Assembly: GCA_020852255.1 (NCBI GenBank)
Contig: JADZBD010000002.1
Coordinates: forward strand, 209,307 to 273,306
From: Bacteroidia bacterium
Lineage (GTDB): Bacteria > Bacteroidota > Bacteroidia > JADZBD01
Direction of reading: 5' to 3'
DNA length: 64,000 nt
In this document: one piece after another, positions 1 to 64,000 of the stretch
How the letters are laid out: the number at the start of each line of letters is the position of its first letter
Numbering within the stretch: position 1 is the first letter of the stretch
Position numbers and translations under genes: made by a program
The notes under the pieces: model-generated
What the model was told of the DNA's origin: nothing
What the model saw: only the letters and a program-made list of their open reading frames with translations
The model's database searches: none

Positions 1-2
1 AT

Positions 3-389
3 GCAGACCGTTATCATCATCACAAAGAGGAGGAGTTATTGTTTCCACTCTTAGGAGAAACTTCTCCCCTTCTGGAAGACGGCATCCTGAAGGAAATGCT
101 GGAGCAACATGAGACCATGCGGGAAATGATGCGGGAAGCCTCCGCGAAGCTGCACAACGGAGATCTTTCCGGCGCACAGCAAAGTCTCGCGATTTACTCG
201 GAAGCCCTGCTGGATCATATTGCTGTTGAGAACGACGAATTGTTCCAAATCGCAGCATCGCAACTCAGCAGCTCAGAGAAGGAAAAAATGTACTTCCGGT
301 TTGAAGATATTGACCGTGAACTGGGAGAAACGCAAAAGCAGGATCTGGTACGTCAAATGGAACTGCTCGCCTCAGCGATCAGTCGGTAA
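3..389 (+). CDS. Hemerythrin domain protein, 5' end cut by window edge
   Basis: The frame is open from base 3, so the start lies left of the window. The visible part encodes a four-helix hemerythrin domain. Its iron-ligand signatures are a first block with HHHKEEELLFP, then LEQHETM, and LLDHIAVENDELF near the end. Such proteins bind a di-iron centre and sense or carry O2 or NO. Its neighbours (FNR-like regulator, norCB, ric) favour an O2/NO role, but that is inference from context. The last 11 nt overlap the 3' end of the convergent regulator gene. The family is clear; the precise function is not. Confidence 0.85.
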   Translation, partial: ADRYHHHKEEELLFPLLGETSPLLEDGILKEMLEQHETMREMMREASAKLHNGDLSGAQQSLAIYSEALLDHIAVENDELFQIAASQLSSSEKEKMYFRFEDIDRELGETQKQDLVRQMELLASAISR

Positions 390-1116
390 GATTGGCGATG
401 TGAACCAATGCATGGAAATCCAGAATACGGATCTTTTTTCCCACAATCTCAATGACCCCATTCTTCTGAAATTCCGATAATACCCGGATGGTGGTTTCTG
501 TAGTTGTTCCCGCGATGGAACCAATGCTTTCCCTGGTGAGCACACAATTGAAAGTCGAATTGTCCGGCTCCAGTCCGATAAAATCTTTCAGCACCAGTAA
601 AGTTTCCGCAATTCGCTCTTTCACATGTTTCTGGATCAGGTTCAGCGCTTTTTGCTCGGCTGCTTTTAAATCATTCGACAAGAGCCGTATTATCTGCTCG
701 GCCAGCACCGGATTGCTTATTATCTTTAATTGAAAGGCGGACTTTGAAAAAAAACAGATCTGAGAATCCTCCAGTGCCGTGGCTGAAGCATGATAATGAT
801 CGTTGCTGAGAATGGCCCTGTAACCGATCACATTACCCTTCCGTGCCAGGCGAAGGATCTGCTCTTTCCCATCCTGTCCAAGTTTATGAATCTTTACTTT
901 ACCGGAATAAATGCAATAGAGACCCTGAGGATGATTCCCCTCATAAAAAATCATTTGGCCCTTCTTGTAATTGATCACAGTTTTCCCTTCCGACAAGGCC
1001 CCGAGTTCCGGCTTGGAAAGGGCGCAGAAAATGGACTGATGCGCTGATTCACAGCGGTCACAGGGTGGTATGTCCTTCAGAAAAACACTAGGCACGTCCA
1101 GGGCATTTGGTGGCAC
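379..1116 (-). CDS. Crp/Fnr-family transcriptional regulator, FNR-like with four candidate cluster cysteines
   Basis: A 245-residue protein with an N-terminal cyclic-nucleotide-type beta-roll (about 40-130), a long dimer helix (about 135-170) and a C-terminal winged helix (about 185-240). The recognition helix holds E207 and R211 in TTTETTIRVL, at the positions of FNR Glu209 and Arg213 that read TGA half-sites. Cysteines C19, C22, C31 and C121 resemble the FNR [4Fe-4S] set: C121 aligns exactly (ALEDSQIC against ALETSMVC), while the third cysteine is shifted by about two residues. The start used is GTG at 1116; GTG at 1095 is an alternative. A candidate site for its own family lies upstream at 1146-1159. 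It probably controls the anaerobic/NO genes around it. Confidence 0.85.
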   Translation of the reverse strand: MPPNALDVPSVFLKDIPPCDRCESAHQSIFCALSKPELGALSEGKTVINYKKGQMIFYEGNHPQGLYCIYSGKVKIHKLGQDGKEQILRLARKGNVIGYRAILSNDHYHASATALEDSQICFFSKSAFQLKIISNPVLAEQIIRLLSNDLKAAEQKALNLIQKHVKERIAETLLVLKDFIGLEPDNSTFNCVLTRESIGSIAGTTTETTIRVLSEFQKNGVIEIVGKKIRILDFHALVHIANLTD

Positions 1117-1145
1117 TAAGTTCCGTTATAATAACCCCTAAAAAT

Positions 1146-1159
1146 ATGACTTTTCTCAG
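1146..1159. promoter_or_regulatory. Candidate Crp/Fnr-type box upstream of the FNR-like gene (weak)
   Basis: ATGACTTTTCTCAG has the TGA-N6-TCA layout of Crp/Fnr sites and lies 30 nt upstream of the GTG start of the regulator gene, between it and the end of tnaA. It resembles ATGACTCTTATCAG upstream of ric. Only the TGA/TCA half-sites are symmetric, so this is a weak match; autoregulation is inference. Confidence 0.35.
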
Positions 1160-1167
1160 GCTATGGC

Positions 1168-2553
1168 CTAGCCCGGATTCAGGGGGGCGAACTCTGAGGT
1201 GAAATGCCTCAGAAACTTCGGCTCGCGGATTATCTTGTAACCTGCTGTTTTTCCCTTACTTCTGAGCAGATTTCCGAAAACCTCGATAACGTATTCGATA
1301 TGGCTTTGAGTATAAACCCGGCGGGGTATGGCCAGCCGGACCAGGTCCATCGGCGCAGGGATGAGCTGACCCTTCGGATCATACTTCCCAAACATCACTG
1401 AACCAATTTCTACCGATCGTATACCGCCTTCCAGATAGAGTTCGCATACGAGTGATTGTCCCGGGTACTCATGCACAGGAATGTGGGAGTAAAAAGCCCT
1501 GGCATCCACGTAAACGGCATGGCCCCCGGACGGCCTCATTACAGGAACGCCCATCTGATGCAGTTTCTCACCGAGGTAAGCTGTGCTCACGATCCGGTAT
1601 TGAAGGTAATGCGGATCGAACACTTCTTTCAGACCGATCGCGATGGCTTCCATATCTCTGCCGGACAAACCACCATAGGTGGTAAATCCCTCGGTTATGA
1701 TCAGCAGGTTTTTACATTTTTCTGCCAGGGTTTCGCTTCGCAGGGTGAGAAATCCGCCCATGTTCACCAACGCATCCTTCTTCAGACTCATCACGGCAGC
1801 ATCGGCCAGAGAGAACATTTCCTGCGCAATGGCTTCATAGGATGAATTAGCGTATGCCTTTTCTCTCTCCTTTATGAAGTAGGCATTTTCCGCTACGCGG
1901 CAACAATCCAAAATAAAAAGCACGCCAAACTTTTTACAAATCGCTGCTACTTGCTTGGCATTTTCCATGCTCACGGGCTGCCCACCGCCACTGTTGTTTG
2001 TGACGGTAAGTATAACTCCGCCGATATTTTCCGCACCCCGCGCACGAATCTCTGACTCCAGCTTCGTACTATCCATATTCCCTTTGAAAGGATGGATCTC
2101 CTGGGGGCGAGATGATTCCGGCACTGCAATATCCAGTGCCTCCGCGCCGGTAAATTCAATATTTGCACGTGTAGTATCAAAATGCGTGTTGCTTAAAAAG
2201 CATTTTCCTTTCCCACCCAGTACCCCGTACAGAATCCGTTCCCCTGCCCTGCCCTGATGCGTAGGAAAAATATACGGCATCCCGGTAAGCTCCTTAATTG
2301 CTTTTTCCATCTTTTGCCAGCTGCGGGCGCCGGCATAGGATTCATCACCGTTCATAATACCCGCCCATTGCCCGGAACTCATGGCGGAAGTTCCGCTGTC
2401 TGTAAGAAAATCTATCATCACCTGCTCCGACTGAAGAAGAAAGGGGTTATAGTGGGCCTTCGCGAGATACCCTTCACGCTCCGAACGGTTAGAAATGCGG
2501 ATCGGTTCCACCATTTTGATCCTGAACGGCTCAATAATCGTTTTATATTCCAT
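1168..2553 (-). CDS. tnaA: Tryptophanase (PLP-dependent tryptophan indole-lyase)
   Basis: Cleaves L-tryptophan to indole, pyruvate and ammonia. The 461-residue chain carries the beta-eliminating lyase hallmarks PTHQGR (98-103) and the PLP-lysine block SLKKD (K259). Tyrosine phenol-lyase is the close alternative. The discriminating residues favour tryptophanase: D126 in HFDTTR (Thr in phenol-lyase), I383 in VEIGS (Arg in phenol-lyase) and H450 in LRHFT (Phe in phenol-lyase). The gene overlaps the upstream FMN-binding gene by 11 nt, so the two form an operon. The promoter lies in the 2999-3154 divergent region with FNR-like boxes. There is no tnaC-like leader or tnaB transporter here. Confidence 0.9.
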   Translation of the reverse strand: MEYKTIIEPFRIKMVEPIRISNRSEREGYLAKAHYNPFLLQSEQVMIDFLTDSGTSAMSSGQWAGIMNGDESYAGARSWQKMEKAIKELTGMPYIFPTHQGRAGERILYGVLGGKGKCFLSNTHFDTTRANIEFTGAEALDIAVPESSRPQEIHPFKGNMDSTKLESEIRARGAENIGGVILTVTNNSGGGQPVSMENAKQVAAICKKFGVLFILDCCRVAENAYFIKEREKAYANSSYEAIAQEMFSLADAAVMSLKKDALVNMGGFLTLRSETLAEKCKNLLIITEGFTTYGGLSGRDMEAIAIGLKEVFDPHYLQYRIVSTAYLGEKLHQMGVPVMRPSGGHAVYVDARAFYSHIPVHEYPGQSLVCELYLEGGIRSVEIGSVMFGKYDPKGQLIPAPMDLVRLAIPRRVYTQSHIEYVIEVFGNLLRSKGKTAGYKIIREPKFLRHFTSEFAPLNPG

Positions 2554-2998
2554 GCTCAGTTGATTTCCAAATTTTCTTCCCCCCTGTCAGCGGGGTGTTG
2601 TCTGTCATTTTAATCCAGTCAGGACGTATGATCCACAGCTCGCCGGAAAACGCGCGCGCGAAAGGATAACGTCCGTAATAAGTGGATTGTGCTCTTTCCT
2701 TCTCCATATCCCTGGCAAGACTAAGCATTCCCGTGAACTGAATTCCTTTAATGATTCCCGGTAAACGGTTCTTCTCTACCACCGTTCCTGCCACCTGTGC
2801 ATGCTTCAGGCCAACCTGTATATGATGCGTATGCAATTCCGATTTGAAAATTAAATACCCTGTTTCTTTCTGAAAGGCATAAAAACAGGAAGCGGCATAG
2901 GGTCGTCCGTCGTCCGACAAGGCAATCGTTAACTCACCCTGCACCGCCAGGAAGGAAATAATCTCCTTATCCATGGACAGGGTTTTTGCAGTTTCCAC
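2543..2998 (-). CDS. Pyridoxamine 5'-phosphate oxidase-like FMN-binding protein
   Basis: A 151-residue split-barrel flavin protein of the general PNPOx-like fold, with a strand pattern typical of the family around residues 15-60 (GELTIALSDDGRPYAA, then YLIFKSELHTHH). It resembles small YhbP-type proteins, whose substrates are unknown. GTG at 2998 is used here; ATG at 2974 (MDKEIISFLAVQG) is an equally good start. Its 3' end overlaps tnaA by 11 nt. This may tie it to tryptophan or indole metabolism, but I see no direct evidence. A perfect TGAC-N4-GTCA box is centred 41.5 nt upstream of the GTG. Confidence 0.75.
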   Translation of the reverse strand: METAKTLSMDKEIISFLAVQGELTIALSDDGRPYAASCFYAFQKETGYLIFKSELHTHHIQVGLKHAQVAGTVVEKNRLPGIIKGIQFTGMLSLARDMEKERAQSTYYGRYPFARAFSGELWIIRPDWIKMTDNTPLTGGKKIWKSTEHGI

Positions 2999-3031
2999 CG
3001 CCTGAAATTCCTACTCCTTCTCATATTCAGC

Positions 3032-3047
3032 AATGACACCGGTCATT
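3032..3047. promoter_or_regulatory. Candidate FNR-type operator 1, perfect 6-bp arms
   Basis: AATGACACCGGTCATT: arms AATGAC and GTCATT around a 4-nt centre, giving TGA-N6-TCA. It is the best such palindrome seen in the window and lies in the divergent region between the tnaA operon and queD-hemN. Its centre (3039.5) is 41.5 nt from base 2998, the usual class II activator distance if transcription starts near that GTG. Confidence 0.55.
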
Positions 3048-3062
3048 CAAAAGGCCGAAAAA

Positions 3063-3076
3063 CTGACAAGCATCAG
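3063..3076. promoter_or_regulatory. Candidate FNR-type operator 2 (weaker)
   Basis: CTGACAAGCATCAG: arms CTGA and TCAG with the same TGA-N6-TCA layout as the boxes at 3032-3047 and 3105-3118. It sits between them. Confidence 0.4.
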
Positions 3077-3104
3077 GTTTTACTTTGTGTCCGGGGGCAG
3101 AATT

Positions 3105-3118
3105 TTGACCAATGTCAT
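3105..3118 (+). promoter_or_regulatory. Candidate FNR-type operator 3, upstream of queD-hemN
   Basis: TTGACCAATGTCAT: TGAC-N4-GTCA core. Its centre is 3111.5. A near-consensus -7 element GAACTTTG lies at 3141-3148, predicting transcription from about 3152, so the box would be centred close to -41. That is the classic class II position for Crp/Fnr activators. The queD ATG follows at 3155. Confidence 0.55.
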
Positions 3119-3154
3119 ATCCTGCCACAAAAGGTCATAGGAACTTTGCGGGTC

Positions 3155-3589
3155 ATGGGCAAAATCAGGATCCGGAAGCTCTATAAGTTTGAGGCAGCGC
3201 ATTGTTTACACGGGCATGATGGTCCGTGCAAGAATATTCATGGTCATTCTTACCGGCTGAAGGTGGTGTTAGGTGGCGAACCCAGAACGGAGCCCGGGCA
3301 TCCGAAGGATGGAATGCTGATTGATTTTTCTGAACTTGACCGGCTGATAGAAGGGTCGGTGCTTGCGCTGTTCGATCACGCCTTGATCCTGAATCAGTCG
3401 GATCCACTTGCATTGGGCAACATGGTTCGTTCCGTTGAAAAGGTTATTGTATTTCCCTTCCAGCCCACCTGCGAAAACCTGGTGTGTGAAATAGCCCGGA
3501 AACTTCAGCCGCTTTTACCTTCCCATGTAAAGCTGGAGCGGCTTGTGCTTTATGAAACTGCTAACGCTTCGGCTGAATGGATCCCCTGA
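3155..3589 (+). CDS. queD: 6-carboxytetrahydropterin synthase / 6-pyruvoyl-tetrahydropterin synthase family
   Basis: A 144-residue T-fold enzyme. Zinc ligands are H16, H29 and H31 (FEAAHCL and NIHGHSY), with the nucleophilic Cys25 (GPCKNIHGH) in the CxxxHGH arrangement typical of QueD. The LYETANASAEW end carries the substrate-anchoring Glu. QueD makes 6-carboxy-5,6,7,8-tetrahydropterin for queuosine; a PTPS-type role cannot be excluded. ATG at 3155 is chosen over an in-frame TTG at 3146 because MGKIRIRKLYKFEAAH matches family N-termini. The gene overlaps hemN by 13 nt, forming an operon. A -7-like box ends only 6 nt before the ATG, suggesting a leaderless or very short-leader mRNA. Confidence 0.85.
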   Translation: MGKIRIRKLYKFEAAHCLHGHDGPCKNIHGHSYRLKVVLGGEPRTEPGHPKDGMLIDFSELDRLIEGSVLALFDHALILNQSDPLALGNMVRSVEKVIVFPFQPTCENLVCEIARKLQPLLPSHVKLERLVLYETANASAEWIP

Positions 3590-4935
3590 TCAAAAAATAC
3601 AACGTTGCGGCTCCCAGGTACACGAGCTATCCGACCGTGCCCTACTGGGACAAGCAGGCTCCCCCGGTTGCAGAGTGGATCTTGCGTTTACGAAACTCGT
3701 TTGAGATCAGCAACGAAAAGGATGGCATCAGTGTATACATTCATCTTCCGTTTTGTGAAACACTTTGCACGTATTGTGCCTGCAACACACGAATAACGGT
3801 GAATCATGCCGTTGAGGTACCGTACATCGAAACGCTGTTGCGGGAATGGGAATTGTATCTTGAGGCATTGCCCGGAAAACCGGTTATCCGCGAGATCCAT
3901 CTTGGAGGAGGCACCCCTACTTTTTTTCGCCCCGCGCATCTGCGCATGCTGATAGAAGGAATTATGCTGGGAGCGAAACATCATCCCGAGGCGGAATTCA
4001 GTTTTGAAGCGCATCCCGGCAATACAACCAGAGAGCACCTGGAAACGCTTTATCAGCTTGGTTTCCGGCGGGTGAGTTACGGCATTCAGGATTTTGACAT
4101 CAAGGTGCAGGATGCGATTCACCGCATGCAGTCTATGGAGCAGGTACGGCAATCGGTAGAAATGGCCCGCCAATGCGGATATACATCTGTAAATTTTGAT
4201 CTGATTTACGGGCTCCCGTTTCAAACAAGAGAGAGCATACGCACAACGGCGAACCATGTGCTGAACTTAGGACCCGACCGGATTGCTTTTTATTCTTACG
4301 CACACGTTCCATGGGTAAAACCCGGTCAAAGAAAGTTCACAGAAAAGGATCTTCCTGCAGACGAGGTAAAGCGTGAGCTTTATGAGATAGGACGGGAATT
4401 GTTTCAGAAGAACGGGTATTACGATATCGGGATGGATCACTTTTCTCTGGAACAGGACAGTCTCTTCCGGGCATCCTGCACAGGAAAGCTGCACCGTAAT
4501 TTTATGGGATATACCCACAATTACACAAGGGTAATGATCGGGCTTGGTGTTTCCTCCATTTCCGACTGTTGGGATGCGTACGTTCAGAATTTAAAAACGG
4601 TGGAGGAATATGAGCAAACAGTACTGGCCGGAAAATTTCCTGTTCTCAGAGGACATCTCTTAGACGGGGAGGATCTTGTACTTCGCAAACATATTTTGAA
4701 TATCATGTGCAGGTTCCGGACCTCCTGGGATCAGTCCAGAGACCAGTGTGAAGTTCTGCCGCTATGTATTGAACGGCTGGTACCACTTGAACGTGACGGA
4801 CTGGTGCGGCTGGGTCCAAACAGTATGGAAGTAACACTTCGTGGGAGAACGTTTCTCCGAAATATCTGTATGGCGTTCGATGCGAAATTGTGGAGGGCGC
4901 TGCCAACTACACAGATCTTCAGTTCCGCAGTTTGA
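3577..4935 (+). CDS. hemN: Oxygen-independent coproporphyrinogen III dehydrogenase
   Basis: Radical-SAM enzyme that converts coproporphyrinogen III to protoporphyrinogen IX without O2. The cluster motif is CETLCTYCAC (C60, C64, C67, plus C69), followed by the glycine-rich GGGTPTF SAM-binding strand. The length of 452 residues and the N-terminal segment RYTSYPTVPYWD are typical of true HemN rather than HemW. It starts inside queD and ends in a 17-nt convergent overlap with the next gene. Its placement downstream of FNR-like boxes fits anaerobic induction. Confidence 0.95.
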   Translation: MDPLIKKYNVAAPRYTSYPTVPYWDKQAPPVAEWILRLRNSFEISNEKDGISVYIHLPFCETLCTYCACNTRITVNHAVEVPYIETLLREWELYLEALPGKPVIREIHLGGGTPTFFRPAHLRMLIEGIMLGAKHHPEAEFSFEAHPGNTTREHLETLYQLGFRRVSYGIQDFDIKVQDAIHRMQSMEQVRQSVEMARQCGYTSVNFDLIYGLPFQTRESIRTTANHVLNLGPDRIAFYSYAHVPWVKPGQRKFTEKDLPADEVKRELYEIGRELFQKNGYYDIGMDHFSLEQDSLFRASCTGKLHRNFMGYTHNYTRVMIGLGVSSISDCWDAYVQNLKTVEEYEQTVLAGKFPVLRGHLLDGEDLVLRKHILNIMCRFRTSWDQSRDQCEVLPLCIERLVPLERDGLVRLGPNSMEVTLRGRTFLRNICMAFDAKLWRALPTTQIFSSAV

Positions 4936-6679
4936 TTTCCGTTTCGGAATAAGCAGCCGCATTAAAAGTAAGGGCGTTGAGTCCCTTCAGACCAGAATGA
5001 GAAAGTCTCTTTTTCAGCTCATTGTAATACTCCACGCCGGCTGCGAGATTTTCCGTGAAGCCTTTGCGGTCCCGCGGCTCCGACTGCTCCATATAATTCT
5101 TGTAGAGAGAAAACTCCTTTTCAAAAAAGTGCGGACGGAGAGGCGATAGAGGGATAGCTTTTCTGCCGTAGATATGATCCACCATTTCCTCCAATGTATA
5201 AGTGCCGGAAAAATATGCGAGATTGGGACCGGGGCAAATAGTTACCGCTTCCAGATTATGCGGTACCGGGATATTATTACACAGGAGGGCAGTAACAGAA
5301 AGTCCTTCACACAAACATTCCTTTTCCTCTATCTCCCGCATCATATTTTGCTTCTCCGTTTCACTTCCCGTTCCGCTCTGGATTTCCCGGCTCTTCTCAT
5401 GAAGATACTGACGGGAAGAAACGCAGATGGGTTTATCCGTATATTCTGTGTTGAAGGACAAGAAACGCAGGTAGCACGGACTTCCGGGCCGGCCGGCCTG
5501 AATCCGCTCCTTGAGGTTCTTCTGTCCTGAGCTTTTCCGGAAATTATGGAAGGGCACTCCCAGCGGACTGGCATGGCTGATAAAATAATCTTCCGGTTTT
5601 GCCGCATTCAGATCAGCAATAGTACCGCGATCGACATTAGTGGCCTCCGGCACCAGAAGAAATGGACTTCCCCAGCCGGTTGAATCTGCGCCATAATATT
5701 CGCGCAGCAGATTGTCCTCAGCTGATGTACCAATTCCGCCCTGCACTGAGAGCCGGATGGTTTCATCCTCTGCCAGGGAAGGCTTTCCGAGGGTTTTAAG
5801 GGATTCATTACACAAACGGAACAACTCCGACTGAAGCCGCTCTCTTCCGGCAAGAAATTCTTCCAGAATCGGCCCCAGGAGCAAACCGTTGGTTGGAAAT
5901 GCGTGCCCGCCGCAATTGAGGCCCGACTCCACTCTGAATTCGGAAACCCAAATTCCCTTTTTTGCCAGGAATCTTCCCTGAATATCGGCGGAACGGAAAT
6001 CACTTACCTTAAGAATGATTCGTTTATTAATTTTCCCGTTCTTATCCGGAAAGAAGTCATCAAAGCCGGTGATGAATGAATACAGCCTGGGGTTCATACC
6101 CGCAGAGAGCACCACAGAAGAGCGGAGTGTGCTCATGCCAAAACCTTTGAGTGCGGCTGCAGCCAGTGAATATTCATAGGGGAGCACCTTACCCTCACGG
6201 TCGAAGGCCGGGGAGTCGATCTTGGTCATGATATTCACATCGATTGAACCCGGGGTAATAAATTCACGAAGGGCATCCTCTTCCGTTTTCCTCTTATTCC
6301 CGGTAAGATCAAGCAAGCTCATAAAGCGCTCGCGCAATTCGTGTCCGGAGGGCAGCATTCTGAAATACTTCATGATTTCCCTTCCCTCTTCGAAGGGTTC
6401 CATGCGCAGGCGGTTAAGCTGCTCGTCCACCATCTTTTTTAGAAGGTCGAGGTATTCCCTTACTCTTTTCCAGCGGTGGTCGGGATCTGATCCCGGAATA
6501 GGTTCATACGATTCCCGGCGCTGCTCCAGGTAATACTTTCGCATTTGCTCGAGCAGCTGATCCTGAATAATGGACACCACGGAATTGATTCCGAAGCGGG
6601 CTACTTTTACCGGTGTATCTACCGTGTAGCCCAAGCCCATTACCGGAATATGAAACGTATGTGGGGAAATCGCCTGCAT
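4919..6679 (-). CDS. Nitronate-monooxygenase-like (FMN TIM-barrel) protein, function unproven
   Basis: A 586-residue cytoplasmic protein with no signal peptide or membrane segments. I do not recognise it as a characterised enzyme. Several blocks resemble 2-nitropropane dioxygenase/nitronate monooxygenase: SGLNCGGHAF (around 255-264) recalls the AGGH catalytic-His loop, and VQGGIGTSAED followed by GWGSPFLLVPEA recalls the FMN-phosphate strand and the following G-T-x-F-L strand. The N-terminus (MGLGYTVDTPVKVARFG) looks like the usual barrel entry. The chain is about 200 residues longer than typical NMOs. ATG at 6679 lies 30 nt downstream of an exact TAACTTTG -7 box, next to a perfect 22-bp palindrome. 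Its 3' end overlaps hemN by 17 nt. Confidence 0.5.
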   Translation of the reverse strand: MQAISPHTFHIPVMGLGYTVDTPVKVARFGINSVVSIIQDQLLEQMRKYYLEQRRESYEPIPGSDPDHRWKRVREYLDLLKKMVDEQLNRLRMEPFEEGREIMKYFRMLPSGHELRERFMSLLDLTGNKRKTEEDALREFITPGSIDVNIMTKIDSPAFDREGKVLPYEYSLAAAALKGFGMSTLRSSVVLSAGMNPRLYSFITGFDDFFPDKNGKINKRIILKVSDFRSADIQGRFLAKKGIWVSEFRVESGLNCGGHAFPTNGLLLGPILEEFLAGRERLQSELFRLCNESLKTLGKPSLAEDETIRLSVQGGIGTSAEDNLLREYYGADSTGWGSPFLLVPEATNVDRGTIADLNAAKPEDYFISHASPLGVPFHNFRKSSGQKNLKERIQAGRPGSPCYLRFLSFNTEYTDKPICVSSRQYLHEKSREIQSGTGSETEKQNMMREIEEKECLCEGLSVTALLCNNIPVPHNLEAVTICPGPNLAYFSGTYTLEEMVDHIYGRKAIPLSPLRPHFFEKEFSLYKNYMEQSEPRDRKGFTENLAAGVEYYNELKKRLSHSGLKGLNALTFNAAAYSETEIKLRN

Positions 6680-6709
6680 ACCGACCCTGCCTTAAAAAGG
6701 GTAATCCTG

Positions 6710-6717
6710 CAAAGTTA
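6710..6717 (-). promoter_or_regulatory. -7 promoter element TAACTTTG
   Basis: Exact match to the Bacteroidota -7 consensus TAnnTTTG on the minus strand (CAAAGTTA on plus). Predicted start near 6706, giving a leader of roughly 25 nt before the ATG at 6679. The adjacent palindrome at 6725-6746 covers the -33 region. Confidence 0.6.
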
Positions 6718-6724
6718 ACGGTAT

Positions 6725-6746
6725 TTGTCACATATCTATGTGACAA
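6725..6746. promoter_or_regulatory. Perfect 22-bp palindrome, candidate operator
   Basis: Arms TTGTCACATA and TATGTGACAA are perfectly complementary around a 2-nt centre (TC). A 2-nt loop and no following T-run argue against a terminator. Its centre is about 30 nt upstream of the predicted transcription start of the NMO-like gene, over the -33 region, as expected for a repressor or MerR-like site. A perfect 10-bp dyad with this spacing is expected by chance well under once per 64 kb. Confidence 0.6.
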
Positions 6747-6763
6747 GTTTTATTCCCTTAGGC

Positions 6764-9346
6764 CTATCCGCACTTGGAACTACCACAGTTCTTGCACTTT
6801 ACGCATCCCTCCTCATAAACCAGTCCGTCCGGGCTTTCACATTCGCTGCATCTTCTGTCTGCAGCCTTGGTGCCATCGGGGATGAATTTCTTGAGGGCGC
6901 GCTCAACGCCACTTCTCCAGGTATTGATATTTTCGTTATAGAGATGCAGGTTTTCGATCAGATCCACCACATGAGGTAATGGCATACCATGGCGGAGGAT
7001 GCCTGAAAGCAGTTTTGCATAGTTCCAATACTCCTTATTGAATGAACGGGAGAGACCTTCAATTGTTACGCGGTATCCCTCCTTATCCATGAACTGGAAA
7101 TCGTACCTCTTTTTTCCATCCTCACCCGAATTCTTGATAATCCATCCTTTATCTACCCAGGATGGGATGCTGAAGGAATCCTCTGCTCTTCCTGTGAAAA
7201 TCTCGTAGGGGCGGTTATTCAGTATTCCCACCACAGCGATCCACTTCTCGTCGTGGTTCATGAAACGCACAACAGACGCATCCAGTGTTTTGGGGCGCTT
7301 CGGGGGACGGGTTTCTACAATTTCCTGCGTGGTTTCCTTCTTCTTTTTATCGGTAGCCACAAGAACGCCACTGCGCGATCCCTCGCGGTAAACGGTGATT
7401 CCCTTAAGTCCGTTCTTCCAGGCCTCCATATAGATATCTCCTACTTTTTCCACAGACACATCTTCCGGGAGGTTGATTGTAGAGGAAATAGAATGGGTGG
7501 TGTACTTCTGCACCACAGCTTGCAGAAGTACACGCTTTTCCCAATCAATTTCAGGGGCGGTAGATCCGAAATACGGGCTTTGGGAGATGTCCTCCTGCCC
7601 GGTTACATCCATCCATGTTTTCACTTTCGGATGATAGACGGTAAATTCCTGCCAGGAGTCTCCCATTTTATCTACAAAATCTACCCGCCCGTTCTTCTCC
7701 TGTGGGTTAACCTTGCGGCGGCGCTTGTAGGAGAGCATAAAGACGGGTTCGAGTCCTGAGGACGAACGTGCCAGAATGCTCAATGTGCCGGTAGGAGCCA
7801 CCGTACTGATGGAAATGTTTCTTCTGCCGTGCTTCATCATGCGCTGGCAGAGTTCGGGGAACTCATCCTGCATCATGCTGATGAATTCAGAGTTTTTCTC
7901 GATAGCAGGGCTGAATCCTTCGAATTTCCCGCGTTCGATCGCCATATCAATGGAGCTGTTGAACTCCGCCTCACACTTCGCACGCATGATCTTATCTACT
8001 TCCTTGAGGGCTTCATCCGAGTCGAATTTCATTCCAAGCGCTGCCAGGGTATCTCCCAGTGCAGTAAAGCCGAGTCCGGTTCTGCGCCCCTTCTTTCCGG
8101 AATTATAGAGAAGCTCCCAGGTTTGTTTCTCCACCATTTTGATAAAGTCGGGTTCAGGATCCTGATCCACTTTGCCGAGGATTCGTTCTACGGCTTCCAG
8201 CTCCAGATCAACCAGATCATCCATCAGGCGCTGGGCCTCATAGGTTACTTCAGCGAATTTCTTGTAATTGAACTTCGCCTTGTTGGAGAAAGGTTTTTCT
8301 ACAAAACTGTACAGATTAATCGCAATCAACCTGCAGCTGTCGCCACCCTGCATGGCAATTTCAGAACAGGGGTTGGTAGAAACGTTCTTGAAACCGGGAT
8401 ACACGGAAGAGGTGGAATAATGATGCTGACGATCCCAGAAGATAAGTCCGGGTTCAGCTGTATTGTGCGCACACTTCACAATCGAGTTCCACAAATCCCT
8501 TGCATCAACCATTTTCACGTATTGCGGCTGCTGGGAATCTATCGGCCAGCGCAGCTTGAACTCTTTACCTTCCGCAACTGCCTTCATGAACTCATCGGAA
8601 AGGCGAATGGAAATGTTGGCACCCGTAACTTTTGAAAGGTCCTGTTTAACTGTGATGAACTGCTCCACATCGGGGTGAGCGATATCCAGGGTAATCATCA
8701 GTGCTCCGCGGCGGCCATTCTGTGCTACTTCGCGGGTGGTGTTGGAGAAACGCTCCATAAATGAAACGGCTCCCGTGGTGGTTCCTGCCGAATTGGACAC
8801 GCCCATACCGGCCGGACGAAGGGTAGACAGATCCACCCCTACCCCGCAGCGTCGCTTGAACAACTGTGCCATCTGCTGGTCAGTGAAAAATATTCCTCCG
8901 TAGGAATCAAATATTTCGGGAAGCACAATACAATTGGAAAGGGAAGCAATCTGGTGGGGATTACCCAACGACGACATCACGCTGCCCTGCGGCACAACAT
9001 ATTTAAAGTCTTTAAATAACTCGTAGATCTTCTTCTCCGTAAGCTCTCCGCGCTCCTGCCCGTATGCAGAAAGATTCTTTATATCGCCATTCAGTGAAGC
9101 TTTGGATTTGTATTTCCGCTCAATGCGACCAAACTCGCTGGCCATTCTCAAATGCATATCATCCGGAATGATCTCCAGAAAGTATCCCATGTTGTCTTTC
9201 ATGGCATACTTATTCATCCAGGTGGTAGCTGCCAGTTCATCTCCGTTAAAATATTCTATACATGCCGCTAAAACCTCTTCATAGGTGTAATGTTGTGTCT
9301 TCTTACTTGCGGTTCTCCGTTGCATCTCAGCGGTCAATACTTCCAT
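6764..9346 (-). CDS. nrdJ: Adenosylcobalamin-dependent (class II) ribonucleoside-diphosphate reductase
   Basis: Reduces ribonucleotides to deoxyribonucleotides using a B12-generated thiyl radical, so it works with or without O2. In 860 residues the active-site cysteines are visible: C139 (SLSNCIVLP), the radical Cys C327 in NPCSEI and C338 in DSCRLIAINL. The C-terminal tail carries a cysteine-rich zinc-ribbon end (ECES..EGCVKCKNCGSSKCG). No NrdB-like radical subunit is nearby, as expected for class II. The start ATG at 9346 is preceded by an A-rich tract, common for Bacteroidota translation starts. The long upstream region holds two inverted repeats but no obvious cobalamin riboswitch. Confidence 0.95.
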   Translation of the reverse strand: MEVLTAEMQRRTASKKTQHYTYEEVLAACIEYFNGDELAATTWMNKYAMKDNMGYFLEIIPDDMHLRMASEFGRIERKYKSKASLNGDIKNLSAYGQERGELTEKKIYELFKDFKYVVPQGSVMSSLGNPHQIASLSNCIVLPEIFDSYGGIFFTDQQMAQLFKRRCGVGVDLSTLRPAGMGVSNSAGTTTGAVSFMERFSNTTREVAQNGRRGALMITLDIAHPDVEQFITVKQDLSKVTGANISIRLSDEFMKAVAEGKEFKLRWPIDSQQPQYVKMVDARDLWNSIVKCAHNTAEPGLIFWDRQHHYSTSSVYPGFKNVSTNPCSEIAMQGGDSCRLIAINLYSFVEKPFSNKAKFNYKKFAEVTYEAQRLMDDLVDLELEAVERILGKVDQDPEPDFIKMVEKQTWELLYNSGKKGRRTGLGFTALGDTLAALGMKFDSDEALKEVDKIMRAKCEAEFNSSIDMAIERGKFEGFSPAIEKNSEFISMMQDEFPELCQRMMKHGRRNISISTVAPTGTLSILARSSSGLEPVFMLSYKRRRKVNPQEKNGRVDFVDKMGDSWQEFTVYHPKVKTWMDVTGQEDISQSPYFGSTAPEIDWEKRVLLQAVVQKYTTHSISSTINLPEDVSVEKVGDIYMEAWKNGLKGITVYREGSRSGVLVATDKKKKETTQEIVETRPPKRPKTLDASVVRFMNHDEKWIAVVGILNNRPYEIFTGRAEDSFSIPSWVDKGWIIKNSGEDGKKRYDFQFMDKEGYRVTIEGLSRSFNKEYWNYAKLLSGILRHGMPLPHVVDLIENLHLYNENINTWRSGVERALKKFIPDGTKAADRRCSECESPDGLVYEEGCVKCKNCGSSKCG

Positions 9347-9624
9347 AAATTCTAATTTTTTTTGGGATTAAGGTTTTTGTGATTTGTTCTGCGACGAAAT
9401 TAGATCGCAAAAAAATTGGAACGATTTCCAAACTTTTAACATTGCCAAGTTGTTTTGAACAAGTCACCTTCCATATACCCCTTTTAGTATGATAATCATA
9501 TAGTTACGTATTCACCTCAGTTTACAGGTTTGGGCGTGTTTGCACGAAAACGGACAAAACAAATTGTTTATAAAATTGCTGAAAAAAAAATGAAATTAAT
9601 GTACGAGGCGTGGATGTGCAGACT
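9347..9624. other. 278-bp intergenic region upstream of nrdJ with two inverted repeats
   Basis: No gene seen. It holds TTGGAA-CGAT-TTCCAA (9416-9431) and the odd-centred palindrome TATGAT-A-ATCATA (9488-9500). The core TGATAATCA also occurs at 20092-20100 upstream of ric and resembles the centre of Fur boxes. Neither matches the NrdR box. I see no exact TAnnTTTG for nrdJ. An AT-rich stretch borders both ends. Confidence 0.4.
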
Positions 9625-10824
9625 TCAGTGATGTCCTTGCGGTAATAAAGCTTGTTGCTTTCTGCGTTCTTTTTCCTCCAGGATCAGCCTCAACTCCCGT
9701 CCCATCTGTCCTGCGATTGCGGTGTTCTCTTCCGCTCTCCGGATCAGGTAAGGGATAACGGACTTCACGGGGCCGTAAGGAACGTATTTCGTTACGTTAT
9801 AACCTTTATCTGCCAGGTTATAGGTAATGTGATCGCTCATTCCATACAACTGGGAGGAGTACACGTTAGGATGGTTATTAGGTATTCCGAGCTCCGCCAT
9901 CTTCCGCACAAGAAACAATGTGCTGGCCTCATTGTGTGTTCCCGCACACAGGGTAATCAGATCTACATTACGCAGACATATCTCCACGGCTTTATCAAAA
10001 TCGGTATCTGCTCCTTCTTTGGAAGTGTGGATGGGTGAACGGTAGCCCTTCTCCGCAGCCCGGTTGTTTTCCTTTTCCATGTAAGCGCCCCTTACCAGCT
10101 TGATCCCGATTCGGAAATTCCCGGAACGGGCCCGTGCGATCAGGGCATTGAGATATTCCAGCCGATCCCACCGGTACATCTGCAGTGTGGTCAGCACAAT
10201 GGCCTTCTCTTTATTGTATACCGGCATGAGTTCCTCGGCGATGCGGTCTATGGAATTCTGAATCCAGCTTTCCTCCGCATCAAAGTAGATCGGTACACCC
10301 GCTGATCTTCCTGCCTCGCATAGCATACGTATCCGGCCAGTTCCGGTATTCCATTCTTCCAGGTCCTTCCCCGTGAGCGAGGTTCCGTCATTGGCTTTCT
10401 CCAAAACCGAAGAGGGCATGAGTCCGGTAAGCTTAACACTGGTATAAGGAATGGCAGGATTCTTCTCGGCACTTTTAATAATGCGTAAAATTTCTTCTCT
10501 GGTGCTTTCAAGATCTTCTGTGTTCTCCTCTCCTTCCACTGAATAATCCAGGATAGAACCCACTTTATGACGGTGCAGTTCACTTACTACCGCCTTGCTC
10601 TCTTCCAGTGTTTCCCCTCCGCAGAACTGTTCGAATATAGTGCCACGGATTAGTCTGCGTATAGGCATACCCACTCGCAAAGCAAGCCGTGTGGCTCCGG
10701 AGAAGAAGCGAACCAAACCCGGGCGGGCCATCAGTTTAAACAGCCATCCGGCCTTCCTCAACTGCCGGTCGTTCCGGGCAACAAAGGCGCGTTGTGTATC
10801 ATCAAAAGAAACGGGGTCGGACAT
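9625..10824 (-). CDS. putA: Proline dehydrogenase (FAD-dependent, monofunctional)
   Basis: Oxidises L-proline to pyrroline-5-carboxylate, passing electrons to FAD and then quinone. The 399-residue alpha/beta barrel contains typical blocks: SVKLTGL (about 128-134), the KLVRGAYMEKE strand with conserved Arg and Glu, AGTHNEAS, and the C-terminal substrate-binding YLIRRAEENTAIAGQ. It lacks the P5C dehydrogenase half found in bifunctional PutA. The start codon lies 1 nt after the norB stop, so it is probably the third gene of a norC-norB-putA operon, an unusual pairing. Confidence 0.92.
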   Translation of the reverse strand: MSDPVSFDDTQRAFVARNDRQLRKAGWLFKLMARPGLVRFFSGATRLALRVGMPIRRLIRGTIFEQFCGGETLEESKAVVSELHRHKVGSILDYSVEGEENTEDLESTREEILRIIKSAEKNPAIPYTSVKLTGLMPSSVLEKANDGTSLTGKDLEEWNTGTGRIRMLCEAGRSAGVPIYFDAEESWIQNSIDRIAEELMPVYNKEKAIVLTTLQMYRWDRLEYLNALIARARSGNFRIGIKLVRGAYMEKENNRAAEKGYRSPIHTSKEGADTDFDKAVEICLRNVDLITLCAGTHNEASTLFLVRKMAELGIPNNHPNVYSSQLYGMSDHITYNLADKGYNVTKYVPYGPVKSVIPYLIRRAEENTAIAGQMGRELRLILEEKERRKQQALLPQGHH

Positions 10825-10825
10825 A

Positions 10826-12160
10826 TTAATCTTCTTTTTTTCTCAGGTACTCAAAAAATTTATCTGTCAGGGGCAATAAAATAATTGCTAAACCGGCAAG
10901 GATCCCCAGGCCGGACCAGGCAAAGACCCAAAAAAATGGTCTGGCTCCGTTCATAATTTCTCCGAAAGAAGTTCCCCGCTCAATGATGTGGATTCCTCGG
11001 TACACCCCTGCACCGATCAAACTGCACCAGAAAACCAACAGGGAGATCTGCAACAACCAAAAACCAAAGATCATTCGCTTTTTTTCACCTGCATCGTATT
11101 CGGAGGGTCCCACCAGTGTTGCCGCATAGGTAAGAGAAGCCATAAGAATCATAGTATTGATACCAATGGAACTGCCCATAGCATGGGCCACCGTTACGTG
11201 GGTTCCATGGGTATAGAGATTGATCGCCGGAACGGAGATGGCCAGGGCGAGGATGAGGTTCAAAAACACCCACCACTCGGATGCAGCCAGAAAGCGGGAA
11301 GGGAAAAAATGAAATTCCTTCATCGCATCGGTAAGGGTGGCTCTCCATTTATATATGATCCGGGCAAGGATGATCAGTTCTGTCATGCTCACGAAATAGG
11401 AAATGTACCTCACCCAGGGCTGATTGGGTACGGTATATAAATGATGTGCCCACCCGAACAAAAGATTGGTGAATCCCAGGAAATACATCAAAAATGCCAG
11501 CCGTGAGTTAGCCACCGACCCATCCTTGCGTGTTTGCTCCATCAAAAAAATGGCAGTACCATAGACCAGCATATTCCAGGACCCCACCAGTGCGCCGTAG
11601 GCCTTCCACTGCACGGTAAGGTCGCGTACAATATTGTCTCTGAAATAAGGAATGAGCCAGAGGTAGGACTCGGAGAAGGTCAGCAAAAAGAAAATCACTC
11701 CGGTTGACCACATCCAGAGATACACCGGCCAGGGTTCTTTGCGTTTACGGATCGTGCGGAAATAGTTCCAGGCAAAAAGAATCCAGGATAAGGCGATGGG
11801 TACAGCAAAGGCTACGGGAAACTCCCAGTATTCGCGTCCACCGAATTTCCCGGCCAGGTAGCTCACGCCGATTCCTGCGGCCGTGATCACAAACAGCCAG
11901 GCATGGATCTTGGCCAGCGGACGTGAATAGAGTGTGAGCCCGAGGTTTCGTTGTAAGTAAAAGTAGATTCCTCCTACGGAAGCAAGAAAGATCCATCCCA
12001 CCACAAAAGACACATGGATAGGACGGGTTTTATGAAAACCGATCGCCTCCAGTAATCCCGGCTGAACGAACTGAAATGCCGCTATGGCGCCAAACACGAG
12101 CCCAATGAGAAGAGCTACGCAAGCCAGCAGAAAGAATATGACCCCAATCTCCTTTTTCAT
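10826..12160 (-). CDS. norB: Haem-copper oxidase superfamily subunit I, NorB-like (putative nitric oxide reductase large subunit)
   Basis: A 444-residue membrane protein with about 12 hydrophobic helices, matching cytochrome-c-dependent NO reductase (2 NO to N2O) in size and in its pairing with a NorC-like cytochrome. Low-spin haem ligand H49 (RPIHVSF), paired histidines H239/H240 (GWAHHLY) and H326 (TVAHAMG) are present. By my alignment three key cNOR residues are changed: the first FeB histidine of HLWVEG is N196 (WNMLVYG), its active-site Glu is Y200, and the second His of the AHGH motif is M328. It may therefore be a divergent NOR/oxidase subfamily. It overlaps norC by 4 nt. Confidence 0.8.
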   Translation of the reverse strand: MKKEIGVIFFLLACVALLIGLVFGAIAAFQFVQPGLLEAIGFHKTRPIHVSFVVGWIFLASVGGIYFYLQRNLGLTLYSRPLAKIHAWLFVITAAGIGVSYLAGKFGGREYWEFPVAFAVPIALSWILFAWNYFRTIRKRKEPWPVYLWMWSTGVIFFLLTFSESYLWLIPYFRDNIVRDLTVQWKAYGALVGSWNMLVYGTAIFLMEQTRKDGSVANSRLAFLMYFLGFTNLLFGWAHHLYTVPNQPWVRYISYFVSMTELIILARIIYKWRATLTDAMKEFHFFPSRFLAASEWWVFLNLILALAISVPAINLYTHGTHVTVAHAMGSSIGINTMILMASLTYAATLVGPSEYDAGEKKRMIFGFWLLQISLLVFWCSLIGAGVYRGIHIIERGTSFGEIMNGARPFFWVFAWSGLGILAGLAIILLPLTDKFFEYLRKKED

Positions 12161-12582
12161 CTGGATCCGGGTAAAGTAAGGCTGCCGTCCTTTTCAATCA
12201 CAGCATCGGTGGGCGGAGAGATTCCGGTTTTGTCAACATACGCGAGAAACGCAAGCAATTGCCTTATCTCCTCCTCTGAAAAATCAAAATCCGGCATGCG
12301 GGATGAGCCGTTTCGAAGAAATGATTCCGCATAAGCGGGTCCTTTCCCGGCGGCAGATATCACGTTGGTTAAATCCGGTCCCATGTATCCGCCCAAGCCA
12401 TATAATTGATGACAGGCGATACAATTCCGTTCCTGAAATTTCAATTTCCCGGATTTCGCGTCCTCCGTCAGCATCTCCATACCTCTTTCTTCCCCCGCTC
12501 CGCTCTCGTAAACCATCCAGGAATACACACCGAACGTCCCCACAAGGGAATAAAAAATTAAACGCCGGACTATAATTTGCAT
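12157..12582 (-). CDS. norC: NorC-like membrane-anchored monohaem cytochrome c
   Basis: A 141-residue protein with an N-terminal membrane anchor (about 5-24) followed by a c-type haem domain: CIACH (haem attachment, about 54-58), then GPDLTNV, and Met ligand candidate in SSRMPDFDF. This matches NorC, which feeds electrons to NorB. ATG at 12582. The gene leads the norC-norB-putA run and is divergent from moeA. No TGAC-N4-GTCA box is seen in the 85-bp gap, although the related neighbouring promoters have them. Confidence 0.85.
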   Translation of the reverse strand: MQIIVRRLIFYSLVGTFGVYSWMVYESGAGEERGMEMLTEDAKSGKLKFQERNCIACHQLYGLGGYMGPDLTNVISAAGKGPAYAESFLRNGSSRMPDFDFSEEEIRQLLAFLAYVDKTGISPPTDAVIEKDGSLTLPGSR

Positions 12583-12653
12583 AGCAATTCTTTCAATAGC
12601 GTACCTTCACGCAGGAAACGGAAACGTGTCGACTTTAAAGCGACTAAATTAGG

Positions 12654-12661
12654 GATTTTTG
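12654..12661 (+). promoter_or_regulatory. -7-like element GATTTTTG upstream of moeA
   Basis: Seven of eight positions match TAnnTTTG. It ends 6 nt before the moeA ATG at 12668, so the transcript would have at most a few leader bases. Confidence 0.4.
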
Positions 12662-12667
12662 CCTGTT

Positions 12668-13855
12668 ATGAACTACATGATCAGTGTTGAATTTGCCCGG
12701 GAACTCATCCTCGAAACCTGCCGAAGCGGCAAACGGATAGCGGTACCCGCTCAAAAGGCTCTGGGCTTCGTGCTTGGAGAACCCGTTTCTGCTCCTGCAT
12801 CACTGCCAGCTTTTGACCAGAGTGCCATGGACGGATATGCCTTTCGTATAGACGATCTTAAGGAGCATAAAACCCTGCGCCTGGCCGGCATTGCCGCTGC
12901 CGGAAAAACCAAAACCGTTAAAGTAAGTAAGGGAGAGGCTATAAGGATATTTACAGGCGCAGTAATTCCACCGGGAGCTGATACGGTGGTGATGCAGGAA
13001 AATACCGAAGTCATTAACGGGGTACTGAGTATCCGTGTTATTCCTCCACGGGGCGCAAACATCCGTTTGGCAGGATCCCAGATCAAAAAAGGGGAAGTAG
13101 CCCTCCCGACCGGAACTTTACTGGGTCCGGCGGCCATTGGTTTTGTTGCTTCAATGGGAATTACCAAACTGAAAATATTCGCCCGGCCGCGAATCCATAT
13201 ATTGGTGAACGGGAACGAACTGAAACGAAGCGGAGTTAAAATTAAAAAAGGAGAAATCCATGAATCCAACTCCCTAATGCTCGAATCCGCCTTGCATGAA
13301 ATGAATGTACGGGATGTTAAAAAAGAATTCTGCCCTGACAATCCTGTTCTCCTGCTGAAAAAAGTAAAAAAAGCACTTAAAGAATGTGACATCCTGCTCC
13401 TGACCGGAGGAATATCTGTGGGAGATTACGACTTCACGCGGAGTGTGCTGCAAAAGGCCGGTGTGGATGAAGTATTTTATAAGGTGAAACAAAAACCCGG
13501 TAAACCCCTTTGCTTCGGCACAAAAAACAAGAAACTCATTTTCGCTCTGCCCGGAAATCCAGCCGCCGCGCTTACCTGCTTCTATGAATATGTTAAACCC
13601 GCAGTGTACCGGGTGATGGGACTCCCCTCTCCGCCACTTCCGGCCCTGCGTTTACCCCTGATCGGGTCCTATTCTAAAAAGAAGGGACTTACGCATTTCC
13701 TCAAAGGAATTCACGACGGAAAACAAGTCCGGCTTACGGTAGGCCAGGAATCCTTTATCCTAAGAAGTTTCGCCGAAGCCAATTGCCTGGTTTGTATCCC
13801 CGAAGACTGTGAAACTGTTTTGGAAAACGCTGATATTGAAGTACATCCACTATAG
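12668..13855 (+). CDS. moeA: Molybdopterin molybdotransferase MoeA
   Basis: Inserts molybdate into adenylated molybdopterin, a late step of molybdenum cofactor synthesis. The 395-residue chain shows family signatures in order: FDQSAMDGYA (about 50-60), TGAVIPPGADTVV (about 98-110), TGGISVGDYD (about 255-265) and LPGNPAAALTCF (about 295-306), with the usual C-terminal beta domain. ATG at 12668 is preferred over TTG at 12659; ATG at 12677 is also possible. It heads a long plus-strand run of cofactor genes. Confidence 0.93.
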   Translation: MNYMISVEFARELILETCRSGKRIAVPAQKALGFVLGEPVSAPASLPAFDQSAMDGYAFRIDDLKEHKTLRLAGIAAAGKTKTVKVSKGEAIRIFTGAVIPPGADTVVMQENTEVINGVLSIRVIPPRGANIRLAGSQIKKGEVALPTGTLLGPAAIGFVASMGITKLKIFARPRIHILVNGNELKRSGVKIKKGEIHESNSLMLESALHEMNVRDVKKEFCPDNPVLLLKKVKKALKECDILLLTGGISVGDYDFTRSVLQKAGVDEVFYKVKQKPGKPLCFGTKNKKLIFALPGNPAAALTCFYEYVKPAVYRVMGLPSPPLPALRLPLIGSYSKKKGLTHFLKGIHDGKQVRLTVGQESFILRSFAEANCLVCIPEDCETVLENADIEVHPL

Positions 13856-13862
13856 TAATCAC

Positions 13863-13876
13863 CTGACTGAGGTCAT
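13863..13876 (+). promoter_or_regulatory. Candidate FNR-type operator upstream of the modE-like gene
   Basis: CTGACTGAGGTCAT has a perfect TGAC-N4-GTCA core, like the boxes at 3032 and 3105. Centre 13869.5, 42.5 nt before the ATG at 13912. No exact -7 element is visible downstream, so the promoter itself is unproven. Confidence 0.5.
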
Positions 13877-13911
13877 TTTTTTTATTCCGTAAAAAGAGGG
13901 AAATTTATCTG

Positions 13912-14253
13912 ATGGAATCAAAGTACCGTGTAAACGGAAGTATTTGGATTGAAGGAAAACACGGTGCCTTTATCGGGCACGGTCGGGTTTTGCTTCTCGA
14001 AGGAATTCAAAAATTTGGTTCCATTACAAAGGCCGCACGTGCCATGAAGATGTCCTACCGGCAAGCCTGGGAACTTGTAAACTCTATGAATAAAGAATCG
14101 CGGAGCCCGCTGGTAGAAACAGCTTCGGGCGGAACCGGAGGTGGTGGCACCTCACTGACTCCGGAAGGAAGAAGAGCAATTGCCACCTACAGAAAGCTGA
14201 ACGATGAATTTTCCCGGTTCAGGGAAGATCTTACCCGCGATCTCAAGCTTTGA
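13912..14253 (+). CDS. ModE-like winged-helix DNA-binding protein (HTH domain only)
   Basis: A 113-residue protein matching only the N-terminal LysR-type winged helix of molybdate regulator ModE: helix-turn-helix SITKAARAMKMSYRQAWELVNSMN (about 39-62), then a glycine-rich wing loop (TASGGTGGGGTSLTPEGRR). The molybdate-binding MOP domains of full ModE are absent, as is common for short ModE-like proteins. Its position inside the cofactor gene run suggests control of molybdenum genes; how it would sense molybdate is unclear. Confidence 0.8.
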   Translation: MESKYRVNGSIWIEGKHGAFIGHGRVLLLEGIQKFGSITKAARAMKMSYRQAWELVNSMNKESRSPLVETASGGTGGGGTSLTPEGRRAIATYRKLNDEFSRFREDLTRDLKL

Positions 14254-14291
14254 TTTTTTTTCATGTGCGTTATTCTTAATTATATATAACG

Positions 14292-15029
14292 ATGCCATTA
14301 AGTGAACTGATACTTTTTACCGTATTGCTTTCCGCAGTGGCGTTTCTCTACGCATCTGTTGGTCACGGAGGCGCGAGCGGCTATCTGGCTCTCATGGCTT
14401 TATTCGGCTTTAGCACCGTTGTTATGAGATCCTCGTCATTGGTGCTCAACGTACTGGTGTCCTTTATTGCTTTCCTGCAATTCTACCGCGCCGGATACTT
14501 CCGGTGGAGACTACTTCTTTGGTTCGCACTGCCGGCAGTGCCGGCGGCTTTTCTCGGGGCAATGGTAGATGTGGACGATCAGTTATATAAACGCATCCTT
14601 GGAATCATTCTTCTGTTTCCGGTACTGCGGCTTCTGGGTCTTTTCGGGAAAGAGTCGGAAGAACAGAGAAAGGTGATTGTTCCCGTAGCGCTTATCCTTG
14701 GTGCAGGAATTGGGTTTTTGTCGGGGATGATTGGCATCGGAGGAGGAATAATTCTTTCGCCGGTGATTCTATTCTTGCGTTGGGGAAATTTAAAGGAAGC
14801 CGCCGCGGCATCGGCCTTATTCATTTTTCTTAATTCGCTGAGTGGGCTTGGTGGAATGATGGTGAAGGGCTTTGATCCTGATCCTTATCTGTGGATCTGG
14901 GTTGGAGCTGGTGTGCTGGGAGGAACGGCCGGTGCCTGGTTCGGGAGTTCGGTTGTTAATAAGAAAATTCTGAAGGGGTCGCTGGCATTGGTTCTGACTG
15001 TGGCCTGTTATAAACTGCTAACCATATAA
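14292..15029 (+). CDS. TSUP (TauE/SafE) family membrane transporter
   Basis: A 245-residue integral membrane protein with about eight hydrophobic helices. Two-fold repeated features fit TSUP anion transporters: SVGHGGASGYLAL near the N-terminus and GMIGIGGGIILSPVI in the middle. The family moves sulfite, sulfoacetate or similar anions. Here it sits between a modE-like gene and mobA, with its stop overlapping the mobA start by 1 nt (TAATG). A role in oxyanion or sulfur supply for the cofactor is possible, but the substrate is not shown. Confidence 0.8.
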   Translation: MPLSELILFTVLLSAVAFLYASVGHGGASGYLALMALFGFSTVVMRSSSLVLNVLVSFIAFLQFYRAGYFRWRLLLWFALPAVPAAFLGAMVDVDDQLYKRILGIILLFPVLRLLGLFGKESEEQRKVIVPVALILGAGIGFLSGMIGIGGGIILSPVILFLRWGNLKEAAAASALFIFLNSLSGLGGMMVKGFDPDPYLWIWVGAGVLGGTAGAWFGSSVVNKKILKGSLALVLTVACYKLLTI

Positions 15030-15613
15030 TGAATCCGAACACTGAAATCACGGGAATTGTACTCGCCGGAGGGAAGAGTTCAAGAATGGGTCGCGACAAG
15101 GGACTCATAGAGGTGAACGGCACTCCCCTCGTTTCGCGTGCGATTTATCTTCTACAGAGATACTGTGGCAGTGTAATAATCAGCAGTGGAAATTCAGCGT
15201 ACGACCGGTTTGGAGCACCCCGAATTGTCGATGAAATTCCCAATATGGGCCCTGTTGGCGGCATGATCAGCTGCATAAAAAAAACAGAAACACCATGGCT
15301 GCTGTTTCTGGGATGTGACATGCCATTGCTCGATGGAGAGGTGCTGGATCTGCTGGTTGCTGCCCACCGGGAAGAGAAGGATGCGGTAGTGATCCGTCAT
15401 AACGGAGAAGCGGAACCACTTTGCGGCCTTTATTCCCGGAAAGCACTGCCCCACTTTGAAGCTGCATTACGCGGGGAAAATTATCGCCTGAAGGATATTC
15501 TGAATAAACTCAAAACGCAATTTATTGATCTTCCAACACCTATCTTTGTACGTTCCTTCCGGAGCATGAATACTCCGGATGAGTTCCGGGTGATTGAAAC
15601 ACTGATATCATGA
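15029..15613 (+). CDS. mobA: Molybdenum cofactor guanylyltransferase
   Basis: Attaches GMP to Mo-molybdopterin to give the guanine dinucleotide cofactor. The 194-residue nucleotidyltransferase fold shows the diagnostic LAGGKSSRMGRDKGL signature at residues 12-26, GPVGGM, and the metal-binding LGCDMPLL block. Its 3' end overlaps moaD by 4 nt (ATGA). MobA indicates use of the bis-MGD cofactor, which nitrate and related reductases need; none is in this window. Confidence 0.92.
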   Translation: MNPNTEITGIVLAGGKSSRMGRDKGLIEVNGTPLVSRAIYLLQRYCGSVIISSGNSAYDRFGAPRIVDEIPNMGPVGGMISCIKKTETPWLLFLGCDMPLLDGEVLDLLVAAHREEKDAVVIRHNGEAEPLCGLYSRKALPHFEAALRGENYRLKDILNKLKTQFIDLPTPIFVRSFRSMNTPDEFRVIETLIS

Positions 15614-15843
15614 GTTATACCGTACGCTTCTTCGGAAAGATTGCCGACCTCACCGGCTCAGCGCAAACGCAGATGCCGTTCGCGACCGGATTGCAGGAAT
15701 TGATCCTGGAACTACAGAAACAGTATCCTGCTCTTCAGGGACAAACGTACCTTGTAACCGTAAACCGGCAGGTCAGGGATATAGAAGGCGGACTAAACCC
15801 GGGCGATGAGATTGCTCTCTTACCTCCTTTTTCCGGTGGATGA
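15610..15843 (+). CDS. moaD: Molybdopterin synthase sulfur carrier subunit
   Basis: A 77-residue beta-grasp protein ending in the diagnostic Gly-Gly (PPFSGG). The C-terminus is adenylated and thiocarboxylated by the MoeB-type enzyme encoded next. Overlaps of 4 nt on both sides couple it to mobA and moeB. Confidence 0.92.
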   Translation: MSYTVRFFGKIADLTGSAQTQMPFATGLQELILELQKQYPALQGQTYLVTVNRQVRDIEGGLNPGDEIALLPPFSGG

Positions 15844-16964
15844 TGCTTAACAAAGATCAAATAGAGCGCTACAGCCGGCACTTGTTACTGGAAGGAGTCG
15901 GCACGGAAGGACAGGAGAAACTTTGTTCCTCCCGTGTGCTCATTATAGGTGCTGGGGGCTTAGGCTGTCCGGCCGGTTTATATCTGGCGGCGGCAGGTGT
16001 GGGAAAAATCGGAATCATTGACTTTGACCGCATAGAAATAAGTAATCTTCAGCGACAAGTACTTTACCGCACCTCCGATACAGGCTTGTCGAAGGCATTG
16101 AAAGCAGGCGAGCGACTTTCCGAACTGAATCCCCTTATTCGTATTCAGGTCTATGACCGCAAACTGGATACCGCTGCAGCGCTTGAACTGTTTCCTGAAT
16201 ACGATGTGATTATTGACGGCAGCGATAATTTCAGCACACGCTACCTGGTAAATGACGCCTGTGTACTTACCGGCCGCCCGCTGATCTATGGTTCCATCCA
16301 TCGTTTTGAAGGACAGCTTTCTGTTTTCAACGCTCTTTTACCTGATGGTACGCGCGGACCCACTTACCGTTGTTTGTTTCCAGAACCACCTGCACAGGGC
16401 AGCATTGGCAACTGTTCTGAAGTTGGTGTACTCGGCACACTGCCGGGAATGATCGGTACCATGCAGGCCTCCGAGGCAATTAAACTCATCACAGGTGCCG
16501 GCGAACCACTGAGCGGAAAATTACTGCTGATGAACAGCCTTACTATGGAGTTCACCACACTGCATTTCAGCAGAAAAGCCCATCCCGCAATCAGCCGGGA
16601 ACATTTTTTGAGAACGGATTACGATCTCGCGTGCGGCACAACAGAAAAGTCCGGCGATATTTCTGAACTGGAACCGGAAGAACTTTCCCGCTTGCTTGAA
16701 AACAGAACGGAATTGTTTATAGTGGATGTGCGCGAACACGGGGAACTCCCGGAAGATGAAGGACTGGCGGATGCGCGCTGGCCCCTTTCAACACTGGAAG
16801 GCGCCGGCAATACTGTTCCGGAAGATAAACAGGTTATCCTGTTTTGTAAGAGCGGCATCCGAAGCCGCAAAGCTGCCCGTATTCTTGGCCGGCAAAGCAA
16901 ACTATCCACCCTTTACAGCCTGCGTGGAGGAATCCTTGCCTGGCTGCAAAATAATATGAGCTGA
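15840..16964 (+). CDS. moeB: MoeB/ThiF-type adenylyltransferase with C-terminal rhodanese domain
   Basis: Activates the MoaD C-terminus. The E1-like domain (about 1-245) has IIGAGGLGCPAG (35-46), DFDRIEISNLQRQ (61-73), GSDNFSTRY, and the candidate catalytic Cys C192 in IGNCSEVG. A rhodanese domain (about 275-374) with active-site C336 (LFCKSGIRS) could supply sulfur, so activation and sulfuration may be done by one protein. The structural zinc site appears lost: the first CxxC is T175-x2-C178, and the second pair is absent (single C265). ATG at 15840 overlaps the moaD stop. Confidence 0.9.
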   Translation: MMLNKDQIERYSRHLLLEGVGTEGQEKLCSSRVLIIGAGGLGCPAGLYLAAAGVGKIGIIDFDRIEISNLQRQVLYRTSDTGLSKALKAGERLSELNPLIRIQVYDRKLDTAAALELFPEYDVIIDGSDNFSTRYLVNDACVLTGRPLIYGSIHRFEGQLSVFNALLPDGTRGPTYRCLFPEPPAQGSIGNCSEVGVLGTLPGMIGTMQASEAIKLITGAGEPLSGKLLLMNSLTMEFTTLHFSRKAHPAISREHFLRTDYDLACGTTEKSGDISELEPEELSRLLENRTELFIVDVREHGELPEDEGLADARWPLSTLEGAGNTVPEDKQVILFCKSGIRSRKAARILGRQSKLSTLYSLRGGILAWLQNNMS

Positions 16965-16965
16965 A

Positions 16966-17427
16966 ATGACCAAAGAACCAAAAAACGTGTTCCGCGATGG
17001 ACCCATCGGAACTGCATTCATTGCAGACAGCATCGCCAAGCATAGCGTAAAGACAAGCATTGGAGGGCATTCCATTTTTCTGGGACAGGTACGTGCGGAT
17101 GTCATCGGAGGCACACCGGTGCGTGCGATTGAATATACTGCATACACGGAAATGGCCAATGAAGAAATGCACCGCATACGGGAGGAAGCTTTCCGAAAGT
17201 TTGAATTAACGTGCATGCACATCTATCATAGCCTTGGGACGGTAAAAGCCGGAGAGATCTGTCTTTTCGTGTTTACCTCCTCCCCTCACCGTGCGGCGGC
17301 TTGCGATGCCTGCCGTTGGATCGTTGAGGAGATAAAAGCCAAGGCTCCTGTATGGGGAAAAGAAATTCTGGAGGATGAAAGCAGCGTTTGGAAAAAAGAA
17401 AATCAAAATTTTACTGCACATGGTTGA
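16966..17427 (+). CDS. moaE: Molybdopterin synthase catalytic subunit
   Basis: Transfers two sulfurs from MoaD to precursor Z (cPMP) to form molybdopterin. The 153-residue chain shows FLGQVRADVIGG (about 38-49), EYTAYTEMA, SSPHRAAACDACRW and the catalytic-lysine end KAPVWGKE. The start is 1 nt after the moeB stop and the 3' end overlaps moaC-mogA by 8 nt. Confidence 0.93.
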   Translation: MTKEPKNVFRDGPIGTAFIADSIAKHSVKTSIGGHSIFLGQVRADVIGGTPVRAIEYTAYTEMANEEMHRIREEAFRKFELTCMHIYHSLGTVKAGEICLFVFTSSPHRAAACDACRWIVEEIKAKAPVWGKEILEDESSVWKKENQNFTAHG

Positions 17428-18340
17428 TATCACACATAAACCTACCACGCTTCGGCACGCAATCGCCACTGCTACACTGAAAGTAAGCAGGCAGGAAACC
17501 ATCGATGCCATCCGGAATAAAACCGTTCCCAAGGGAGATGTTTTTGAAATGGCTAAAGCAGCGGGTTTGCTGGGAGTAAAGAAAACCAGTGACTTGATTC
17601 CCGATTGCCATCCGCTACCCGTAGAATTTGCGGCCGTGAGGTATTCCGTTGAAGGCTTATCCGTAGTGATTGAAATGGAAGTAAAAACTATCTATCGCAC
17701 CGGGGTGGAAGTAGAAGCGATGCATGGCGTTTCAGTGGTTGCCCTAACCATGTACGATATGCTCAAGCCGATTGATAAACAGATTGAGATCACCGGGATA
17801 CGGCTTCTGGAAAAAAAGGGAGGGAAAACAGACTTTACAGATCAGTTCCGTAAAGACCTTAAAGCAGCCGTAATTGTCTGTTCTGATACCATCTCCAAAG
17901 GAAAAAAAGAGGACAAGGCGGGTAAAGCCATCATGGCTTCTCTGGAAAAGAACGGTGTCACCGTCAGTCACTATTCGGTGATTCCCGATGAAAGCGACAT
18001 CATCCGAGACACATTAAATGCACAACGCGCCTCCGGATTTGACCTGGTTATATTCACCGGGGGAACCGGTCTTTCTCCCCGGGATGTGACTCCCGAAGCA
18101 ATACGGCCTTTACTGGATCGCGAAATACCCGGCATTTCTGAGGCCGCCCGGAATTATGGGCAGGATCGCACACCTTACTCCATGCTTTCCCGGTCAGTGG
18201 CAGGTCTCTGCGGAAATATGCTGGTGCTCGCTCTGCCTGGTTCAACGAAAGGTGCTCGTGAGACAATGGATGCATTGTTCCCTTCCGTGCTCCACGTCTT
18301 CAGAATAATGGAAGGTGCTCAACACTATCAAAATGGCTGA
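17420..18340 (+). CDS. moaC: Fused MoaC (cyclic pyranopterin monophosphate synthase) and MogA/MoaB-type adenylyltransferase
   Basis: A 306-residue fusion. Residues about 1-150 are MoaC, which forms cPMP: MVDITHKPTTLRHA at the start, KTSDLIPDCHPLP, and the catalytic block YRTGVEVEAMHGVSVVALTMYDMLK. Residues about 155-306 are a MogA/MoaB domain, which adenylates molybdopterin before MoeA acts: TGGTGLSPRDVTPEA and LPGSTKGARE. ATG at 17420 (MVDITHK) is chosen over upstream in-frame starts because MoaC proteins begin this way. MoaC-MoaB fusions are known. The preceding enzyme MoaA is not encoded in the window. Confidence 0.92.
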   Translation: MVDITHKPTTLRHAIATATLKVSRQETIDAIRNKTVPKGDVFEMAKAAGLLGVKKTSDLIPDCHPLPVEFAAVRYSVEGLSVVIEMEVKTIYRTGVEVEAMHGVSVVALTMYDMLKPIDKQIEITGIRLLEKKGGKTDFTDQFRKDLKAAVIVCSDTISKGKKEDKAGKAIMASLEKNGVTVSHYSVIPDESDIIRDTLNAQRASGFDLVIFTGGTGLSPRDVTPEAIRPLLDREIPGISEAARNYGQDRTPYSMLSRSVAGLCGNMLVLALPGSTKGARETMDALFPSVLHVFRIMEGAQHYQNG

Positions 18341-18767
18341 TCGTTCCGGTCTGAAAAAAAATCTACGCTATCACAGGATCATTGTGATTAGCATTGTGCT
18401 TGTCTACATATACTTTCAATATCAGTACAGTGCCGGGAGTTGGAATCACGAGAACGGACAACCGAAAGTAGTGGGAAGTAAAATGAACGGAAAAGATGAA
18501 GGGCTTTGGATCTGGTTCTACGCTAACGGGAAAAAACAACTGGAAGGAAATTTTCAGTCCGGCCGGCGAGTGGGTCTCTGGACCTCATGGGACAGCCTGG
18601 GTAACAAAGTCACGGAAAGTCATTATAACGACGACAAACTGAATGGCCTCTTTGTAAAGTATTACCCCGGCGGCCGGAAGGAGCAGGAATGCCAATACAA
18701 AAACGATATTCTTACCGGGCCGTGTACAAATTACAGGCAGGACGGTTCCCGTATTGAAAGCCAATAA
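18333..18767 (+). CDS. Membrane-anchored MORN/YwqK-like repeat protein
   Basis: A 144-residue protein with one N-terminal membrane helix (about 14-31, IIVISIVLVYIYFQYQY) and a tail of MORN-like repeats of the type found in YwqK-family proteins: EGLWIWFYANGKKQLEGNF, GLWTSWDSLGNKVTESHY, GLFVKYYPGGRKEQECQY. These repeats are common in Bacteroidota and have no known enzymatic role. ATG at 18333 overlaps the moaC-mogA stop by 8 nt and is preferred to GTG at 18315. It is last in the cofactor run, but its content gives no link to molybdenum. Confidence 0.7.
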   Translation: MADRSGLKKNLRYHRIIVISIVLVYIYFQYQYSAGSWNHENGQPKVVGSKMNGKDEGLWIWFYANGKKQLEGNFQSGRRVGLWTSWDSLGNKVTESHYNDDKLNGLFVKYYPGGRKEQECQYKNDILTGPCTNYRQDGSRIESQ

Positions 18768-18773
18768 ACCAGG

Positions 18774-19232
18774 TTAGTCCGGAAGTTCGAACTCCGTTTC
18801 CCACGCTTCGTTCGTGTTGAGCCGGATGAGCTTTACCTTTAGAAATGCCTCGTCTCCACGTTTGTGATAGAACCGGTCTGTTACCTTGCTCTCACCGGCA
18901 GCATCCTTCTCTTCCTGCACACGGATTACATCACCGATCCGGGGCATAAACGGATAGCGGATACTCAGCTTTTCATCTTCCGTTACTACCAGTCCCATAC
19001 CCGTTTCAAACAGAATTTCCTCGAATTTCTCTGCAAAAATCTCATCATTGACTTCTTTCTTCGCCTCCGGCTTCAGATGTGTACACCAGTGGGTGAACCG
19101 CTTAAGCGCCTGTTCACGCAAAGCCTCCCGTATATACATAGGGAACGGGGAACGGATATGGTCATGATCACGAAACCAAAAATCAAATGCGGCTTCGGTA
19201 AGATCGGGGGTATCGGCAACGGGGTCCATCAA
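18774..19232 (-). CDS. Conserved hypothetical protein downstream of ric
   Basis: A 152-residue soluble protein that I cannot assign to a family. It has an acidic, helical first half (FDFWFRDHDHIRSPFPMYIRE, then KEVNDEIFAEKFEEILFE) and a beta-rich second half (IRYPFMPRIGDVIRVQ, VKLIRLNTNEAWETEFELPD). Its ATG lies 9 nt after the ric stop, so the two are probably co-transcribed and it may act with Ric in the NO or iron response. It is convergent with the molybdenum run. Confidence 0.7.
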   Translation of the reverse strand: MMDPVADTPDLTEAAFDFWFRDHDHIRSPFPMYIREALREQALKRFTHWCTHLKPEAKKEVNDEIFAEKFEEILFETGMGLVVTEDEKLSIRYPFMPRIGDVIRVQEEKDAAGESKVTDRFYHKRGDEAFLKVKLIRLNTNEAWETEFELPD

Positions 19233-19241
19233 TTTACCGGA

Positions 19242-19970
19242 TCAGGGGTTTAAAAGTTTCTTCTCAAGCTCAATCGCCTTTGGGAACAGAATATTGTTTT
19301 CAAGATGTATGTGCTGGTGCAGGTCATCCGTGAATTCTTTCAACTTCGCAAAACTCACACGATAGGTGTTGCATGCATCCGGAGGAGGATTAAACCCGGA
19401 AGAGAGCTTCTCAATATGATCCATTACATCTCCTACCAGCTCATGTTCCATCTCCATCATCCGTATTGGATTGGCAATGGTTCCAAAACCGGGAGGTGAA
19501 ACCTGTGTTCCCGCCTTTTCCGCTTCCACCAGCACCTTAATGTATGGAAAAAGAATATGCTCCTCCTTCATCATATGCCGGTTCAACTCATCCACAGCTT
19601 TCAGGAAATCATCTGCGATCTCCTTCACCTCCGGATGCTCTCCTCCATGCACCTTTGAAACTTTTTGGGTGTATTCGTACAAGGTGGGAATAGTGCGCAC
19701 AACATATTTGTGATGCGTATTAACAATATAGTCCGCCAGAAAATCCAAACCCCACTGATTGTAATCCTGGGATGGAACAACGGGTTGCTGCTCAGCCACC
19801 GACAATTCCTTTTCAACCTGGTCCAGCGATATGCCTTTGTCGGAACAAGCTTTCTGTAACTGCTTCTTCCCACCACAGCAAAAATCAAGTCCGTATTTTC
19901 TGAATACTTCTGCCTTTCGGTAATCGTTAGAAACGAGTTCCTTTAAGGTACTCTCACCGTATTGACTCAT
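19242..19970 (-). CDS. ric: Iron-sulfur cluster repair di-iron protein (Ric/ScdA/YtfE)
   Basis: Repairs Fe-S clusters damaged by nitric oxide or oxidants. The N-terminal ScdA_N domain (about 5-50) carries RKYGLDFCCGGKK. The hemerythrin-like domain (about 80-240) has iron-ligand blocks NTHHKYV, LNRHMMKEEHILFP, MEMEHELVGD and LHQHIHLENNILFP. ATG at 19970 (MSQYGESTLKELV) matches family starts; the frame extends upstream to 20021 but without a better start. A weak FNR-like box lies 54 nt upstream. With norCB and the edge hemerythrin it points to NO exposure. Confidence 0.93.
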   Translation of the reverse strand: MSQYGESTLKELVSNDYRKAEVFRKYGLDFCCGGKKQLQKACSDKGISLDQVEKELSVAEQQPVVPSQDYNQWGLDFLADYIVNTHHKYVVRTIPTLYEYTQKVSKVHGGEHPEVKEIADDFLKAVDELNRHMMKEEHILFPYIKVLVEAEKAGTQVSPPGFGTIANPIRMMEMEHELVGDVMDHIEKLSSGFNPPPDACNTYRVSFAKLKEFTDDLHQHIHLENNILFPKAIELEKKLLNP

Positions 19971-20023
19971 GATAAAGGGTCTTTTAAGAAGACCAAATTT
20001 CATACTACTACATATAATCACCT

Positions 20024-20037
20024 ATGACTCTTATCAG
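20024..20037 (-). promoter_or_regulatory. Candidate Crp/Fnr-type box upstream of ric (weak)
   Basis: ATGACTCTTATCAG has TGA-N6-TCA layout and nearly repeats the ATGACTTTTCTCAG upstream of the FNR-like gene. Transcription from about 19989 would place it at -41 with a 19-nt leader before the ric ATG. Only moderately symmetric. Confidence 0.4.
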
Positions 20038-20053
20038 CGCAAGCAACCTCAGA

Positions 20054-20065
20054 TGTGATCTCACA
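20054..20065. repeat. Inverted repeat TGTGA-TC-TCACA between ric and the T9SS gene
   Basis: Half-sites TGTGA and TCACA are those of E. coli CRP, but with a 2-nt rather than 6-nt spacer, so a standard Crp site is unlikely. The core TGATAATCA follows at 20092-20100, shared with the nrdJ upstream region. Confidence 0.35.
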
Positions 20066-20142
20066 GTATGAAAAATATTTCTATTACATATTGATAATCA
20101 GATAATTATATTCATGCCAGTGGAAGCCACCTCTTCATTTCA

Positions 20143-20150
20143 TATATTTG
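20143..20150 (+). promoter_or_regulatory. -7 promoter element TATATTTG
   Basis: Exact TAnnTTTG match ending 15 nt before the ATG at 20166. It overlaps the in-frame TTG at 20148, which argues that TTG is not the start. Confidence 0.6.
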
Positions 20151-20165
20151 AACTTTACACTGCCC

Positions 20166-22535
20166 ATGTTCTTGCGCTGCCTGCTTTCCGGGATTTTTTT
20201 CTTCGTCTCATCTGTTATTGTTTCTCAGGTAATTACCAGTCCTGACCAACCGATGCAATCCGGAAGAACGGATCTGCCTCCCCTCCACACCTGGAAGGAG
20301 ATGGAAAAGGAAAGAACCTTGTATTCACGAAGCTGGCTACTGCCCGACGGAAGAATTGTTTATCAGTACAGCAAACGACCTATTTGTTTTTACGGGAAAG
20401 ACGGCGGATTATTACCGGTGGATCTTGAAGTGCATGAATGTCCGGAAGGATGGATTATCCCGGCCCAGCAGTTTCCAACCATGGCAGCGAAGGACGGTTC
20501 CACTTCCATTTCGGTAGGAAATGGTGCACTGATCCGTTTCAATACCGACTGCCGTATGAACGGAAAAAAAGCATTCGTAGCGCCGGTGCGAACGGGAAAG
20601 AATATCCGGTTTAATCAATTCTTTCCGGGAGTGGACAAAGAGATCATTCTCCGGGAAAACGGATTCAAAACAAGTTACATTCTGCATTCACTTCCGGTGA
20701 TGGAGGGGGAATACATTGAATTTTCTGAAGTGGTGAGTGTTCCCAACGGCCATGTGTTCACCCGGCTGGAGAACGGAGGAAAGGAGGAAAATGGCGGGTG
20801 GAGCGGCGATCTGAGTTTACTGAATTCTAAGAACGAAGAGATCGCACGTTTTACTGCCCCTGTATGTTTCGATGCTTCCGGAAAATGGATCACCGGTACC
20901 TGGGCACTTGATCTGGGAGAAAATGCCGGAGAGAAGCGGCTGATTCTTCGAATTCCTGCGCAATGGCTGCGCGATCCGGAACGCACGTTTCCTGTGGTGA
21001 TAGATCCACTGGTGATTGGACCAACCGCAATGTGGACAGGGGGACAGATGCCATCCTGCATTGTTCCGCAATATAATGCCGACAGCATCCAGGTAACCGT
21101 GCCAGCAGGAATTTCCATTATCGGTCTCTATGTCACTTCTTCCTATTACGCCAACCCCTTCACTACAGCGGTGATGGCTGACGGGGCATTGCGTTTCCGC
21201 AGTTCCTGTGCCACCTCCACTACTTTTACAGTGGCACCCCCGCAGGGAAATACACCCGGCACAGCCTATCTCGACAGTTTCGATCTGAAAAATCCCATGA
21301 TGTGCTGCATGCAGAATTCATGTTCTACCCGCACGTTCTGGCTGACGATGTTACTGGGAAGAACCCAACCATCCACAGGCTGTAACACCACATACATTCG
21401 CTACGATCCCGTAACCACCTCCTGGCCCTTCAGCGCGCTGGTGGTAGGCAGAACTCCGGAAGGATATCTCAATCAGTTTTTAGGACCTTCGGCTCCGATT
21501 TGCGGTAACTTGTGCACTATCCAGTGCACCACCTATGTGCGTTACGGTGTACCGCCTTATACCATCACCCACCCCTGGATGCAGAACCCGGTTACGCAGG
21601 GAAACACGAATAACGGATGCTCCACCGGGGCCCAACAGGTTTTTCTGAATCTCACGGTCCCCGGTTGTCCGAGGATATGCGACACCACCTCCTCTATTAC
21701 CATTCCGGCACCCACCGTAACCGATGCCTGCGGTGCCGTAGTTACCGGCTTGCCCACACGCGTACTTCTGCTGAAAGAAGTTCCCGATATCAACGCCAGC
21801 CCGATGAATCAGGTGATTTGCTCCGGTGACCCGTTCACTATTGGTCTGAGTAGTTGCATATCGGGTGCAACCAATAACTGGTTGGGCAATAATGAAAGCG
21901 GAACCGGCACTATTTCAGATACTCTTTTCAATTCCGGCACTACGGTAAATACCATTCCATTCAACGCCTATGCGACTTATAATGGCTGCAGTTCAGACAC
22001 CATCCTTCCGACCGTGGATGTGGATCCGCTGCCATTAGGAGATTTTAGTTTCACACCCTCACCTGTTATTGCAGCTGTGAGTACGCAGTTTTCAGATATT
22101 TCACAAATCTTCGCCGGAACCGCCACCGGATGGAGCTGGGATTTTGGCGACGGAAATACTTCTACACAGCAGAGTCCAACTCATGTATTCACAGATCCAG
22201 GAAATTATACTGTTTGCCTGACTGTAACCACCAGCAACGGATGTGTGGATTCCATTTGCCGGGCAATCGAAGTGATTGCACCGGATGTGCTGCTTCCGAA
22301 TGTGGTGACTCCAAACAACGATAATACCAATGACGTTCTCTCCTTTATGTATCTTGAAGCCTTTCCCGAAAATAATCTTCAGGTTTTTAGCCGATGGGGA
22401 AATCTGATCTTCTCAAAAGAGGGTTACCTGAACGACTGGAGTCCTGAAAAACTCACCGATGGTACCTACTATTTTGTACTGCATGTTGCCGAACTCGGGA
22501 AAACCTACAGCGGCTGGTTCCAGGTATTACATTAG
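20166..22535 (+). CDS. Large secreted protein with PKD domain and type B (CHU_C) T9SS sorting domain
   Basis: A 789-residue protein with a signal peptide (1-20, MFLRCLLSGIFFFVSSVIVS), a long beta-rich region without a recognised catalytic domain, a cysteine-rich stretch (about 360-540), a PKD domain (GWSWDFGDGNTSTQQSPTH, about 655-665) and a C-terminal gliding-type CHU_C domain (NVVTPNNDNTND, VFSRWGNLIF, LTDGTYYFVLH). The last marks export by the type IX system and attachment at the surface. Similar proteins act in adhesion or gliding; no specific role is visible here. ATG at 20166 is chosen because of the -7 box at 20143-20150. Its 3' end overlaps the convergent GNAT gene by 9 nt. Confidence 0.85.
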   Translation: MFLRCLLSGIFFFVSSVIVSQVITSPDQPMQSGRTDLPPLHTWKEMEKERTLYSRSWLLPDGRIVYQYSKRPICFYGKDGGLLPVDLEVHECPEGWIIPAQQFPTMAAKDGSTSISVGNGALIRFNTDCRMNGKKAFVAPVRTGKNIRFNQFFPGVDKEIILRENGFKTSYILHSLPVMEGEYIEFSEVVSVPNGHVFTRLENGGKEENGGWSGDLSLLNSKNEEIARFTAPVCFDASGKWITGTWALDLGENAGEKRLILRIPAQWLRDPERTFPVVIDPLVIGPTAMWTGGQMPSCIVPQYNADSIQVTVPAGISIIGLYVTSSYYANPFTTAVMADGALRFRSSCATSTTFTVAPPQGNTPGTAYLDSFDLKNPMMCCMQNSCSTRTFWLTMLLGRTQPSTGCNTTYIRYDPVTTSWPFSALVVGRTPEGYLNQFLGPSAPICGNLCTIQCTTYVRYGVPPYTITHPWMQNPVTQGNTNNGCSTGAQQVFLNLTVPGCPRICDTTSSITIPAPTVTDACGAVVTGLPTRVLLLKEVPDINASPMNQVICSGDPFTIGLSSCISGATNNWLGNNESGTGTISDTLFNSGTTVNTIPFNAYATYNGCSSDTILPTVDVDPLPLGDFSFTPSPVIAAVSTQFSDISQIFAGTATGWSWDFGDGNTSTQQSPTHVFTDPGNYTVCLTVTTSNGCVDSICRAIEVIAPDVLLPNVVTPNNDNTNDVLSFMYLEAFPENNLQVFSRWGNLIFSKEGYLNDWSPEKLTDGTYYFVLHVAELGKTYSGWFQVLH

Positions 22536-23510
22536 GTTTTGAAACACGTGATCGGCTTCCCTGGCGGCAATTCGGTACCCCATGGCCTTATTCAGTGCGA
22601 TCATAGGAAGATTCATTGCAAAACATTCTGTGCGAACGGAAGGACAATCAGGGAATTGTTCAAGAATTTTTTTCATCATCAGCGCCTTTAAATACTTTGC
22701 AAGCCCGCGCCTGCGATAATTCCTGTGAACCCCGGTGATCCGCTGATCGATCTCCATGTGTTCGTGTTTATAACGGATCAATGTTGTTCCTGCTATTTTG
22801 TTTTGCGGATCGAACAGTACCAGCTGCAGCTGTTTCATGCCTGCATTCCGGCCCTGTTGCTGGAGGGTCCTGATTATTTCAGCAGATGAACGTAAGACAA
22901 GGTCCCCGTCTTCCCGCGGCATATCCTGGACCAGCTGATTGGTCAAACCTGCCATTTCTTCAATGTACTTCTCCTCCAGGTAATCTTGTTCCAGCACAGA
23001 AAAACCCTTACTAACATCTTCTCCTTCACGGATCCATTGTTCCAGCTGATTCCGGTTTACATCGCTCAGGTTCAGACGGAATGAAAATCCGCTATTACTT
23101 CTTCTTCCGCCTAATTTTTCCTTGAAAGGGATCCAGAACTCCTGCCTGCTTCTCCACACCAGCTCCCGGTGAGCTTTGGTTTTCATTCGCCAGGTCACCA
23201 TCTCCCACACCTTATTCACCAATTCCTCACCGGCCTCCTCCTGCGGTGCAAAAAGAAAAAGCGTATTGGCCATGCCGTCGGGCATGGTAACGTAACGAAA
23301 GTACCCGAAATAGTACCCATCTCTCTCCAGGATTCCCCATAACATATGATCCGATGCCTGAACAGATCCCATCACCTCCTCTTCCAGTTCTGCTGCGTCT
23401 GCAGAAGTAAGGGGATCGTAATACAACGCATCCATCTTCCTTCGCAAGGCATAGAATTCGTCCCGGCAGAAAGAGATTTGATTGTCGTGATGTATAAGAT
23501 GAATTTTCAT
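22527..23510 (-). CDS. GNAT-family acetyltransferase (two-lobed)
   Basis: A 327-residue protein with a C-terminal GNAT core (about 225-327). The acetyl-CoA loop is visible in VHRNYRRRGLAKYLKALMMKKI, followed by FAMNLPMIALNKAMGYRI. The N-terminal half looks like a second, degenerate GNAT lobe. The substrate cannot be predicted. The start ATG at 23510 directly abuts the T-tract of the atpDC terminator, so it must use a promoter inside or beyond the terminator, or depend on read-through. Confidence 0.75.
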   Translation of the reverse strand: MKIHLIHHDNQISFCRDEFYALRRKMDALYYDPLTSADAAELEEEVMGSVQASDHMLWGILERDGYYFGYFRYVTMPDGMANTLFLFAPQEEAGEELVNKVWEMVTWRMKTKAHRELVWRSRQEFWIPFKEKLGGRRSNSGFSFRLNLSDVNRNQLEQWIREGEDVSKGFSVLEQDYLEEKYIEEMAGLTNQLVQDMPREDGDLVLRSSAEIIRTLQQQGRNAGMKQLQLVLFDPQNKIAGTTLIRYKHEHMEIDQRITGVHRNYRRRGLAKYLKALMMKKILEQFPDCPSVRTECFAMNLPMIALNKAMGYRIAAREADHVFQNLM

Positions 23511-23541
23511 AAAAAACCCGGATTAGTATGGCTAACCCGGG
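23511..23541 (-). terminator. Rho-independent terminator of the atpDC transcript
   Basis: On the minus strand, arms 23532-23541 and 23517-23526 (CCCGGGTTAG with CTAATCCGGG) pair in a 10-bp stem with one mismatch and a 5-nt loop, directly followed by six T residues (23511-23516). It lies 23 nt downstream of the atpC stop. Confidence 0.85.
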
Positions 23542-23563
23542 AGAGCGAAACATAGTAAATCTC

Positions 23564-23800
23564 TTACTCTGCCAGGATGATCAGTTTATTATTCTGAACT
23601 TCTGCCACACCACCGTTGATTTCAAAGATATGTGTAGCACTTTGATTATCCAGAACCTTTACTTTCCCCTTCTTCAGCGAAGAGATAATGGGAGCATGTC
23701 TGTTCAGTACCCCAAAAGAACCATCCACACCGGGCAGTGAAACCGATTTCACCTCTCCGGAGAATATCTTTTTATCAGGACTGATTATTTCAAGCTGCAT
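23564..23800 (-). CDS. atpC: F1Fo ATP synthase epsilon subunit (short form)
   Basis: A 78-residue protein corresponding to the N-terminal beta-sandwich of epsilon only (ISPDKKIFSGEVKSVSLPGVDGSFGVLNRHAPIIS). The C-terminal helical regulatory domain is missing, as usual for Bacteroidota. It sits 46 nt downstream of atpD in the same transcript and is followed by a strong terminator. The remaining ATP synthase genes are not in the window. Confidence 0.93.
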   Translation of the reverse strand: MQLEIISPDKKIFSGEVKSVSLPGVDGSFGVLNRHAPIISSLKKGKVKVLDNQSATHIFEINGGVAEVQNNKLIILAE

Positions 23801-23846
23801 TCTGTTTCATTTTTTGAACTAGGGTATTCCGTGTTAAAGGGAATGC

Positions 23847-25415
<1,569 letters not shown>

Positions 25416-25456
25416 TTACCTGCAGAAAAGGAATGCCTGTTGATAATTAATTTTCC

Positions 25457-25464
25457 TAATTTTG
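25457..25464 (+). promoter_or_regulatory. -7 promoter element TAATTTTG for ribF
   Basis: Exact TAnnTTTG, divergent from the atpDC promoter. Predicted start near 25468, giving a leader of about 87 nt before the TTG start of ribF. That leader is too short for a standard FMN riboswitch, and I see none. Confidence 0.5.
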
Positions 25465-25554
25465 ATGTACGGCTCCAGAAGTCTAACCCTCAGGATTTAT
25501 GACAGTTACCAAGCGACCGAAGAATGATTGGAATGTGCATAACCACAACATATA

Positions 25555-26475
25555 TTGAAGGTTTGGGATGACATAAGTCAGTTTCCAAAAAAGGGAAACG
25601 CGGTAGTCACGGCCGGCACATTCGACGGTGTGCATACAGGGCACCGGCGAATTCTGTCGCGTCTGAAGGAATGCGCCCGGGAGGCAGCGGGCGAGACGGT
25701 ACTGTTGACATTCCATCCCCACCCACGTACTGTATTGTTTCCGGACGACAACGATCTCCGCCTTCTCTCAACACCCGGAGAGCGCAAAGAACTTCTTGAA
25801 GACATAGGGCTGGATCATCTGATTATTATCCCCTTCACTAAAGCATTCTCCCGTACTTCATCCCTTGAATTTGTACGGAACGTGCTTGTTAAACGTATTG
25901 GGACTAAAAAACTGGTTATCGGGTTCAATCACCATTTCGGCCGGAACAGGGAAGGAACGTTTGAACATCTCCGTGAATTCGGGCCGCTTTACGGATTTCA
26001 GGTAGAAGAAATTCCCGCCTTTGATGTTGAAAACGTAGAAGTAAGCTCCACCAAGATAAGGTTTGCCTTGCTGTCAGGGGATATTGCCACCGCTACTACC
26101 TATCTGGGGTATCCGTATTTCCTCTCCGGCCATGTGGTGCGCGGCGAGCAAGAAGGGCGAAAACTGGGATTCCCCACTGCCAATCTTCACATCAGTGATC
26201 AATTTAAGCTAATCCCGGCCAACGGTGTTTATGAAGTTACGTCTGTACTGGATAAGAAAGCATATCGCGGCATGATGAATATTGGATACCGGCCGACCAT
26301 GGGTGGGAACGAACTCCGGCTGGAGGTGCATCTTCTTGATTTTGATGGTGATCTGTACGGAAAAACATTGAAGATTGCCTTTCTCCGACGACTGAGAGAT
26401 GAGATTAAATTCAGCGGACCAGAGGCTCTAAAGGCACAGTTATTGAAAGATAAAAAAGTAATACTTCAGGGATGA
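25555..26475 (+). CDS. ribF: Bifunctional riboflavin kinase / FAD synthetase
   Basis: Makes FMN and FAD from riboflavin. The N-terminal FMN adenylyltransferase domain (about 15-175) has GTFDGVHTGHRRIL and the FNHHFGRNREG loop; the C-terminal flavokinase domain (about 185-306) has GRKLGFPTANL and NIGYRPTMGG. TTG at 25555 is used because an in-frame stop lies at 25540-25542 with no ATG between, and MKVWDDISQFPKKGNAVVT matches family N-termini. It overlaps the LRR gene by 4 nt. Confidence 0.95.
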   Translation: MKVWDDISQFPKKGNAVVTAGTFDGVHTGHRRILSRLKECAREAAGETVLLTFHPHPRTVLFPDDNDLRLLSTPGERKELLEDIGLDHLIIIPFTKAFSRTSSLEFVRNVLVKRIGTKKLVIGFNHHFGRNREGTFEHLREFGPLYGFQVEEIPAFDVENVEVSSTKIRFALLSGDIATATTYLGYPYFLSGHVVRGEQEGRKLGFPTANLHISDQFKLIPANGVYEVTSVLDKKAYRGMMNIGYRPTMGGNELRLEVHLLDFDGDLYGKTLKIAFLRRLRDEIKFSGPEALKAQLLKDKKVILQG

Positions 26476-27077
26476 GAACCCGTTTGATTCTGTGTATTGC
26501 ACTTTCATTTGCCGCCTGCCGCGGACAAGCACAGCTTCTTGATTCCATTGAACTGGAAACGGCCTACATCTACACTTCCCTGGAAGAAGCGCTAAAAGAA
26601 CCGTACAAGGTTTACCGGCTCCACCTGAATAAAAAGAAGCTGACAGTATTTCCGCCTGAGATCTTTCTCTTCGAAAACCTTCAGGATCTGGATCTCAGCA
26701 AAAACAGGCTGACGGAGCTTCCCGACAGCCTCGGTAAATTAAAAAAACTGCAGATCCTGAATGTATCCGGAAATAACCTGGAGCTTCTCCCAAAAAGTGT
26801 AGGTGAACTCACGAACCTTAAGAAGTTTTATGCAAACAAAAACAAACTAACCGCCTTACCTGCCCATATCGGGAATCTTACAGGTTTGCGTGTCCTGGAT
26901 CTATGGAGTAATGAGATCGGTTATTTCCCTGAGGACATGAAGAACATGAAAAGCCTTCGTAAACTGGATCTTCGAAATATTCTGATCAATGACGAAACCC
27001 AGTCCAAATTGCGTGAATGGCTCCCCAACACAAAAATTTACATGGACCCGGACTGCAAATGCACCGGGGGTGGGTAA
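26472..27077 (+). CDS. Secreted leucine-rich repeat protein
   Basis: A 201-residue protein with an N-terminal signal peptide (about 1-20, ending ACRGQA; a lipoprotein is possible but the lipobox is poor) and about five LRRs of the LxxLxLSxNxLxxLPxxL type (for example LQDLDLSKNRLTELPDSLGK, LQILNVSGNNLELLPKSVG). The tail has a short Cys pair (DCKCTGGG). LRRs bind proteins; the partner is unknown. It overlaps the ribF stop, but joint transcription need not mean joint function. Confidence 0.8.
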   Translation: MRTRLILCIALSFAACRGQAQLLDSIELETAYIYTSLEEALKEPYKVYRLHLNKKKLTVFPPEIFLFENLQDLDLSKNRLTELPDSLGKLKKLQILNVSGNNLELLPKSVGELTNLKKFYANKNKLTALPAHIGNLTGLRVLDLWSNEIGYFPEDMKNMKSLRKLDLRNILINDETQSKLREWLPNTKIYMDPDCKCTGGG

Positions 27078-27088
27078 AAAATACCGCG

Positions 27089-28288
27089 TTATTCAAAATC
27101 CTTGTATAAAAGGTATTTTTTCCGGATCGCTTTGAATGTTACCAGGTCGGAATGCCAGGTCTTCCGGATTTGTTCTTCACTCCAACCTTGCTCAATCTGT
27201 TTCCTTAATTCATCTGTTCCGGCCAGATTCCGGAAATAAGGGTTAAAAAAGGTTTCCTTCTTCGGGCAATTACGATACGTGTGGATAATCCAATATAGAT
27301 ACAGCGCCTTGTTATGACGGATAAACATTTCGCCGTAGAGGCTCACGTCGAACCCAGCGCAGATCTGACCCTTGTAGGGGGGATCCATGCTTGCGCCCTG
27401 TTTGGGTTCCGGCAGGAAGGTATGACCATTGGATGGCATACCCGGATAACCGAATTGCTGAAAAGGTCTGTCTGTGCCTCTTCCCACACTCACGATCGTT
27501 CCCTCAAAGAAGCAAAGGCTGGGATATAGGTATACGGCGGGCATATTGGGCAGGTTGGGAGAAGGAGGTACAGGCAACTGATAGTATAATTTGTGATCGT
27601 ATCCTTCGGCGGTGATCACCTTGAGGTCGCATACCACGCCTGCAGTCAGCCATTTCTCCCCATTGATCATTTGGGCATACTCACCTACTGTCATACCGTG
27701 CACCACCGGCACGGGATGAAGGCCAACGAATGACTTGCAGCTTTCCTGAAGTACAGGTCCATCAATAAAATATCCGTTCGGATTCGGACGGTCCAGTACG
27801 ATGAGTTGCTTTTTCTGCTCCGCACAGGATTCCATAACATAATGAAGGGTGGAGATGTAAGTATAGAACCGCACCCCCACATCCTGAAGATCAAAAAGCA
27901 CCACGTCAATATCCGCGAGGTCTTTCACCTTTGGCTTTTTGTTCTCCTTTCCGTACAGGGATATACAGGGAAGGCCTGTTTTTTTGTCTTTATAATTCTT
28001 TACCTCCGCTCCTGCATCTTCCGTTCCCCGGAATCCGTGCTCAGGGAAAAAAATCTTCTTCACATTCACCTTAAGAAGAAGCAGCGAATCCACTAAATGT
28101 ACCTTGCCGATCCGGGAGGTATGATTGGCTACCACCGCCACCCTCTTACCCTTCAGCATCGGAAGATACACGTCCGTTCGTACAGCTCCGGTTCTGACCT
28201 CCTTATCAGTAACCACCTCTTGGGTGGATACCACCTGGTATTGTGAGAGGGCATAAAAGGGAAACAGGCAAAGGAATAGAAACCTCAT
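27089..28288 (-). CDS. NamZ-family (DUF1343) exo-beta-N-acetylmuramidase
   Basis: A 399-residue exported protein (signal peptide about 1-15, MRFLFLCLFPFYALS). It matches DUF1343, for which NamZ of Bacillus subtilis is the characterised example releasing terminal MurNAc from peptidoglycan fragments. Conserved blocks are VVANHTSR, IFFPEHGFRGTEDAGA, VVLFDLQDVGVRFYTYISTL, LDRPNPNG and GRGTDRPFQQFG. It probably acts in the periplasm in cell-wall recycling. Convergent with the LRR gene, 11 nt apart. Confidence 0.88.
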   Translation of the reverse strand: MRFLFLCLFPFYALSQYQVVSTQEVVTDKEVRTGAVRTDVYLPMLKGKRVAVVANHTSRIGKVHLVDSLLLLKVNVKKIFFPEHGFRGTEDAGAEVKNYKDKKTGLPCISLYGKENKKPKVKDLADIDVVLFDLQDVGVRFYTYISTLHYVMESCAEQKKQLIVLDRPNPNGYFIDGPVLQESCKSFVGLHPVPVVHGMTVGEYAQMINGEKWLTAGVVCDLKVITAEGYDHKLYYQLPVPPSPNLPNMPAVYLYPSLCFFEGTIVSVGRGTDRPFQQFGYPGMPSNGHTFLPEPKQGASMDPPYKGQICAGFDVSLYGEMFIRHNKALYLYWIIHTYRNCPKKETFFNPYFRNLAGTDELRKQIEQGWSEEQIRKTWHSDLVTFKAIRKKYLLYKDFE

Positions 28289-28301
28289 GTCACGAATTTA
28301 G

Positions 28302-28309
28302 TATTTTTG
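28302..28309 (+). promoter_or_regulatory. -7 promoter element TATTTTTG
   Basis: Exact TAnnTTTG, 25 nt before the TTG start of the LolC/E-like gene. Confidence 0.5.
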
Positions 28310-28334
28310 AACTGCACCTGTACTTCCCTGCAAA

Positions 28335-29564
28335 TTGAATACCGAACATTTCATAGCGCGTAGAATCCTGAGCGGCAAGGCCGGAGGGGTACGCTACTCA
28401 AGGCCTATCATCCGGATTGCTATTTTCGGGATTGTTCTTGGTATAGCTGTGGTGATTGTGTCTTTGTGCATAGTCACGGGCTTTCAGAAGGAGATCCGCG
28501 ACAAAGTGTCCGGATTCGGCTCGCATATACAGGTAAGCGCCTATGACAATAATGAATCCTACGAGCCCTCCCCCATCTCTCTCCATCAGGAATTTGTCTC
28601 CGAAATTAATTCCACCCCCGGCATCCGTCATATCCAGGCCTATGCTACCAAAGCGGGCATACTCAAAGCCAACATGGAAAGTGAAGGTGTTGTGCTCAAA
28701 GGCGTCGACATGCAATTTGATCCCTCCTTTTTCGCTTCGTGTCTGGAGGAAGGGGAAATACCTGTTTTCGGAGGTAAAGGTACAGCCAGGCAGATGGTCA
28801 TCTCACGCCTGGTGGCTGACCGGATGAAGCTGAGTACGGGTGATACAATACCTTTTTTCTTTGTTCAGGATCAAAAGCAGCGTGTAAAAAAACTGGTGGT
28901 GGCGGGCATCTATAATACGGGAATGAGCGGGCAGTTCGATGACGTGCTGGCACTTTCGGACCTTCGGCTTGTGCAGGAACTGAACGGGTGGGACAGCACC
29001 ATGGTGGGAGGCTTTGAGATTGCGGTGGAACATTTTGAAGAACTTGATGCAATCACAGAATGGGTAAACAGCGCAATACCGTATGATCTGCGCGCCTATT
29101 CCATACGGCAGGTGCACCAAACAATTTTCTCCTGGCTTGACGCCCAGGACATCAATGCTGTATTGCTTATCGCTCTTATTGTGATTGTATGCTGCATCAA
29201 CATGATCTCAGCAATCCTAATATTGATCCTGGAACGCACAGGAATGATTGGCATTCTGAAGGCGTTGGGTGCTACCAATACCGGAATCAGGAAGATATTT
29301 TTGTACAATGCCTTTTACCTAACCGGCGTAGGGTTTCTGCTCGGAAATCTGTTAGGAGTTGGTTTCTGCGCTTTGCAGCAACACTATAAATTCTTGTCTT
29401 TGGATCCGGAATCCTACTTTCTATCCAGTGTTCCCATTCACCTCGACTGGATTATGATCGCCCTGCTCAATGGCGGAGCAATGGCGTTTTGTATGATCAT
29501 GATGCTTCTTCCCTCCTACCTTGTAACACGCATCACCCCGATTCGCTCCATTCGCTTCCGGTAA
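28335..29564 (+). CDS. LolC/E-like FtsX-family ABC transporter permease
   Basis: A 409-residue membrane protein with an N-terminal helix (about 23-48), a large periplasmic domain (about 50-265) and three C-terminal helices (about 272-297, 320-345, 375-400), the MacB/FtsX layout of lipoprotein-releasing permeases LolC/LolE. The ILILERTGMIGILKALGATN block is the family coupling segment. The start is TTG at 28335 (MNTEHFIARRIL), since no in-frame ATG gives a complete first helix. No cognate LolD ATPase is adjacent, as is often the case in Bacteroidota. Confidence 0.85.
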   Translation: MNTEHFIARRILSGKAGGVRYSRPIIRIAIFGIVLGIAVVIVSLCIVTGFQKEIRDKVSGFGSHIQVSAYDNNESYEPSPISLHQEFVSEINSTPGIRHIQAYATKAGILKANMESEGVVLKGVDMQFDPSFFASCLEEGEIPVFGGKGTARQMVISRLVADRMKLSTGDTIPFFFVQDQKQRVKKLVVAGIYNTGMSGQFDDVLALSDLRLVQELNGWDSTMVGGFEIAVEHFEELDAITEWVNSAIPYDLRAYSIRQVHQTIFSWLDAQDINAVLLIALIVIVCCINMISAILILILERTGMIGILKALGATNTGIRKIFLYNAFYLTGVGFLLGNLLGVGFCALQQHYKFLSLDPESYFLSSVPIHLDWIMIALLNGGAMAFCMIMMLLPSYLVTRITPIRSIRFR

Positions 29565-29568
29565 TTAA

Positions 29569-30264
29569 TTACTCCGTCTTTTTTCCTATAAGGTAATCCA
29601 GCGCTACAGAATAATTCAATCCCCAGATATAATCCCAGTACGGATTGGTTACATTGAATTCACGCTGATGCATAAAGAAGGCACCGAATTCGTGCATATT
29701 ATTCAATTTATAGCCGAGGCCTGCACTGAAGCGAACATTTTCATTGATCCGGTTACGAATATTTGTAAAAAGCTCTGCACTGATATACGGTACCAGCTTC
29801 TTCTCTGTATCAAACCGCACCGTGATCTTATTTCTCCATGTAAGGTCGGGTACAACCCCATCCTCCGAAACAAAGACATCTGTATACTGGCTTTGGTACC
29901 GCGACCGTATTGAGAGGTCAAAGGGACCGGCCTTTTTCCTCAGCGCCAGATCAAAGTACCAGCGGTGCCGCTTACTATACGTATCATCCACCCGCCTTTT
30001 ATGAACGAACCGGTAATGAAAGGAAGGTCTCACTAATCCCTTGAGCAACTTATAAGAAACCCCCATATCCGTGAAGTGCGTACCCAGTTCTGAAATATTC
30101 TCATTGAACCGCAGTTCCTCCGTGAGCTCGGCCGAAAGTTCCAGAGAGAAATTATACTCTGCCGTACCCGCCACCCAAAGACCGGCATCCTTTACCTGTG
30201 CGGGGTTTACAAATGGGGTCAGGAAACCCGCCGCCAACAGAACTTTATTCAGATGCTTTCTCAT
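29569..30264 (-). CDS. DUF2490 outer-membrane beta-barrel protein
   Basis: A 231-residue exported protein: signal peptide (about 1-22) then alternating amphipathic strands (FHYRFVHKRRVDD, HRWYFDLALRKK, LSIRSRYQSQYTD, WRNKITVRFDTEKK, NPYWDYIWGLNYSVALDYLIG). This matches DUF2490, predicted barrel proteins of the outer membrane. ATG at 30264 is preferred over 30273. It lies 24 nt after the DUF4956 stop, so it is the last gene of the CotH/VTC locus and may be its outer-membrane part. Confidence 0.75.
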   Translation of the reverse strand: MRKHLNKVLLAAGFLTPFVNPAQVKDAGLWVAGTAEYNFSLELSAELTEELRFNENISELGTHFTDMGVSYKLLKGLVRPSFHYRFVHKRRVDDTYSKRHRWYFDLALRKKAGPFDLSIRSRYQSQYTDVFVSEDGVVPDLTWRNKITVRFDTEKKLVPYISAELFTNIRNRINENVRFSAGLGYKLNNMHEFGAFFMHQREFNVTNPYWDYIWGLNYSVALDYLIGKKTE

Positions 30265-30288
30265 TTTATACATTTCTTTGGCCGTTAC

Positions 30289-31023
30289 TTACTGATAAAA
30301 ATAAACCTTAATCTGAGCCGTATCCCGGAGGTAATCCAACTTCAGGATGGCGATTCTGTGAATGTTCAGTCCTGTGCGCTTCTTAAGGTCTTCAATCAGC
30401 GCCTCACGTGTCTGGGTATTCACCATTTCGATGTTTTCATAATTGATCAGCTGCGTAGATTCCCTCTTAAAGAAAATAGAAGATTCAAGCAGATAGATCG
30501 CAGTAATGATCATCAGATTGATCAACAAAAGTTCAACCGCCGTACCCTTCGCCACGGCGCAGATCAGTCCGATCGCAATCACCACAAAAAGATAAGTCAT
30601 CTCTTTTGCAGTAATTCCTTCCGTGCGGTATCTGAGCATGCTGAAGATTGCAAAGAGACCAAAGGCCGCTCCGAGGGACATATCGACTTTGTTCAGCAGG
30701 AATGTGATCAGAAAAATAACAAGATTGAAAATAAAAAACGTAAACAGAAACTCCGTGTTCCGGTAATTGCGGTAGTAGATAAAACGGACCAGCAGAAAAA
30801 GACACAGTACGTTGATCGCCAGCCTGGAGAAAAACTTTTCATTCAGCTTATCGATGGTAAAATCAAAAAAATCAGCATCCGTTCCCTTTTTCTTCTTTTT
30901 GTCTTCCGTTCCGGGATCGGTTTCAGTGTTCATGTCCGCTTCCTGTGCCACAGCGGAAACAACAGGTCCTGCAAGCATCAGGATCAGTAAGGCTGATTTC
31001 AATATTCTACATACTTTTTCCAT
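30289..31023 (-). CDS. DUF4956 membrane protein (VTC partner family)
   Basis: A 244-residue protein with a signal-like N-terminal helix (about 9-26), a charged lysine-rich linker (KKKKKGTDAD), then about four transmembrane helices between 68 and 180 and a cytoplasmic C-terminal domain ending IKVYFYQ. The block GAAFGLFAIFSMLRYRTEGI is the DUF4956 signature. These proteins are typically encoded next to bacterial VTC-domain proteins, as here (17-nt overlap). They may form a membrane channel or anchor for the polymerase; this is inference. Confidence 0.85.
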   Translation of the reverse strand: MEKVCRILKSALLILMLAGPVVSAVAQEADMNTETDPGTEDKKKKKGTDADFFDFTIDKLNEKFFSRLAINVLCLFLLVRFIYYRNYRNTEFLFTFFIFNLVIFLITFLLNKVDMSLGAAFGLFAIFSMLRYRTEGITAKEMTYLFVVIAIGLICAVAKGTAVELLLINLMIITAIYLLESSIFFKRESTQLINYENIEMVNTQTREALIEDLKKRTGLNIHRIAILKLDYLRDTAQIKVYFYQ

Positions 31024-31768
31024 AAATGACCTTATTGATCCGGCGAAGCCGGGGTTTAAAGTTATTGATTTTTACATTGCTCTGAGTATGAATCACTCCC
31101 AGGCAGTATTTGCTGATAGACCCCTCCCGAAGCCGGCGGTCATGCATCAGCCGGATAAAAGGAGAGGGTGTTGAACGGCTTTGCTTTACTTCGGCGATCA
31201 CCATGTCTGAAAATGACTTTTCCCTTCCCCCGAATCTTACATTCAGATCCACATCCAGCGTGAGCCGCTCCGGTGAATTGTTGTTGACCATCGTAATACG
31301 GGTATAATAGATCCATGCACTCGGACAGAGGGCAGCTGCTTTCAATGGCGAAGCTTCGGCCAGGAAATCAGCACTTCGCCCGCTGATTACTTCCTCGATC
31401 GTCGGACATTTGATCCTCTCCTTAACGGTACGTCCCTTATTGGATTTGAACTTGACTTCAAAAAAACAGAGGTTACTATCTAAGTACTTCCGGCTTCTCA
31501 CCTTATACCGGTTCAGCTTCCCGGCCTGATGGGCATGATACAGGCTGAAACCCTCGGTGTCGTAATATAGCGTTTCGTACCGACCGCCCCGTAACCCGCC
31601 AATCTCCAGTACGCGGTAATGCTTCCGCAGCTGATCCAGGTATTCCGGGAGCATGCTGTTCCTGAAGATAAATTTAGTATCCATGCGATCCATCAGCTTG
31701 ACCGCATCCATCTGCTCCAGCGTTATGGCATCAAAGCCAGAAAGTATGTTATTCAACTCCGCTCTCAC
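31007..31768 (-). CDS. VTC-domain (polyphosphate polymerase-like) protein
   Basis: A 253-residue cytoplasmic protein matching the VTC catalytic domain of yeast Vtc4, which makes polyphosphate from ATP inside a beta-tunnel. The tunnel residues are present: MDRMDTKFIF (about 28-37), YETLYYDT, RYKVRSRKY, FFEVKFKSNKGR, RLTLDVDLNVRF and VIAEVKQS. It overlaps the DUF4956 gene by 17 nt and the upstream repeat gene by 4 nt. The family prediction is firm; whether it makes polyphosphate or modifies another acceptor is unknown. Confidence 0.88.
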   Translation of the reverse strand: MRAELNNILSGFDAITLEQMDAVKLMDRMDTKFIFRNSMLPEYLDQLRKHYRVLEIGGLRGGRYETLYYDTEGFSLYHAHQAGKLNRYKVRSRKYLDSNLCFFEVKFKSNKGRTVKERIKCPTIEEVISGRSADFLAEASPLKAAALCPSAWIYYTRITMVNNNSPERLTLDVDLNVRFGGREKSFSDMVIAEVKQSRSTPSPFIRLMHDRRLREGSISKYCLGVIHTQSNVKINNFKPRLRRINKVIYGKSM

Positions 31769-32334
31769 TTGCCGTAGATGTACTTTTTAACAGATTCCAG
31801 TACGTTATCCGCATTGTATGTTTTACGCTCTACCCTTAAGCCGTTTTTGTCGTAGGTAAATACATGTTTCTTCTGAAGCTTACCTGCTCCGTCGTAATGG
31901 TTTTCAGCTGTTTTCTCGCCCCTGCTGTTATAGGTAAAAACAATCTTTTTCAGTACAGCTCCTTTGCCGTCATACTCCACTTCCTCTGTCTTTTCACCTC
32001 CGGAATTATATTTCCACGTTACTTTTCGGTCAATCTTCTTTTCCGGAATGTATTCATATTCTTCTGTCATATTACCGGATCCGTCAAATTTTGCAGTTCT
32101 CTTCTTTTTCACAGAGCCATCGCGGTTATACTGTACCTCCTCTATCACATTTCCCGATTTGTCAAAAGAGGTTGTGGATTCCTTCCAGGTAACATCCTTC
32201 CCGTTCTCAGTGCTCACCATGTATTCGGTGGTGATCCTGATACCGTTGGATTTTACCTGTTTCTTCGTTTGTGCCGGAACCGAGAGCCAGATAATTACCG
32301 GAACAATGCTCAGTAAATATTTCATACGCATCAT
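31765..32334 (-). CDS. Secreted protein with YD/RHS-like tandem repeats
   Basis: A 189-residue exported protein: signal peptide (about 1-22, ending SVPAQ) followed by about seven short beta repeats of the form (K/E)xxYDxxGxxxxKxxFTYNxxGEKTEExxY. Such repeats are common in Bacteroidota surface proteins and may bind glycans or charged polymers. The mature protein is rich in Lys and Glu. It is sandwiched between the VTC gene and a lipoprotein gene with overlaps on both sides, so it belongs to the locus. ATG at 32325 is an alternative start. Confidence 0.7.
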   Translation of the reverse strand: MMRMKYLLSIVPVIIWLSVPAQTKKQVKSNGIRITTEYMVSTENGKDVTWKESTTSFDKSGNVIEEVQYNRDGSVKKKRTAKFDGSGNMTEEYEYIPEKKIDRKVTWKYNSGGEKTEEVEYDGKGAVLKKIVFTYNSRGEKTAENHYDGAGKLQKKHVFTYDKNGLRVERKTYNADNVLESVKKYIYGK

Positions 32335-32738
32335 TTGAAAATATTAAAGGTGCCTGCGTCCACTTGCTGCTTCTTGCCGCTGATCTCAATCTCCTTCAGA
32401 ATAGTTACGTTATTGGGATTGGATGCGGGTGGTACCGAATCCTCCGAATAAATAAATACTTTGTACTTACCCGGCCGCAGGTATTTAAATTCAAACACCC
32501 CGTCGTAACTGCTCCGGATCCGCTCCGAAAACGAAATATCATCGCCATAGATCAGGTACACCTCTTCGTCGTATCCGTCGTACTGCGCCTGCACCTGAAA
32601 CGTGGCATTGATATCCTTAACCCAAACATGTCCTTTTATAGAAGAATTCCCTCCTTCCCCCGGGCCCTTGCTGCAAGAGCTGAGAAAAAAAACGCTGCAG
32701 AAAATAAGGAATGTAAGCGATGGGCAAATACTCTTCAT
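32331..32738 (-). CDS. Small lipoprotein with beta-sandwich (carboxypeptidase-regulatory-like) domain
   Basis: A 135-residue protein with a clear lipobox (FFLSSC, Cys at about 22) and a single Ig-like domain: SIKGHVWVKDINATFQVQAQY, then YDGVFEFKYLRPGKYKVFIYSED, typical of carboxypeptidase-regulatory/SpaA-like folds. It is expected to be anchored in the inner or outer membrane. It lies 3 nt after the CotH gene stop and overlaps the repeat-protein gene by 4 nt. Confidence 0.75.
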   Translation of the reverse strand: MKSICPSLTFLIFCSVFFLSSCSKGPGEGGNSSIKGHVWVKDINATFQVQAQYDGYDEEVYLIYGDDISFSERIRSSYDGVFEFKYLRPGKYKVFIYSEDSVPPASNPNNVTILKEIEISGKKQQVDAGTFNIFK

Positions 32739-32741
32739 AGT

Positions 32742-35700
32742 TTAGTTTTTATCAGTGTAAATAATCCGTATTGTTTCGGTATGTTCTCCGTTGGTCATCC
32801 GGATGAAATAAAGTCCTGCGCTCAATCCCCACTGCGAAGGAAAGAAACTGAGGCGGTATTCTCCTGCCGGTGTAATGTGATCATTACTCAGTATATCTCC
32901 TGCTCTTCGACCCAGGATATCATATACCACCACTTCCACCTGAGCATCCTCCGGAACCGTTATAAGCACATTAAATTCATGATCGGAAGGATTAGGATAA
33001 ACCTGCATGTCCACGTTGATTGGCAGATAATGCGCCGTAAAAGATTCATTGGAAGGGACGTTGAGCCGGATCGCATTTGTGTAAACCGGAGAGGAAAGCT
33101 GTACATCGGAAGTCCAGTGCGAAAATTTATACCCCGGGAATGCCGCTGCCGTCATACTTACAGGAACTCCGTTGAAATAAATACCCGCCCAGGGAAAAGA
33201 ATCAGGATAAATTGTGTTCATCAGAATGTTTCCTGCGCCGGCCGGATCAACATCCAGTGTCACACGCACCTGATTCGGCAGGTTCCATTCCTGCTGTACC
33301 CAGTACCGTGCATATTGAGGCCGGTCATTAATGAAATCCATCAGCAGTGAAAACTCAAATGCCCAGTCGGATGAATCAAGGCAGGGACCCATGCCGAAGG
33401 GATTGGAATTCGGAATTCCCCACAGGGAAAAGTGCCGGGGCATTTCCGGAGCCATATTATCGTAGATCTTCTGCGCAAGGCTGCCCAGATTTAGCGGATG
33501 AAAAGTGGTATTCATAAGATCCGCATACCGGTTAACAAAATAGTTTCTGTATTCCGTATTACGCAATAGAGATTCCATTATGGTAGAATGCGGGTTCGGA
33601 TAATACATTGAATTGGTATCAGAATTCGTGACATACGGCAGAAGATTGTCCGTTACCAGACTGAACAATCCCAGGCCTCCGTCCGTATCCCAAAGTATAT
33701 ATCTCCAGGGCGACGGAGGGTTTGTTTTCCGCCAAAATTTGATGTTGTTTCCCAACCAGTCCGGATTGGAATAATAGATCTCCGCGGTGAAATAATCCGT
33801 TATATTTTGAATATCCAGAAGGTGCCGTGCCGAATCGTAATTTGATGAAAGTGTCAGATCGTTCAGCCGAAACCACTCCACCATTGAAAGGAATTGCTTG
33901 TTATCACCGGTCATTATATCTCCGTGAAACCGCAACAGGTCCATCTCATCCTTATCCACACCGTGATTTTCCTCTATATAATATTCATCCTGTCTTTCGC
34001 GAATTTCAAACACCCCGAAATAATCACCGTTCAGAAATACCACGCAGCTGGTATGATCCATGATGTCGTTATACGTATTACGAACCGCCCGCTGCATCAA
34101 CCCATCACGCATGTGTGTGGTATTCCAGTCGATCCCCGCATTACGCAAATTGAAGGCCTTAAGTTCCTTCAGTTGCTTTTCCGGGAACAGATTAAAGGGA
34201 ATACGGGTCTGGCCGTAATCATCGTTTGCGACAACGCGGAAGGAACGTTGAGGAAAACCCTTCGACCAATTGCCGTGTATCTTCAGCACATTATCCAGCT
34301 CAAAGCCATGATTCCCGGTTTTGTCAAAATACTCCGCATGTCCGGGCTTCTCCCATCCTTGCCAGAAATTAGCTCCGTAAAAGGGAAAAGTGGTATCGGC
34401 ATTCGGTCCCATAACATAGATTCCGGTGTTCCAATCCCAGATATCCTGGGGATTGGCAGAGAGTGAAACCACCGGAAGCGTAATATTCTCGTTTATGAAA
34501 TAAGTATTTGTTATGGTTTTTCCCGGCAGGATCTGGGAATTCGAAGAAAACAAACGTGCCCTGATAACCCGTGTGGAGTCTACGGAGAGCGGAACGCTGA
34601 ATATCGGAGAAGATGCTTTGGGAATGCTGCCGTCGGTTGTATAACGAATCACACCGTTGGTGCCACCGGTAGCAAAAACCGATTGACTCCCCTGGTAAAA
34701 GCCGGGTGCCAGTGTAAACTCCGGAACTCCCGCATAACCTGTATACCATGCCGAAGTGGCATTCGTGTCACCCGGTGTTGGTATGGCAAACAGAACCCAG
34801 TCAGGAGAAGCATCGGTTTTCCTTCCCCTGGAATTGTCCGGGTGCATTTCCTCCACCAGCTTCATATCTGAAATATTTCCATTCGCATCGTACAGTGTTA
34901 AGGTGAATCCGGTACTGGGAAGGGAGAAACTGGTGTGCAGGTTAGAGCTGGCAGGAATGGGAAAGTATTCTATCGTTGTATCCGACTTGCCTGTTAAAAA
35001 GTTGACGATGGCTGTGAGATCAGAAGAAAAGAAGTCCGTGTTGTGCACTTGAACTCCGAACACATTAAGTCCCGGTCTAATGGCAGTTCGCATCAATTCC
35101 TTGGAGAGAATAAACCCCGCCGAATACTGCCCCGTTTGATATAAAGTGGCCTCGTGCTCCTCATAGGCCAGATCCGTATGATACGGCGGCACACCCTGAA
35201 TGCCCACATTATACCGTCCGAGTTCAACACCGTTAAGATAGGTGACGAAACCGTCGTCAAAATCCATCAAACAGAGTCCGGCGGAAATCTTGGATGTATC
35301 CGATATGTTGAATGTCATCCGCATATAAAGCGAAAAAGTATTGCCGATCACGGTGGTATCATCGCCGTCTCCGTAACCAATCCCGCCCGCTCCTGTAAGC
35401 CAGGAAGCATCATTAAAAGACGGCTTCCTCCAGTTCGTATCCGGCTCGGAAGTTCCCACCCAGTATTTCCAGGGAAAGTTGTAGTACACGGGAACTTCCC
35501 AATGATTAAGAACAGTTCGCCGGTTCTTTTCAGAGGCAAAGATCAGCATGTGCTGGTAGGGTTTGATTATGATGGATGGAAAAACCCAGGTTGAGTTTTT
35601 TCCGTCATATAACGTAAGCGAATAATTCCCCAGATCCACCGGTTGACTGCTGCTATTATATAGTTCTATCCAATCTTCAAAATCTCCGTCCTCATCTGCC

Positions 35701-35804
35701 ACAGTGCTTACATTGGACCCGGAAACTTCATTGATAATGACCTGCGCCCGAGTCGTATAACTCCATATGATGGCAAATAACAAAAAAGGTAGTCGGAACC
35801 GCAT
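32742..35804 (-). CDS. CotH-kinase-domain surface protein with lamin-tail domain and T9SS type A sorting domain
   Basis: A 1020-residue exported protein. Order: signal peptide (1-20), lamin-tail domain (about 21-130, VIINEVSGSN..DWIELYN), a sugar-binding-like region, a chitobiase/FN3-like domain (about 360-430, RYTTDGSIPKASSPIF), CotH kinase domain (about 440-830, with NVLKIHGNWSKGFPQRSFRV, VVFLNGDYFGVFEIRERQDEYY and the metal-binding YILWDTDGGLGL), an InlB-B-like repeat (about 850-935), and a C-terminal T9SS type A domain (VYPNPSDHEFNV..GLYFIRM). CotH proteins are atypical secreted kinases in spore coats; the target here is unknown. Confidence 0.88.
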   Translation of the reverse strand: MRFRLPFLLFAIIWSYTTRAQVIINEVSGSNVSTVADEDGDFEDWIELYNSSSQPVDLGNYSLTLYDGKNSTWVFPSIIIKPYQHMLIFASEKNRRTVLNHWEVPVYYNFPWKYWVGTSEPDTNWRKPSFNDASWLTGAGGIGYGDGDDTTVIGNTFSLYMRMTFNISDTSKISAGLCLMDFDDGFVTYLNGVELGRYNVGIQGVPPYHTDLAYEEHEATLYQTGQYSAGFILSKELMRTAIRPGLNVFGVQVHNTDFFSSDLTAIVNFLTGKSDTTIEYFPIPASSNLHTSFSLPSTGFTLTLYDANGNISDMKLVEEMHPDNSRGRKTDASPDWVLFAIPTPGDTNATSAWYTGYAGVPEFTLAPGFYQGSQSVFATGGTNGVIRYTTDGSIPKASSPIFSVPLSVDSTRVIRARLFSSNSQILPGKTITNTYFINENITLPVVSLSANPQDIWDWNTGIYVMGPNADTTFPFYGANFWQGWEKPGHAEYFDKTGNHGFELDNVLKIHGNWSKGFPQRSFRVVANDDYGQTRIPFNLFPEKQLKELKAFNLRNAGIDWNTTHMRDGLMQRAVRNTYNDIMDHTSCVVFLNGDYFGVFEIRERQDEYYIEENHGVDKDEMDLLRFHGDIMTGDNKQFLSMVEWFRLNDLTLSSNYDSARHLLDIQNITDYFTAEIYYSNPDWLGNNIKFWRKTNPPSPWRYILWDTDGGLGLFSLVTDNLLPYVTNSDTNSMYYPNPHSTIMESLLRNTEYRNYFVNRYADLMNTTFHPLNLGSLAQKIYDNMAPEMPRHFSLWGIPNSNPFGMGPCLDSSDWAFEFSLLMDFINDRPQYARYWVQQEWNLPNQVRVTLDVDPAGAGNILMNTIYPDSFPWAGIYFNGVPVSMTAAAFPGYKFSHWTSDVQLSSPVYTNAIRLNVPSNESFTAHYLPINVDMQVYPNPSDHEFNVLITVPEDAQVEVVVYDILGRRAGDILSNDHITPAGEYRLSFFPSQWGLSAGLYFIRMTNGEHTETIRIIYTDKN

Positions 35805-35845
35805 GGGACTTTGTTAAAGTAAATTTAACAAAAATCCCGGCATAA

Positions 35846-37369
35846 TTATCTCGTAATCACCAATTTTTGAACCCATTGAGTGTTTATTCTCAAGTAATAA
35901 ACCCCGGCGGGGAGTGCAGCCAGATCAAGTGAGGCCTCCCGCTGTTGAATGTCCGTTAGCCGGTAAACAGTTTGACCGCTGATGGAGCTTATCTCTACAG
36001 ATTGAATGAGCTCTTCTGCAGATCGGATCGTAAGCTGCCCGGCAGAAGGATTGGGAGCGAGCAGAAATTTTTGTTCAACGTCCTCATCCTGCATACCCAG
36101 GAAACAACCATAGGCCGCCAGCGAAGTGATGAGGGAATTGCGCCGGTTAGTGATAAAGGACTTGAGTCCCGGAAAATTTCCTCCACCTGGGCCGACAATA
36201 TTAAGGTTCATAATCTGATTATCTTCAAAATTCTGATTGGAGTATAATTTATTCGGATCCGCATACACATCCGTCCTGATGCGGTTCGCCAGGCTGTCGA
36301 TTTTCGGATCCAGATTTGAATTACTGAATTTATCCGGCTGGATAAAATCACATATCTCATACATCAGTTGTTGAAGACTGGCCGGATCCTGCAGGAGCCG
36401 GTTGCAGACCGGACGGTTACTGGGACTGCTGAGGTATAACGGACTGAGGTTCTCCAGCTGTGAGATGGTCATCATTTGTGCAAAAACACCAAATGCTTCA
36501 TTCATATCATACAGGATGAATTGCCAGCGGTAATCCAGGGAATCATGGTAGATAAAATAGTTATGTCCGCTGCCGATGTATGAATCCAGATTGGCAAAAA
36601 CGTTGCAAGCCGCCCACGAACGGAAAAAGAGTGCCGTATTGAAATGATTATCCAGGGAATCTCTCAGGTCAGTAAGTGTTGTGTTATTGATTTTATCAAT
36701 GAGCTGCACCAGATCGGTCCAGTCGTTCTGTGTCTCATTGGTTTTTAGTTCATATTTTGAATAGTACGAAGAAGGGCTATTGTTGATCCATTTCAGGTCT
36801 CCGCTGGGATCACCCTTGAAAAGGTTACCTTTTTTATCATCGAACCAACCGTCCACAAAATCCTTATTCACCTCCTCTGTCAGCGTAAAGAAACCCCAAA
36901 GGGTGTTATTGTAATAGACTTTGGCATACGTTACACGAGGGGCAGGAATTCCGTTTTTCACGCACAGGTCAGACATGATCTTCTCCCTCATATAGGTAGG
37001 ATCCTTGAAGCCATTTCCGAGGTTGAATTTATTAATGTCGTCCAGATCCTGGGCGCTGATGATATAGTCCAGATCCACTTTCATTGATTTCTTCACGCTG
37101 GGATTGTTGTATGAAGAATTTCCTTTGAATTTGAGTCCGATGGAATCAAAGGCTACGCCGTCGAAGACCATATTGCAAACGTAATAGGTGTCGTTCACAT
37201 AGGATGCCGTAAGAGAGTCGTAAAAGGCCGGATGATAGAAATTAAAACGGATCTCATGGATAAAATCAGATCCAAAGAGCGTATCCCCATCATTATTATA
37301 CTGCTGCGCGCGGATACCGGTTCCCGCCGCGAACAGGAGAAGAACGAGAAAAAGAAAACGTGATTTCAT
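35846..37369 (-). CDS. Second CotH-kinase-domain protein with T9SS type A sorting domain
   Basis: A 507-residue exported protein: signal peptide (1-21, MKSRFLFLVLLLFAAGTGIRA), CotH domain (about 25-400, with GLKFKGNSSYNNPSVKKSMKVD, KVYYNNTLWGFFTLTEEVNKDF and the metal-binding block FILYDMNEAFGVF), and a T9SS type A domain at the end (LAPNPSAGQLTIRS..GVYYLRINTQWVQKLVI). ATG at 37369 is chosen over 37411 because it begins a clean signal peptide. It precedes the larger CotH gene by 41 nt, so two different exported kinases appear to share one locus. Confidence 0.87.
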   Translation of the reverse strand: MKSRFLFLVLLLFAAGTGIRAQQYNNDGDTLFGSDFIHEIRFNFYHPAFYDSLTASYVNDTYYVCNMVFDGVAFDSIGLKFKGNSSYNNPSVKKSMKVDLDYIISAQDLDDINKFNLGNGFKDPTYMREKIMSDLCVKNGIPAPRVTYAKVYYNNTLWGFFTLTEEVNKDFVDGWFDDKKGNLFKGDPSGDLKWINNSPSSYYSKYELKTNETQNDWTDLVQLIDKINNTTLTDLRDSLDNHFNTALFFRSWAACNVFANLDSYIGSGHNYFIYHDSLDYRWQFILYDMNEAFGVFAQMMTISQLENLSPLYLSSPSNRPVCNRLLQDPASLQQLMYEICDFIQPDKFSNSNLDPKIDSLANRIRTDVYADPNKLYSNQNFEDNQIMNLNIVGPGGGNFPGLKSFITNRRNSLITSLAAYGCFLGMQDEDVEQKFLLAPNPSAGQLTIRSAEELIQSVEISSISGQTVYRLTDIQQREASLDLAALPAGVYYLRINTQWVQKLVITR

Positions 37370-37394
37370 GTTTGCTGGTTTAGACCTGTGGCGT

Positions 37395-37634
37395 TCACAT
37401 TTGTTTAACATAAGATACTAATTCTTTTTGCACCGGATTTCCCTGCGTATGATTTTCCTCCCGGTTGGCCTCCACTTCCAGGAGTCGTTGCCGGATTTCG
37501 CGTATCACTTCCACCTGAGACCGGTGACGAAATTGCTCATCAGCAGGCTTATCAGCCAGAATACAAATCATTATCTGTATTATCATGGTTTTAGCATTTA
37601 GTACAAAACTCAGCAACCGGATATAACCTTTCAA
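37395..37634 (-). CDS. Possible small protein upstream of the CotH genes
   Basis: An open frame of 79 codons; the best start is ATG at 37586, giving 63 residues (MIIQIMICILADKPADEQF..). The N-terminus is hydrophobic and the rest charged and helical (VEVIREIRQRLLEVEANREEN). I recognise no family. Its codon choice resembles neighbouring genes and it ends 26 nt before the CotH start, so it could be a real small gene leading the locus. Without homologues it remains uncertain. Confidence 0.4.
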   Translation of the reverse strand: MKGYIRLLSFVLNAKTMIIQIMICILADKPADEQFRHRSQVEVIREIRQRLLEVEANREENHTQGNPVQKELVSYVKQM

Positions 37635-37661
37635 TATAAAAAAAGGGTATCTTTATGTGGC

Positions 37662-37680
37662 ATTCAACATATTATTGAAT
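37662..37680. repeat. AT-rich inverted repeat upstream of the helical-repeat gene
   Basis: ATTCAA and TTGAAT arms around CATATTA, in a very AT-rich 95-bp gap (37635-37729) that separates the divergent small protein and the 493-residue protein. It may be part of a promoter; no exact TAnnTTTG is present. Confidence 0.25.
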
Positions 37681-37729
37681 ATATTATACTGATTTTCCGT
37701 CATTTATCTTATTTTAATATTAGTCTTCA

Positions 37730-39211
37730 ATGCATTCAGAAAGTACATTATGGCAACTGATCCGAAGTTTGAGCAAACCGGAGAAATCCTACTTCAGGAA
37801 ACACCGCCTTCGTGGTTCGGAATCCTACCGAAATCTCTTTAACGCCATGGCTGCGAGCGAGACGCATAAAGAGAAGGCCATTATGAAAAACAGCGGTTAC
37901 AATGAAACCTCTCTTTTCTCTGCCGGGAAACATTATCTGCTGCATTCCATACTTGATTCGTTACTGGCTCAGGATGCCGGGAAAGGAGGACGCAGTGCCA
38001 GGCGTGATCTTGAACGGGCAACAGTACTTTTTGAACGTTCACTCTTCCACGCATGCATTAAGCTGCAGCTGCGGGCAAAAAAAGCCGCGTTGAAACGGGA
38101 GGACCATCTTCTCGGGCTGGAGTGCCTGAATCTGGAGCAGCTGGCCTGGCAGTTCATCCGGCCAGACCTCCGCCGGGATCTGGAAGAAATCCTTGATGAA
38201 AAAACAAAACTGCTGGAAAACATCCGGTTCACCGAGCATGCCCGTCAGCTGAACGCGCGTATGCTGGTACTCTTCCAAACCATTGGGGTGGGAAGAACAG
38301 CGGAACAGGAAGAGCGCTATCATTCCCTGTTTTTAGAAGCTACGCACATTCTCGAACATCCGGCACCTAACGGCACTATTACCGGAGGCGTATACCTTCT
38401 CAACTGCCTCGTTTATTACCACAATGTAAAAGGAGACCTGGAATCATCCCGTAACAATCTCCGGGCACTGGTGGATCTTATTGACGCACATCCGGGTGTA
38501 CTCCCTTCCAGTTTCACGTTCTACGTTTCCTCGCTGAACAACCTGATCCTTGTTCATCTATACCTGCGGGAGTTTGAATCTGCGGAGCGACTGATCCGTA
38601 AGCTCAATGCGTTGCAATCCGATTCCATCAAGGACAAGAATGCGCTCTTCATATGCCGCTTCAATACAGGATTTGAACTTTTTGAAAAGATGGGAGAACA
38701 AGAGAGAGCGTATGAACTTTCAGAGGCCCTGAAAGAAGAATACCCTTCCTTCGCGAAAAGGCTTAGTCCGGTTTACACCGGACATTTGCTTTATTATGCA
38801 TTTCGGGCCTGCTTTCAGACCGGACGTTTTCGCCAGGCGCAGTTGTGGCTCAACGAGATCCTACACCATACGATCGAAGCCAAGCCGGAGGTAATGGCCG
38901 TTGCGCGCATCTCCGAACTCCTGCTTGCTTACGAGCGGGGCAACTTTGAGAGCCTCGAATCGATGGTACGGCGGGCCGGAAGGCACTTCAAACGCACTGA
39001 AGGAATGCTGAAGTTTGAGCAAAAAATGCTGAATTTCTTCCGTGAACATTCCCATCATGAGGCTTCCGTTCATTCCTGGTCTGCTTTACTTGCTGAAATG
39101 GAAACACTAAGCCGTGATCCTCTTGAACAAAAAGTATTTATGTATTTTGATGTTCCGGGCTGGATCCGGAAGAAACTGAAGCCGGCTTCAGCGGGTTCAG
39201 GCCGCGGATAA
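37730..39211 (+). CDS. Helical-repeat (TPR-like) protein of unknown function
   Basis: A 493-residue soluble, almost entirely helical protein, starting MHSESTLWQLIRSLSKPEKSYFRKH. Its opening resembles a Bacteroidota family with LWxLIxSLSKSEKRYFK N-termini that is usually annotated only as hypothetical or TPR. Helical hairpins in the middle and C-terminal parts (NNLILVHLYLREFESAERLIRKL, FRACFQTGRFRQAQLWLNEIL) fit TPR-like solenoids. No signal peptide or enzymatic motif. It overlaps the convergent next gene by 74 nt. Confidence 0.7.
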   Translation: MHSESTLWQLIRSLSKPEKSYFRKHRLRGSESYRNLFNAMAASETHKEKAIMKNSGYNETSLFSAGKHYLLHSILDSLLAQDAGKGGRSARRDLERATVLFERSLFHACIKLQLRAKKAALKREDHLLGLECLNLEQLAWQFIRPDLRRDLEEILDEKTKLLENIRFTEHARQLNARMLVLFQTIGVGRTAEQEERYHSLFLEATHILEHPAPNGTITGGVYLLNCLVYYHNVKGDLESSRNNLRALVDLIDAHPGVLPSSFTFYVSSLNNLILVHLYLREFESAERLIRKLNALQSDSIKDKNALFICRFNTGFELFEKMGEQERAYELSEALKEEYPSFAKRLSPVYTGHLLYYAFRACFQTGRFRQAQLWLNEILHHTIEAKPEVMAVARISELLLAYERGNFESLESMVRRAGRHFKRTEGMLKFEQKMLNFFREHSHHEASVHSWSALLAEMETLSRDPLEQKVFMYFDVPGWIRKKLKPASAGSGRG

Positions 39212-39692
39212 ATACCACTTCGATCTCGAACTGCATCAACTGATCGCGGAATGCTCTCTTCAATACGGGCCCGTCATAGTCCAGCAAACAAATCGCATTG
39301 ATCCTGCGCTTTTTCATTTCCTGAACAACAATAAGCGGAGGCAGGCTCACTTTCTCCCGAAAGATGATGTGAAAAGGACGGGATTCCCTAACCCGGTAAC
39401 GGGAAATCATCGGAATGGCTCGCACTTCCCCGCTGAAAAGATCCCGTTCCGTGCAGCGGGAGTATTCCGTGAGAAAAGTTAACCGCATGTCCCAGGGATC
39501 AAAGGAACTCACCTGGGGATATATTTTCATTCGTGTGTTCACCGGCTGGTGCACCTTCACCACCGTTAGATCCCGCCGGTAACTCACCTCCTGTCTTACA
39601 AAAAAGCGTGCATGCTCCAGGTAGTGCCTGTAATCCCGGATAAATGTATCCCTGATCCTCGCCGAACATCTCGGTATCCTCTCTTCTTCCAT
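39138..39692 (-). CDS. Hypothetical protein, 74-nt convergent overlap
   Basis: A 184-residue, very basic protein of unknown family. The middle has alternating strands (RRDLTVVKVHQPVNTRMKIYPQ, RPFHIIFREKVSLPPLIVVQEMKK) and a possible Rossmann-like segment (INAICLLDYDGPVLKRAFRDQLMQFEIEVVFI). It shares 74 nt with the 3' end of the preceding plus-strand gene, so one of the two C-termini may have recently been extended. Read as real because it is long, with gene-like codon use and no better overlapping alternative. Confidence 0.5.
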   Translation of the reverse strand: MEEERIPRCSARIRDTFIRDYRHYLEHARFFVRQEVSYRRDLTVVKVHQPVNTRMKIYPQVSSFDPWDMRLTFLTEYSRCTERDLFSGEVRAIPMISRYRVRESRPFHIIFREKVSLPPLIVVQEMKKRRINAICLLDYDGPVLKRAFRDQLMQFEIEVVFIRGLNPLKPASVSSGSSPEHQNT

Positions 39693-39741
39693 CTCAATGA
39701 AAAATATTCACGAATTTCGTCCTGACAAGCCGGTGGCTGTA

Positions 39742-39756
39742 TTTACAATTTGTAAA
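39742..39756. promoter_or_regulatory. Inverted repeat immediately before the SRAP start codon
   Basis: TTTACAA-T-TTGTAAA, perfect 7-bp arms, ending 1 nt before the ATG at 39758. Its right arm covers the translation-initiation region, so it could be an operator or a structure that affects initiation. Confidence 0.35.
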
Positions 39757-39757
39757 A

Positions 39758-40486
39758 ATGTGCTACACTGTTAAACAACTGCAGGACCGCGTGGAGCGTA
39801 AGGCGCTGAGGGACCGACTGATGAATCACGGATCCCAAACCGCTATCAGCTTTCACGCCGTGAATGCCTTCGTTCATCCCGGTCTCCGCGTTATTACCGG
39901 AGAAGACGGCGGTACCCTGCGCACCATGCAATGGGGGCTTATCCCTTCATGGTGCCGTGATCGCAGGCAGGCAACAGAGATCAGCGACATGACACCGAAT
40001 GCCCGCTCCGAAACGATATTTGATAAACCCTCCTTCCGGTCTGTCTCCTCTCGCAGGTGTATCCTTCCCGTGGATGGATTTTATGAATGGCGGGATTACC
40101 AAGGGAAAAAATATCCCTATTATATTTTTCCCGCGCAGGGAGAAACATTCAGTCTTGGCTGTATTTGGGATTCATGGGTGGATAAAGAAACCGGAGAGAT
40201 ACGCGATACCTTTTCCATCGTTACAACCGCCGCTAACCCGGTTATGAATCAGATCCACAACAGCAAGAAAAGAATGCCACTGATTCTGCCGGAAGCAAGT
40301 GAGAAAGAATGGCTGGATACGCTAACCGGTAAGGAAGATCTGCAGAACATGATGAAACCATGCCCTCACCACATGCTTCAGTTCCATTCCGTTTCAAGGC
40401 GCATCACCAGCCGAACGGAAAATCCCAATGTACCGGAGGTGAGTGAACCGTTTATTTATCCTGAATTACCGGCAGTGACCGTGTAA
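39758..40486 (+). CDS. SRAP-family abasic-site processing protein (YedK/HMCES)
   Basis: A 242-residue protein of the SOS-response-associated peptidase family. It binds abasic sites in single-stranded DNA through Cys2, forming a covalent crosslink. Visible signatures: MCYTVKQ (Cys2), WGLIPSWC, NARSETIFDKPSFR, RCILPVDGFYEW, and the active-site His block MNQIHNSKKRMPLIL. Expected cytoplasmic, DNA repair. Neighbours (cytidine deaminase downstream) do not suggest an operon partner. A perfect inverted repeat abuts its start. Confidence 0.93.
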   Translation: MCYTVKQLQDRVERKALRDRLMNHGSQTAISFHAVNAFVHPGLRVITGEDGGTLRTMQWGLIPSWCRDRRQATEISDMTPNARSETIFDKPSFRSVSSRRCILPVDGFYEWRDYQGKKYPYYIFPAQGETFSLGCIWDSWVDKETGEIRDTFSIVTTAANPVMNQIHNSKKRMPLILPEASEKEWLDTLTGKEDLQNMMKPCPHHMLQFHSVSRRITSRTENPNVPEVSEPFIYPELPAVTV

Positions 40487-40505
40487 CAGAGTGCTCTTTC
40501 CTGAT

Positions 40506-40513
40506 TACCTTTG
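40506..40513 (+). promoter_or_regulatory. -7 promoter element TACCTTTG for cdd (leaderless arrangement)
   Basis: Exact TAnnTTTG ending 4 nt before the cdd ATG at 40518. With the usual spacing the transcript would begin at or 1 nt before the start codon. Confidence 0.55.
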
Positions 40514-40517
40514 TTGC

Positions 40518-40997
40518 ATGAAACCGGTGGAACTCCGCATTAACTTAAAGGAATACGATTCTCCCCTGGAACTGCCGGAGGCGGAGCGGGAACTCATCGC
40601 CGCCGCTGCAGCAGCCGGAACAAAAGCCTACGCGCCCTTTTCCGGCTTTGAAGTAGGCGCCGCGCTCCGGCTTGATGATGGAAGCATTCACACCGGCAGC
40701 AATCAGGAAAGCGAAGCATTTCCCAGCGGACTTTGCGCCGAACGTACCTTACTTTTTCATGTGCTTTCAAATTTTCCCGATCGAAAAATCACTGCGATGG
40801 CCATCGTGTGCCGCTCTGAAAAAGACCGGATAAGAACACCACAAACTCCTTGCGGCGCCTGCCGGCAAATCCTTCTGGAAGCGGAAACACGCAGCGGCAG
40901 TCCACTGCCATTGATTCTTCGCGGAGAAGAAGGTCCCGTCTGGATTCTGGCAAGTGCCTCATTATTAATGCCCTGGCCATTTCGCCTGGAACATTAA
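40518..40997 (+). CDS. cdd: Cytidine deaminase
   Basis: Deaminates cytidine and deoxycytidine to uridine forms in pyrimidine salvage. A 159-residue zinc enzyme of the homotetrameric type: YAPFSGFEVGAAL (about 38-50), catalytic CAERTLLFH (zinc Cys plus Glu) and PCGACRQILLE (two zinc Cys). ATG at 40518 (MKPVELRIN) is chosen over an upstream in-frame start at 40491 because the -7 box lies between them. Confidence 0.92.
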   Translation: MKPVELRINLKEYDSPLELPEAERELIAAAAAAGTKAYAPFSGFEVGAALRLDDGSIHTGSNQESEAFPSGLCAERTLLFHVLSNFPDRKITAMAIVCRSEKDRIRTPQTPCGACRQILLEAETRSGSPLPLILRGEEGPVWILASASLLMPWPFRLEH

Positions 40998-41023
40998 CAG
41001 GGATAGCTTACAGGGATATTTCT

Positions 41024-41031
41024 TAATTTTG
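41024..41031 (+). promoter_or_regulatory. -7 promoter element TAATTTTG for pdhA
   Basis: Exact TAnnTTTG, 22 nt before the ATG at 41054. Predicted leader of about 19 nt. Confidence 0.5.
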
Positions 41032-41053
41032 ATTCCTTTAAAAGACCCTTGCT

Positions 41054-42076
41054 ATGGGAAAAGTGGCTGAGAAAAAAGCTTCTTCAACATCCGGCTTCCC
41101 TAAGGAAACCTATTTATGGTGGTATGAGAATATGCTGCTCATGCGGCGCTTCGAGGAGAAGGCCGGACAGCTGTACATTCAGCAGAAGATCCGCGGATTC
41201 TGTCATCTTTACATCGGTCAGGAAGCCGTGGCTGCCGGTTCTGAAACTGCCATCCGGAAATCCGATAAGATTATAACTGCATACCGCGACCATGGCCTTC
41301 CCATCACACGAGGAATGAACCCCGATCTGCTCATGGCTGAATTATTCGCAAAGTCCACCGGCTGTTCAAAAGGCAAGGGTGGATCCATGCACATCTTTGA
41401 CAAAGCGAATAACTTCTACGGCGGTCATGGGATTGTAGGAGGACAAATTCCCCTGGGAGCAGGAATTGCCTTTGCAGATAAATACAACGGAAAAGATGAC
41501 ATTACTCTTTGTCTGATGGGCGACGGTGCGGTAAGGCAAGGTGCCCTGCATGAAGCCTTCAATATGGCCATGCTTTGGAAACTTCCGGTGATCTTCATGA
41601 TCGAAAATAATAATTACGCCATGGGAACATCCGTGGAAAGAACCTCTAACGTTCATGATCTGTTTAAGCTCGGCCTCGCCTATGCTATGCCTTCTTTCCA
41701 GGTAGACGGGATGAGTTGTGAATCAGTGCATAGTGCCGTGAAGGAGGCTGCGGACAGGGCACGGAAGGGAGAAGGTCCTACCCTGCTGGAAATTAAAACC
41801 TATCGTTACCGTGGACATTCCATGAGCGATCCGCAAACATACAGGAGCAAAGACGAAGTAGAAGAATACAAAAAAGTGGATCCGATCGAATTGGTACTGA
41901 ACACGCTGAAGAAAAATAAATGGATAAACGACAGTGAGGTGGAAGCGATGGAAGAAAAAGTGAAGACCATCGTGGAGCGGAGTGTACGGTTTGCAGAAAA
42001 TTCTCCCTTCCCTGAACCGGAGGAGCTGTACAAAGATGTATATACTCAAGTCGATTACCCTTTCATTAAAGATTAA
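41054..42076 (+). CDS. pdhA: Pyruvate dehydrogenase E1 component, alpha subunit
   Basis: Thiamine-diphosphate subunit that decarboxylates pyruvate. The 340-residue chain has FCHLYIGQEAVAAG, the TPP motif GDGAVRQGALHEAFNMAMLW ending ..IENNNYAMG, and the phosphorylation-loop-like region TYRYRGHSMSDPQTYR. It is co-directional with the E2 gene 10 nt downstream, but the E1 beta subunit that completes the active site is not between or near them. Confidence 0.95.
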   Translation: MGKVAEKKASSTSGFPKETYLWWYENMLLMRRFEEKAGQLYIQQKIRGFCHLYIGQEAVAAGSETAIRKSDKIITAYRDHGLPITRGMNPDLLMAELFAKSTGCSKGKGGSMHIFDKANNFYGGHGIVGGQIPLGAGIAFADKYNGKDDITLCLMGDGAVRQGALHEAFNMAMLWKLPVIFMIENNNYAMGTSVERTSNVHDLFKLGLAYAMPSFQVDGMSCESVHSAVKEAADRARKGEGPTLLEIKTYRYRGHSMSDPQTYRSKDEVEEYKKVDPIELVLNTLKKNKWINDSEVEAMEEKVKTIVERSVRFAENSPFPEPEELYKDVYTQVDYPFIKD

Positions 42077-42086
42077 CCCTGACCCT

Positions 42087-43328
42087 ATGGCCGAAATTGT
42101 TCGCATGCCCAAGCTTTCAGATACCATGACCGAGGGCACCGTTGCCCGATGGATCAAAAAGGTGGGTGATAAAGTAAAGTCAGGTGAGATTCTTGCCGAG
42201 ATCGATAGTGATAAGGCCACGATGGAATTCGAATCATTTTACGACGGCGTATTGTTGCATATTGGTGTGGAAGAAAAAAAAGGTGCCCCCGTGGATGCCA
42301 TATTGGCGATCATCGGAAAGGAGGGGGAGGATATTTCTGATATTCTGAAAGCGGAAAATAAAACCGTTCCGCCCAGGGAAGAACACAAGAAAGTTCAGAA
42401 AAAAGAAGAACCTGTCTCTGTACCTCCCGTTTCAGCCACTCCTTCCACCTCAACTCCGGTTCCCACCCACTCTCCCACCCGGCTCAAGGCTTCTCCTTTG
42501 GCAAAAAAGCTTGCCAAGGAAAAAGGACTGATCCTGAACAAACTCAAAGGCACCGGCGATGGAGGCCGTATCACCCGGCGGGATATTGAATTGTTCCATC
42601 ATCAGGGCGGTAGTCTCCGAACGGTAACAGGAACTGAAAGTTACACGGAGGAAAGTGTGTCACAGATGCGAAAAACGATCGCGCGACGCCTTGCCGAAAG
42701 CAAATTTTCCTCTCCGCATTTTTATCTTACCATGGAGATCAGCATGGACAACACGGTGGAAGCTCGTGAACTCATCAATGATGCAGCAGGCGTTAAAGTT
42801 TCCTATAATGATTTTGTAGTGAAAGCCGCCGCTGCCGCTCTGCGGCGTCATCCCAAGGTAAACGCCTCCTGGAAAGGTGACGTAATCAGGTACTACAATC
42901 ATATTCACATAGGTGTAGCCGTTGCAGTAGATGAAGGCCTGCTTGTTCCGGTAATCCGTTTCGCAGATGCGAAGCCGCTGACACAGATCGGTGCGGAAGT
43001 GAAAGAGTTTTCAAAACGTGCAAAAGATAAAAAACTGGAACCGAAAGACTGGGAAGGAAACACTTTCACCGTCTCCAATCTTGGTATGTATGGCATTGAT
43101 GAATTCACAGCAATCATTAATCCGCCCGACGCTTGTATCCTCGCTGTGGGCGGTATCAGTCAGCGGCCTGTTGTGAAAAATGGTCAGATTGTTCCCGGTT
43201 ATGTTATGAAAGTGACCTTGTCCTGCGATCACCGAGTGGTTGACGGTGCAACAGGTGCCGCTTTCCTGCAAACATTCCGCGATTTGCTGGAAAACCCTGT
43301 GCTGCTCTTAGGAATGAATGAGATCTAA
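42087..43328 (+). CDS. pdhC: Dihydrolipoamide acetyltransferase (E2) of pyruvate dehydrogenase
   Basis: A 413-residue E2. One lipoyl domain (about 1-80, with lipoylation Lys in DSDKATME), a Pro/Thr/Ser linker, a peripheral-subunit-binding domain (about 130-165, ASPLAKKLAKEKGL..GTGDGGRITRRDIE) and the acyltransferase core (about 190-413) with catalytic SCDHRVVDGATGA. ATG at 42087 (MAEIVRMPKLSDTM) is the only start that gives a complete lipoyl domain without extra residues. Works with pdhA; E3 is not in the window. Confidence 0.94.
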   Translation: MAEIVRMPKLSDTMTEGTVARWIKKVGDKVKSGEILAEIDSDKATMEFESFYDGVLLHIGVEEKKGAPVDAILAIIGKEGEDISDILKAENKTVPPREEHKKVQKKEEPVSVPPVSATPSTSTPVPTHSPTRLKASPLAKKLAKEKGLILNKLKGTGDGGRITRRDIELFHHQGGSLRTVTGTESYTEESVSQMRKTIARRLAESKFSSPHFYLTMEISMDNTVEARELINDAAGVKVSYNDFVVKAAAAALRRHPKVNASWKGDVIRYYNHIHIGVAVAVDEGLLVPVIRFADAKPLTQIGAEVKEFSKRAKDKKLEPKDWEGNTFTVSNLGMYGIDEFTAIINPPDACILAVGGISQRPVVKNGQIVPGYVMKVTLSCDHRVVDGATGAAFLQTFRDLLENPVLLLGMNEI

Positions 43329-43339
43329 CACCGATTCAC

Positions 43340-44695
43340 TTGAAAAACGTATTTGACAATATTCTTGGTGCCATAGGGAACACACCGCTGATCCGGCTCA
43401 ACAAGATTGTGTCCTCTGTTCCTGCCACTGTCTATGCAAAAGTGGAAACCTTTAATCCGGGGAACAGTATCAAAGACCGAATGGCACTGAAAATGATTGA
43501 GGATGCCGAAAAAAAGGGGCTGCTCAAACCGGGTTATACCATTATCGAAGGAACAAGTGGCAATACAGGAATGGGACTGGCCATTGCTGCCATCATCAAA
43601 GGATACAAATGTATTTTCACCACCACGGATAAACAATCGAAGGAGAAAGTAGATGCCTTAAAGGCCTTCGGTGCAGAGGTTATTGTGTGCCCGACCGACG
43701 TGGACCCGGAAGATCCCCGCTCCTACTATAGTGTTTCATCCAGGCTCGTGAAAGATACACACAACTCCTGGAAGGCCAATCAATATGACAACCTCAGTAA
43801 TGCGCAGGCCCACTATGAATCTACGGGGCCTGAGATATGGGAACAGCTGGAGGGGAAGGTAGATCATCTCGTCGTGGGCGTAGGAACCGGGGGAACTATC
43901 TGCGGAACGGGAAAGTATCTCAAGGAAAAAAAACCAGACCTGAAAGTCTGGGGTATCGACACCTACGGTTCTGTATTTAAGAAGTACAAGGAAAAAGGGG
44001 AGTTCGATAAACATGAAATTTATCCCTATGTAACCGAAGGCATTGGAGAGGACTTTCTGCCGCAAAACGTTGATTTCTCGCTGATAGATCATTTTGAAAA
44101 GGTCACCGATCGTGACGCTGCGATCTATACTCGTGAAATCGTAAGACAGGAAGGAATATGGGTCGGAAATTCTGCCGGCTCAGCAATCGCCGGTTTACTG
44201 CAGCTCAAACACCGGTTCAAAAAAGGAGAAAATGTAGTAGTGATCTTCCATGATCATGGTTCGCGGTACATTGGTAAGATGTTCAATCCCGACTGGATGT
44301 GCGCGAAAGGCTATGAAACCGTGGAGGGCCCCACTGTAACAGACCTTGTTAAAGACAGAAAAAGTGAACTGCTGACCCTGGATATCGGTGAAAAAATATC
44401 CGCCGCTATCCGGATAATGACCGAAAGAGACTTTTCGCAGATTCCTGTAACCAAAGACAACCGAATCGTTGGAGCAATCAGTGAAAGTCATTTATACGCC
44501 TGCCTGATGAAAGATCCCGGATTGCGAAACAAAGATTTGTCTGCAATAATGGAAAAGGCCTATCCGTTTGTGGATATACATACTCCCGTGAAACTCCTCG
44601 CGCCCATGATCACCCCGCAGTGTCCCGCAGTTATCGTACGGGATTTCCCGAATGAAAAAACATACATTATCACCCGGTTTGATCTTATGAAGTGA
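43340..44695 (+). CDS. Cystathionine beta-synthase with C-terminal CBS pair
   Basis: PLP enzyme of transsulfuration (serine plus homocysteine to cystathionine); some members also form H2S or cysteine. The catalytic domain (about 1-320) shows IGNTPLIRLNK, the PLP-lysine in NPGNSIKDRMALKMI, EGTSGNTGMGLA and GVGTGGTICGTGKYL. Two CBS domains (about 335-451) follow. TTG at 43340 (MKNVFDNILGAIGNTPL) is used because a stop lies at 43319-43321 with no ATG between it and the conserved start. Confidence 0.88.
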   Translation: MKNVFDNILGAIGNTPLIRLNKIVSSVPATVYAKVETFNPGNSIKDRMALKMIEDAEKKGLLKPGYTIIEGTSGNTGMGLAIAAIIKGYKCIFTTTDKQSKEKVDALKAFGAEVIVCPTDVDPEDPRSYYSVSSRLVKDTHNSWKANQYDNLSNAQAHYESTGPEIWEQLEGKVDHLVVGVGTGGTICGTGKYLKEKKPDLKVWGIDTYGSVFKKYKEKGEFDKHEIYPYVTEGIGEDFLPQNVDFSLIDHFEKVTDRDAAIYTREIVRQEGIWVGNSAGSAIAGLLQLKHRFKKGENVVVIFHDHGSRYIGKMFNPDWMCAKGYETVEGPTVTDLVKDRKSELLTLDIGEKISAAIRIMTERDFSQIPVTKDNRIVGAISESHLYACLMKDPGLRNKDLSAIMEKAYPFVDIHTPVKLLAPMITPQCPAVIVRDFPNEKTYIITRFDLMK

Positions 44696-44698
44696 GTA

Positions 44699-45130
44699 TC
44701 AGTCCGTCACTGATACTTCGAGGATCTTGTCGCCCTGACTGATCTTATCAATCACTTCCAGTCCTTCTGTTACCTTCCCGAAACAGGTATGCACGCCGTC
44801 GAGGTGTGAAGTAGTCCGCCGGTCAATCACAATGAAAAATTGTGATCCTCCTGTATTCTTGCCGCGATGAGCCATAGAGAGCACACCCTTTTCATGGAAC
44901 TGCATCTTTGCATGCGTTTCACAGGGGATAGAGTAACCGGGACCGCCCGCCCCTGTGCCGTCCGGACAACCGCCCTGCAGCACAAAGCCGGGTATAACCC
45001 GGTGAAAAGTGAGTCCGTTATAAAAACCTTTTTTCGCCAGATCTGTGAAATTCTTTACGGTGACCGGCGTTTCCTTTTCGAAAAAAGATACCACCATGTC
45101 GCCCTTCTCTGTTTTAATTGTTGCTTTCAT
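44699..45130 (-). CDS. Cyclophilin-type peptidyl-prolyl cis-trans isomerase
   Basis: A 143-residue single-domain cyclophilin without signal peptide, so cytoplasmic. Visible signatures: [63 protein letters not shown] and [12 protein letters not shown]. Resembles PpiB. Convergent with the cystathionine synthase gene, 3 nt apart. A -7-like TACCTTCG lies at 45150-45157. Confidence 0.92.
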
Positions 45131-45185
45131 ATCAGAATAAATAAGGGAGACGAAGGTAATAAATAATGTTAATTATCTTCGGGAC

Positions 45186-45935
45186 ATGCGTATTGTATCG
45201 CTCGTTCCCTCGCTAAGCGAACTGCTGTTTTCGTTCGGACTCGACCGGGAAGTTGTTGGAATTACGAAATTCTGTGTTCATCCGCCGGAATGGTTTCGCA
45301 CCAAAGTAAGAGTTGGTGGCACCAAAGATCTCCACCTTCCGCTTATCCATTCACTCACTCCTGATCTGATCATTGCGAATAAAGAGGAAAACACAAAGGA
45401 ACAAATTGAAGAATTGCAGGAAGAATACCGGGTACTTGTCACAGATATCGATACGGCCCAGCATGCCCTGCAAATGATATCGGAAGTGGGAGCTGCTACA
45501 GGGCGGGCGGAAAAAGCAGCGGCACTGATCCGGAACATCCGGAAAGAAATGCAACTAACAGACAGCCTGCTGAAAAAAGATACTCCCCGCACATGCCTGT
45601 ACATGATCTGGAATGACCCATTGATGGCGGCAGGTGAACACACCTTTATCGGAAATCAGTTACTGCATGCCGGAATGCAAAACGTTATTACCGGCCATCA
45701 CCGAAGGTATCCTGTAATTACAGAAGAAGAAATACGGGCACTCTCTCCGGAATTCATTTTTCTGTCCTCCGAGCCCTTTCCCTATACCGAAAAACACAGG
45801 CATGAGTATCAAAAAAAGTTTCCTCTCAGTAAAATTGTATGTACGAACGGAGAGATGTTTTCCTGGTATGGTTACCGTATGTTACCGGCCGAGAAATATT
45901 TCCGGGAGCTGGTGAGCAACCTTAGAACTTCCTAA
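45186..45935 (+). CDS. BtuF-like (helical-backbone) metal/cobalamin-binding protein without signal peptide
   Basis: A 249-residue protein matching class III periplasmic-binding folds, with the BtuF-like opening RIVSLVPSLSELLFSFGL, PDLIIANKEENTKEQIEEL, and LYMIWNDPLMAAGEHTFIGNQLLHAG. No signal peptide or lipobox is present, so it is predicted to be cytoplasmic, which is odd for a substrate-binding protein. No permease or ATPase of this transporter type is adjacent. A link to cobalamin, which nrdJ needs, is possible but not shown. A -7-like TATCTTCG ends 4 nt before the ATG. Confidence 0.75.
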   Translation: MRIVSLVPSLSELLFSFGLDREVVGITKFCVHPPEWFRTKVRVGGTKDLHLPLIHSLTPDLIIANKEENTKEQIEELQEEYRVLVTDIDTAQHALQMISEVGAATGRAEKAAALIRNIRKEMQLTDSLLKKDTPRTCLYMIWNDPLMAAGEHTFIGNQLLHAGMQNVITGHHRRYPVITEEEIRALSPEFIFLSSEPFPYTEKHRHEYQKKFPLSKIVCTNGEMFSWYGYRMLPAEKYFRELVSNLRTS

Positions 45936-45957
45936 TCGTCTAATTTATAGTAATTTG

Positions 45958-45965
45958 TAACTTTG
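45958..45965 (+). promoter_or_regulatory. -7 promoter element TAACTTTG (leaderless arrangement)
   Basis: Exact TAnnTTTG ending 3 nt before the ATG at 45969. If the element spans -11 to -4, the start codon is itself the first transcribed codon. Confidence 0.55.
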
Positions 45966-45968
45966 AGC

Positions 45969-48257
45969 ATGCTCCTGAAACGGGCGACCTTCATCGTATT
46001 AATCATTCTGCTTTCACAAATGCTTCCTGCGCAGCGGGTTGGGCTTGTGCTGAGCGGTGGCGGAGCCAGTGCACTGGCTCATGTTGGAGTCTTGCGTGCT
46101 CTGGAGGAAAACGGTATTCCGATCGACTACATTACAGGTACTTCCATGGGTGCTATGGTTGGAGCGCTTTACGCCTGCGGCTATTCTCCTGCCGAGATTG
46201 AGGCCATGTACCTTTCGGAAAGCTTTCGCAGACAGGCAAAGGGCATCATGGATGAACAATATATCTATCATTTCAAACGCCACCCCGATAATGCCTCCTG
46301 GATCACCGTTAAGCTGGCACTTGATTCAAATATTGAAACCTCGCTTCCCACCAACCTTGTGAACCCGGTTCCGATTGACTTCTCACTCATGGAAATGATG
46401 GGTGCGCCGATTGCAGCCGCACAGTACAACTTCGACAGTCTGATGCTGCCATTCCGGTGTCTTGCGGCCGACATTGAAAATAAAAAGAGCATTGTGTTCC
46501 GGAACGGCGACCTTGGGAAATGTGTGAGAGCATCTATGTCTTATCCTTTCTATCTCAAACCCATCAGCATTGACGGAGTACTGCTCTTCGACGGCGGGAT
46601 CTACAACAACTTTCCGAGCAACACCATGTATGATGAATTTTTTCCTGATATCATCATCGGCAGTAATGTGTCCAGCAATGAACCCCCACCCAGCGAAGAC
46701 AATCTGATCTCGCAACTGAAGACCATGCTGCTGTCAAAAACAAACTTCGATGTTCTTTGCCAGAATGGCATTATCATTGAACCAAATGTATCCGGCATTG
46801 GTACATTTAATTTCGATCTGATCCGGCAATGCATAGACAGCGGATATACCGCAACTCTGCGACGGATCCAGGATATGAAGAAGTATATTCACAGAACAGT
46901 GAGTCCGGAGGAGATCGCGGCCAAGAGAGATCAATTCCGGAAAAAACAGATCCCCCTTAACTTCGACAAGATCAATGTTTCAGGAATCAACCGGGGAGCA
47001 TCACGCTATGTGAAGAATCACCTGGCTCGTCGTAACAAATTCACTTCCGTTGACAAACTGCGACCACTGTACTTTCACCTGGCAGCAGATGAACGGATCA
47101 AACAACTTTATCCCACAGCGAAGCTGAACCGCACATCCGGTCTCTATGAGCTGAACCTGGATGTAAAAAAAGAAAAAGAGCTGATCGCTCAGGTAGGTGG
47201 CAACTTCTCGAACCGGCCTATCAATATGGGTTTTCTTTCATTGCGGTACAATTACCTCGGAAGAATAGGTGTGAGTCTGACCGGAAATATTTATGCCGGC
47301 AAACTTTACGGTTCGGCTATGGGCAGTCTGAGACTGGAATTTCCGAACGTCATCCCCTTCTACTTTGAGGGTAACCTGATCTACAATCGGTTCGACTTCT
47401 TTAAAAGCAGCACAGCGTTTCTGGAAACCGCCCGTCCGCCCTACCTTATACAGTATGAGAGCTTCGGCGATGCGACTTTCGGATTTCCTGCAGGGAATAA
47501 GGGCAAACTGGAACTTTCAGGAAGTTATGCCGAAAATGCCCACTTGTATTACCGGAGCTCTTCCTTTACCGAGAAGGATACGGCCGACCGGACCAACTTT
47601 TATGTCTACACCGCCCAAATCACCTATGAACGGAACACCCTCAACAGAAAACAATACGCCAACGAAGGTGCTGCGTGGAAAGTATCCTTCCGTTACGTGG
47701 ATGGGGAAGAAACCTTTATTCCCGGCAGTACGGCCGTGGTGAAAGATACCGGATTCAATTATCACCAATGGCTCATACTGAAAGTAAATTTTGAAAAGTA
47801 CTTTAACACGGGAATTTTCTGGAAGCCCGGACTCATGGCTGAAGGCGTATTTTCCGGACAAACACTATTTAGCAATTATATTGCCAGCGTGCTTGCCGCC
47901 CCTGCATTCATGCCTACACCGGAAACAAAAACCCTGTTTCTGGAACGATTCCGGGCACATAAATATGCGGCTGCCGGCGTGAGAAACGTATTCGTTTTTA
48001 AACGCATCTTTGAATTCAGGCTGGAAGGATTCTATTATCTTCCCTACCAGCTGATCGTAGAAAACTCCACCACACAAGGGCCGGAATATTCCGAACCATG
48101 GAAAAACAGTTACATCATTGCCAATGCAAGCCTGGTTGCCAACACACCCATCGGACCGGTAAGTGTTGGCGGTAATTATTATCACAAAGAGAAGGAACCC
48201 TTCACCTTCCTCTTCCACTTCGGCTATATCATCTTCAATAAACGCTCGCTCGAATGA
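45969..48257 (+). CDS. Patatin-like phospholipase fused to outer-membrane beta-barrel (PlpD/BamA-like)
   Basis: A 762-residue exported protein. Signal peptide (1-21), patatin domain (about 22-310) with oxyanion loop GLVLSGGGASALAHVG, nucleophile Ser59 in GTSMG, and catalytic Asp in LLFDGGIYNNFP; then a POTRA-like region (about 320-400) and a C-terminal barrel of alternating strands ending FLFHFGYIIFNKRSLE. The layout matches PlpD-type autotransporters, in which the barrel anchors or secretes the lipase. ATG at 45969 is preferred over the in-frame TTG at 45963, which lies inside the -7 box. Confidence 0.88.
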   Translation: MLLKRATFIVLIILLSQMLPAQRVGLVLSGGGASALAHVGVLRALEENGIPIDYITGTSMGAMVGALYACGYSPAEIEAMYLSESFRRQAKGIMDEQYIYHFKRHPDNASWITVKLALDSNIETSLPTNLVNPVPIDFSLMEMMGAPIAAAQYNFDSLMLPFRCLAADIENKKSIVFRNGDLGKCVRASMSYPFYLKPISIDGVLLFDGGIYNNFPSNTMYDEFFPDIIIGSNVSSNEPPPSEDNLISQLKTMLLSKTNFDVLCQNGIIIEPNVSGIGTFNFDLIRQCIDSGYTATLRRIQDMKKYIHRTVSPEEIAAKRDQFRKKQIPLNFDKINVSGINRGASRYVKNHLARRNKFTSVDKLRPLYFHLAADERIKQLYPTAKLNRTSGLYELNLDVKKEKELIAQVGGNFSNRPINMGFLSLRYNYLGRIGVSLTGNIYAGKLYGSAMGSLRLEFPNVIPFYFEGNLIYNRFDFFKSSTAFLETARPPYLIQYESFGDATFGFPAGNKGKLELSGSYAENAHLYYRSSSFTEKDTADRTNFYVYTAQITYERNTLNRKQYANEGAAWKVSFRYVDGEETFIPGSTAVVKDTGFNYHQWLILKVNFEKYFNTGIFWKPGLMAEGVFSGQTLFSNYIASVLAAPAFMPTPETKTLFLERFRAHKYAAAGVRNVFVFKRIFEFRLEGFYYLPYQLIVENSTTQGPEYSEPWKNSYIIANASLVANTPIGPVSVGGNYYHKEKEPFTFLFHFGYIIFNKRSLE

Positions 48258-48859
48258 ACATAAAACTTGAGAACGCCGGCAAGCGATTTTCCTCCGAATG
48301 GATCTTCAGGGGCGTGAATGAAGAATTTGCAGCTGGAGAACGTTATGCAATCCTTGGAAGCAACGGTTCGGGAAAAAGCACGCTGGCTCAGGTGATCGGA
48401 GGATTTCTTAGTCTCACTGAAGGAAAAATACATACGGGTTTAGAAAGCGAAGCGCTGCCTCTGCAGGTCTCATTCACCTCTCCGTACCTGGATATTCCGG
48501 ATGAATTCACACCGGGTGAACTCAGCAAATTTCACTTCTCCATGCGCGCTTGTATCACCGGATTTTCTCCCGGCCAATTCGCGGAACTCACCGGTCTCTC
48601 CCACACAGGAAACAAACATATCAAAGCCTTTTCCTCCGGCATGAAACAACGAGTAAAACTTGGTCTTGCTATTTTTACCCGAAGCGAAGTTCTGATCGTA
48701 GACGAACCCTTCACCAACCTCGATACCGCCGGAAAACAATGGTTCAATGAAATGCTGGAAAAATTTCTGGGAAACCGTACCCTTTTCATCTGCTCCAACC
48801 ACCAGCCGGAAGAATACCAACTCTGCCGTGAACTGCTGGAGATGAAACAATGGAAATGA
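48254..48859 (+). CDS. ABC transporter ATP-binding protein, orphan
   Basis: A 201-residue ATPase with Walker A GSNGSGKST (about 37-45), signature FSSGMKQRVKLG, and Walker B VLIVDEPFTNLD. The Q-loop region is short. It overlaps the patatin gene by 4 nt, so the two are co-transcribed, but no permease gene is nearby. Small ABC2-type exporters often have a separate permease, which could be elsewhere. Confidence 0.88.
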   Translation: MNIKLENAGKRFSSEWIFRGVNEEFAAGERYAILGSNGSGKSTLAQVIGGFLSLTEGKIHTGLESEALPLQVSFTSPYLDIPDEFTPGELSKFHFSMRACITGFSPGQFAELTGLSHTGNKHIKAFSSGMKQRVKLGLAIFTRSEVLIVDEPFTNLDTAGKQWFNEMLEKFLGNRTLFICSNHQPEEYQLCRELLEMKQWK

Positions 48860-48966
48860 CACATCAGCCTGTTTTACAGGTACTTATACTAATTGGTTTG
48901 GCACAGGATTTGGGATAACTTTACAAAACAAGAGACACTGAGCCTCACTATTCAAACTGGTAACCG

Positions 48967-49785
48967 ATGAAATCGCTCCTCTTTCCCTCTCTTCTGATTG
49001 CACTCGCCGCATTTACAGGTAAACAGTCCGATCCCTTTCAGGAGATCAATTCCAACACCTTCAAACAAACCCTGCGCAATGTGGAGAATAAATCATTCCG
49101 CCGCGGTGAAAAACTTACGTACCGAATGCATTACGGGTTCATCGACGCCGCAGTTGCCACCCTGGAGATTACCGATGAGAACCGGAAGTTTGCCGACAGG
49201 AATACGTTGCACGTGGTGGGAATAGGAAAATCGAAGGGGTCGTTCGATCTCTTTTTCAAGGTGCGGGACCGGTACGAGACGTACATTGATGATGAGGCGA
49301 TTGTTCCCTGGGTATTTATCCGGCGCGTGGATGAAGGCGGATACAAGATCGAACAAAACCAGGTTTTCAATCACTTTAAAAAACAAGTGGATTCCGACGG
49401 AAAGATCTTTAGTACGCCCGACGGCATTCAGGATATGCTTTCGGCCTTCTATTACGCCCGCACTATGGATTTCGGCAACGCTAAAAAAGGTGACATTTTT
49501 TCAGTGCCTGCCTTTGTAGATAACGAATTTTGGGATCTGAAGATTAAATTCCTGGGAAGGGAGACGGTGAAAACGGACCTGGGAAGAATCAAGTGCCTGA
49601 AATTCTGCCCCATTGTTCAAAAAGGACGGATATGGAAATCGGAAGACGATTTGAGCATCTGGATTTCCGACGATGATAATCACGTTCCGGTGCGGGGACA
49701 GTGTGAAATTCTTTTTGGTTCCATCAAAATGGATCTGATCAGCGTGAAAGGCCTCGCATCCGATCTCCCCGTTGTAAAAAAGTAA
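48967..49785 (+). CDS. DUF3108 exported protein
   Basis: A 272-residue protein with signal peptide (about 1-18) and the DUF3108 core: FRRGEKLTYRMHYGFIDAAVATLEI, FDLFFKVRDRYETYID, DGIQDMLSAFYYAR, and GRIWKSEDDLSIWISDDDNHVPVRG. A periplasmic beta-rich fold is likely; the function is unknown. The preceding gap (48860-48966) has a -7-like TAACTTTA and no gene. Confidence 0.8.
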   Translation: MKSLLFPSLLIALAAFTGKQSDPFQEINSNTFKQTLRNVENKSFRRGEKLTYRMHYGFIDAAVATLEITDENRKFADRNTLHVVGIGKSKGSFDLFFKVRDRYETYIDDEAIVPWVFIRRVDEGGYKIEQNQVFNHFKKQVDSDGKIFSTPDGIQDMLSAFYYARTMDFGNAKKGDIFSVPAFVDNEFWDLKIKFLGRETVKTDLGRIKCLKFCPIVQKGRIWKSEDDLSIWISDDDNHVPVRGQCEILFGSIKMDLISVKGLASDLPVVKK

Positions 49786-49932
49786 AATTTCTTTCCACGG
49801 ATATAAACCCCGGTTTATCGACCGGTGCTTGCTATTGGTCTAATCCCTGCAACCTCTCCCGAAGAACTCCTGTCTTTATAACAAAGCCGTTCCTTCCGTT
49901 CTTTTTTTGTTCTTGCTGGCTCTTTTTCTGTT
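49786..49932. other. Intergenic gap between convergent DUF3108 and hemE genes, with hairpin and pyrimidine tract
   Basis: No gene seen. ATAAAC-CCCG-GTTTAT (49803-49818) can form a 6-bp hairpin but lacks a T-run. Bases about 49885-49945 are a pyrimidine-rich tract with repeated GTTCT units (CCGTTCTTTTTTTGTTCTTG, then CTGTTCTATCCTGTTCTTCC) running into the hemE 3' end. Confidence 0.4.
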
Positions 49933-50982
49933 CTATCCTGTTCTTCCCTGAAAGCGGAAATCCTTTACCGCATCAACAAACAACTTTACCTTACTTTTCT
50001 CAATATCCGGGTATAATCCGTGTCCGAGGTTGGCTATATGCCTGTGCGGACCATAAGCCCTGAGCATTTCCACCACTCCTTCAACAATTCTTTCTTCTGA
50101 AGCGTAAAGCAGGCAGGGATCGGCATTCCCCTGAAGTGTTATCCGGTCTCCCGTCATCGCGCGGGTCTCAGCAATGTCCATCGTCCAATCCATCGACATC
50201 ACATCACATCCGGTTTCCGTGATTTCTGAACGAACGAAATGAGCATCTTTTGGAAAAAGAATCACCGGAATCTTGAATCTGCGTTTAATCTCCCTGCAAA
50301 GCACGGTCAGGTAACGCAGGGAAAATTCGCGATACATGTCCGGACCAAGTATTCCGGCCCAGGAATCAAAGATCTGGACAATATCCGCACCAGCCTCTAC
50401 CTGTGCGGAGAGGTAATTCAGTGTGGAGGCGGTAATTTTTTCGAGGAGGGCGTGGGCGGCGGTGGGATTCGTATAAAGAAATTGCTTGGCTACCGAAAAA
50501 GTTTTCGAACCTTTTCCTTCCACCATATACGCCAGAAGCGTGAAGGGGGCGCCTGCGAACCCAATGAGTGGCACTCTCCCATTGAGTACTTTCTTCACCA
50601 GGGCGATGGCGTCGGTTACATATTTCAGCTCAGATCCGTCGGCCACGCGCAATAATTCAACATCCCTTTGCGTTCTTACTACGGCAGGAAAACGCGGACC
50701 CGTGGCCTCTGCCATTTCATAGGGAAGTCCCATGGCTTCCGGGATGACCAGAATATCTGAGAAAATGATTGCAGCATCCACACCGAAAATATCCACCGGC
50801 TGCACTGTTACCTCTGCAGCCAGCTCTGGTGTTTTGACGAGATGGATAAAACTGCCGGCTTTCTCTCGTACGGCCCGGTATTCAGGAAGCACCCTTCCGG
50901 CCTGCCGCATAAGCCAAACCGGTGTACGGGGAACCTCTTCGCCCCTGGCCACTCTCAACAGAAGATCGTTGCGGAAAATCAT
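49933..50982 (-). CDS. hemE: Uroporphyrinogen decarboxylase
   Basis: Converts uroporphyrinogen III to coproporphyrinogen III, the substrate of HemN encoded at 3577. A 349-residue barrel enzyme with the N-terminal signature [16 protein letters not shown] (about 20-35), [28 protein letters not shown], and [12 protein letters not shown] at 50982. Near-consensus -7 boxes at 50987-50994 and 50991-50998 lie close to the start, another short-leader case. Confidence 0.96.
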
Positions 50983-51050
50983 CCCGCAAAGAAACGTAAA
51001 ATACTAATGAGAAGGCCACTCTGATCACAAACCCTTATCTTTAACCTGAC

Positions 51051-52604
51051 ATGCAAAAAGTTCGAATTCTATGGGCCGATGATGAGATTGAACATCTCAA
51101 ACCCCACATTATCTTCCTTACTGAAAAAGGATATGAGGTTCTTACCGCTAACAGCGGAGATCAGGCGCTGGAATTGCTGGGAAAGTCGGAATTTGACATT
51201 GTATTCCTTGATGAGAATATGCCCGGTCTTAGCGGATTGGAGACGCTCAACCGGCTGAAAAACACCTTTCCTCAGCTCCCGGTAATCATGATCACTAAAA
51301 GTGAGGAAGAACGCATAATGGAAGATGCCATTGGATCCAAGATATCCGACTACCTGATTAAACCCGTGAATCCAAACCAGATTCTTCTTGCGCTAAAGAA
51401 GATTCTTGATAACAAACGACTGGTAAATGAAAAAACCAGCAGCGCCTACCAGCAGGAATTCCGGAGTATCGGCATGAGTCTGAGCGACCGGCTGGGCTGG
51501 GACGAATGGTGCGAAGTATACCGCAAGCTGGTATTCTGGGAACTGGAATTGGAGAAGAACAGAGATAAAAGCATGTTTGAAATCCTGGAAACCCAGAAGC
51601 AAGAAGCAAACCAGCTCTTTTCCCGTTACATAGAACGAAATTATACAGGATGGCTGCAGGGGAAGGTTTCCTCCCCTCCCGTTATGTCGCACGTGTTGCT
51701 GAAAAACAAACTCTTTCCGGCGCTGGAGGGATCATCTCCGGTTTTCTTTATCCTCATCGACAATCTGCGATATGACCAGTGGAAGATACTGGAACCCATT
51801 ATCAATGAGTATTACAAGGTGGAAAAGGAAAGTATGTTCATGAGTATACTTCCCACTGCAACGCAGTACGCCCGCAATGCACTTTTCGGGGGATTGCTCC
51901 CCTCCGAGATTCAAAAAAAATATCCCCAGTATTGGGTAAACGAGAACGAGGAAGGGAGTAAAAATCAGTTCGAAGAGCAATTGCTCGGAGAACAGCTTAA
52001 ACGCGCAGGAAAGAATATTAAATTCTCCTACCACAAAGTCCTGAATCATTCGTTCGCGAAAAAGGTTTCGGAAGGACTGAATAATCTGATGCAGAACAAA
52101 CTGAATGTGATTGTTTACAATTTTGTGGACATGCTTTCCCACGCCCGAACGGAAATGGAGGTGATTCGCGAACTGGCCGATGACGACAGTGCATACCGGA
52201 GTATCACTTTGAGTTGGTTTGAACATTCTCCGCTCCTTGACATCATCCGGCAGGCGTCCGAAAAAAAGGCCCGCCTTGTGATTACCACGGACCATGGCAC
52301 CATTAAGGTGAGTGATCCGGTGAAAATTGTTGGCGACCGCGAGGTCAATTCCAACCTGCGCTACAAAACCGGGAAGAGCCTGAGTTATGATAAAAAGGAA
52401 GTGTTTGAGGTGCGGAACCCGGAAGATATCTTTCTTCCCAGAATGAATGTAAGCTCGGCTTTTGTATTCACCCGGAACCGTGATTTCTTTGCCTATCCCA
52501 ACAACTACAATCATTATGTGAACTATTACCGTAATACGTTCCAGCACGGCGGGATTTCGATGGAAGAAATGATCATACCGTATATCAGTCTGAATCCGCG
52601 CTGA
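51051..52604 (+). CDS. porX: PorX-type response regulator with PglZ domain (T9SS regulator)
   Basis: A 517-residue two-domain protein. Receiver domain (about 1-125) with acidic pocket ILWADDEIEH, phospho-acceptor D54 (VFLDENMPG), T/K in MITKSEEE and Lys in YLIKPVNP. A C-terminal alkaline-phosphatase-like PglZ domain (about 200-517) has FFILIDNLRYDQWKILEP and VITTDHGTIKV. This architecture is PorX, which with PorY controls type IX secretion genes in Porphyromonas and Flavobacterium. A -7-like TATCTTTA ends 7 nt before the ATG. The stop overlaps tsaE by 1 nt. Confidence 0.93.
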   Translation: MQKVRILWADDEIEHLKPHIIFLTEKGYEVLTANSGDQALELLGKSEFDIVFLDENMPGLSGLETLNRLKNTFPQLPVIMITKSEEERIMEDAIGSKISDYLIKPVNPNQILLALKKILDNKRLVNEKTSSAYQQEFRSIGMSLSDRLGWDEWCEVYRKLVFWELELEKNRDKSMFEILETQKQEANQLFSRYIERNYTGWLQGKVSSPPVMSHVLLKNKLFPALEGSSPVFFILIDNLRYDQWKILEPIINEYYKVEKESMFMSILPTATQYARNALFGGLLPSEIQKKYPQYWVNENEEGSKNQFEEQLLGEQLKRAGKNIKFSYHKVLNHSFAKKVSEGLNNLMQNKLNVIVYNFVDMLSHARTEMEVIRELADDDSAYRSITLSWFEHSPLLDIIRQASEKKARLVITTDHGTIKVSDPVKIVGDREVNSNLRYKTGKSLSYDKKEVFEVRNPEDIFLPRMNVSSAFVFTRNRDFFAYPNNYNHYVNYYRNTFQHGGISMEEMIIPYISLNPR

Positions 52605-53041
52605 TGAATTCGTATCTTATGCCCACCGCGGAGGACGCGGAACGTATCGCCGGAGTACTGCTTCAAACATTTCCCGGCAGGCGAATCTGGCTACTGCAGG
52701 GTGATATGGGTGCCGGTAAAACCACCTTAATCAAGGGGTTTTGCAAAGCCCTCGGTGTTACAGGCTCCACCGGCAGTCCCACCTTTTCCATCGTAAACGA
52801 ATACCTCACCCCCGAAGGAAAACGGATCTGTCATTTCGATTTTTATCGCCTGAAGAACGAAACAGAAGCCCTGGATATAGGTGCTGAGGAGTATTTTTAC
52901 AGTGGCGATTATTGTTTCATAGAATGGCCGGAGAGGATTCCTGCCCTGATTCCGGAGGAGTCGGTTGCAGTGAAAATTGAAACCCTGGACGCCGTACGCC
53001 GCTTAAGCGCCGGGGCACCGGAAGAAATTCTCTCTTTGTAG
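52604..53041 (+). CDS. tsaE: tRNA threonylcarbamoyladenosine biosynthesis ATPase
   Basis: A 145-residue P-loop protein, Walker A GDMGAGKTTLIKGFC (about 30-44), then GSPTFSIVNEY, HFDFYRLK and FIEWPERI. It helps TsaB/TsaD make the t6A37 modification on tRNA. It starts at the last base of porX, a gene pair also common in Bacteroidota. Confidence 0.92.
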   Translation: MNSYLMPTAEDAERIAGVLLQTFPGRRIWLLQGDMGAGKTTLIKGFCKALGVTGSTGSPTFSIVNEYLTPEGKRICHFDFYRLKNETEALDIGAEEYFYSGDYCFIEWPERIPALIPEESVAVKIETLDAVRRLSAGAPEEILSL

Positions 53042-53075
53042 AGATCGGCAGGGGGCATGATTCCTCCTTTTTTCG

Positions 53076-53083
53076 TACCTTTG
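53076..53083 (+). promoter_or_regulatory. -7 promoter element TACCTTTG for ald
   Basis: Exact TAnnTTTG ending 12 nt before the ATG at 53096. It supports that start over the in-frame ATG at 53057, which lies upstream of the element. Confidence 0.55.
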
Positions 53084-53095
53084 CTATCCTTCCCC

Positions 53096-54319
53096 ATGTC
53101 AGTCAAAGGCTCTAAAGAAGTACTTCAGTCCCTGTCCAAAGGCGTTCTGATGCCCCAGGAAGAGATGCTGGAAGTAGCCAGAAAAAAAGGCGCTCTTTTT
53201 ATTGGTATTCCGCGGGAAACCTCCTTTCAGGAAAACCGGGTATCGCTGGTACCGGATGCGGTGGCACTTTTGGTAAACAACGGTCATCGCGTGGTGGTTG
53301 AAACAGGGGCCGGCAAAAATTGTAATTTTCAGGATCACGATTACTCGGAAGCGGGAGCCGACATTGCTTATAGTACTGAAGACGTTTACAAAGCGAATAT
53401 CATCATCAAAGTAGCTCCGCCCTCTCCCGCAGAAGTGGACTACCTGCAACCCCGGCAGACCCTCTTATCCGCATTGCAGCTCACCATCCAGCCTGAAAAT
53501 TTTGTAAAACACCTGATGGCTAAAAAGATCACAGCCATCGCATTCGACTGGATACGTGATCAGGACGGCATTTATCCTGTAATTCGTTCGATGGGAGAAA
53601 TCGCAGGGGGAACTGCCGTGCTGGTAGCTGCGGAATATCTCAGCAACGCGAATTCGGGCCAGGGAGCAATTCTGGGTGGGATATCCGGCATATCTCCCAC
53701 GGAGGTAATTATTCTCGGTGCCGGAACGGTAGGAGAATTTGCCACCAGGGCCGCACTCGGCCTCGGCGCTCAGGTGAAAGTATTTGACAATTCGGTGTAT
53801 AAGCTTCGCCGCATGCAAAGTTCGCTCGGTACCAGGGTTTGGACTTCCATTATTCAGCCTAAAGTGCTGGCGAAACACCTCAAGACCGCCGACGTGGTCA
53901 TTGGCGCCATCCGTTCGAAGGAAGGACGCACGCCGTGTGTGGTTACCGAGGCCATGGTCAGTGAAATGAAAGCCGGTTCCGTATTGGTAGATGTGAGTAT
54001 TGATCAGGGCGGTTGTTTTGAAACATCCAAGCCCACCACCCATACCAATCCTGTGTTCCGGAAGCATGGTGTGATTCATTATTGCGTTCCCAATATTCCC
54101 TCCCGCGTTGCGCGAACTGCCTCGTACGCATTCAGCACCATTTTTACCCCCATTCTTCTCGACATCGGTGAAAAAGGCGGAGTAGAACGACTGCTGAAGT
54201 ACAATATCGGAGTCAGAAACGGTGTGTACATTTATAATGGAATGCTCACCAACAAATACCTTGGAGAAATCTTTAATATCCCATCAACAGACCTTGATCT
54301 GCTGATGTCTGCCCTGTAA
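53096..54319 (+). CDS. ald: Alanine dehydrogenase family protein
   Basis: NAD-dependent oxidative deamination of alanine to pyruvate is the expected reaction. A 407-residue protein of the Ald/PntA family: N-terminal domain with GIPRETSFQENRVSLVPDAV (about 40-59), and a Rossmann domain with VIILGAGTVGEFATRAALGLGAQVKVFD and DVSIDQGGCFETSKPTTH. The N-terminus has about 35 extra residues compared with Bacillus Ald. ATG at 53096 (MSVKGSKEVLQSL). Confidence 0.88.
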   Translation: MSVKGSKEVLQSLSKGVLMPQEEMLEVARKKGALFIGIPRETSFQENRVSLVPDAVALLVNNGHRVVVETGAGKNCNFQDHDYSEAGADIAYSTEDVYKANIIIKVAPPSPAEVDYLQPRQTLLSALQLTIQPENFVKHLMAKKITAIAFDWIRDQDGIYPVIRSMGEIAGGTAVLVAAEYLSNANSGQGAILGGISGISPTEVIILGAGTVGEFATRAALGLGAQVKVFDNSVYKLRRMQSSLGTRVWTSIIQPKVLAKHLKTADVVIGAIRSKEGRTPCVVTEAMVSEMKAGSVLVDVSIDQGGCFETSKPTTHTNPVFRKHGVIHYCVPNIPSRVARTASYAFSTIFTPILLDIGEKGGVERLLKYNIGVRNGVYIYNGMLTNKYLGEIFNIPSTDLDLLMSAL

Positions 54320-54321
54320 GC

Positions 54322-54735
54322 ATGCTTAATAAACCAGACCAGGGACTCTTCCGAAAGATCCGTCTCTACCTCTTTGGAGTAGTGCTGGGAGGAATAATCT
54401 CTTATTTTATGTTCATAAAAGACCGGGATCTTTCCTACTGGACACCTGAACGCCAGGTCACAGGCCGGTTGAAAATGTATGCTTATACCTATACGGACAA
54501 ATCAAAGTGTCAGATGCAGTGCAACAACATCACGGAAACAGTGCTGAAATCGGCCATGGATTCCGCTTCTGTCGACTTTAAAAACAGTGAAACACAGCGC
54601 AAACCATGTCCGGTGTATTCCGTTCATACCAGAAACGGAATCAACGTGCGTGCCGAGTTGTGCGACGATAGTACTGCACACATTATTGAATTGAGGGGAA
54701 CTATTTTTGAAGACGACACCTGCCAATGCCAGTGA
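54322..54735 (+). CDS. Membrane-anchored hypothetical protein with conserved cysteines
   Basis: A 137-residue protein: one membrane helix (about 13-31, IRLYLFGVVLGGIISYFMF) and a soluble tail with six cysteines (KCQMQCNN, KPCPVY, AELCDD, DTCQCQ). The Cys pairs could bind metal or form disulfides. It starts 2 nt after ald and overlaps the next gene by 10 nt. I do not recognise the family. Confidence 0.65.
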   Translation: MLNKPDQGLFRKIRLYLFGVVLGGIISYFMFIKDRDLSYWTPERQVTGRLKMYAYTYTDKSKCQMQCNNITETVLKSAMDSASVDFKNSETQRKPCPVYSVHTRNGINVRAELCDDSTAHIIELRGTIFEDDTCQCQ

Positions 54736-55610
54736 ATATGCTCCGGATCGATCCAAAAGAACTAAAAACTTCCCGCTTACACGGTTATCTTCTGCACAGT
54801 ATTGCCCCGCGTCCGATCGCGTTTGCAAGTACTATAGACGCCGGAGGCCATCCGAATCTTGCCCCGTTCAGCTTCTTTAATATTTTTTCCGCTAACCCTC
54901 CGATCGCTATTTTTTCTCCCGCGCGGAGCGGAAGAACCGGTGCGCTCAAGCACACACATGAAAATATAAGAGAAATTCCGGAGGTAGTGATCAATACTGT
55001 CAATTTCTCCATGGTTCAGCAAATGAGCCTGACCAGTACAGAATATCCAAAAGAAGTGAATGAATTTGAGAAAGCAGGGTTTACCATGCTTCCCTCCGAA
55101 AAGATTAAACCCTTCCGTGTGGCTGAATCGCCCGTACAGATGGAGTGCGTGGTGAAGGAGGTGAAAGAGCTGGGAGAACAGGGCGGTGCAGGAAATCTGA
55201 TTATTTGTGAAATCGTGCTTATCCACGTAAATGAACAAGTGCTGAATGAAGAAGGAATGATTGATCAGCATAAAATTGATTTGGTGGCCAGGGCCGGGGC
55301 AAATTGGTATTCCCGCAGTTCCGGTAACTCGCTTTTTGAAGTTGATAAACCTCTCGGTGCACCCGGAATGGGGGTTGATAAGCTTCCTGCCTCCGTCCGG
55401 AACAGTAAGATACTCACCGGAAACAATATCGGACAACTGGGCAATCTCCCGGAATATCCTTCACCTGCTGATATTACTGAATTTAAAAAAACCGATCTTT
55501 TTCACTCGTTGGGAAATGGTAACGAAACATCGGTGCATCTTCAGGCAAAAACCCTGCTGGATAATGGCAGGGTAAAGGAGGCCTGGCTTCTGCTCTGCTC
55601 CTGCAGCTGA
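54726..55610 (+). CDS. Flavin reductase / flavoredoxin-like FMN-binding protein
   Basis: A 294-residue protein with the flavin-reductase split-barrel fold: LLHSIAPRPIAFASTIDAGGHPNLAPFSFFN near the N-terminus, then ANPPIAIFSPARSG, VINTVNFSMVQQM and ECVVKEVKELG. The extended C-terminal region (about 200-294) is typical of the flavoredoxin-like subgroup. The electron partner is unknown. ATG at 54726; ATG at 54738 is possible. Confidence 0.82.
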   Translation: MPVNMLRIDPKELKTSRLHGYLLHSIAPRPIAFASTIDAGGHPNLAPFSFFNIFSANPPIAIFSPARSGRTGALKHTHENIREIPEVVINTVNFSMVQQMSLTSTEYPKEVNEFEKAGFTMLPSEKIKPFRVAESPVQMECVVKEVKELGEQGGAGNLIICEIVLIHVNEQVLNEEGMIDQHKIDLVARAGANWYSRSSGNSLFEVDKPLGAPGMGVDKLPASVRNSKILTGNNIGQLGNLPEYPSPADITEFKKTDLFHSLGNGNETSVHLQAKTLLDNGRVKEAWLLLCSCS

Positions 55611-55698
55611 AAACGCCTGACCGGTTACGTATTTCGCCGCTTAAAATAATTATATTGAAAATGAGCTTGTTGCGAGATAAGGTCATCTCCTCCGCCTG

Positions 55699-55720
55699 CG
55701 AATTGAACTTATTTAATTCG
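55699..55720 (+). promoter_or_regulatory. Inverted repeat next to the peroxiredoxin promoter
   Basis: Arms CGAATT (55699-55704) and AATTCG (55715-55720), 10 nt apart, directly followed by a near-consensus -7 element GATATTTG (55721-55728). The position suits a peroxide-responsive operator such as OxyR or PerR, but the sequence matches neither consensus well enough to assign. Confidence 0.35.
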
Positions 55721-55753
55721 GATATTTGCACCGAAAATTAAAACCCTAAAAAA

Positions 55754-56386
55754 ATGGCAGTATTAACAGGAAAAAAGGCGCCGGCTTTCAAAGCCAAGGC
55801 CGTCGTAAATGGAGGCGAGATAGTGGACAACTTCTCCCTCGACCAGTATCATGGAAAAAAATATGTGATCCTTTTCTTCTATCCCAAGGATTTCACATTT
55901 GTTTGTCCAACCGAATTGCACGCCTTCCAGGCAAAGCTGACGGAATTCGAAAAACGTAACACCGCAATAGTGGCTGTTTCTACAGACACGGAACAGTCAC
56001 ACTGGGGCTGGCTCCAGACCTCCAAGAAAATGGGAGGGATTCAGGGCGTTACCTATCCCATTGTGGCGGATACCAATAAAACGATCTCAGCTAACTACGA
56101 TGTTCTCAACGGGAGTCTGAAAATCAATGAGAATGGCACCTGGGAAGCGAGCAGTGAACTTGTAGCTTACAGAGGTTTATTCCTCATTGACAAAAACGGA
56201 CTGGTGCGTCATCAACTGGTGAATGACCTTCCGCTTGGACGCAATGTGGATGAGGCCCTGCGCATGGTAGATGCCCTGCAGTTCAATGAAGAAAATGGTG
56301 AAGTTTGCCCGGCCGACTGGCAGAAAGGAAAAGAAGGTCTTAAGGCAACCCATGACGGCATTGCCGATTATCTAAGCAAAAAATAA
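55754..56386 (+). CDS. ahpC: Typical 2-Cys peroxiredoxin (AhpC/Prx1 type)
   Basis: Reduces hydrogen peroxide and alkyl hydroperoxides. The 210-residue chain has the peroxidatic Cys in FVCPTELHAF (about 50-59), the resolving Cys in GEVCPADW (about 180-187), and the conserved STDTEQSHWGW block. AT-rich leader before ATG at 55754. The following gene encodes a second peroxiredoxin, 28 nt downstream. Confidence 0.93.
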   Translation: MAVLTGKKAPAFKAKAVVNGGEIVDNFSLDQYHGKKYVILFFYPKDFTFVCPTELHAFQAKLTEFEKRNTAIVAVSTDTEQSHWGWLQTSKKMGGIQGVTYPIVADTNKTISANYDVLNGSLKINENGTWEASSELVAYRGLFLIDKNGLVRHQLVNDLPLGRNVDEALRMVDALQFNEENGEVCPADWQKGKEGLKATHDGIADYLSKK

Positions 56387-56414
56387 ATTAACAATCAATC
56401 TAACGACCCTGATT

Positions 56415-56885
56415 ATGAACATTACTGTAGGATCCCCCGCGCCGGATTTCAATCTTCCGGACACAGAAAAAAACATGCACAGCCTGAATGCACGGAAAGG
56501 AAAGAACGTAGTTCTTCTGTTCTTTCCTGCTGCCTTCACAGGCGTATGTACAAAGGAAATGTGCCAGACCCGCGATGAACTGACTTTTTACAACAGCATG
56601 AACGCCGAAGTACTCGGCATCTCCGTTGATATGCACTTTTCACTTGCAAAATTCAGAGAATCGGAAAAAATCAACTTCCCTCTTCTGAGTGATTTTAACA
56701 AGGAAGCTGCAAAAGCATACGGCGTTCTGTTCGATCAGTTCGCCGGGGTATATAACGGCGTCGCCAAACGTGCTTCTTTTGTCATTGACAAAAACGGTAC
56801 CGTACGTTTTGCGGAAATCCTCCCCAGTCCGGGCGATTTCCCAAGCTTTGATAAGATCAAAGCTACGCTGGAGGGGTTGAAATAG
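56415..56885 (+). CDS. Peroxiredoxin, AhpE/Prx5-like redoxin domain
   Basis: A 156-residue single-domain peroxiredoxin. The active site is FFPAAFTGVCTKEMC, with the peroxidatic Cys and a nearby second Cys; the end has KRASFVIDKNGTVRFAEI. This fits AhpE-like or bacterioferritin-comigratory-type enzymes. Likely co-transcribed with ahpC, adding capacity against different peroxides. Confidence 0.88.
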   Translation: MNITVGSPAPDFNLPDTEKNMHSLNARKGKNVVLLFFPAAFTGVCTKEMCQTRDELTFYNSMNAEVLGISVDMHFSLAKFRESEKINFPLLSDFNKEAAKAYGVLFDQFAGVYNGVAKRASFVIDKNGTVRFAEILPSPGDFPSFDKIKATLEGLK

Positions 56886-56894
56886 AACAGGCGA

Positions 56895-57935
56895 TTATTC
56901 GGGACGGTTTTTCATATAGACCCGCCATTTTTCAATTACTGCCGTCATATCTGCCGGAAGAGGAGCTTCAAAATGAAGCTCCTTTTTTGTTCGCGGATGC
57001 TTAAAACTGAGTGTACGTGCATGCAGCGCATGTCGGGGCATAATTCCGAAACAATTCTGAATAAACTGCTTGTATTTTGTAAAAGTGGTTCCCTTCAGGA
57101 TCTGGTCTCCGCCGTATTCCGTGTCGTTAAAAACAGGATGACCGATGTATTTCATATGTACCCTAATCTGGTGGGTGCGCCCCGTTTCAAGTTTGCACTC
57201 TACGAGCGTAACATAGCCAAAACGCTCGAGCACTTTGTAATGCGTTACGGCATGTTTCCCCTGATCACCTTCCGGAAATACCTGCATCACCTTCCTGTCT
57301 CGCAGCGAACGGCCGATATGGCCTGTAACTGTGCCTTCGTCTTCTTTTACATCCCCCCAAACCAAAGCCACATACCTGCGGTCCAGGTCCCGGTCGAAAA
57401 ATACTTTTGCCAGCCGCGTCATGGCTACTTCATTTTTAGCTATCACCAGTAAGCCGGAGGTGTTCTTATCAATACGGTGCACCAGCCCCGGCCGGATCTC
57501 TCCTTCCGGCCCTGTCCGGGATACCGGCAAATGCTGAAAGTGATAGATCAGGGCATTAATCAGTGTGCCGGTATAATTTCCGTAACCCGGATGCACTACC
57601 ATTCCGGCTGCTTTACTTACGATCACCAGGTCCTCATCCTCGAAGAGGATCTCAATGGGAATATTCTGGGGAATAAGTTCAATTTCCCTCGGAGGTTGCG
57701 GAAATACAACCTGTACCAGATCGAGGGGTTTAATTTTATAACTTGATTTTCCCGGCTTCCCGTTCACGAGCACATTCCCGTTCTCAATGGCCGTTTGCAC
57801 ACGGGTGCGGGAGGCGCCTTCGATCCGGAGCATTACAAAACGATCCAATCGTTCCGGGCCCTGTCCCTTATCCGCTTCAAAACGGTAATGTTCGAATAAC
57901 TCCGAATTTTCCTCCTGTGGCAGTTCCGGCTCCAT
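56895..57935 (-). CDS. rluD: 23S rRNA pseudouridine synthase, RluD family
   Basis: A 346-residue enzyme with an N-terminal S4 domain (about 15-80, RLDRFVMLRIEGASRTRVQTAIENGNVLVNG) and the catalytic domain with HRIDKNTSGLLVIAKN (catalytic Asp), ETGRTHQIRVHMKYIGHPVFND and RHALHARTLSF. It modifies U1911/1915/1917-type positions in the large rRNA. ATG at 57935 is chosen because an exact -7 element ends 6 nt upstream; the frame extends to 57962. Confidence 0.93.
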   Translation of the reverse strand: MEPELPQEENSELFEHYRFEADKGQGPERLDRFVMLRIEGASRTRVQTAIENGNVLVNGKPGKSSYKIKPLDLVQVVFPQPPREIELIPQNIPIEILFEDEDLVIVSKAAGMVVHPGYGNYTGTLINALIYHFQHLPVSRTGPEGEIRPGLVHRIDKNTSGLLVIAKNEVAMTRLAKVFFDRDLDRRYVALVWGDVKEDEGTVTGHIGRSLRDRKVMQVFPEGDQGKHAVTHYKVLERFGYVTLVECKLETGRTHQIRVHMKYIGHPVFNDTEYGGDQILKGTTFTKYKQFIQNCFGIMPRHALHARTLSFKHPRTKKELHFEAPLPADMTAVIEKWRVYMKNRPE

Positions 57936-57941
57936 GTGCTG

Positions 57942-57949
57942 CAAAAGTA
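57942..57949 (-). promoter_or_regulatory. -7 promoter element TACTTTTG for rluD (leaderless arrangement)
   Basis: Exact TAnnTTTG on the minus strand (CAAAAGTA on plus), 6 nt before the ATG at 57935. Predicted leader of about 3 nt. Confidence 0.55.
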
Positions 57950-58000
57950 TCAATAAATGCAAAAAGCTGAATGGTCTCTCCTCCGGGCCGACCGAACAGA

Positions 58001-59968
58001 TTACTTCTGCAGGATCAATCGTATCGTCGAATGCTGTCCGGCGCTATTGTTGAACAACAAAAGGTACACCCCGTTCGCCAGATCTGAAACATCCCAGCTT
58101 TGCCCGCTGCGAAGGGTGCCGCAGCGAAGCATGCGTCCGCTTATATCCGCCAGCCGGACAGAATATTCTTCACTACCGGAGAAATCAAACATAACACTTC
58201 CGGTGGAGGGATTCGGATAAACACGGATCCCGCCGTCGGTACTGATTTCGCTTTCTCCCGCGGCAGCTTCTGCCGGAGTTCCGAACACCGGACGGATCAT
58301 CAGCGAGCCACTGAATGTAGTATTCGTCCAGCTGCCGCTGGTATTGTAGAATATTTTGCTGCTGTTATTCGTGTTTTCGTCAAATCCGATGTTCAGCAGG
58401 TCGTCCGTGTACTGAACCCATCCCACATAAAATGTTCCCGACAAAAGTACGGGAGATGTCAGGGAATAACGGTAGAAATGATTACTGAGATTTCCCCAGT
58501 CATTATGCTCTTCATAGTGATAGCCCGGCGTTACAACCGAATCCTGATACACTATGCTGTTGGGCTGCCCGTTTTGATCGTTCCAGATTGTGATACGAAA
58601 TGCACGCTGCGTTACGGAATTCGAAGGTGGATTGGTGAGTCCGTTTGGCATCCAGTTAAAATACATGTCCACCGCGCGAATGGTGTCGGCCTGGTTCAGA
58701 GTGAATTTGTACGCGAGCTTTGCTCCAATCACACTCAGTCCGTAAGCATGTTCTGCTGTTCCGTCGTCGTAAGCGTAATAATTGGAAAAAACCTGTCTGT
58801 AACGCAGGGTATCGTTCGCTGCGATCAGGTTCGGACTTGCGGTAATGCGGTGTTCAATGGTATAGGTAGTGTTATCCGACATGGAAGGGAAGTTGAAATT
58901 AGCCGGGGAAGTAGACACGTTGGGTTGCAGAATGTTCGGGCAGGGACTTGGAACGGTACAGTTAGTATATCCTGCAGTAAGAAACGGGTTAATATTACCT
59001 GCTCCGCTGTAAGTGGTATTGATCTGAGTCATCGTTTGATCGTATACGCGGTATTCGTACGTTGTATTTTTCATCACGGAATCATTATTCCGGATCAGGT
59101 TGTATACCGATGCGGTCATTTCCGTGGTGATGTACTGATTCCAGGGCATGGACTTATACTTAGTAAGAAAAGAATTGGCGGAATAAACAAAAGAGATGTC
59201 TTTTAACAGCGTATCCGCCGCTGAGCGCTGATCGTTCAGGTAAACATAATCCAGGTGCCACATATCTACATTACCCTGCCGGGAACCTAAATTCAGAAAG
59301 CGGAACTGGAACCCTGATTTCAGCCAGGTGGTATCAGTGATGGGCAGCATTACGCGGCGAAAAGAAGTATCACCGGAGGTGAGGCTGTATCCATCGGCAC
59401 CCCACACGGTTGTCCAGCCTGCCACGGGTGAGCGGAATTGCAGCAGAAGCGAATCGCCCGTCTCCGGTTCTTCGCCCCTTCCCTGCGCCTGGTAATAAAA
59501 ACTAAGATACACTCCGTCTGTTTGCTGGTAGGAAAGATCAATCGGTTTGGAGGTAAGAGAATCGCAACGCAGGGGGGTAAAATTAGTAGAAACAGTATCG
59601 TATGGGCAACCGCTCTTGCTGACCCCATCGAACGTAGCAACGCCAAGGGTCACAGGTGCCACGGGAAAATCTCTGTTCACAAACACATTGGAATCGATCC
59701 AGTAAGCTGATTTCGGATAAATATCCGGATAGGAAAAATCATCTGAAAAAGGCAGGCTCAGGGTATCTCCTGGCGACATTATCCGATTGAGCGGTGAGGA
59801 TTGTATTTTCTTCCAGGATGCTTTCAGTATATCATTCCCATAAACAGGACTCAGTTTCTCCTGGGACAGCAGGGGAAATGATATAACAATGAAAAGAAAC
59901 AGGCTACCTGCCCTTACCCTTTTTGTCCTCTTTAGGTTTGTTAACTTCCTTCGGGGGTATTGAATCAT
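58001..59968 (-). CDS. Secreted T9SS protein with type A sorting domain
   Basis: A 655-residue protein. The N-terminus is basic with a hydrophobic segment (about 22-36, SLFLFIVISFPLLSQ), so the signal peptide is preceded by a long positive arm. The body is beta-rich with no catalytic signature; it contains LPFSDDFSYPDIYPKSAYWID, typical of Bacteroidota secreted proteins with a jelly-roll-like start. The C-terminal 80 residues are a T9SS type A domain (VYPNPSTGSVMFDFSG..NGVYLLLFNN). The only ATG is at 59968, which overlaps the PASTA gene by 65 nt. Function unknown. Confidence 0.8.
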   Translation of the reverse strand: MIQYPRRKLTNLKRTKRVRAGSLFLFIVISFPLLSQEKLSPVYGNDILKASWKKIQSSPLNRIMSPGDTLSLPFSDDFSYPDIYPKSAYWIDSNVFVNRDFPVAPVTLGVATFDGVSKSGCPYDTVSTNFTPLRCDSLTSKPIDLSYQQTDGVYLSFYYQAQGRGEEPETGDSLLLQFRSPVAGWTTVWGADGYSLTSGDTSFRRVMLPITDTTWLKSGFQFRFLNLGSRQGNVDMWHLDYVYLNDQRSAADTLLKDISFVYSANSFLTKYKSMPWNQYITTEMTASVYNLIRNNDSVMKNTTYEYRVYDQTMTQINTTYSGAGNINPFLTAGYTNCTVPSPCPNILQPNVSTSPANFNFPSMSDNTTYTIEHRITASPNLIAANDTLRYRQVFSNYYAYDDGTAEHAYGLSVIGAKLAYKFTLNQADTIRAVDMYFNWMPNGLTNPPSNSVTQRAFRITIWNDQNGQPNSIVYQDSVVTPGYHYEEHNDWGNLSNHFYRYSLTSPVLLSGTFYVGWVQYTDDLLNIGFDENTNNSSKIFYNTSGSWTNTTFSGSLMIRPVFGTPAEAAAGESEISTDGGIRVYPNPSTGSVMFDFSGSEEYSVRLADISGRMLRCGTLRSGQSWDVSDLANGVYLLLFNNSAGQHSTIRLILQK

Positions 59969-60749
59969 GTTTAATCTGCTTTCCTTCCAAAGTTAAGAAT
60001 ATATCCACACTTGTGCCGCTGCTTACCACGTTGTTTTCCCCGGTACATCCGGGGCTTTGGCGGAACACCAGGGCGGCCGCCGAATCACCGGCTGTTTTAC
60101 ATTCCCTGCACACGATAGCTCCAACAGCCAAACCTGCCGCCGTAATCTCATTCACCGCATCCTCCATTCTCATTCCCGTAACACAGGGAACTCCTGATGT
60201 TTCACCATCTTCTCCTTTTCCAATCCAAAGCTCTATCTCAGAGCCCTTGGGAAGAGGCGTACCCGGTACAATGGGTTTCCCTTTATACAACTGTGCCAGT
60301 ACCGCACTTTGGCCCGGCTTCTTAACGGTTCGCTTCAATCTCAGACCGTATGATTCCAGAAGGGCAACTGCCTGCCGTGGAGAGGCGTCCACGAGATTGG
60401 GCATATTCACCTGCTGCGGAACTGTGGCTACAACGTAGAGATAGATCATTCTATTGTACTTCACCTGCGTTCCCGCCAGGGGTTCCTGCCGCAGAACAGT
60501 ACCGCCCGGTGCTTTTGCATCATATACTGAGTCAATAATCCTGAATCTTACATTTTTGTCGTCTACGAAACGATCCAGTTCCTTCAGCTCAATACCACTG
60601 AAATCCGGCACGCTATAATACTCATCGTGATCTGTATATGCGCTGAGCCACCAGAACACCAGAAAAACAGACAGGCCGATAATACCGGCTGTCAGGCCCA
60701 GGTGCTTCAGGAAACGCCTGCTGTATAGGAATCTCAGCCACTCTTTCAT
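59904..60749 (-). CDS. PASTA-domain membrane protein
   Basis: A 281-residue protein with one membrane helix (about 15-36, LGLTAGIIGLSVFLVFWWLSAY) and three PASTA domains outside the membrane (about 45-112, 115-182, 185-258). PASTA domains bind peptidoglycan stem fragments. The third has a Cys pair in IVCRECK plus C in SPGCTG. The tail is very lysine-rich. It overlaps ddl by 4 nt (ATGA) and lies in the Bacteroidota ddl-PASTA-rluD order, so a cell-wall role is likely. It has no kinase domain, unlike Ser/Thr PASTA kinases. Confidence 0.88.
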   Translation of the reverse strand: MKEWLRFLYSRRFLKHLGLTAGIIGLSVFLVFWWLSAYTDHDEYYSVPDFSGIELKELDRFVDDKNVRFRIIDSVYDAKAPGGTVLRQEPLAGTQVKYNRMIYLYVVATVPQQVNMPNLVDASPRQAVALLESYGLRLKRTVKKPGQSAVLAQLYKGKPIVPGTPLPKGSEIELWIGKGEDGETSGVPCVTGMRMEDAVNEITAAGLAVGAIVCRECKTAGDSAAALVFRQSPGCTGENNVVSSGTSVDIFLTLEGKQIKHDSIPPKEVNKPKEDKKGKGR

Positions 60750-63421
60750 TCGCTTATCTTCTTTTTCGCTGCCCTTTCTTCACCGAAGGTAAGAATACGG
60801 TCAATAAATTCGAGGGGTTTGTAGTTCTGAATGGCACACTGATGAAAGATACAGGTAGCGGGCGTCATTCCGGGAAGTGAATTTACCTCAATGAAAATTA
60901 CCTCCACCCTTTCCGGACTGAAGATACGCACAAATGCGTCAATCCGGCAATATCCTTCCACTCCCAGTACTTTTGCAGCCGCACCCAAAACATGTTTCAC
61001 CTGTGCTGATATTTTTTCCCGCTCCACCGGATCTTTGGAATAACGCGCCGGAGTAATGTTCTGTCCCTGTCCGGCCAGAAACTTTTCCTCCAGAGAAAGC
61101 ACATCTCCTTCCGCAAGCGCCTCTGAGGCTTCGAATACTTCATACTCCAATTCTCCGTTCTTCCCGTACCGTGTGAGCATTCCTCCGGTGATTTCCAGGA
61201 AGTGCCTGGCATTTCCCGCGGAGATCAGTTCCTCAGCCAGGATCACATTTTTCCGGGGAAATTCTTCCTTCGGCTTAATTTTAAGCTTCTCTGCAGCCGC
61301 TGCGGGCAAGGCCGGTGCGTTGCGGAACATCAGGGTGGCAAAAGCATCCCACTCTTCGGCCGACTTGATCCTTTTTACTGCGGAGCTGCACCCATCGTCT
61401 ACGGGTTTGGCAATAAACGGGAACCCCAATACAGATCGGATCCTCTCTATAACTGCCGCCGGGTGCTGCCTCCAGTCTTCTTCTTCTATCAGTAAATGCT
61501 CCGCAACTAAAAAGCCGTGTTGTTTAAGTAACTCACAGGTTTGGTATTTGTCAATTGTGATTGCTGAACTTTTCACCCCTGAACCATTGTATGGAATACC
61601 CAACTCATCTAACTTCTTCTGTACGGCTCCGTCCTCTCCAGGCCGTCCGTGCAAAGCGATGAACACCGCATCGAATCGCTCTTTCATCTGAGAATAATCC
61701 AGAGGCTCCGGCGCCTGCGGTGCGGCGGCACCTGTATATTTCCGGGTGATGTCTGAGCACCGGTCCATAACCCGTTGTATCACCGGATGCACTTTCCAGG
61801 CTTCAATCTTTTCTCTGATATCATCCGCATTATCCTTCAGCAGCATATTTACCGGGAGCACAAACATTTTGTGCTGACCGGCATGGCCGGTAAGAAAAAC
61901 AGGAACAGGAGCGTATTTTACGGAAGAAGCCAGTTTCTCGTAAATATTGCGGCCGCTTTCCACGGAGATGTGTCGTTCTGAAGAATACCCTCCCAGGATT
62001 ACAGCCACCCGCTTTTTCCGGGAAATGGAAGAAGTATGATGGGAAATGGAATGGTCCAGACGAACGAGCATTTCCGCAACTATCTTCTTCTCCTTCATAT
62101 CCGAGCTGCGGCATACCAGAGATGTCCGGATGATATACGTAAGAAACCGTGAAGGATCCAGGCCGATCTCCGCTGCCTGATGAAAGAAAAAAGAGGATGG
62201 CATCATGCCCGAGGTAGTATTCGGATCATTGAGAAAGATCCTTCCGTCCTTTCCCAAAAAACCGTCAATCCGCGCATATACATCGAACTTCAATTCTCCG
62301 AAAAGCCGCTCACATTCCGTGCGGATTCTCATAATATCTTCATCGCTTTCCTCGATAGGCGTTATCTTACGTGACAGGCCGGGCAGGTATTTGGAACGGT
62401 AATCAAACAGCTCTTTCCCTTTACGGATCTCCGTTGGAGGCAGTGCCACCGGATGCCCCTTCTCATCCTGAATCACAATGCATGAGAATTCCTTACCCGC
62501 GATAAATCCTTCTACCACTACTTCTTCATCACCATCAGCCGCCACTACCTCCGTGCGTGCCTGTTGCAAAAGTATCCGGTCCAGTTCCATCGTCAGTTCT
62601 GCCGGGGTCATTACCGTTAGCGATCCAATCTTTGCGGGAAGTCCGGCACCTTCACGGATATCACATAGGGAACGCACGAATTCTGTACGTTCTTTCCCTT
62701 TTAACGAATGCCAGAGTGAGGCGCTTACCGGGTGAATAAAAAGCGCCTTTTTCAGTGCTGCTTCCAGGTGTTCCGCACTTTCAATAATGCTGACTCCAAT
62801 GCTTGAACCCTGATTCGCCGCTTTAACAACCATCGGGAAAGCTATCTTCTCCCTGATTTCCTTTTTGACCTCCTCCACTCTCTCAAGGATATCGGCTCTT
62901 TTAAAAGTGAGAAATGCCGGGCTGTTGAATCCGGCTTCTACCATCAGCCCTTTTTGCAGCGCTTTATTGATTCCGATCTCAGAAGCACGAATGCCGGAAC
63001 CGGTATAGGGGATGCCCAGGTCCTGAAGAAAACGCTGCACTTTTCCATCTTCACCGTACGGACCATGCAGGCAGAGAAACGCCATCTCCATTAGTGACGG
63101 CAGTTCTTCGGGCTTCACCGGTTTACCGATGGCCGCCGCCATGTTCCCGGCCTTCTCCCTGCCCAGTGATTCGGCGTAAAGCTGATACTCTTCATTGCCG
63201 GCCGGAAGAAAGTTCACGGGCGGATAAAAATCGCGGATACTTCCCTTGTAAATAAACTCCCAGTTGAGAAGGATATAATTCCCAAAACTGTCAACGAAAA
63301 GGGGTACGGCCTCAAAAAGGTTTTTATCGAGGTTATCATAAACAGTTCGCCCCCCTGCGAAGGAGATCTCTCTTTCGCGGGAGAAGCCTCCAAAGACAAT
63401 ACCGATCCTGATTTTTTTCAT
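60746..63421 (-). CDS. ddl: Tandem D-alanine--D-alanine ligase (two fused Ddl-like ATP-grasp modules)
   Basis: An 891-residue protein containing two Ddl-type units. Module 1 (about 1-450): VFGGFSREREIS, CLHGPYGEDGKVQ, AANQGSSIGV, and metal end D399-P-N401 in place of the usual E-V-N. Module 2 (about 469-891): ILGGYSSERHIS, ALHGRPGEDGAVQKKL, KPVDDGCSSAV, and a canonical FIEVNSLPGMTP. Normal Ddl is about 310-360 residues, so this is a duplication-fusion. ATG at 63421 (MKKIRIGIVFGG) with an exact -7 box 15 nt upstream. Confidence 0.88.
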   Translation of the reverse strand: MKKIRIGIVFGGFSREREISFAGGRTVYDNLDKNLFEAVPLFVDSFGNYILLNWEFIYKGSIRDFYPPVNFLPAGNEEYQLYAESLGREKAGNMAAAIGKPVKPEELPSLMEMAFLCLHGPYGEDGKVQRFLQDLGIPYTGSGIRASEIGINKALQKGLMVEAGFNSPAFLTFKRADILERVEEVKKEIREKIAFPMVVKAANQGSSIGVSIIESAEHLEAALKKALFIHPVSASLWHSLKGKERTEFVRSLCDIREGAGLPAKIGSLTVMTPAELTMELDRILLQQARTEVVAADGDEEVVVEGFIAGKEFSCIVIQDEKGHPVALPPTEIRKGKELFDYRSKYLPGLSRKITPIEESDEDIMRIRTECERLFGELKFDVYARIDGFLGKDGRIFLNDPNTTSGMMPSSFFFHQAAEIGLDPSRFLTYIIRTSLVCRSSDMKEKKIVAEMLVRLDHSISHHTSSISRKKRVAVILGGYSSERHISVESGRNIYEKLASSVKYAPVPVFLTGHAGQHKMFVLPVNMLLKDNADDIREKIEAWKVHPVIQRVMDRCSDITRKYTGAAAPQAPEPLDYSQMKERFDAVFIALHGRPGEDGAVQKKLDELGIPYNGSGVKSSAITIDKYQTCELLKQHGFLVAEHLLIEEEDWRQHPAAVIERIRSVLGFPFIAKPVDDGCSSAVKRIKSAEEWDAFATLMFRNAPALPAAAAEKLKIKPKEEFPRKNVILAEELISAGNARHFLEITGGMLTRYGKNGELEYEVFEASEALAEGDVLSLEEKFLAGQGQNITPARYSKDPVEREKISAQVKHVLGAAAKVLGVEGYCRIDAFVRIFSPERVEVIFIEVNSLPGMTPATCIFHQCAIQNYKPLEFIDRILTFGEERAAKKKISE

Positions 63422-63436
63422 AGGGAAAATGCCTTC

Positions 63437-63444
63437 CAAATTTA
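63437..63444 (-). promoter_or_regulatory. -7 promoter element TAAATTTG for ddl
   Basis: Exact TAnnTTTG on the minus strand (CAAATTTA on plus), 15 nt before the ATG. An in-frame TTG at 63439 lies inside it and is therefore an unlikely start. Confidence 0.55.
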
Positions 63445-63466
63445 CCGCTATTGAGGGGCGGCGTTC

Positions 63467-64000
63467 TCAGCGTTTAGCAAGGAATTCCACTAATTTATTA
63501 ACAGCCCGAACCCGGTGACTAAGCGCATTTTTCTCTTCGAGGCTCATCTGACCAAAGGTGCGTGAATGGGGAAAAGGACGAAAAACGGGATCGTACCCGA
63601 ACCCGCCGCTACCTGTTTCCTCTTCCGTGATCTCGCCATCCACGAATCCCTCAAAAAGGTAATCCCTTCCCGCCAGAACCAGGGCAATAACGGTACGGAA
63701 ACGGGCCTTCCGTGAAGGCTTGCCTGTAAGTGCGCTGAGCAGTTTCTTCCTGTTGGCCACTTCATCTTTTCTGTCTCCCGCGTAGCGGGCAGACAGAACC
63801 CCCGGTGCGCCATTCAGCGCTTCCACCTCTAAACCGGTATCGTCGGCAAAACAGTCGATTCCGAGGCGCTCGGCCACAAAGCGGGCTTTCTGAAGCGCGT
63901 TGGCCTCCAGGGTTTGTCCTGTTTCCGGCAGCTCCTCCTCAAGCGAAAAGCCCTCCAGTCCCCGAATCATGGCCCTTCCCTCTAAAGCCTTTTGTATTTC
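63467..64000 (-). CDS. rdgB: RdgB/HAM1-family non-canonical purine NTP pyrophosphatase, 5' end cut by window edge
   Basis: Hydrolyses dITP, XTP and similar nucleotides to monophosphates. The reading frame continues to the right edge (residues EIQKALEGRA before the first internal Met), so the N-terminal SNNxHK motif lies outside. The visible 177 codons show ETGQTLEANALQKA, ADDTGLEVEALNGAPGVLSARYAG, GSGGFGYDPVF and SLEEKNALSHRVRA, all diagnostic. Confidence 0.93.
   Translation of the reverse strand, partial: EIQKALEGRAMIRGLEGFSLEEELPETGQTLEANALQKARFVAERLGIDCFADDTGLEVEALNGAPGVLSARYAGDRKDEVANRKKLLSALTGKPSRKARFRTVIALVLAGRDYLFEGFVDGEITEEETGSGGFGYDPVFRPFPHSRTFGQMSLEEKNALSHRVRAVNKLVEFLAKR

Follow-up and report, generated by a model that had tools for sequence, protein, structure and literature searches.

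Organization of the Locus

The window, i.e., the whole 64,000-nucleotide stretch of DNA analyzed here, carries seven tightly packed open reading frames (ORFs) at 29569–37369. ORF calling of the window placed all seven on the minus strand, as the original prediction had stated (seven minus-strand genes, mostly overlapping or 3–41 nt apart). In transcription order, the first two gaps measure 41 and 3 nt, the next three junctions overlap by 4, 4, and 17 nt, and the last gap is 15 nt. The features are listed below in the same order, with the evidence in brackets.

35846..37369, minus strand: CotH1, predicted exported CotH-type atypical kinase with a T9SS type A sorting tail (Pfam, Asp pair)
32742..35804, minus strand: CotH2, predicted exported protein with LTD, CHB_HEX_C, CotH, and T9SS-tail domains (Pfam, Asp pair)
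32331..32738, minus strand: small lipoprotein, transthyretin/carboxypeptidase-regulatory-like fold (lipobox, homologues)
31765..32334, minus strand: secreted Lys-rich YD/RHS-like repeat protein (homologues, weak RHS/MORN_2 matches)
31007..31768, minus strand: VTC-type triphosphate tunnel enzyme, predicted polyphosphate polymerase (PF09359, Vtc4 profile match)
30289..31023, minus strand: DUF4956 inner-membrane protein (PF16316, structure model)
29569..30273, minus strand: DUF2490 outer-membrane beta-barrel of the VTC-linked subfamily (PF10677, barrel model)

For the CotH1 ORF, an alternative upstream ATG is found at 37411. The VTC gene starts with GTG, and its product has no signal peptide. The predicted locations of the seven products agree with the earlier claim that the parts span all layers of the envelope. 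The scanned flanks encode an FoF1-type ATP synthase-family protein, RibF, NamZ, an FtsX-type permease, SRAP, cytidine deaminase, PDH E1, and PALP; the identified genes are mostly housekeeping and share no common theme. Among the scanned ORFs flanking the operon, Pfam identified none for the synthesis of Pel or another polysaccharide.

The Predicted Polymerase and Its Membrane Partner

The VTC protein consists of 253 residues and matched PF09359 with 91.9 bits (5.8e-26) against a curated cut-off of 23. The VTC domain was the only one matched, no SPX domain was found by Pfam, and the membrane protein is encoded separately. A PDB search with the single VTC sequence gave no match, but the family profile did match yeast Vtc4 (3g3q) with an E-value of 3.8e-16. 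The residues compared are those of the Vtc4 tunnel. K32, R91, R93, and K106 of the window protein correspond to Vtc4 K200, R264, R266, and K281, and R157, R168, E193, and K220 to R361, R373, E426, and K458, the last pairing being read from the HMMER alignment. The tunnel Arg/Lys/Glu residues that had been predicted for this domain are thus present as eight Vtc4 equivalents, while R253 is replaced by H80. A check for the loss of catalytic residues found the tunnel residues conserved in 90–99 of 99 homologues, except for R253, which is His in 88 of the 99. An inactive Vtc4 mutant (R264A/R266A/E426N) was used for the yeast structure (PMC9911596).

The exchange of R253, together with the several activities found within the tunnel superfamily, could point to a different triphosphate-tunnel enzyme (e.g., a triphosphatase or a nucleotide-product cyclase) that makes no polymer. 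We consider this improbable: the first strand of the VTC domain carries the RxxxKY motif of Vtc4 instead of the ExExK of the CYTH enzymes, and nine of the ten Vtc4 positions checked were kept. The assignment of VTC as a predicted polyphosphate-type polymerase is supported by these sequence features. Ppk1 is also encoded in this genome, which suggests that the second polymerase has a separate job, other than general storage.

The DUF4956 protein matched PF16316 (2.6e-52), in line with the predicted DUF4956 membrane protein. Its structure model (pLDDT 84) contains four to five transmembrane (TM) helices and a C-terminal domain, for which the weak fold matches include ACT-containing proteins; the N-terminus carries a signal-like extension. 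In a phylum sample of 395 genomes, the DUF4956 hits split into two score groups, type I and type II, and G122, R131, R133, and F146 are invariant in both. With the C-terminal domain taken as cytoplasmic, the model would place R131 and R133 where a TM helix ends on the cytoplasmic side. MgtC (PF02308) was weakly matched by 13 of 37 relatives (best 1.2e-6), and a profile comparison of DUF4956 with MgtC gave P = 1.4e-4; this weak profile match came from a wider alignment and not from that of type I. The similarity to MgtC lies in the TM region. The window protein itself differs from MgtC, having its own Pfam family as the sole match and no match to PF02308. The streptococcal homologue SIR_1592 was described as an MgtC-like TM region plus ACT (PMC12345266).

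Yeast VTC couples polyphosphate synthesis to membrane translocation (PMC9911596). The likeness to the yeast complex (Vtc1/Vtc3/Vtc4) lies in a tunnel-fold polymerase whose catalytic residues agree, in the adjacent membrane partner, and in the conserved basic residues of this partner near the predicted cytoplasmic face. Unlike in yeast, a separate protein, DUF4956, which looks unrelated, supplies the membrane part, the SPX domain was not found, and the operon adds an outer-membrane barrel and secreted CotH proteins.

Secreted CotH, Lipoprotein, and Repeat Proteins

Pfam matched CotH1 to CotH (PF08757, 3.4e-51) and Por_Secre_tail (1.8e-10), and CotH2 to CotH (2.7e-36), LTD, CHB_HEX_C_1, and Por_Secre_tail, which bears out the claim of two exported CotH proteins with T9SS signals. 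Each has a signal peptide and a C-terminal sorting domain. Since SprA of the T9SS is encoded in this genome, T9SS export of both proteins is plausible. Both also carry two Asp residues, which we take to be catalytic and metal-binding. D262 and D288 of CotH1 align with D224 and D247 of Bacillus cereus CotH (5jd9), and D682 and D706 of CotH2 occupy both catalytic-type positions, which are kept in 47 and 50 of 52 homologues. The CotH domain and this Asp pair are therefore common to the window proteins and the Bacillus spore-coat kinase. The former differ in their predicted T9SS export, in the additional LTD/CHB domains of CotH2, and in the lack of a spore coat. The genome contains 11 CotH matches, so most of its CotH proteins are not tied to the operon.

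The lipoprotein called earlier was recognized in the translation by its LSSC lipobox. C22 and a GxGG motif are invariant in the 25 homologues of its family, and the Pfam matches of the window member are all below the threshold. The protein predicted as a charged repeat protein proved to be Lys-rich; it carries a signal peptide, and its repeats are weakly of the YD/RHS type. Its family comprises 30 homologues, some of which show weak RHS/MORN_2 matches. Both are conserved families of the locus, and their window members have no above-threshold Pfam model.

Recurrence of the Gene Set

In the phylum sample, DUF4956 was detected in 88 and VTC in 57 of the 395 genomes, and all 57 VTC genomes also had DUF4956. 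For 61 of the 65 VTC hits, DUF4956 was encoded on the same strand at a distance of at most 1 kb; three of the remaining four had it within 3 kb, and one was a fragment. In the type I group (n = 22, including the window), VTC accompanied 20 of the hits; DUF2490 lay within ~2.4 kb of 16, and CotH within 8 kb of seven. In type II loci, a 354-residue HlyD-like gene often directly precedes VTC. It was tried as a candidate porin and rejected, an HlyD-like adaptor being more likely.

A scan of named genomes yielded 80 loci, with a DUF4956 ORF called in 79. The 80 are the top-scoring hits of the type I profile, so that the fractions apply to close relatives and not to bacteria at large. Within 6 kb of DUF4956, we found VTC in 71, DUF2490 in 57, the lipoprotein in 33, and the repeat protein in 30 of the 79 loci. 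An initial count of CotH near 51/79 loci was discarded, because it was inflated by the tail and LTD domains; the domain-only count within 6 kb is 36/79, as compared to 6/21 for type I in the phylum sample. Nine named-genome loci (L111, L122, L125, L128, L129, L139, L144, L155, and L157) keep the CotH–lipoprotein–repeat–VTC–DUF4956–DUF2490 order of the window, which indicates a layout beyond chance. L103 was left out, since its short CotH-like fragment fails the CotH domain test.

The neighborhood search proposed with the original prediction thus recovered the set in the same order in other genomes. CotH, counted there as part of the set, recurs with it but does not belong to the core, which consists of VTC and DUF4956; CotH is an optional partner. 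The gene set is real and recurring, and it is partly known already. As the original prediction had stated, the association is an established theme: genes for CotH, a polyphosphate polymerase, and DUF4956 lie next to the pel operons of Gram-positive bacteria (PMC7112168). Its statement that it knew of no experimentally defined function needs a slight correction, since streptococcal genetics offers some data. In Streptococcus intermedius, deletion of SIR_1592 (DUF4956) or SIR_1594 (CotH) altered Pel levels and aggregation, and deletion of the VTC gene beside pel caused no reported change in aggregation (PMC12345266). The same study reported that it did not encounter the CotH/VTC/DUF4956 synteny outside the Pel locus (PMC12345266). 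Contrary to this, we found the trio without pel in Bacteroidota and other phyla. The window operon resembles the Gram-positive block (CotH–polyphosphate polymerase–DUF4956–DUF4832) in having CotH, VTC, and DUF4956 side by side, and differs from it in that no pel genes were found, in the added barrel, lipoprotein, and repeat protein, and in the T9SS tails of CotH. New are the strict dependence of VTC on DUF4956, the interchangeable outer-membrane slot described below, the two companion families, and the occurrence without pel.

The pel linkage and the streptococcal phenotypes suggest another role, the regulation or modification of a surface polysaccharide or matrix, as appears to be the case for the streptococcal trio beside pel; the phosphate chemistry would then serve CotH in phosphorylating matrix proteins or glycans. 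Neighbors of the ASST, Cthe_2159, or CBM-like type at some loci fit this explanation as well. We find it less likely than the pathway proposed below, yet still a serious rival, because no polysaccharide synthesis gene was identified beside the window operon or at most of the annotated loci compared, and VTC–DUF4956 is tracked more closely by the outer-membrane slot than by any glycan gene seen.

The Outer-Membrane Slot

The predicted DUF2490 barrel was recovered by Pfam (PF10677, 2.5e-19), and its model (pLDDT 86.5) is a barrel with 11 strands listed. The best PDB profile match was the acidic-sugar porin NanC, at a weak E-value of 0.0065. Of the fold matches listed, NanC also scored best by TM-score (0.48/0.54), again a weak likeness to the KdgM/NanC porins, which are 12-stranded and anion-selective. 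The VTC-linked DUF2490 proteins form a group apart from the unlinked copies (support 1.0). This group is marked by R88 (15/16 vs. 0/21 in unlinked copies), and K/R149 is enriched in it. R55, R147, R181, and E167 were rejected as marks, being family-wide. Contrary to expectation, the lumens of the linked barrels are not more positive than those of the unlinked ones (net charge +4 vs. +7.5; +2 for the window protein), so a special polyanion pore gains no support.

The slot after DUF4956 varies by taxon. It is occupied by DUF2490 in Bacteroidota, while in four of the 11 gammaproteobacterial loci examined (Thioploca L141, Litorirhabdus L165, Marinobacter L169, and G501 L196) a Porin_O_P porin (E-values of 2e-70 to 3e-39) directly follows DUF4956 at a distance of roughly −11 to +60 nt. 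Three of these four genomes contain no other Porin_O_P. The porin of L141 matches both OprP and OprO at roughly 1e-36; the OprP phosphate-site residues are conserved only in part in the linked porins. The family also includes ExtI, a non-phosphate porin poor in these residues (PMC5877670). Considering the negative lumen test, the partial OprP site, and the presence of ExtI, the cargo cannot be read from the barrels. The window barrel differs from OprP/OprO in being another, smaller barrel: it does not match Porin_O_P (PF07396), for which this genome gave no match.

The filling of the same slot by an unrelated porin elsewhere, along with the nine loci that keep the whole order, argues against an operon of convenience, where VTC and DUF4956 would cooperate and CotH, the lipoprotein, the repeat protein, and the barrel would simply be co-transcribed. 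The 11 CotH matches in the genome and the proximity of CotH to less than half of the loci speak for such an arrangement, which we nevertheless regard as very improbable.

The neighbors of some loci relate to phosphate transport. L118 adjoins Pst, PhoU, PiT, and one weak Porin_O_P, and PiT adjoins L152, L154, L177, and L191; these neighbors are few, and the numbers are plain counts. Under phosphate starvation, OprP and OprO serve as uptake porins (PMC9769906). Since the OprP family usually serves uptake, the operon may work inward: the barrel would import phosphate or short polyphosphates, DUF4956, distantly MgtC-like, would regulate or transport at the inner membrane, VTC would bank the phosphate as polyphosphate, and CotH would phosphorylate or scavenge at the surface. 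The Pst, PhoU, and PiT genes next to the few loci agree with this. We judge this, too, to be a serious rival, though less likely than export. Storage is already covered by ppk1 in this genome. A scan for Pho boxes (≤3 mismatches) upstream of the four porin-linked loci was of little help, giving no hit apart from a poor, far-upstream match in L141. Moreover, two Chloroflexota loci gave no barrel match, and CotH is the gene right after DUF4956 in both; the retention of secreted CotH with VTC–DUF4956 there points outward.

Proposed Pathway

With the above results in hand, our preferred reading is that the operon may encode a trans-envelope phosphate-polymer pathway, in which VTC makes polyphosphate, DUF4956 and the barrel pass it outward, and CotH acts outside. 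We give this reading slightly less than an even chance. The cytoplasmic VTC would polymerize the γ-phosphate of ATP into polyphosphate. DUF4956 would act as an inner-membrane conduit and regulator, taking the role that the membrane-spanning portion of the VTC complex has in yeast. The polymer would then cross the outer membrane via the DUF2490 barrel. At the surface, both T9SS-exported CotH proteins would act on or with it, joined by the lipoprotein and the repeat protein. The sequences themselves establish the gene set, its recurrence, the conserved active-site residues, the predicted locations, and the exchange of the barrel for an OprP-family porin in other diderms. From these we infer polyphosphate as the product and the use or binding of the polymer by CotH; the outward direction is suggested by the secreted CotH and surface lipoprotein partners.

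The original suggestion of polyphosphate (or phosphoryl) synthesis coupled to phosphorylation of exported material is borne out in part, namely for the polymerase, the recurring set, and the predicted spread over the envelope; the transfer of polyphosphate or a phosphoryl group to CotH or an exported substrate is hypothetical.

Against the pathway stand the lumen charges, the partly kept OprP site, and the inclusion of ExtI in Porin_O_P. In addition, CotH, the lipoprotein, and the repeat protein are absent from many loci, and the VTC deletion in S. intermedius differed from those of DUF4956 and CotH with respect to reported aggregation.

A more specific form of the proposal is a polyphosphate secretion machine. 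Here, VTC–DUF4956 would make the polymer and thread it through the inner membrane, and the interchangeable barrel would deliver it to the surface, providing a phosphoryl donor for the secreted CotH kinases, which cytoplasmic ATP does not reach. We hold this form to be attractive but distinctly doubtful.

The pairing of VTC with DUF4956 and the taxon-dependent channel slot would offer a concrete model of bacterial polyphosphate export or trans-envelope phosphate handling. The pel-linked streptococcal trio gains a wider context from the pel-free occurrences of this set in Bacteroidota, gammaproteobacteria, and Chloroflexota.

The CotH set of the host genome is an expansion relative to most of the relatives searched: the domain search matched 11 places in 3.3 Mb, versus 0 to 6 matches in each of those relatives.

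The compared DUF4956 loci of other genomes varied in gene order and content. DUF2490 precedes VTC in L038, L040 and L046 (genus g61), instead of following DUF4956, and the crude gene calls there give overlapping ORFs. In L062, a single 778-aa ORF (7799-10135) covers the VTC gene, possibly as a fusion of VTC with another domain. A VTC-less variant was seen at L050 (8863), L051 (11262), L146, and L178, in which DUF4956 is followed by genes of 335-341 and 473-480 aa. In L051, the former product is weakly CotH-like and the latter gene encodes a metallophosphatase. A DUF4956-DUF2490 gene pair of B. thetaiotaomicron, BT3498-BT3499, is entered with negative fold changes in a published iron-dependent stimulon table (PMC10434189).

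Among loci with type II DUF4956, the second score group, a conserved 354-aa gene stands immediately before VTC (L055, L058, L059, L061, L064, L065, L067, L068, and L070). Its product is probably an HlyD-like inner-membrane adaptor, and perhaps serves as an alternative periplasmic bridge.

Two VTC-DUF4956 clusters are adjoined by arylsulfotransferase-family genes:

L041, 13599-16523: arylsulfotransferase-family protein, T9SS-tailed
L052, 12462-14162: arylsulfotransferase-family protein, T9SS-tailed

These neighbours suggest surface sulfo- or phospho-chemistry.
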